IMG/VR virus record: IMGVR_UViG_3300025810_000124
Location: 1-20,080 of that record
Source: a virus
Length of the DNA stretch: 20,080 nucleotides
Reading direction: 5' to 3' (one strand)
Part shown: positions 1-20,080 of the stretch, piece after piece
Position numbering within the stretch: the first letter of the stretch is position 1
How the letters are laid out: every line of letters begins with the position of its first letter
Notes under the pieces: generated by a model
What the model saw: the letters and a program-made list of their open reading frames with translations, nothing else
Told to the model about the DNA's origin: nothing
The model's database searches: none
Program-made: the position numbers and the translations under genes

Positions 1-39
1 CCTTACATTTTGTGCTAATACAGTTTTTTGGTTGGAAAA

Positions 40-501
40 ATGACGAAAAGAAAAGAAAGAATAGATGGCAAAGCGGCAGCGGTGAAGGTAATGGCTGCGG
101 CAGCGAATGATATACACCCTCCATCCAATGTGCCACTGACTGAAACAGACATGCCATTCTTTGCGAATGTGATTGAGGAGTTTGCGCGGTCAGACTGGAG
201 TGCACACCAGCTTGAAATTGCTGCAATGATTGCACGAACTATGAATGATATTAATCGCGAACAGCAAGAGTTAAGAAAAGAAGGTTATATTTCAGTGCGA
301 CAAAATGGGACTACTGTTGAAAATCCAAGACAAAGAGTTGTTAAGTCATTGACTGGTGACTTGCTTTCATTTCGTCGCAGTCTAAGTCTACATGCGCGCG
401 CGCGAGGCGAAGCTAGAGATATTGCTAAACGAACAAGCTATTCAAAATCAATAGAAGGTGATAATCCATTAGATGATGATCTTTTAGCAAGGCCAAATTG
501 A
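40..501 (+). CDS. terS: Terminase small subunit (P27-like)
   Basis: This is probably the small terminase subunit, which recognises phage DNA and feeds it to the large subunit for packaging. The product is about 153 residues. It has a Lys/Arg/Ala-rich N-terminus, a helical middle (around FFANVIEEFARSDW and LEIAAMIARTMNDIN) and the family-typical stretch ENPRQRVVKSL followed by a basic segment. The frame also opens at a TTG at 28, but the ATG at 40 is preferred because it is a standard start and lies after a purine-rich run. The gene sits directly before the large terminase and its stop overlaps that start (TGATG at 499-503), the usual terS-terL arrangement. The assignment rests on pattern memory plus position; small terminases diverge strongly. 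Confidence 0.8.
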   Translation: MTKRKERIDGKAAAVKVMAAAANDIHPPSNVPLTETDMPFFANVIEEFARSDWSAHQLEIAAMIARTMNDINREQQELRKEGYISVRQNGTTVENPRQRVVKSLTGDLLSFRRSLSLHARARGEARDIAKRTSYSKSIEGDNPLDDDLLARPN

Positions 502-2018
502 TGCAAAGAGGCGAAAGAGTTTGTGCTTTTATAGAGCAATTCTGCCTTGTTCCAGAGGGAAAATTAGTTGGTCAGCCAATTAAGTTAATGCCATTTCAGC
601 GAAAATTTATATTAGAGGTTTATGATAATCCAAAAGGAACATCGCGAGCATATCTTTCTGTGGCTCGTAAAAATGGTAAATCTTCATTGATCGCTGGGAT
701 ATTGCTTGCGCACATTGTTGGACCAGAAGCTAAAACAAATAGTCAAATTATTAGTGGCGCTAGATCACGCGAGCAGGCATCACTTGTGTTTAAGCTGGCA
801 GAAAAGATGGTGCGCTTGTCGCCACGGCTATCAAAGCTGATTAAGATTGTGCCATCGCAGAAGATGCTAATTGGTTTGCCGATGAATGTAGAATACAAAG
901 CGATTTCTGCGGAAGCGGGAACAGCGCACGGTCTGTCGCCTTCTTTGGCAATCTTAGATGAGGTTGGTCAGGTGCGTGGTCAATACGATGCGTTCATTGA
1001 GGCAATCGAAACTGCGCAAGGCGCACATGAAAACCCGCTACTGATTGCGATTAGTACACAGGCTGCGACTGATGGTGATCTTTTTAGCATTTGGTTGGAT
1101 GATGCTGAAAATGCCAAAGATCACAGAATTGTAAGCCATGTATATACTGCGCCAGAAAATTGCGAGATCATGGATAAAAATGCTTGGAAGGCTGCAAACC
1201 CTGCGCTGGGTCAGTTTCGTAGTTTCACTGATATTCAAGATTTTGCAAAACAAGCAGAAAGATTGCCAGCAAAAGAAAATTCTTTTAGATGGCTTTATCT
1301 TAATCAGCGTATTGAAGCGATGTCGCCATTTTTATCAAGAGCAGAATGGGAGGCAAATGCTGGTGATCCAGAAATAATAGAGGGCATGACTTGTTATGCT
1401 GGCCTTGATCTTTCAGCTAGTCGGGATTTAACGGCATTTGTGATGGCGTTTCCTGTTGATGGTACATATCACATCAAATCACAGTTCTTTTTACCTGCGG
1501 ATGGTCTGCGCGACAGATCAAAATCTGAAAAAGTACCATATGATATTTGGGCAGATCAGGGCTTTTTAACAACGATTGATGGACCTGTTATTGTCCCTGC
1601 TATTGTGGCTCAAGCGGTTGCTGAAGCATCAGAGCATTATGATATTCGCATGATGGCGTATGATCGCTGGCGCATTGCCGATTTTCAGAGAGAATTAGAC
1701 CATATTGGAGCACAGGTTCCTATGGCACCATTCGGTCAAGGTTTCCGCGATATGGCTCCAGCGGTGGATCAATTAGAGCGATTAGTAGCAGACAGAAAGC
1801 TGCGTCATGGCGGCAATCCGATCTTGAATATGTGCGCAGCAAATGCGATTGCGGAACGTGATCCGGCGGGAAATAGAAAGCTGAATAAGGCAAAAAGTAT
1901 TGGCAAGATTGATGGTTTGGTTGCTTTGACGATGGCTCTTGGCGCTATATCGCAAGATGATCAAATTGCATATTCATCGCCTTGGGACGACCCATCCTTT
2001 ACCTTGGCGGCTCAATGA
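501..2018 (+). CDS. terL: Terminase large subunit (Terminase_1/HK97 type)
   Basis: This is the packaging motor ATPase and nuclease, which pumps DNA through the portal and cuts the concatemer. The product has 505 residues, a normal length. The ATPase half shows a Walker A-type motif ARKNGKS (residues 55-61), Walker B ILDE (151-154) and a coupling motif around IAISTQA (182-188). The RNase H-like nuclease half shows acidic positions typical of the family: D303 in YAGLDLSAS, D388 in AYDRW and D471 in KIDGL near the C-terminus. The start is the ATG at 501, overlapping the terS stop; the in-frame TTG at 498 is less likely. All motifs are intact, so the enzyme should be active. The family is Terminase_1, as in HK97-like phages. 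Confidence 0.96.
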   Translation: MQRGERVCAFIEQFCLVPEGKLVGQPIKLMPFQRKFILEVYDNPKGTSRAYLSVARKNGKSSLIAGILLAHIVGPEAKTNSQIISGARSREQASLVFKLAEKMVRLSPRLSKLIKIVPSQKMLIGLPMNVEYKAISAEAGTAHGLSPSLAILDEVGQVRGQYDAFIEAIETAQGAHENPLLIAISTQAATDGDLFSIWLDDAENAKDHRIVSHVYTAPENCEIMDKNAWKAANPALGQFRSFTDIQDFAKQAERLPAKENSFRWLYLNQRIEAMSPFLSRAEWEANAGDPEIIEGMTCYAGLDLSASRDLTAFVMAFPVDGTYHIKSQFFLPADGLRDRSKSEKVPYDIWADQGFLTTIDGPVIVPAIVAQAVAEASEHYDIRMMAYDRWRIADFQRELDHIGAQVPMAPFGQGFRDMAPAVDQLERLVADRKLRHGGNPILNMCAANAIAERDPAGNRKLNKAKSIGKIDGLVALTMALGAISQDDQIAYSSPWDDPSFTLAAQ

Positions 2019-2058
2019 TGTACTATAGGCTAAACCATGCGCTTGGGATTTAATCAAA

Positions 2059-3276
2059 ATGGGCTTCTTTGATCGCTTCCGAAACGTGGAAACTCGCAAT
2101 TTGGAAAATCCAAATGCCCCTGTTTCTGCCAATGATTTCTTGCAAATTATGGGTTGGGGTGATTTTTCTTCATCTGCTGGCATAAATGTAAACGTAGATG
2201 TTGCGATGGGCGTTCCAGCAGTATGGGCCGCAGTTAATTTTCTTGGCGGTACTCTAGCGGGACTTCCGTTAAATGTTTACCGCAAGACTGAAAATGGTCG
2301 TGAAAAAATAGAAACTGGTATTGCTAATCTGCTTCATGGCGCGATTAACGATACAATGTCATCCTTTGAGTGGCGTAAATATATGTTTGAGCAAGTTTTT
2401 ACTGGCGGCAGAGCAATAACATATATTGAACGTGCAAAAAATGGACAGGTAGAAAATCTATATCCGATTGATCCAACTCATGTAAGGGTTGAGCGTTTGA
2501 TTGATGGGCGCAAAATTTATCGTGTTATAGAAAAAGTTTATGAAGCTAATGAAATAATTGATATTCCGTTTATTTTGAAAGCTAATCAAGTTGATGTGCG
2601 TGGTCCGATTGCTTCAAATCGTGATGTCATAGGCATGGCGGTTGCTGCAAGTCGTTATGGTTCAAAAGCATTCCAATCGGGCGGCATACCTCCAGCAGTT
2701 TTGCAGGGACCATTTCAATCGGGTGCTTCTGCTATTAGAGCCTCAGAGGATGTTGCGGCTGCGACCTTAAATCTTGCAAAGCAAGGCAAGCCTATCATGG
2801 CATTGCCAATGGGTCACGAGCTTAAAAGTATAGGTTTTAGTCCCGAAAACATGCAACTTATTGAATTGCAAAGATTTTGTATTGAACAAATTGCAAGAAT
2901 TTATAGTTTGCCGCCTGTGTTTCTACAAGATTTAACGCACGGCACATTTAGCAATACGGAACAACAAGACCTTCATTTTGTAAAACATACAGTAAAACGC
3001 TGGGTGGAACAAACTGAGGCAGAAATGAATTTGAAGCTGTTTGGAAGAAATTCTGCGCAATATGTTGAATTTAACGTCGATGGATTGCTGCGCGGTGACT
3101 TTAAAACCCGTATGGAAGCCCACGCGACCAGTATTCAAAACGGAATTAGGACACCAAATGAAGTTCGTGATATTGAGAATTTACCACCAATGGATGAGGG
3201 TGATAACTTAATGATCCAAGGTGCGACTGTACCGATTGCGGCGCAAGTCGGGGGATTGAATGCCGATACCGACTAA
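2059..3276 (+). CDS. Portal protein (HK97 family)
   Basis: This is the portal, a dodecameric ring at one capsid vertex through which DNA enters and leaves and to which the neck attaches. The product has 405 residues, typical for Phage_portal (HK97 family). The N-terminal part has the recognisable VPAVWAAVNFLGGTLAGLPL stretch (about residues 52-71). The C-terminal half has the conserved helix and loop region around EQIARIYSLPPVFLQD, followed by a segment rich in His, Lys and Trp. The gene follows terL after 40 bases and overlaps the protease gene by 17 bases. No clear Shine-Dalgarno precedes the ATG, so translation may depend on coupling from upstream. Confidence 0.95.
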   Translation: MGFFDRFRNVETRNLENPNAPVSANDFLQIMGWGDFSSSAGINVNVDVAMGVPAVWAAVNFLGGTLAGLPLNVYRKTENGREKIETGIANLLHGAINDTMSSFEWRKYMFEQVFTGGRAITYIERAKNGQVENLYPIDPTHVRVERLIDGRKIYRVIEKVYEANEIIDIPFILKANQVDVRGPIASNRDVIGMAVAASRYGSKAFQSGGIPPAVLQGPFQSGASAIRASEDVAAATLNLAKQGKPIMALPMGHELKSIGFSPENMQLIELQRFCIEQIARIYSLPPVFLQDLTHGTFSNTEQQDLHFVKHTVKRWVEQTEAEMNLKLFGRNSAQYVEFNVDGLLRGDFKTRMEAHATSIQNGIRTPNEVRDIENLPPMDEGDNLMIQGATVPIAAQVGGLNADTD

Positions 3277-4576
3277 AGAAATGGCTGAAGAAGCTCAACG
3301 CGGTTTGGATTGGCGTGAAGAGTATGGCAGAGGCGGCACACAAGTCGGTGTTGCTAGAGCTAGAGATATTGTAAATCAACGCAATCTTTCGATGCGAACA
3401 CTTCGCAGGATGCGTAGTTATTTTGCGCGTCATGAAGTTGATAAAGAAGGCGAGGGTTTTTATCCAGATCAAGATGGCTTCCCAAGCGCAGGGCGCATTG
3501 CATGGGCTTTATGGTCCGGTGATAGTGGCAAGGCTTGGGTTGAGCGCCAATTAGAAGATGAGGACCGTGAGCAAAGACCTTATGAGGGAGAACACGCAGC
3601 GCGTATTCGGGAGCCAGAGGGTTATGATTATTATCGCCGTGTAGAAGATGAGGGTGGTCTTGGCGTTGATTTTGTTTATGGCATTCAAGATGGAAATGCT
3701 GAAATTCAGTCAATACGCTTTGACATTGATTATTTCACAGAAAAAGCTGCGTTAGATTGGTTAGAGCGCAATAATTTCAATCCAATAAAGTTCGAACCTG
3801 CGGTTCCTGTGGACGATGACCGTAATTTTGTGATATTGTCTCAACAAATGGAGGCTGATGATATGGATTATCGCGCAGAACCAGATGCGTCAATCAATGA
3901 CGATTTTAAGGATGACGATGAAAAGCGTCATATAAAGCGAATTGAAGAAAATGACACTGAGGTCATTGTTGTATTTGGTAAATCGGAAGAATACCAAGAA
4001 GAAAGCGATGTGGAATTGGAGCGCGAGTTTCGCCCTGCGCAAAAGCTAGAAGTGCGTGAGGCTCATTCTGGCGATGTTCGTGTTTCTGGATATGCTGCTG
4101 TTTTCGATCAGGAAACAAATATTGGTGGAATGTTTACAGAGCAAATTAATCGCGGTGCATTTAAAGATGCGATTGGACGTGATGACGTTGTGTTTTTGAT
4201 TAACCATGAGGGTTTGCCTTTGGCGCGAACACGTTCTGGCACTCTGCGATTAGAAGAAGATGAGCATGGTTTATACATGGAAGCATCTCTTGACGCATCT
4301 GATCCTGATGTTCGGTCAATTGTTCCAAAAATGAAGCGCGGAGACTTAGATAAAATGTCTTTTGCTTTCGTTCCGACAAGGCAATCATGGGATGATAGTA
4401 AAAAAATTCCAAAGCGGATGATTGAAGAAGCGCAGCTTTACGATGTTTCAATTGTTACCACCCCAGCTTATGACGGTACAGAAATCGGCTTGCGGTCATT
4501 GGAAAAGCATCGCAGCAAATTAAAAAATAAACAGACTTCGCGGCGTCTTAGAATGAAGGCGAAGTTTCAGAAATAA
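3260..4576 (+). CDS. Prohead protease (S78/U35 type) with extra N-terminal domains
   Basis: This is the capsid maturation protease, which cuts the delta domain from the major capsid protein and then itself inside the prohead. The 438-residue product is about twice the usual length. Residues 10-98 form a separate conserved module (RGLDWREEYGRGGTQVGVAR, then SYFARHEVDK and SAGRIAWALWSGD) that I have seen attached to phage head proteins; its role is unknown. Residues about 120-180 (YFTEKAALDWLERNNF) recall segments flanking XkdF-type phage proteases. Residues 262-420 are the protease: predicted catalytic His316 in FLINHEGLPLART and Ser367 in DKMSFAF, with an acidic third residue possibly near 390-395. 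The ATG at 3260 follows a GGGGGA tract and lies inside the portal gene. A second strong start exists at 3863. The C-terminus is strongly basic. Confidence 0.93.
   Translation: MPIPTKEMAEEAQRGLDWREEYGRGGTQVGVARARDIVNQRNLSMRTLRRMRSYFARHEVDKEGEGFYPDQDGFPSAGRIAWALWSGDSGKAWVERQLEDEDREQRPYEGEHAARIREPEGYDYYRRVEDEGGLGVDFVYGIQDGNAEIQSIRFDIDYFTEKAALDWLERNNFNPIKFEPAVPVDDDRNFVILSQQMEADDMDYRAEPDASINDDFKDDDEKRHIKRIEENDTEVIVVFGKSEEYQEESDVELEREFRPAQKLEVREAHSGDVRVSGYAAVFDQETNIGGMFTEQINRGAFKDAIGRDDVVFLINHEGLPLARTRSGTLRLEEDEHGLYMEASLDASDPDVRSIVPKMKRGDLDKMSFAFVPTRQSWDDSKKIPKRMIEEAQLYDVSIVTTPAYDGTEIGLRSLEKHRSKLKNKQTSRRLRMKAKFQK
3850..3865 (+). promoter_or_regulatory. Internal ribosome binding site and ATG in the protease gene
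   Basis: GGAGG at 3850-3854 is followed after 8 bases by an in-frame ATG at 3863 (Met202 of the long product). This is near-ideal Shine-Dalgarno spacing, and better than many genuine starts in the window. Initiation here would make a 237-residue protein holding the whole catalytic domain (His316 and Ser367 in the long numbering) but none of the N-terminal modules, close to the length of a conventional prohead protease. The SD and spacing are seen directly; use in vivo is inferred. Confidence 0.5.
4535..4565 (+). repeat. Inverted repeat at the 3' end of the protease gene
   Basis: ACTTCGC at 4535-4541 and its exact reverse complement GCGAAGT at 4559-4565 flank a 17-base loop, inside the last codons of the protease gene and before the capsid gene leader. 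No T-run follows, so it does not look like a classical rho-independent terminator. It could mark transcript processing or stability between protease and capsid messages, or be incidental. Confidence 0.35.
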
Positions 4577-4604
4577 CGGCGGCTCCCGTTGTTAATGCCC
4601 CCCA

Positions 4605-4649
4605 TCCGCGCCTTGGGCAAGCGCATTTTAAAGGAGGCCCACAATGGCT
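4605..4649 (+). promoter_or_regulatory. Leader element copy A (before the major capsid gene)
   Basis: This 45-base stretch ends at the ATGGCT start of the capsid gene. It matches the sequence before the major tail protein (7876-7920) at 37 of 45 positions by hand alignment with no gaps. The shared core is TCCGCGC, two variable bases, TGGGCAAGCGCAT, three variable bases, AAAGGAGGCC, four variable bases, then the start codon. AAGGAGG is a very strong ribosome binding site. GCGC...GCGC can form a small hairpin just upstream of it. The role is probably high-level translation or message stability for an abundant protein. Confidence 0.65.
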
Positions 4650-5891
4650 GATATTAAAGACCTTCGGGAGAAGATGGCGCGAATCGCCACTGAAGCCCGA
4701 TCAAAATTGTCTGAAGTGACGGACGATATTTCAGAGGAACGCGCGGCTGAAATCGAGCGTGAATTTGATGCAATGATGGCTGACCATGACAAGTTGTCAT
4801 CTCGCGTTGAGCGTATGGAAAAAGCAGAAGCGGCACTTCGTGCTTCTGAAGCTATTGATGTTTCCAAGCGTCCAGTATTTGAGCAGCGTTCTGCCCCTGC
4901 GGTAGACGAAGGCTTTAAAATGGATTATCGGAACGCATTTTATCAAATGCTTGCAAATGGCGGTGTAAATGGCCTTGATAGCGAAATTCGGAATGTTTTG
5001 AAGGGTTCTGAAACACGCGCACAAACAGGTGGAACAACAACTGCTGGTGGTTTTACAGTTCCGACTGAGTTGGCAACTTTCATTGACAAAGCTATGATCG
5101 CAACGGGTCCAATGTATGATGGAAATCTATTCACCGTCATAAATACGACTGCCGGTAATACGTTTAATATTCCAACTGTTGATGATACGACTGTTGCGGC
5201 TGAAGCACATACAGAAGGCACACAGCCAACTGATGATGGTGGTAAAGATGTAACCTTTGGTCAAAAATCATTGGGTGCATACTCATTTGATACAGAATGG
5301 GTTCGTTGGTCTGCCGAATTGAATGCTGATAGTGTTCTAAACATGGAGAGCCTGTTGGGTGAATTGCTTGGTGAGCGCCTTGGGCGTATTGCTAACAGCA
5401 AACTTACAACTGGATCAGGTTCTTCTGATGTAGAGGGTATTGTCACCAATTCATCACTTGGTAAAACCGCTGCGGCTGTTGCGGCTGTAACGGCTGATGA
5501 AATCATTGATTTGATTCACTCAGTCGATCCAGCATACCGCTCATCTCCAAGTGCAGCTATCATGATGAATGATAGCACTCTTGCGGCTGTTCGTAAGCTG
5601 AAAGATGGAAATGGCAACTATCTCTGGCAGATGGGCAACTATCAAGCTGGCATACCTCAAAGCATTTTGGGCTATAATGTCGTCGTAAACCAAGCAATGG
5701 ATTCTTTGGCAACTGCTAAAAAGGTGATGTTGTTTGGTGATATGTCAAAGTTCTATGTTCGCAAGGTAGGCGCACCATCGCTTTATGTTGCTTCAGAACG
5801 CTTTGCGCCTGATTACGGCATCTTGGGCTTTATTCGCTTTGACGGTGTATTGACCAACACAGCGGCAATCAAGCACTTGATTACTGCATAA
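4644..5891 (+). CDS. Major capsid protein (HK97 fold)
   Basis: This is the main shell protein of the head. The product has 415 residues, and the family match is Phage_capsid. Residues 1-70 are a highly charged, coiled-coil-like delta (scaffold) domain (REKMARIATEARSKLSEV, then EIEREFD and SSRVERMEK), expected to be removed by the upstream protease somewhere around residues 80-125; the exact site cannot be read from sequence. The mature part starts near the typical TGGTTTAGGFTVPTEL stretch (128-143) and ends in a hydrophobic segment (YGILGFIRFDGVL, then AAIKHLI). The start is fixed by a strong AAGGAGG site. The gene ends with tandem stops (TAATAA) and is followed by a strong hairpin. Confidence 0.96.
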   Translation: MADIKDLREKMARIATEARSKLSEVTDDISEERAAEIEREFDAMMADHDKLSSRVERMEKAEAALRASEAIDVSKRPVFEQRSAPAVDEGFKMDYRNAFYQMLANGGVNGLDSEIRNVLKGSETRAQTGGTTTAGGFTVPTELATFIDKAMIATGPMYDGNLFTVINTTAGNTFNIPTVDDTTVAAEAHTEGTQPTDDGGKDVTFGQKSLGAYSFDTEWVRWSAELNADSVLNMESLLGELLGERLGRIANSKLTTGSGSSDVEGIVTNSSLGKTAAAVAAVTADEIIDLIHSVDPAYRSSPSAAIMMNDSTLAAVRKLKDGNGNYLWQMGNYQAGIPQSILGYNVVVNQAMDSLATAKKVMLFGDMSKFYVRKVGAPSLYVASERFAPDYGILGFIRFDGVLTNTAAIKHLITA

Positions 5892-5900
5892 TAATCAACA

Positions 5901-5926
5901 GGCAGGGCTGCATAAGCGGCCCTGTC
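5901..5926 (+). terminator. Strong hairpin after the capsid gene
   Basis: GGCAGGGCTGC (5901-5911) pairs with GCGGCCCTGTC (5916-5926) across an ATAA tetraloop, giving an 11-bp GC-rich stem that includes two G-T wobbles. It lies 9 bases past the capsid stop codon. There is no T-run after it (the next bases are TCTGCAAAAGG), so it is not a standard intrinsic terminator. It may be a partial terminator, or a 3' barrier that protects the capsid message and sets capsid expression above that of the neck genes. Confidence 0.6.
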
Positions 5927-5946
5927 TCTGCAAAAGGATAAAAGAA

Positions 5947-6138
5947 ATGAAAGTTAGACTTTTGACAGGCATGGCTGGAATAGATTTTTCTCATAATGCT
6001 GGCGATGTTATTGACTGTAACTCAGCCGAAGCTGAGAGATTTATTTCTGCGGGAATTGCGGAACCTGTAGATGCAGAGCCAAAAGTAGAACGTGCCGTAA
6101 AAAAAGTTGCAACACGCAAGGCTGTTAGGGAAGTCTAA
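5947..6138 (+). CDS. Small protein encoded after the capsid gene
   Basis: This 63-residue protein resembles the short proteins often encoded between the capsid and connector genes in HK97-like phages. The N-terminal two thirds (KVRLLTGMAGIDFSHNAGD, then SAEAERFISAGIAEPV) look like a compact beta-rich fold with a conserved D/E-A-x-R-x-I-x-A-G pattern. The C-terminal 20 residues are a basic Lys/Arg/Ala/Val tail. The start has a good AAAGGA site 8 bases upstream. Function is unknown. The basic tail might touch DNA or the inner head surface, but that is inference. Confidence 0.8.
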   Translation: MKVRLLTGMAGIDFSHNAGDVIDCNSAEAERFISAGIAEPVDAEPKVERAVKKVATRKAVREV

Positions 6139-6140
6139 AA

Positions 6141-6746
6141 ATGCCAGCACCATTGCACGGTTTTCATCTTATTGAGCGGGTAGATGCGCCACTTGTTGAG
6201 CCTATCAGTTTGTCGGAAGTAAAAGCACAGATGCGAATTGAGCATTCTGATGATGATACTCTTATAAACCGATTGATTGATGTTTCTATTGCTTATGTTG
6301 ATGTGCTTGGTGTTCTTGGCAAGGCTATGATTACACAAAAGTGGGCGCAATGGCTTGAGCCAAATCCACCGCGAGAAGTGCATTTGAGGCTGACACCAGT
6401 TCAATCTGTTACTGCTGTTAAATATTATGACACAAATGGAGCTTTGCAGACTGATACCTTATCAAATTATGAAGTTTTTGGGCTGAGTGATCACAGTGTA
6501 ATTCAACCTAAAACGGGCTTTACTTGGCCTACTACTCAGCAACGTCACGATGCAATTCGAATTGAGTATGAAATCGGATATGGTGATGCTGCGTCAGATG
6601 TACCTGCAACAGTTCGTCATGCCTTGATGATGCTCGTTGCTTACCATTATGAAAATAGAGAGCAAGCACAACAAGATGTTTTAACTCCCGTGCCTTATGG
6701 CTTTGACAATCTTATTAACTTGGAGCGCACGAGTTGGTATGGTTAA
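6141..6746 (+). CDS. Head-tail connector (phiE125 gp8 / HK97 gp6 type)
   Basis: This is probably the adaptor ring protein that binds under the portal. The product has 201 residues. The N-terminal segment EPISLSEVKAQMRIEHSDDD followed by a helical stretch is the hallmark of phiE125 gp8/QLRG-type connector proteins. The middle (PPREVHLRLTPVQSVTAVKY) and the C-terminal helix (PATVRHALMMLVAYHYENRE) also fit that family. It is the first of four consecutive neck genes, in the order expected for siphoviruses. AGGGAAG precedes the ATG. Its end overlaps the next gene by 8 bases. Confidence 0.9.
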   Translation: MPAPLHGFHLIERVDAPLVEPISLSEVKAQMRIEHSDDDTLINRLIDVSIAYVDVLGVLGKAMITQKWAQWLEPNPPREVHLRLTPVQSVTAVKYYDTNGALQTDTLSNYEVFGLSDHSVIQPKTGFTWPTTQQRHDAIRIEYEIGYGDAASDVPATVRHALMMLVAYHYENREQAQQDVLTPVPYGFDNLINLERTSWYG

Positions 6747-7077
6747 ATCTGGCTTAATGAGGGAGAGAATAACTTTTCAGCGTATGGCTGAAGGTGCGGT
6801 TGATGACTATGGTAATGTTTATTCTGGGTGGTCTAATCTGATAACACGTTATGGTGATTTGCGTGAGCAAAAAGGCAAAGAAAGAATTGAAGGTGGTGCC
6901 TTACAAGATGTAAGCCTTGCCACTTTGAGGGTTCGTTCTGATAGCACAACTCAAACAATTACGGCTGCGGATCGTGTTTCAGCGCGAGGCATAACTTGGG
7001 CAATAAAAAATGCAATTCAAGTTGATTCAAAAAATACTCTGCTGGAATTTGTTCTTGAAAAAGGCGTGGCATCATGA
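6739..7077 (+). CDS. Head closure protein (SPP1 gp16-like, Phage_H_T_join)
   Basis: This is probably the neck protein that plugs the adaptor ring and joins head to tail. The preferred product has 112 residues. The motif MRERITFQRMAEGAVDDYGN near the N-terminus is typical of the head-tail joining family, which is a short beta-barrel protein. The open frame extends upstream to an ATG at 6697, but that would overlap the connector gene by 50 bases. The ATG at 6739 (overlap of 8 bases, ATGGTTAA) fits the tight coupling used elsewhere here; the ATG at 6757 is another candidate. The gene ends in an ATGA overlap with its follower. Confidence 0.87.
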   Translation: MVKSGLMRERITFQRMAEGAVDDYGNVYSGWSNLITRYGDLREQKGKERIEGGALQDVSLATLRVRSDSTTQTITAADRVSARGITWAIKNAIQVDSKNTLLEFVLEKGVAS

Positions 7078-7457
7078 AGATTGCGGGTCATAAAAAACTG
7101 ATGAAGCAGCTTAAAGACCTTCCAAAAAAAACGCATGAAGGTTTGGCGCAATCAATTGAACGCACGGTAAAGTCGGGTTCTCGAAAAGCTAAAACTATTG
7201 TGCCGGTTGCGTCTGGCGACTTAAAGGACGGAATAAATCATAAAGTTATTTCTAAAGAAAATGCAATTATAGGATTTATAAACTTTTATGAGGGAGCCGA
7301 TGAAGATGGGCTTGCAGCTAATGCCATCAACTATGGTTGGGGTGATATGAAATTTGGCTACGAATTTCGGTCTACTGTAAAATTAATTATTGGTGAGCGT
7401 CATAAGCGTGCTGTAAAGAGAAACATTGACAAAGCAATTAAGGAGGCAATGAGCTAG
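7074..7457 (+). CDS. HK97 gp10-like neck/tail protein
   Basis: This 127-residue protein fits the HK97 gp10 family, placed at the neck-tail junction. It starts with the characteristic short basic helix (KKLMKQLKDLPKK), then a segment like AKTIVPVASGDLKDGI, which matches the family core (an 'A-P-v-x-t-G-x-L+' pattern). The end is basic and helical (GERHKRAVKRNIDKAIKEAM). It starts by an ATGA overlap with the head-closure stop and ends by a TAGTG overlap with the next gene. Position and motif agree; its exact structural role in this phage is inferred from the family. Confidence 0.85.
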   Translation: MKIAGHKKLMKQLKDLPKKTHEGLAQSIERTVKSGSRKAKTIVPVASGDLKDGINHKVISKENAIIGFINFYEGADEDGLAANAINYGWGDMKFGYEFRSTVKLIIGERHKRAVKRNIDKAIKEAMS

Positions 7458-7873
7458 TGGCAGACGGTTACACGCTTGCGGTACAAAAAGGCATTCGCGC
7501 TGCGCTTGTGGCTGACAGCGATGTTACTGCTTTGGTATCCACGCGAATTTATGATGAACCTCCACAGGATGTTGTTTTTCCGTATCTGCGCTTTAATACT
7601 ATTCAAGCTAATGCTTTTGATACTGATACCGCGCAAGGTGCGCTTGTAGATGTTTCAATGGAAGCGCATTCGAGAAGTGCATCAGGTCGTGTAGAGGCTT
7701 CACAAATTGCTGAAGCAATTAAAGCTGCTTTGCATCGTCAAGAAACATCTGTCACAGTAACGGGCTTTACTCTTGTGGAATTGATATTTGAAGCATTTTA
7801 TGCGACAAGAGATAAAGATGGTCGTGGATATACGGCTATTATTTCACTTCAAGCAATGCTTGATACCGCCTAA
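7457..7873 (+). CDS. Tail terminator / tail completion protein (DUF3168-like)
   Basis: This protein probably forms the ring that caps the top of the tail tube (lambda gpU role). The product has 138 residues. The pattern LAVQKGIRAALVADSDVTAL, then RIYDEPPQDVVFPYLRF, then a late segment about a third from the end with VEASQIAEAIKAALHR is the DUF3168 signature. The start is GTG at 7457, not ATG: it overlaps the previous stop (TAGTG), and AAGGAGG at 7440-7446 sits 10 bases upstream, which settles the start. It is the last neck gene before the tail tube gene. Confidence 0.87.
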   Translation: MADGYTLAVQKGIRAALVADSDVTALVSTRIYDEPPQDVVFPYLRFNTIQANAFDTDTAQGALVDVSMEAHSRSASGRVEASQIAEAIKAALHRQETSVTVTGFTLVELIFEAFYATRDKDGRGYTAIISLQAMLDTA

Positions 7874-7875
7874 AC

Positions 7876-7920
7876 TCCGCGCTGTGGGCAAGCGCATAAC
7901 AAAGGAGGCCGATCATGGCT
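7876..7920 (+). promoter_or_regulatory. Leader element copy B (before the major tail gene)
   Basis: This is the second copy of the element described at 4605-4649, in the same position relative to the start codon: hairpin-forming GCGCT/AGCGC around a GTGGGCA loop, then AAAGGAGGCC, then four bases to ATGGCT. The stem here is 5 bp; in copy A one pair is lost or shifted. Only the two most abundant virion proteins carry it in this window. Confidence 0.65.
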
Positions 7921-8334
7921 AAACAACTTGGACGCGCCCTGCTGGTGAAGATCGACGATGGCGCGGGAACAAAAAACAATCTTTGCGGTTTAAACTCCAA
8001 ATCGCTGACATTGAACAATTCTAGCATTGATGTGACAACACCAGACTGCACAACACCAGAAGGTGCGCTTTGGACTGAAACACTTGCTGGCCTAAAAAAC
8101 GTATCCGTTTCTGGGGATGGGTTTTTTGAAGATAGCACTGCGGAAGCGCGGATGAATACTGTTGCGATGGCAAATGATAACAGCACTAGCTTTGAAATTG
8201 TTGTTCCTGATTTTGGAACATATGCTGGAACATTTCGCATCGCATCGCTAGAATTTGGCGGTGAGACAGAAGGCGGCGTAACTTATTCATTGTCACTTGA
8301 AAGTTCTGGTGCAGTAACATTTACGGCGGCATAA
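7915..8334 (+). CDS. Major tail (tube) protein, TP901-1 type
   Basis: This is the protein that stacks in hexamers to form the tail tube. The product has 139 residues, a usual length for TP901-1-type tube proteins. It begins KQLGRALLVKIDDG and contains LKNVSVSGDGFFEDSTAEA and an ending of alternating beta strands (TYSLSLESSGAVTF), all typical. It has its own 41-base intergenic leader with a very strong ribosome binding site, consistent with high expression. The next gene is the chaperone, as in other siphoviruses. Confidence 0.93.
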   Translation: MAKQLGRALLVKIDDGAGTKNNLCGLNSKSLTLNNSSIDVTTPDCTTPEGALWTETLAGLKNVSVSGDGFFEDSTAEARMNTVAMANDNSTSFEIVVPDFGTYAGTFRIASLEFGGETEGGVTYSLSLESSGAVTFTAA

Positions 8335-8335
8335 C

Positions 8336-8728
8336 ATGACTATTACGGCTGAAGCGCCGCGTGGAGGTGTTGTTGAATATATCAATGACACCTCTTATGT
8401 TTTCAAACTCAGAAACCGTGAAATAGAACGCTTTGAAGATAAGCATCGCGGTATTTTTGAGCTTTGGGAAGGGTTCTTTGACCGTGGGAAAAAACCATCA
8501 AGCAAAGAAGTCAAAGATATTTTAGCGCTTGGTTTGGTTGGTGGCGGCATGAAAGATCATGAAGCTGATGAAGTTATTTCAAAATCTACGCCTGCTGATT
8601 TAATGAGATTTTATCAAATCGCTCAAGCTGTTGTTGGAATAGCTTTTATGCCTGACATCGCAGAAGGAAATGAAGTAAAAAAAAAGATGACGGACACAAA
8701 CCAAAGCGGCTTGGCGTCCGTGGCCTGA
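8336..8728 (+). CDS. Tail assembly chaperone, short form (lambda gpG-like)
   Basis: This 130-residue protein occupies the place of lambda gpG, between tube and tape measure, and resembles the gene-transfer-agent-type tail chaperones (early VFKLRNREIERFEDKHRGIF, then an acidic/Leu-rich helical body). Such proteins coat the tape measure during assembly and are absent from the finished virion. Translation normally stops at 8726-8728. Near the end, codons for Lys-Lys-Lys (8678-8686) form a slippery site where some ribosomes should move to the -1 frame and make the 194-residue long form. The start follows the tube gene by one base. Confidence 0.88.
   Translation: MTITAEAPRGGVVEYINDTSYVFKLRNREIERFEDKHRGIFELWEGFFDRGKKPSSKEVKDILALGLVGGGMKDHEADEVISKSTPADLMRFYQIAQAVVGIAFMPDIAEGNEVKKKMTDTNQSGLASVA
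8662..8721 (+). promoter_or_regulatory. Programmed -1 ribosomal frameshift signal
   Basis: The heptamer A AAA AAG lies at 8680-8686 in the correct phase for a -1 slip, at the end of a nine-A run. A Shine-Dalgarno-like AGAAGGAAA (8662-8670) lies about 9 bases upstream, as in dnaX-type sites. Downstream, ACGGAC (8690-8695) pairs perfectly with GTCCGT (8716-8721), with an inner CCAA/TTGG pairing (8701-8704 with 8711-8714). The stem is only 3 bases from the heptamer, closer than usual. All three elements are visible; frameshifting in tail chaperone genes is well established. Confidence 0.88.
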
Positions 8729-8919
8729 TTAAAAATGGAATTATTGCGGGGTTAAAGCCGGAAGAAATACGTGATATGATCCCGAAAGATACGTGGATTG
8801 TGTTCCAAGGTTGGTCTGATGCACACTCGCCTAAAAAAGCTGGGTCGGAAGCCATGACCAAGGAACAGTATAAACAACTTGTGGAGCGAGTAGATGGCAA
8901 TCAACGCAGAGCAGCTTAA
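8686..8919 (+). CDS. Tail assembly chaperone, -1 frameshift extension (lambda gpT-like)
   Basis: This is the -1 frame read after slippage, adding 77 residues to the first 117 of the short form (total 194). It runs DDGHKPKRLGVRGLIKNG..., contains PEEIRDMIPKDTWIVFQGW, and ends TAA at 8917-8919. The stretch has no credible start of its own, which fits expression only by frameshift. It fills the apparent gap 8729-8893 and overlaps the tape measure start by 26 bases, as the lambda T frame does with H. In the known system the G-T fusion binds the tape measure through T and recruits tube protein; that role is inferred here. Confidence 0.87.
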   Translation, partial: DDGHKPKRLGVRGLIKNGIIAGLKPEEIRDMIPKDTWIVFQGWSDAHSPKKAGSEAMTKEQYKQLVERVDGNQRRAA

Positions 8920-11038
8920 CATCATTCTCGCAGCGCGTGATAAAGAATTCACGAAAGCAATGGATCGCGCAAATCGAAGAGTTCAAGCATTTGCTTCTAA
9001 ATCGCAAAAAGAATTGAGTGGAGCCTCAATGTCTTTCGATTTGCTGGGCAAGGCGGCTGCGCGTCTTGGTCCTCTATTGGCGGGAGCATTTGCAGTTAGT
9101 GGTTTGCAAAATATTGCTCAATCTGCGATTGATATAGGAAATTTATCAAATGTAGCCGGTGTGTCTGCGGAGAAATTTCAAGGATTAGCATTCGCTGCTT
9201 CTAATTTTGGCGTAGAACAAGATAAGCTGGCTGACATCTTAAAGGATGTTAATGATAAATTTGGAGATTATGTTCAAACTGGTGCTGGACCATTAGCTGA
9301 TTTTTTTGAAAATATTGGTCCGAAAGTTGGTTTGACTGCAAAAAACTTTGCTGATTTGTCATCAGATCAAAAGTTAGGTGCTTACATTAATGCTCTTGAA
9401 AAAGCTAATTTATCGCAAGCTGACATGACATTTTATCTTGAAGCATTAGCTTCGGATGCAACTTTACTGAAAGGTGCTTTTGCTAATAATGGCGCTGAAT
9501 TGGATCGTTTAACAAAAAAATTTAGCGATGCTGGCGCAGTTATGTCACAGGATATGATTAATAAAGCAAAAGAAGCCAAAGAAGAATTTGATTTAGCTTC
9601 AAAAGTTATTTCCGCGCAGTTTAGCATTGCTCTTGCAGATTTATTGCCTGTAATTACTGATCTTGCATCTTTTATTGCAACAGCAGCTTCTAATATTGGT
9701 GTATTTTATGAAGCAATTCAAAAATTAATAAATCCAAATTATGAATTGGAAAAAGCATTAGATAATACAACTCTCGCGATGGGAGATGAAATTAGAGAAA
9801 GTCAAAATCTGGCTATGGCTTTAGGTCAGTCTACAAATATGTCTGTTTCAGCGGCAATTGAAAAACTCAAAGAGGCAAAGCAAAGATATTCAAATGTTGA
9901 AGCAATAATCGCAGAACAAAAAGCCTTAAAATTAGGATCGGATGAATATGAGAAAATTGTTGGAAATATACAAATTTTCAGAGAGGCAATTAATTCGCTT
10001 TCAGTAACTACTGCTGATGGAGCCATTGCAACGGCACAAAATGCAGAGGCTTTGGAAAGATATGAGCAAGGATTAGCTGATGCTCTTGTAAGACAACGTG
10101 ATTTTTTAAAAGCAGAAGATGCGACAGCAGAACAATTAAAAACAACAAAAAGTAATATTAAAATTTTGGAAGATGCTTTGGAAAATGCAGCAAATGGATT
10201 TGTAAGTTTTGGTGATCAAATATTTGAAACAACAGGTTTGACAGCTAGGCTTGATGGAAAACTTAAAGAAGGCCCAATACGTAGCTTGCAGGATTTAGTT
10301 GCGCGTTTAAAAACTGCAAAAGAAAAAGCAGAAGTTTTTAATGATGTAATTTTTGATCCGCGTGATCCGAATTATGATCCAGTGGTTGCAGAATTTGCAC
10401 GTTTGCAAATGGGTCTTGATGCTGTTGGAGAGTCTGGTCAAAAAGCTACTGATAAGATTTCTGAAGGGTTCAATAAAATAAAAGAATTATCCCCAGAAAT
10501 GCAGCGTCTTAACTCAATCATGCAAGGTGTGGAAAGTTCTATGGAGCAAGCATTTATGTCTATGTTCGATGGAACAACATCTGCAAAAGACGCATTTAAA
10601 GCAATGGCATCTGATATAATAAAAGAGCTATATAGAATTTTTGTTGCTAAGCAGGTCACTGGATTTATTACTGGGGCTGTATCTTTATTTTCTGGCGGCT
10701 CTTTGATTGGATTCGGTAGCGGCATGGGTGGTGGCAGACCTGCGCCAGATATTCCTAGAAGAGCAATGGGCGGTCCTGTTTCTGCTGGCTCTCCTTATCT
10801 TGTCGGTGAACGTGGTCCAGAGCTTATAGTTCCTAATCGTAGCGGCACTGTAATACCGAATAATCAGCTTGGCGGTGGCACAGTAGTTGTCAATCAAACG
10901 ATTAATGTTTCTACTGGTGTGCAGCAAACAGTAAGAGCAGAAATAAAAGGCTTGATGCCTCAGATAGCAGAAAGCGCAAAGGCTGCTGTATCGGACGCTA
11001 AGAGGCGTGGTGGATCATATGGAAGGGCGTTTGCATAA
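8894..11038 (+). CDS. Tail tape measure protein
   Basis: This protein sets tail length and is held in the tube lumen until ejection. The product has 714 residues; by the usual rule of about 0.15 nm per residue this predicts a tail near 107 nm. It is largely helical, with heptad-like stretches (about 285-350 and 390-430) and hydrophobic segments at about 50-75, 249-272 and 588-615 that may insert in host membrane. The C-terminal signature GGPVSAGSPYLVGERGPELI (about 625-645) with IVPNRSGTVIPNN is common in siphovirus tape measures. No peptidase or lysozyme domain was recognised. GTGGAG precedes the start. The stop overlaps the next start (TAATG). Confidence 0.94.
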   Translation: MAINAEQLNIILAARDKEFTKAMDRANRRVQAFASKSQKELSGASMSFDLLGKAAARLGPLLAGAFAVSGLQNIAQSAIDIGNLSNVAGVSAEKFQGLAFAASNFGVEQDKLADILKDVNDKFGDYVQTGAGPLADFFENIGPKVGLTAKNFADLSSDQKLGAYINALEKANLSQADMTFYLEALASDATLLKGAFANNGAELDRLTKKFSDAGAVMSQDMINKAKEAKEEFDLASKVISAQFSIALADLLPVITDLASFIATAASNIGVFYEAIQKLINPNYELEKALDNTTLAMGDEIRESQNLAMALGQSTNMSVSAAIEKLKEAKQRYSNVEAIIAEQKALKLGSDEYEKIVGNIQIFREAINSLSVTTADGAIATAQNAEALERYEQGLADALVRQRDFLKAEDATAEQLKTTKSNIKILEDALENAANGFVSFGDQIFETTGLTARLDGKLKEGPIRSLQDLVARLKTAKEKAEVFNDVIFDPRDPNYDPVVAEFARLQMGLDAVGESGQKATDKISEGFNKIKELSPEMQRLNSIMQGVESSMEQAFMSMFDGTTSAKDAFKAMASDIIKELYRIFVAKQVTGFITGAVSLFSGGSLIGFGSGMGGGRPAPDIPRRAMGGPVSAGSPYLVGERGPELIVPNRSGTVIPNNQLGGGTVVVNQTINVSTGVQQTVRAEIKGLMPQIAESAKAAVSDAKRRGGSYGRAFA

Positions 11039-11664
11039 TGGCTGTTAGTTATCCTCTTTCCCTGCTGACCCATACGGGCATAACCAGTATTGAGTTTCGC
11101 GCAATCAATTCTGTGGCTTATTCACGCAGTCCATTTACGTTTGCAGGTCAGGCGCATGAGTATGCTGGTAAAATGTGGCAAGCAGATGTTACGCTTCCAC
11201 CAATGCGAAGATCAGATGCGGAGCGTTGGGTGGCATGGTTGGTCTCGCTAAAAGGGCAGCTTGGCACATTCTACTTAGGTGATCCGTTGGCATGTACTCC
11301 GCTTGGATCAGGGCGTGATAGTGACACAGTATTAGTCAATGGCGCTGTTTCGTCAGGTAATACGATTGCAATTGATAGCGCACCATTAAGCACAACGGAC
11401 TTTCTCAAAGCTGGTGATTACATGCAGATCGGTAGCGGCACATCGCGGCAACTGTTTAAGGTACTGAATGATGTGGATACGGATGGCACAGGAGCCGCCA
11501 CAGTAGACGTTTGGCCTAATGTGCGGACAAGTATAGCGGATAATGCTTCAGTCACTCTGGAAAGTACACAAGGCGTCTTTAGGCTTGCCTCAAATGAAAC
11601 ATCTTGGTCTATCAATCAGGCAAGCTTATATGGCATCACCTTTGGTGCAGTGGAGGCAGTATGA
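11038..11664 (+). CDS. Tail tip protein, probable distal tail/minor tail protein (lambda M position)
   Basis: This 208-residue protein directly follows the tape measure, the slot of lambda gpM or of distal tail proteins. It looks beta-rich. The stretch AGKMWQADVTLPPMRRSDAE, then WVAWLVSLKGQLGTFYLGDP is a pattern I associate with phage tail-tip proteins that have a 'replace surface, cover, layer height' geometry. The remainder is a beta domain (residues about 95-175, rich in Thr/Ser/Asp). It probably forms the ring at the end of the tube on which the hub builds. It ends in an ATGA overlap with the next gene. Family name not certain. Confidence 0.75.
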   Translation: MAVSYPLSLLTHTGITSIEFRAINSVAYSRSPFTFAGQAHEYAGKMWQADVTLPPMRRSDAERWVAWLVSLKGQLGTFYLGDPLACTPLGSGRDSDTVLVNGAVSSGNTIAIDSAPLSTTDFLKAGDYMQIGSGTSRQLFKVLNDVDTDGTGAATVDVWPNVRTSIADNASVTLESTQGVFRLASNETSWSINQASLYGITFGAVEAV

Positions 11665-12251
11665 GCCGCACAGTTCCAGCAGCATTACTCACAGCACTCA
11701 GTCAGCCATCTGTCCAACCTTTTTATGCTGTTGAAGCGCTCTTTGATGATAACGATGATACGAGATATGACCAAGGTGGTTATTCGGGAGAAAACGCCAT
11801 TCGTTTATGGACAGGCTACGGTGACAAAACTGTCAACTTAGAAACATATACTGGATCGGGCAATGTGCTTTCAATTAGTGGTCTTGAAGAGGTTAATGAT
11901 CTATCAGCGAAGAATATCACAATTACATTGAACGGTATTGCATCTAGCCTTGTTTCACTAGCTTTATCAGAACCATATCAGAGAAGATTGTGTAGAGTAT
12001 ATTTTGGGACTGATGATACAACTGCAATCGAAGTATTTAGCGGCTTTATAAACACTATGTCTATTGAGGACAGTGGTGAAACAAGTACAATCACTTTGAC
12101 GGTTGAGAGTAAGCTGATTGGCTTGGAGCGTGCAAGTAATCGTCGTTATACCCATGAAAACCATATTGCGCGGCATAGTGGCGATACGTTCTTTTCTTAC
12201 GTTGCTGATATGCAAGATAAGGACATCGTATGGGGACGCGAGAGAGCCTAA
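11661..12251 (+). CDS. Tail tip hub protein (lambda L / DUF2163 position)
   Basis: This 196-residue protein begins SRTVPAALLTALSQPSVQPF, a beginning I associate with tail-tip/hub proteins placed like lambda gpL and the DUF2163 proteins of gene transfer agents. It has beta-strand segments such as NAIRLWTGYG, a central NDLSAKNITITLNGI and a late ESKLIGLERA followed by a His/Arg-rich tail. No Cys cluster like the iron-sulphur site of lambda L is visible. The frame is open further upstream to 11604, but the ATG at 11661 has GGAGG 4 bases before it and an ATGA overlap with the previous stop. The end overlaps the following gene by 22 bases. Confidence 0.75.
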   Translation: MSRTVPAALLTALSQPSVQPFYAVEALFDDNDDTRYDQGGYSGENAIRLWTGYGDKTVNLETYTGSGNVLSISGLEEVNDLSAKNITITLNGIASSLVSLALSEPYQRRLCRVYFGTDDTTAIEVFSGFINTMSIEDSGETSTITLTVESKLIGLERASNRRYTHENHIARHSGDTFFSYVADMQDKDIVWGRERA

Positions 12252-12643
12252 ATTCTTATTTATCATGGGCAAGTGATAAGCCATTTGAGTGGGGCAAACA
12301 TGATTGCCTTACTTTTACCAATAACGCATTTCACGCAATGTATGGTGAAGGTTGGGCTGATGATTGGCTTGATAGGTACATGAAGGATGGAGTACCTATG
12401 AGGCGGGATCAATTAAGGAAAGAGTTTGGTTTTTCTAGCTTTATCTCTGCTGTTGATGCTAGATTGCAGAGGGTTAAGCACATTCCTCCTTTGGGTGGTC
12501 TGGTTTTGACTAAAAGAGCGCAGCGTTGGGTTATTGGTGGTGCAATGGGTATCTGTACGGGTGCGAAGGCAGTTTTCTTATCCAAGGAAGGTATGATATA
12601 CTTGCCCTTAGATTACATTCATCAAGCATGGGTTAGGGCATGA
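12230..12643 (+). CDS. Tail tip protein, NlpC/P60-like (DUF6950-type, lambda K position)
   Basis: This 137-residue protein carries WASDKPFEWGKHDCLTF near the N-terminus; the W-G-x-x-D-C core with Cys26 matches small phage tail proteins related to NlpC/P60 cysteine peptidases (I believe DUF6950). Such proteins sit just before the J-like gene, may be needed for tip assembly, and may cut peptidoglycan stems during DNA entry. A classical downstream catalytic His is not obvious, so activity is uncertain. The start lies inside the previous gene but has AAGGA 6 bases upstream. The stop overlaps the next start (TGATG-type). Confidence 0.72.
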   Translation: MGTRESLNSYLSWASDKPFEWGKHDCLTFTNNAFHAMYGEGWADDWLDRYMKDGVPMRRDQLRKEFGFSSFISAVDARLQRVKHIPPLGGLVLTKRAQRWVIGGAMGICTGAKAVFLSKEGMIYLPLDYIHQAWVRA

Positions 12644-15600
12644 ATAGATATAAATTAGGCGACTTAACCCTTAAAAGCTTCAATAGCTGGGATCGTGTTC
12701 CGCGTATGCCAGAAGTGTTTATTGCGGCAGTAGGAGCTATTGCACCAGCTTTGGCTGGAACAACAGCAGCTACTGTTATTGGTTATGTAGCCTACACAGC
12801 CGTAACATCATGGGCGTTGCAAGCCCTTGCGCCTAAACCTGATTTTGGAACTGGATCATCTGCTGGCCTATTGGTTAATAGTAAAGATGTCTCTGCACCG
12901 CATGATTTTGTGTACGGTGAAATCAGAAAAGGCGGTGTTGTTACTTTCTACGAAAGCACAGGCACAGATAATAAATACTTGCACCAAGTCATTGTACTTG
13001 CTGGGCATGAATTAAATAGCATTGGCGATATTTATATTAATGATCAAATCGCTTCAATTGATGCCAATGGCTTTGTTAGTGTAGCGGGTACAGGTGATGA
13101 GCAAGTAAATTATAACAGCAAAATCCGTATTAAGAAGCATGATGGTTCTCAGACAACAGCAGATAGTGATTTAGTTAGTGAAACCTCTGTTGATAGCAAT
13201 TTTGTTGGTAATGGTATTGCTTATCTTTATGTCAGGTATGAATACGATCAGGATGTATTTCCAAATGGCTTGCCATTAATTACAGCAAAGGTTCAAGGCA
13301 AGAAGGTCTATGACCCAAGATCAGCATCAACTGCTTATTCCAATAATGCTGCGCTTTGTATTCGTGATTTTATTGCATCCTCTTATGGATTAAATGATAG
13401 CAGCATAGATGATACGTCATTCCAAGCTGCTGCAAATGAGTGCGATGAAAGTGTCACATTGAGTGGTGGTGGGTCTGAAAATAGATATACGATCAATGGG
13501 GTTGTAAGGGCAGACCGCTCTGTTGGTGATGTACTTCAAAGCATGACAACAGCTTGCGCAGGGACACTTTTCTGGGGCGCTGGGGCATGGAAGCTCAAGG
13601 CGGGTGCATATTCATCACCAGTTAAAACACTGACGCTGGATGACCTGCGTGGACCTATCTCGCTAGATACGCGAATTAGTATGAGAGACAACTTCAACAC
13701 TGTCTCAGGTACATTTATTGATGCAAATCAAGACTATATAACGGCAGATTATCCACAAATTACAAGCGCAGCTTTCAAGGCAGAAGATGGCGGCGAAGAG
13801 GTTAAATTAGATTTAACTTTACCGTACACCACAAGTGCAGCGACTGCCCAGAGACTTGCTAAATTGACGCTTTTTCGCGGTCGTGAGCAAATGACGCTTT
13901 CTGCTGATTTTGGCTTAGAGGCATTTGAGATTGAAGTTGGCGACATTATAGCATTCACCAATGCGAGATATGGTTTTAGTGCAAAAGAATTTGAGGTCAT
14001 TGGCTGGCGATTAGCGGCAAATCAAGATGCTGGTGATTTAAGGATTAATCTTACGCTCCGCGAAACATCATCCGCTGCATTTGATTGGAACGCAGAAGAA
14101 ACGGCTATTATATCCAATAATACAACATTACCACAATTTCGCACTGTTGCAGCGCCAACTAGTCTATCTCTTACAGCAACAGCAGTAATTAATGATGATG
14201 GTATAACTATTCCAGCTATACGCGCTGATTGGACTGCGGCTGTTAATGCTTTCGTTCATCATTATGAGGTGCAATTTAAGCGTCTTGGCGGTTCAGAGGA
14301 CTATGGATTAGTTAATACCACTTATACTGAGCAAGAAAACTGGGGCAGCATTGCAGATGCGTTGGATGAAACCAGCGAAGATTATGGATTAACGAATGAG
14401 GAAATTTTAGATGCTGACGCTGAATTTGTTTCCGCATTCACTACGACCACATCATTCTTAATACAGCCTGTTCTAAACGGGTATGATTATCAGGTCAAAG
14501 TACGTGCTGTATCTGCGCTTGATGTCAGATCGACTTTTGTTACTGCCACGCTTGCCTCTGAGGGGGATACTGATCCACCCAATGAGCCTCTTAGTTTAGC
14601 TGCTGTTGCGGGGTCTAAGTACATTGAATTGTCATGGACTAACCCAGCGGATCAGGACTTGAGCCATATTGAAATATGGGAGAATACAACAAATAATCTC
14701 GCAACTGCGTCACTTATTGGCTCATCTGGCAGTAGTAACTTCTTTCGCGGCAATCTGGCGAACAATGTCACGCGATACTATTGGGCAAGAGCGGTTGACC
14801 TGTCGCTCAACAAGTCAGACTTCACGTCTAGCGTAAATGCGACTACATTGCTTATTACACCTAATGACTTCAATGATGCAGTCAACGATCTATTTCAAGA
14901 GGCGGGTGCGTTTGGTATTGAGCCAGTAAGCAGCTTGCCAGCATCTGGTGACTTTGATGGTCAGCTTGTTCTGCTGTTGCCTGACATTACAATCTATCGT
15001 TGGGATGATGCAACTTCATCATGGTCAACTGATATTTATACAGCCTCACAGGTTGAAGCGGGGTCTATTGGTTTTGCATCATTTGCATCAGGTATTGAAC
15101 CTGTTGGCGTTGTGTCTAGCTTACCAACTGTATCAGGTTATACTGGCCCACAGGTTGTTATACTTACAACTGACGGCAAGATTTACCGATTAGTCAGTGG
15201 CGCATGGACGACTGCTGTATCTACACTTGATTTATCTGGTACGCTTCCAGAAGATATTTTTAGCGACGATCTACGTCCTATTGAGCGCGTATCAGCATTG
15301 CCAACGACCAACTTGACGCAGGGTAGAGTTGTTCTGTTGACAACAGATAATAAGCTGTACCGCTATACAGGTAATGCTTGGACTGCCGCAGTTCCAACCA
15401 CTGATTTAACAGGTCAGATTGCAAGTGGTCAGATTGCGGATGCAGCTATTACAGCAACTAAAATCGGCAATGATGCTGTCACGACTGCTAAAATTGCGGT
15501 TGGTGCAATTACATCGACAGAGCTAGGCGTAGATGCAGTCACATCCGCTAAGATCGCCAACTCAGCTATTACAGCAGCCAAGATTGGAAATGATGCAGTC

Positions 15601-17091
15601 ACAAGTGCTAAGATCGCAAATGATGCTGTAACTGCTGACGTTATTGCAGCAGGGGCTATCACAGAAACTAAGATCGCAGCAGATGCAGTGACAACTGCTA
15701 AAATTGCAGCTAATGCTATCACTGCTTCAGAGATTGCTGCTGGCGCAATTACGTCAAATGAGATTGCTGCAAATACCATTACGGCGGGTGAGATAGCAGC
15801 GGGGGCTGTGACAGCATCTGAAATAGCAGCGGGTGCTGTTACGACAGGTAAACTTGCTGCTGGTGCAGTTACGGCAAATGAAATTGCTGCTGACGCTATC
15901 ACTACAGAAAAGATTGCAGCGGGAGCCGTCACAGCGGCAGAAATTACTGCTGGGGCTATTACCACTGCTAAAATTGCGGCAGGGGCAGTCACGGCTGCTG
16001 AAATCGCTGCTGGTGCAGTTGTTGCTGGAAAGATAGCAGCGAATGCGGTTACAGCTACAGAAATAGCAGCGAATACTATTACATCCTCAGAGATTGCTGC
16101 TGGGGCTATCACGGCAAATGAAATTGCAGCTAATACTATAACGGCTGGAAAGATAGCAACTAATACAATAACAGCAAATGAGATAGCTGCTAATACTATA
16201 ACTGCGTCACAACTTGCAGCTAATACTATTACGGCGAATGAGATAGCTGCTGATACCATTACAGCCAATGAATTAGCCGCAAATTCTGTTGGCACGTCAG
16301 AATTGATTGCTGATAGTGTAACGGCAGGTATTATTGCTGCTGGTGCGGTTAGTACGTCTGAACTAGCGGCTGACGCAGTAACAGCAGAAAAGATTGCCGC
16401 TGGTGCAGTTGTGGCTGAGAGCATTGCGGCGAACGCCATCACATCAGCCAAGATCGGCACGGATCAGGTTACGGCGAATAAGATTGCGGCATCATCTATT
16501 ATTACGTCCAAGATCGCCACAGGTGCCGTTACGGCGGCTAAGATTAGTGTAAGCGAACTATCAGCAATCAGTGCTGACTTAGGTACAATTTCGGTTGACA
16601 GTGCGCACATTGATGATGCGGCGATTACATCAGCTAAAATCGCAGACACCATTCAGTCTGATAATTATTCTGCGGGTTCGGCTGGTTGGCGTATTAAGAA
16701 AGATGGTTCTGCTGAATTTAACGGTGTTGTCATTTCGCGTCAGTTACAAGTGGACAGTGGCAGCTATAGCGCGGGGAATATTGGAGGTACAACCAATGAT
16801 GACCCAACTGAAGTAACTCCATTCTATATTCAAACAAACATCAATGTTTCTGCTTGGGCTGGCACAAATAAAACTTATCTCGTTGCGATTGGAAACAGTG
16901 GGTCTGTGACTGCTTTAACGAGTGATGTGACTAATAATCCTACAACGGTCCGTTGGGGTTTTCGTGGTGATATTGTTCCACTCACACAGTGGTCAGGAAC
17001 TGCGAAGCTTTGGATTAAAGTCACGCCTACAATTTCAAATGTGGTGAGCACAAACTTGACCCTGAGTTGGAAGGTTTACGAGGTAACATAA
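12640..17091 (+). CDS. J-like central tail tip / host specificity protein with FN3 domains and repeats
   Basis: This is the central tip protein that should contact the host receptor (lambda gpJ role). The product has 1483 residues. Residues about 24-65 form a hydrophobic Ala/Val/Ile segment like that of lambda gpI, suggesting an I-J fusion. Residues about 75-490 are the tip core, including a Phage-tail_3-like region (around NRYTINGVVRADRSVGDVLQ). Two fibronectin type III-like domains follow (about 506-640 and 642-739); the first holds three D/N-Y/W-G motifs at 553, 566 and 580. Three copies of a 60-residue unit with a V-x-L-x-T-D-x-K-x-Y-R core start at 761, 820 and 882. Residues 936-1305 are 37 ten-residue repeats. 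The end (GWRIKKDGSAEFNGVVISR, then a beta domain) resembles DUF1983-type tips. Confidence 0.92.
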   Translation: MNRYKLGDLTLKSFNSWDRVPRMPEVFIAAVGAIAPALAGTTAATVIGYVAYTAVTSWALQALAPKPDFGTGSSAGLLVNSKDVSAPHDFVYGEIRKGGVVTFYESTGTDNKYLHQVIVLAGHELNSIGDIYINDQIASIDANGFVSVAGTGDEQVNYNSKIRIKKHDGSQTTADSDLVSETSVDSNFVGNGIAYLYVRYEYDQDVFPNGLPLITAKVQGKKVYDPRSASTAYSNNAALCIRDFIASSYGLNDSSIDDTSFQAAANECDESVTLSGGGSENRYTINGVVRADRSVGDVLQSMTTACAGTLFWGAGAWKLKAGAYSSPVKTLTLDDLRGPISLDTRISMRDNFNTVSGTFIDANQDYITADYPQITSAAFKAEDGGEEVKLDLTLPYTTSAATAQRLAKLTLFRGREQMTLSADFGLEAFEIEVGDIIAFTNARYGFSAKEFEVIGWRLAANQDAGDLRINLTLRETSSAAFDWNAEETAIISNNTTLPQFRTVAAPTSLSLTATAVINDDGITIPAIRADWTAAVNAFVHHYEVQFKRLGGSEDYGLVNTTYTEQENWGSIADALDETSEDYGLTNEEILDADAEFVSAFTTTTSFLIQPVLNGYDYQVKVRAVSALDVRSTFVTATLASEGDTDPPNEPLSLAAVAGSKYIELSWTNPADQDLSHIEIWENTTNNLATASLIGSSGSSNFFRGNLANNVTRYYWARAVDLSLNKSDFTSSVNATTLLITPNDFNDAVNDLFQEAGAFGIEPVSSLPASGDFDGQLVLLLPDITIYRWDDATSSWSTDIYTASQVEAGSIGFASFASGIEPVGVVSSLPTVSGYTGPQVVILTTDGKIYRLVSGAWTTAVSTLDLSGTLPEDIFSDDLRPIERVSALPTTNLTQGRVVLLTTDNKLYRYTGNAWTAAVPTTDLTGQIASGQIADAAITATKIGNDAVTTAKIAVGAITSTELGVDAVTSAKIANSAITAAKIGNDAVTSAKIANDAVTADVIAAGAITETKIAADAVTTAKIAANAITASEIAAGAITSNEIAANTITAGEIAAGAVTASEIAAGAVTTGKLAAGAVTANEIAADAITTEKIAAGAVTAAEITAGAITTAKIAAGAVTAAEIAAGAVVAGKIAANAVTATEIAANTITSSEIAAGAITANEIAANTITAGKIATNTITANEIAANTITASQLAANTITANEIAADTITANELAANSVGTSELIADSVTAGIIAAGAVSTSELAADAVTAEKIAAGAVVAESIAANAITSAKIGTDQVTANKIAASSIITSKIATGAVTAAKISVSELSAISADLGTISVDSAHIDDAAITSAKIADTIQSDNYSAGSAGWRIKKDGSAEFNGVVISRQLQVDSGSYSAGNIGGTTNDDPTEVTPFYIQTNINVSAWAGTNKTYLVAIGNSGSVTALTSDVTNNPTTVRWGFRGDIVPLTQWSGTAKLWIKVTPTISNVVSTNLTLSWKVYEVT
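14920..15417 (+). repeat. Three tandem ~60-residue units in the J-like protein
   Basis: Units begin at 14920, 15097 and 15283. Each reads roughly I/E-P/R-V-S-x-L-P, a short loop, G-x-x-V-x-L-x-T/P-D-x-x-I/L-Y-R, then S/G-x-W-x-T/A-A. The DNA copies have drifted but the protein pattern is kept, so the units are old and selected. They join the FN3 region to the ten-residue repeats and probably form small beta modules. Confidence 0.8.
15445..16554 (+). repeat. 37 tandem 30-bp (10-residue) repeats in the J-like protein
   Basis: The region holds 37 consecutive ten-residue units in perfect phase, consensus A-[IV]-T-A-x-[EK]-I-A-A-[GND]. Nearly all differences between units are synonymous or conservative; for example units 25 and 27 differ at 5 of 30 bases. 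This means selection on the protein pattern rather than a recent expansion. Such repeats are known in tip proteins of environmental phages and probably make a long thin trimeric stalk. The 30-bp period could still allow length change by recombination. Confidence 0.95.
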
Positions 17092-17267
17092 TGACGGCAC
17101 AAGTTGGACAAATCATCAGTGGCTACCAGAATGAGCTTGGTGTTACGCTAAATAAGATTGCAGTGATTGAGGATGATACCATGCAGATCGAAGTCGTGCT
17201 ATACGAACCAGATGATCCGCAGTTCACATGGGCGTTGGAACAACTATCATCATTGGAAGAAACATGA
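17091..17267 (+). CDS. Small unknown protein between tip and fibre genes
   Basis: This 58-residue acidic protein (MTAQVGQIISGYQNELGVTL..., ending LEQLSSLEET) is not recognised. It starts at an ATG overlapping the J-like stop (TAATG) with GAGG 7 bases before it; the longer frame from 17067 is less likely. It shows no signal peptide or membrane segment. Residues about 22-52 look like beta strands with an EDDTMQIEVVLYEPDDP stretch. Its place between tip and fibre genes suggests a small tip adaptor or assembly factor, but this is a guess from position only. Confidence 0.7.
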   Translation: MTAQVGQIISGYQNELGVTLNKIAVIEDDTMQIEVVLYEPDDPQFTWALEQLSSLEET

Positions 17268-17295
17268 TAAATTACGCTCAAAGGAGTGACTTAGT

Positions 17296-18801
17296 ATGAC
17301 AAAACAGGTTCAACGTCGAAGAGGCACAGCCACGCAGCACACGTCTTTCACGGGTGCAGAGGGCGAACTTTCAGTCAATACAACCAACAAATCTGTTCAT
17401 GTGCATGATGGAGCAACGGCTGGCGGGATTGAACTTGCTAGAAAAGACGGATCAAATGTTGCGTTTACGTCAGGCACTCTTGATGGTGTAACAATAGGTG
17501 GAACAACGGCTGGCGCGGGTACGTTTACCAACCTAACAGCCACAGGCACGACAACCTTAGCTGGCGCTAGTACATCCGCAGATATTACCTTCGGCGACAA
17601 CGACAAAGCCATCTTCGGCGCTGGGTCTGATTTGCAGATTTACCATGATGGGTCTAATAGTTATATTGATGATGTAGGCACAGGTGACCTTCGTATTCGA
17701 GGTGGAAACGACATCCAAATTCGTACACCAGACGATGAAAATTATATTGTTTGTAATCAAAATGATAGCGTTCAGCTCTTCTTCGATGCGGCACCCAAAC
17801 TCGCCACCACCAGCACAGGCGTAGACATCACGGGTACTTTGACCAGCGATGGGCTGACAATGGCGAGTGGAAGTCAAGCGGTTATTGGTGTGTTTGGAAC
17901 AAGCGGCTTGCAGCTTATAGGTCAGACGGGAAGCGATAACATTGTAGGCACGATGGGTCCGTCTGAGCCGTTAATATTTAGAACTTCATCATCAGAACGC
18001 ATGCGTATCGACAGCAGCGGTAATGTTGGGATTGGAAACTCGTCACCTTCAAGCTATCACTCCCCAGCAGACAATCTAGTTCTTGGGTCTAGTGGTGACA
18101 ATGGCTTAACCATTGTAAGCGGCACTTCTTCTGGCGGTACTATTTGTTTTGCTGACGGAACATCTGGTGGAGCGCAATACGCAGGATTTATAGATTATCA
18201 GCATAATGGCGATTATATGCGTTTTGGCACTAATATTGGTACAGAACGCATGCGCATCGACAGCAGTGGTCGTGTTATGATCAACACCACAACGCAAAAA
18301 GGCTATTTAACTGTAAATAACAATGGAAACAACACAGGTATTTTCATTGACCAAACAAGTTCCACAGTAAATCAAATCCCGTTAAATATAAAGAGTGCTT
18401 ATGCAACAGGTGGTCAGACTGCGGTTATGACACGTTTCTTAAACACATCTGATGCAACCGTTGGAACAATCGAATCAACAACATCATCAACATCTTACAA
18501 CACCACGTCCGATTACCGCCTAAAAGAAAACGTGGTTGAACTGACAGGCGCAACTAATCGTCTTAAGCAGCTAGAGCCAAAGCGTTTCAACTTCATTGTT
18601 AATCCAGACACAACCGTTGATGGCTTCATTGCGCACGAAGTTCAGTCGGTTGTTCCAGAAGCAATCACAGGCACACACAATGAGGTCGATGACGATGGTA
18701 ACCCTGTCTACCAAGGCATTGACCAAAGCAAGCTAGTGCCACTCTTGGTCGCTACAATCAAAGAACTAGAGGCACGGATTACTGCCTTAGAAAACGCCTA
18801 A
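17296..18801 (+). CDS. Tail fibre with C-terminal S74 intramolecular chaperone
   Basis: This is a trimeric fibre, probably receptor-binding. The product has 501 residues. Residues 1-50 (VQRRRGTATQHTSFTGAEGE, then KSVHVHDG) form the attachment module seen at the N-termini of many phage fibres (Mtd_N-like). Residues about 60-390 are a Gly/Ser/Thr-rich beta shaft with widely shared marine-phage modules (IGGTTAGAGTFTNLTATGTT, LQIYHDGSNSYIDD) and two copies of ERMRIDSSG. Residues 405-501 are a Peptidase_S74 domain with the Ser405/Lys410 dyad (SDYRLKEN) and an expected self-cut just before Ser405, releasing a 97-residue chaperone after trimer folding. The last helix (LVATIKELEARITALENA) is a coiled coil. 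GGAG precedes the ATG. Confidence 0.94.
   Translation: MTKQVQRRRGTATQHTSFTGAEGELSVNTTNKSVHVHDGATAGGIELARKDGSNVAFTSGTLDGVTIGGTTAGAGTFTNLTATGTTTLAGASTSADITFGDNDKAIFGAGSDLQIYHDGSNSYIDDVGTGDLRIRGGNDIQIRTPDDENYIVCNQNDSVQLFFDAAPKLATTSTGVDITGTLTSDGLTMASGSQAVIGVFGTSGLQLIGQTGSDNIVGTMGPSEPLIFRTSSSERMRIDSSGNVGIGNSSPSSYHSPADNLVLGSSGDNGLTIVSGTSSGGTICFADGTSGGAQYAGFIDYQHNGDYMRFGTNIGTERMRIDSSGRVMINTTTQKGYLTVNNNGNNTGIFIDQTSSTVNQIPLNIKSAYATGGQTAVMTRFLNTSDATVGTIESTTSSTSYNTTSDYRLKENVVELTGATNRLKQLEPKRFNFIVNPDTTVDGFIAHEVQSVVPEAITGTHNEVDDDGNPVYQGIDQSKLVPLLVATIKELEARITALENA
17995..18270 (+). repeat. Direct repeat of 27 bases in the fibre gene
   Basis: The 27 bases coding for ERMRIDSSG occur at 17995-18021 and 18244-18270 with two silent differences. 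They lie 249 bases (83 codons) apart in the same frame, so recombination between them would give an in-frame shortening of the fibre shaft. This motif is frequent in fibres of environmental phages. Confidence 0.8.
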
Positions 18802-18814
18802 AGGAGAAAACATT

Positions 18815-19126
18815 ATGGCTGTAACATACACATGGTCAGTCCCAATGACTGAACGTAACTTATCAGACGGTGGTATCACTGTCATACACTGGCGTTGCAC
18901 AGGCGTAGACGGTGATTACTCAGCATCTAGCTATGGCACAACTAGCCACACACCAGATGCGGATGCGGATGGTTTCATTGCTTACGATAGTGTGACTGAG
19001 GCCAACTGTATTGCGTGGGCGCAAGCCGAAGCAAACCAAGCGGATGTCGAAGCGGCGATTGCTGCTAAGATTGAAGCTGACAAAAACCCAACCAGCGCAG
19101 CGGGAGTGCCGTGGGCCGCTGAATAA
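18815..19126 (+). CDS. Small probable virion protein (DUF7936-like)
   Basis: This 103-residue protein (VTYTWSVPMTERNLSDGGIT..., with HWRCTGVDGDYSASSYGTT and an Ala/Glu-rich helical C-terminus) resembles short proteins encoded after fibre genes in marine phages, which I believe belong to DUF7936. The N-terminal half looks like a beta sandwich, the C-terminal third like a helix (TEANCIAWAQAEANQADVEA). AAAGGAG lies 9 bases before the ATG. Function unknown; a virion decoration or fibre-associated role is inferred from position. Confidence 0.8.
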   Translation: MAVTYTWSVPMTERNLSDGGITVIHWRCTGVDGDYSASSYGTTSHTPDADADGFIAYDSVTEANCIAWAQAEANQADVEAAIAAKIEADKNPTSAAGVPWAAE

Positions 19127-19144
19127 CACAGAAAGGAGATCAAA

Positions 19145-19357
19145 ATGGCTGAAGACAAAAAGGTCATTACGATTGACGATGTAGAATATACGGAAGATCA
19201 ACTATCAGACCATGCGAAGGCTTGTATTAATCACATTGGATCATTGGATGGCAAAATTTCCTCTGCGGAATTTAATCTAATGCAGCTAAAGGTGGGTCGC
19301 CAAGCATTTCTGGATATGTTAAAATCTGACTTAGAAACAATTGATAAAGCGGGTTAA
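19145..19357 (+). CDS. Small helical protein (DUF6447-like)
   Basis: This 70-residue protein has a short beta start (KVITIDDVEYTEDQLSDHAK) followed by a helix to the end (about residues 24-68). The pattern recalls DUF6447-type phage proteins found near fibre and lysis genes. An AAGGAG site stands 6 bases before the ATG. The stop overlaps the next start (TAATG), which ties it to the holin-like gene. Function is unknown. Confidence 0.8.
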   Translation: MAEDKKVITIDDVEYTEDQLSDHAKACINHIGSLDGKISSAEFNLMQLKVGRQAFLDMLKSDLETIDKAG

Positions 19358-19566
19358 TGAGCTTGTCCGACGCAATAATAAGTCCAGTAGTAGCATTTTG
19401 CCTCGCTGTTTTGGCGGGGCTTTATGCTGTATTAAAAATGATATTTACTAATCAGACAAAGATACAAGTTTTAGAAGCTCAATTAGAAAATATGAATTTA
19501 GTTCTGCAAGAAGTGCGTTCAGATCAAAAGCAAATATATAACGAAATACGCAGTTTAAATAAATAG
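19357..19566 (+). CDS. Single-membrane-span protein, possible holin
   Basis: This 69-residue protein has one hydrophobic helix (about residues 7-30, IISPVVAFCLAVLAGLYAVL) followed by a charged coiled-coil tail (QTKIQVLEAQLENMNLVLQE). Size and layout fit a one-span (class III-like) holin, or a small membrane protein of the lysis set. No endolysin is visible in the window, so the lysis role is unproven. It starts by a TAATG overlap and ends by a TAGTG overlap with the next small gene. Confidence 0.75.
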   Translation: MSLSDAIISPVVAFCLAVLAGLYAVLKMIFTNQTKIQVLEAQLENMNLVLQEVRSDQKQIYNEIRSLNK

Positions 19567-19730
19567 TGTGCGCTTTGGTCGCAATATTTTGGGGCCAATC
19601 TTTCGCACTAGGTCTTTATCAGGTTTGTGCTTATGACTGTGGGTATGACAGACCCTCATATTTGTGGTATGATAAGAGCTATGTAGTTCCCCCCAACTAC
19701 GTCTGCCCTGTGAGGATTTATGATACATGA
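19566..19730 (+). CDS. 54-codon probable exported protein
   Basis: This short frame starts at GTG 19566, which overlaps the previous TAG stop, and ends at TGA 19728-19730, which overlaps the ATG of the next gene (ATGA). A stop at 19560-19562 closes the frame upstream, so GTG is nearly forced (TTG at 19575 is possible). Residues 1-14 (VCALVAIFWGQSFA) look like a signal peptide with cleavage after Ala14, though without a basic N-terminus. The mature part of about 40 residues holds Cys21, Cys25 and Cys47 and is rich in Tyr and Pro. Export and disulphide bonds are inferred. It sits next to a possible holin, so a small periplasmic lysis helper is conceivable. Function is unknown. Confidence 0.65.
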   Translation: MCALVAIFWGQSFALGLYQVCAYDCGYDRPSYLWYDKSYVVPPNYVCPVRIYDT

Positions 19731-20080
19731 TAGACCCTGTTACTGCAATTGCTGGAGCAACAGCAGCTTTTAACTTTCTCAAGAAGGGCATTCAGGTTGG
19801 GCGTGATCTTCAAGATATGGGGCAGCAGCTTCAAGATTGGGCTGGCTGCATGGCTGATTTGGACCAAGCAGAAAAAATGACAGAAAAGCCACCTTGGTAT
19901 AAGTCCCTTGGTGGCGGTGCGCAAGCACAAGCTATGGAGGTTTTTCTTGCGCGTAAAAAGGCACAGCAAATGCGCGATGAATTGCGGCAGATTATATCCC
20001 ACCCAGCTATTCTTGGCCCATCTCATTGGCAAGAGTTTTTGAAAATAGAAGCTGAAATCAGGAAGCGAAAGAGGGAGCAT
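19727..20080 (+). CDS. Unknown phage protein, cut by the window edge
   Basis: The frame is open from ATG 19727 to the last base (118 codons, no stop), so the gene is partial at its 3' end. GAGG stands 11 bases before the start, and the ATG overlaps the previous stop. The N-terminus IDPVTAIAGATAAFNFLKKG, then VGRDLQDMGQQLQDWAGCMADLDQAE recalls a protein common in marine phages after the fibre region. The rest is helical and very basic (LARKKAQQMRDELRQ, ending EIRKRKREH). No catalytic motif is seen. The antisense frame over the same bases is judged a shadow. Confidence 0.82.
   Translation, partial: MIDPVTAIAGATAAFNFLKKGIQVGRDLQDMGQQLQDWAGCMADLDQAEKMTEKPPWYKSLGGGAQAQAMEVFLARKKAQQMRDELRQIISHPAILGPSHWQEFLKIEAEIRKRKREH

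Follow-up and report, generated by a model that had tools for sequence, protein, structure and literature searches.

A nine-adenine run conserved in all codon phases points to RNA-polymerase slippage in a phage tail-chaperone family, probably interchanged with ribosomal frameshifting

Introduction

Frameshifting in tail-assembly chaperone genes is a textbook case of programmed ribosomal slippage. In phage lambda, a short form (gpG) and a -1-extended form (gpGT) are encoded between the tail tube and tape measure genes, and in 2004 Xu, Hendrix and Duda reportedly described a conserved tail chaperone frameshift in dsDNA phages. The gene transfer agents (GTAs) of Rhodobacterales encode two chaperone domains, PF11836 in g10 and PF09550 in g10.1. 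In the GTAs that we read, the second domain mostly forms a protein of its own. Its ATGA start overlaps the stop of the first gene in most of the seven GTA loci read in detail, and none of the seven showed a slippery A run close to that stop. Among the Rhodobacteraceae GTA loci L397-L404, which mostly feature the ATGA overlap, L403 and L404 differ.

A ribosomal -1 shift at the heptamer A_AAA_AAG needs six, seven or eight A before the G in codon phases 2, 1 and 0, respectively. RNA-polymerase slippage on an A run usually inserts one nucleotide; occurring within the 9-10 bp RNA:DNA hybrid, it predicts a run-length requirement that is independent of frame. Homologs of dnaX illustrate both routes: E. 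coli RNA polymerase slips efficiently at nine A, and Thermus thermophilus dnaX uses such slippage (PMC5009743), whereas E. coli dnaX uses ribosomal A_AAA_AAG. In Shigella mxiE/spa13, and in bacterial IS elements that use 9A/9T slippage, some transcripts gain an inserted base that joins two ORFs into a longer protein. Baranov 2005 considers a 9A run of conserved length among homologs to be a sign of purposeful slippage (PMC1088944).

We here compare these systems with a tail-chaperone locus from a 20,080-base virus record (the window, meaning the whole stretch analysed) and with its relatives.

Results

Two forms of the chaperone

The window carries an HK97-type structural module (terminase, portal, S78 prohead protease, capsid, connector, tail terminator and tail tube), followed by a PF11836 chaperone and then the tape measure (Table 1). 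The chaperone scores 35.4 bits against a gathering cut-off of 27.8. Its 0 frame stops at TGA (8726-8728). In the -1 frame, no stop codon occurs from 8674 until the TAA at 8917-8919, and the +1 frame is closed by TGA at 8688. A ribosomal -1 shift and the insertion of one A lead to the same frame, and the shifted product is 194 aa long (117 + 77).

An earlier note on this DNA had proposed a hidden -1-frame product between tail tube and tape measure. We recover the same coordinates, heptamer, length of 194 residues and 26-base overlap, and the likeness that it drew to lambda G/GT is borne out by the shared position and by the short and -1-extended forms; ordinary gene calling would, as it also claimed, miss the fusion product. 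The heptamer A AAA AAG, which the note named as the slippage site, does sit in X_XXY_YYZ phase, yet it is only the tail of a nine-A run, and it is the run that forms the conserved unit.

Table 1. Features at the tail-chaperone locus of the window.
Feature	Positions	Strand	Evidence
Major tail tube protein (PF06199 Phage_tail_2), lying 5' of the chaperone	7915..8334	+	Pfam E 9e-28
Short tail-assembly chaperone, 0 frame, 130 aa (PF11836 Phage_TAC_11 / GTA-gp10)	8336..8728	+	Pfam E 1.2e-8; PHROG 8985 tail E 3e-10
AAGGA Shine-Dalgarno-like tract 5' of the run, probably incidental	8664..8668	+	Seen in sequence
A9 run, proposed slippage site	8677..8685	+	A9 kept in relatives, phases 0/1/2
A_AAA_AAG heptamer closing the A9G run, in phase for ribosomal slippage	8680..8686	+	Phase checked
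Stem ACGGAC (8690-8695) / GTCCGT (8716-8721)	8690..8721	+	Unconserved; fold z -0.25
C-terminal extension in the -1 frame (77 aa, then TAA); probable divergent PF09550 (Phage_TAC_6) / GTA g10.1-like domain	8686..8919	+	Profile, hhalign, codon bias
Tail tape measure protein; its first 26 nt are shared with the extension	8894..11038	+	PHROG 2854 E 4e-72

Relatives and selection on the extension

Relatives were sought from N-domain seeds, from the extension and in Rhodobacteraceae genomes. A DNA-level search of phage records gave no match; at the protein level, the N domain matched only Rhodobacter phage RcapNL, and the extension alone matched nothing. Genome scanning with the C domain as query returned no relative, and scanning with the N domain returned 16 loci, 15 of which include the C domain. 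At locus L174, the C domain is not recognisable. Both domains are present in 173 distinct loci from IMG/VR, Rhodobacteraceae prophages and RcapNL, and the median pairwise identity among the relatives' proteins is 47%.

In 171 of these loci, the C domain is read in the -1 frame; the other two encode both domains fused in a single frame. Judging from the sequences, the recurrence of this frame and of a slippage site in nearly all 173 relatives is far beyond chance; alignment of relatives, set beforehand as a possible refutation of the earlier proposal, kept both the site and the open -1 frame. Within a fixed C-domain block from 101 loci with a phase-2 A9, codon positions 1, 2 and 3 of the -1 frame account for 24, 12 and 64% of the differences, the expected signature of coding under selection.

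The window's own 77 residues have no Pfam match, PF09550 included. Across the family, 12 of 63 members match PF09550 (best E 6.4e-6), and the family profile can be aligned with the g10.1 proteins of GTAs from Rhodobacteraceae (93.5% by hhalign, E 2e-7). The C domain also aligns with RcapNL gp16 (hhalign 95.6%, E 1e-8), and PF11836 and PF09550 matches are adjacent in all eight genomes checked. By these profile comparisons, the extension is probably a divergent member of PF09550 (Phage_TAC_6) and the counterpart of GTA g10.1, a domain previously unannotated in many marine phages. AlphaFold models the C domain as four helices (pLDDT 83) and the N domain with pLDDT 86; neither model has a significant structural match in the PDB, nor did a sequence search of the PDB give one.

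A run of fixed length in all codon phases

Of the 171 -1-frame loci, 152 carry A9 (prophages of GH2-2 and Sulfitobacter HI0040 are of this type), three carry A10 and none carries A8 or a run longer than A10, counts that come from uneven sampling in which one marine clade supplies many of the A9 loci. A heptamer is present without a run in 15 loci, and one, L254, has no recognisable slippage site: its C domain is in the -1 frame, yet the short overlap contains neither an A run nor a classical heptamer. Exactly A9 also preceded the extension in nearly all of the first 80 relatives, and an independent C-domain search found A9 in 52 of 52 distinct loci.

The 152 A9 runs occupy every codon phase (phase 2, 108 loci; phase 0, 39; phase 1, five). 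Among the first relatives with a phase-2 run, the lysines are preceded by codons for different amino acids (GTA, TCA, GCA, TTA, ATA, ACA), all of which end in A. All A9 runs, whatever their phase, include an in-phase A_AAA_AAA, and those in phase 0 lack A_AAA_AAG. The AAG itself is dispensable, because the base after the run is C in six A9 loci and T in one A10 locus.

Such runs are avoided elsewhere in the same DNA: the remaining 914 kb of these loci contain 39 A7 and 12 A8 runs and no run of nine or more A, versus 10-19 expected from dinucleotide shuffles. Length conservation among homologs, the sign of purposeful slippage described by Baranov 2005, thus extends here to all three phases.

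Heptamers, in-frame fusions and switches

The 15 run-less loci carry an in-phase heptamer instead, A_AAA_AAG in 13 and G_GGA_AAG in two, and obey the phase rule for ribosomal sites, with A6 in phase 2 and A7 in phase 1, plus G_GGA_AAG. The lambda-type G_GGA_AAG is found, in phase and at the homologous place, in two Rhodobacteraceae prophages (L164, 4339-4345, and L250); the prophage of Pararhodobacter marinus uses this heptamer.

The two in-frame fusions are a locus with A10 in the DNA (L054) and phage RcapNL with A7, although either sequence could include sequencing errors. These lengths are as expected if the long form needs one additional A (or two fewer). RcapNL gp16 (L082, 2501-3073; NC_020489) contains the same N and C domains in one 190-residue protein, with 43% identity in the N domain; its run is nine minus two, which gives the long form with no shift, though its nearest relatives carry A9. 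The A7 possibly reflects a mutation, a sequencing error or a reversed use of slippage that makes the short form.

A protein tree was built from 113 representatives; it was a quick build with many weak branches, which makes all counts of switches approximate. On this tree, run and heptamer changed places at least seven times (eight after long branches were removed and the tree was rebuilt), and the phase of A9 changed at least nine times (seven with long branches removed). Within the family, the solutions thus include A9, ribosomal heptamers of two kinds and in-frame fusion, and the separate start in GTAs is a further one.

Stem and Shine-Dalgarno tract

The earlier note had interpreted the site as a dnaX-like ribosomal signal with a Shine-Dalgarno (SD) tract upstream and a stem downstream. 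This part of its reading is not supported: neither element is conserved, and the invariant A9 is independent of codon phase. The window's stem begins after a 3-nt spacer, compared with the 5-9 nt of a conserved dnaX-like 3' structure, and its downstream stretch folds no better than shuffles. In 56 equally spaced relatives, all six pairs form in only eight and three or fewer form in 28, which does not support a conserved stem as ribosomal stimulator. The partial excess of pairing at this position (3.7 versus about 2 of 6 in slid controls) may arise from conserved VR codons. SD-like 5-mers precede the run in 15 of 152 A9 relatives (control 3.7%), and RNA structure by group is weak (phase-2 A9, z -0.36 downstream and -0.15 upstream; heptamer group, -0.85 downstream). 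Neither stem nor SD tract appears to be needed in most relatives.

Discussion

We propose that this gene yields two chaperone forms in the manner of lambda G/GT, and we consider it probable that RNA polymerase, by adding one A at A9, gives rise to the fusion. The short form would be read directly from the gene. Polymerase slipping on the run would insert one A and produce an A10 message, in which normal translation passes from the 0 frame into the extension. The resulting long form, likely the minority product, would carry the GTA-g10.1-like domain at its C-terminus and, by analogy with lambda GT, presumably connect tape measure and tail tube during assembly. We infer RNA polymerase as the slipping machine from the comparison of run length and phase. 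The run length that a ribosome requires varies with phase, because the heptamer must be in phase; the retention of A9 in all phases therefore points to the polymerase and is a better fit to its slippage than to a ribosomal site of the X_XXY_YYZ kind. The extension, moreover, always lies in the frame to which a single-nucleotide insertion leads.

A possible but distinctly less likely account is that ribosomes make a programmed -1 shift at A_AAA_AAG and/or A_AAA_AAA, in the style of lambda G/GT and E. coli dnaX, with A9 acting as tandem slippery heptamers. It draws on the in-phase A_AAA_AAG of the window and the in-phase A_AAA_AAA of every A9, on the relatives with a classical heptamer alone at the same place, and on the use of ribosomal shifts by tail chaperones of other phages (PMC5009743). 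Host tRNAs also leave room for it. A second tRNA-Lys(CUU) that would disfavour ribosomal slippage is absent from the one prophage host checked, G001 (GH2-2), where tRNA-Lys(UUU) is the sole lysine tRNA among 47 tRNAs, as in E. coli. The two-tRNA-Lys argument made for Thermus is inapplicable to this host, and its ribosomes could slip on A_AAA_AAG. However, a ribosomal shift does not predict a length of nine in all phases, as A6-A8 would be enough depending on phase and A8 is absent. Phase-0 runs lack A_AAA_AAG, and neither stem nor SD tract is conserved.

Ribosomes might otherwise slide on the homopolymeric stretch in a length-dependent, heptamer-independent way, and such sliding would likewise follow length rather than phase. 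E. coli ribosomes do slide where AAA codons follow one another, and three lysine codons are enough to give truncated product (PMC4363877). The process is described, however, as unprogrammed, as lacking a single outcome and as robust at A11 (PMC4363877), and a phase-2 A9G offers just two full AAA codons ahead of AAG; we regard sliding as very unlikely here.

The C domain could also be a separate protein with an internal start, like GTA g10.1, whose homologous domain is mostly its own ORF at the ATGA overlap. An ATG does occur in the C frame before the core in 106 of 139 phage loci, but an SD-like tract precedes such a start in only one of the 139. ATG, GTG and TTG are all missing there in the window and in 24 further loci (in the window, the first is no earlier than extension residue 31), both RcapNL and L054 carry the fusion as a single frame, and A9 would be left unexplained, all of which makes an internal start highly improbable. 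That the frame break is a sequencing artefact or a decayed gene is hardly credible: homopolymers are error-prone, and L054 and RcapNL are in frame, but the identical A9 recurs across 152 distinct loci, which come from numerous separate metagenomes as well as isolate genomes, and the C domain is under purifying selection.

Returning to polymerase slippage, we favour, though a little more guardedly, a broader view of the family. Its marine and Rhodobacteraceae phages would use RNA-polymerase slippage at an invariant A9 that has been exchanged at least seven times for ribosomal heptamers, and GTAs would use an overlapping start. A single gene family that switches between transcriptional slippage and ribosomal frameshifting is the best reading of the sequences compared here.

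Set against the described systems, the window's branch shares position and two-form coding with lambda but is fixed on a phase-free A9, and its domains are PF11836 and a PF09550-like one. Phage and GTA share these two domains in the same order; as the GTA encodes two proteins, the phage fusion joins them. The two alternatives known from dnaX homologs appear within one phage gene family, although the shift gives the shorter product in dnaX and the longer one in the window. Shigella mxiE/spa13, like the IS elements, gains a longer protein, but these are not tail chaperones, and slippage in Shigella is backed by experiments, whereas here it is proposed from sequence. As far as we could find, the domains and the principle of a short and a long chaperone are known, and the slippage element and its interchange are new; our search, which covered open-licence literature only and is therefore weak evidence, turned up no previous description of a tail chaperone that relies on transcriptional slippage.

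If the proposal is correct, the textbook example of ribosomal slippage gains two interchangeable mechanisms, and the ratio of short to long chaperone would be set at transcription, where it could respond to host polymerase and nucleotide pools. The family would then offer a natural series in which control of a single protein ratio passes interchangeably between transcription and translation, and a testable evolutionary one comprising A9, ribosomal heptamer, in-frame fusion and separate start. For annotators, it adds a C-terminal domain that has gone unannotated in many marine phages.

Other genes of the window

Two genes downstream of the tape measure merit description. A 1483-aa tail protein (12640-17091) contains a long degenerate array of ITAxEIAAGAVT-like repeats (about 15733-16265), and the array gives rise to a spurious 343-aa antisense ORF (15429-16460). 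The 501-aa protein at 17296-18801 combines an N-terminal Mtd (major tropism determinant) domain with a C-terminal Peptidase_S74 endosialidase chaperone, and is probably a receptor-binding protein with a self-cleaving chaperone.
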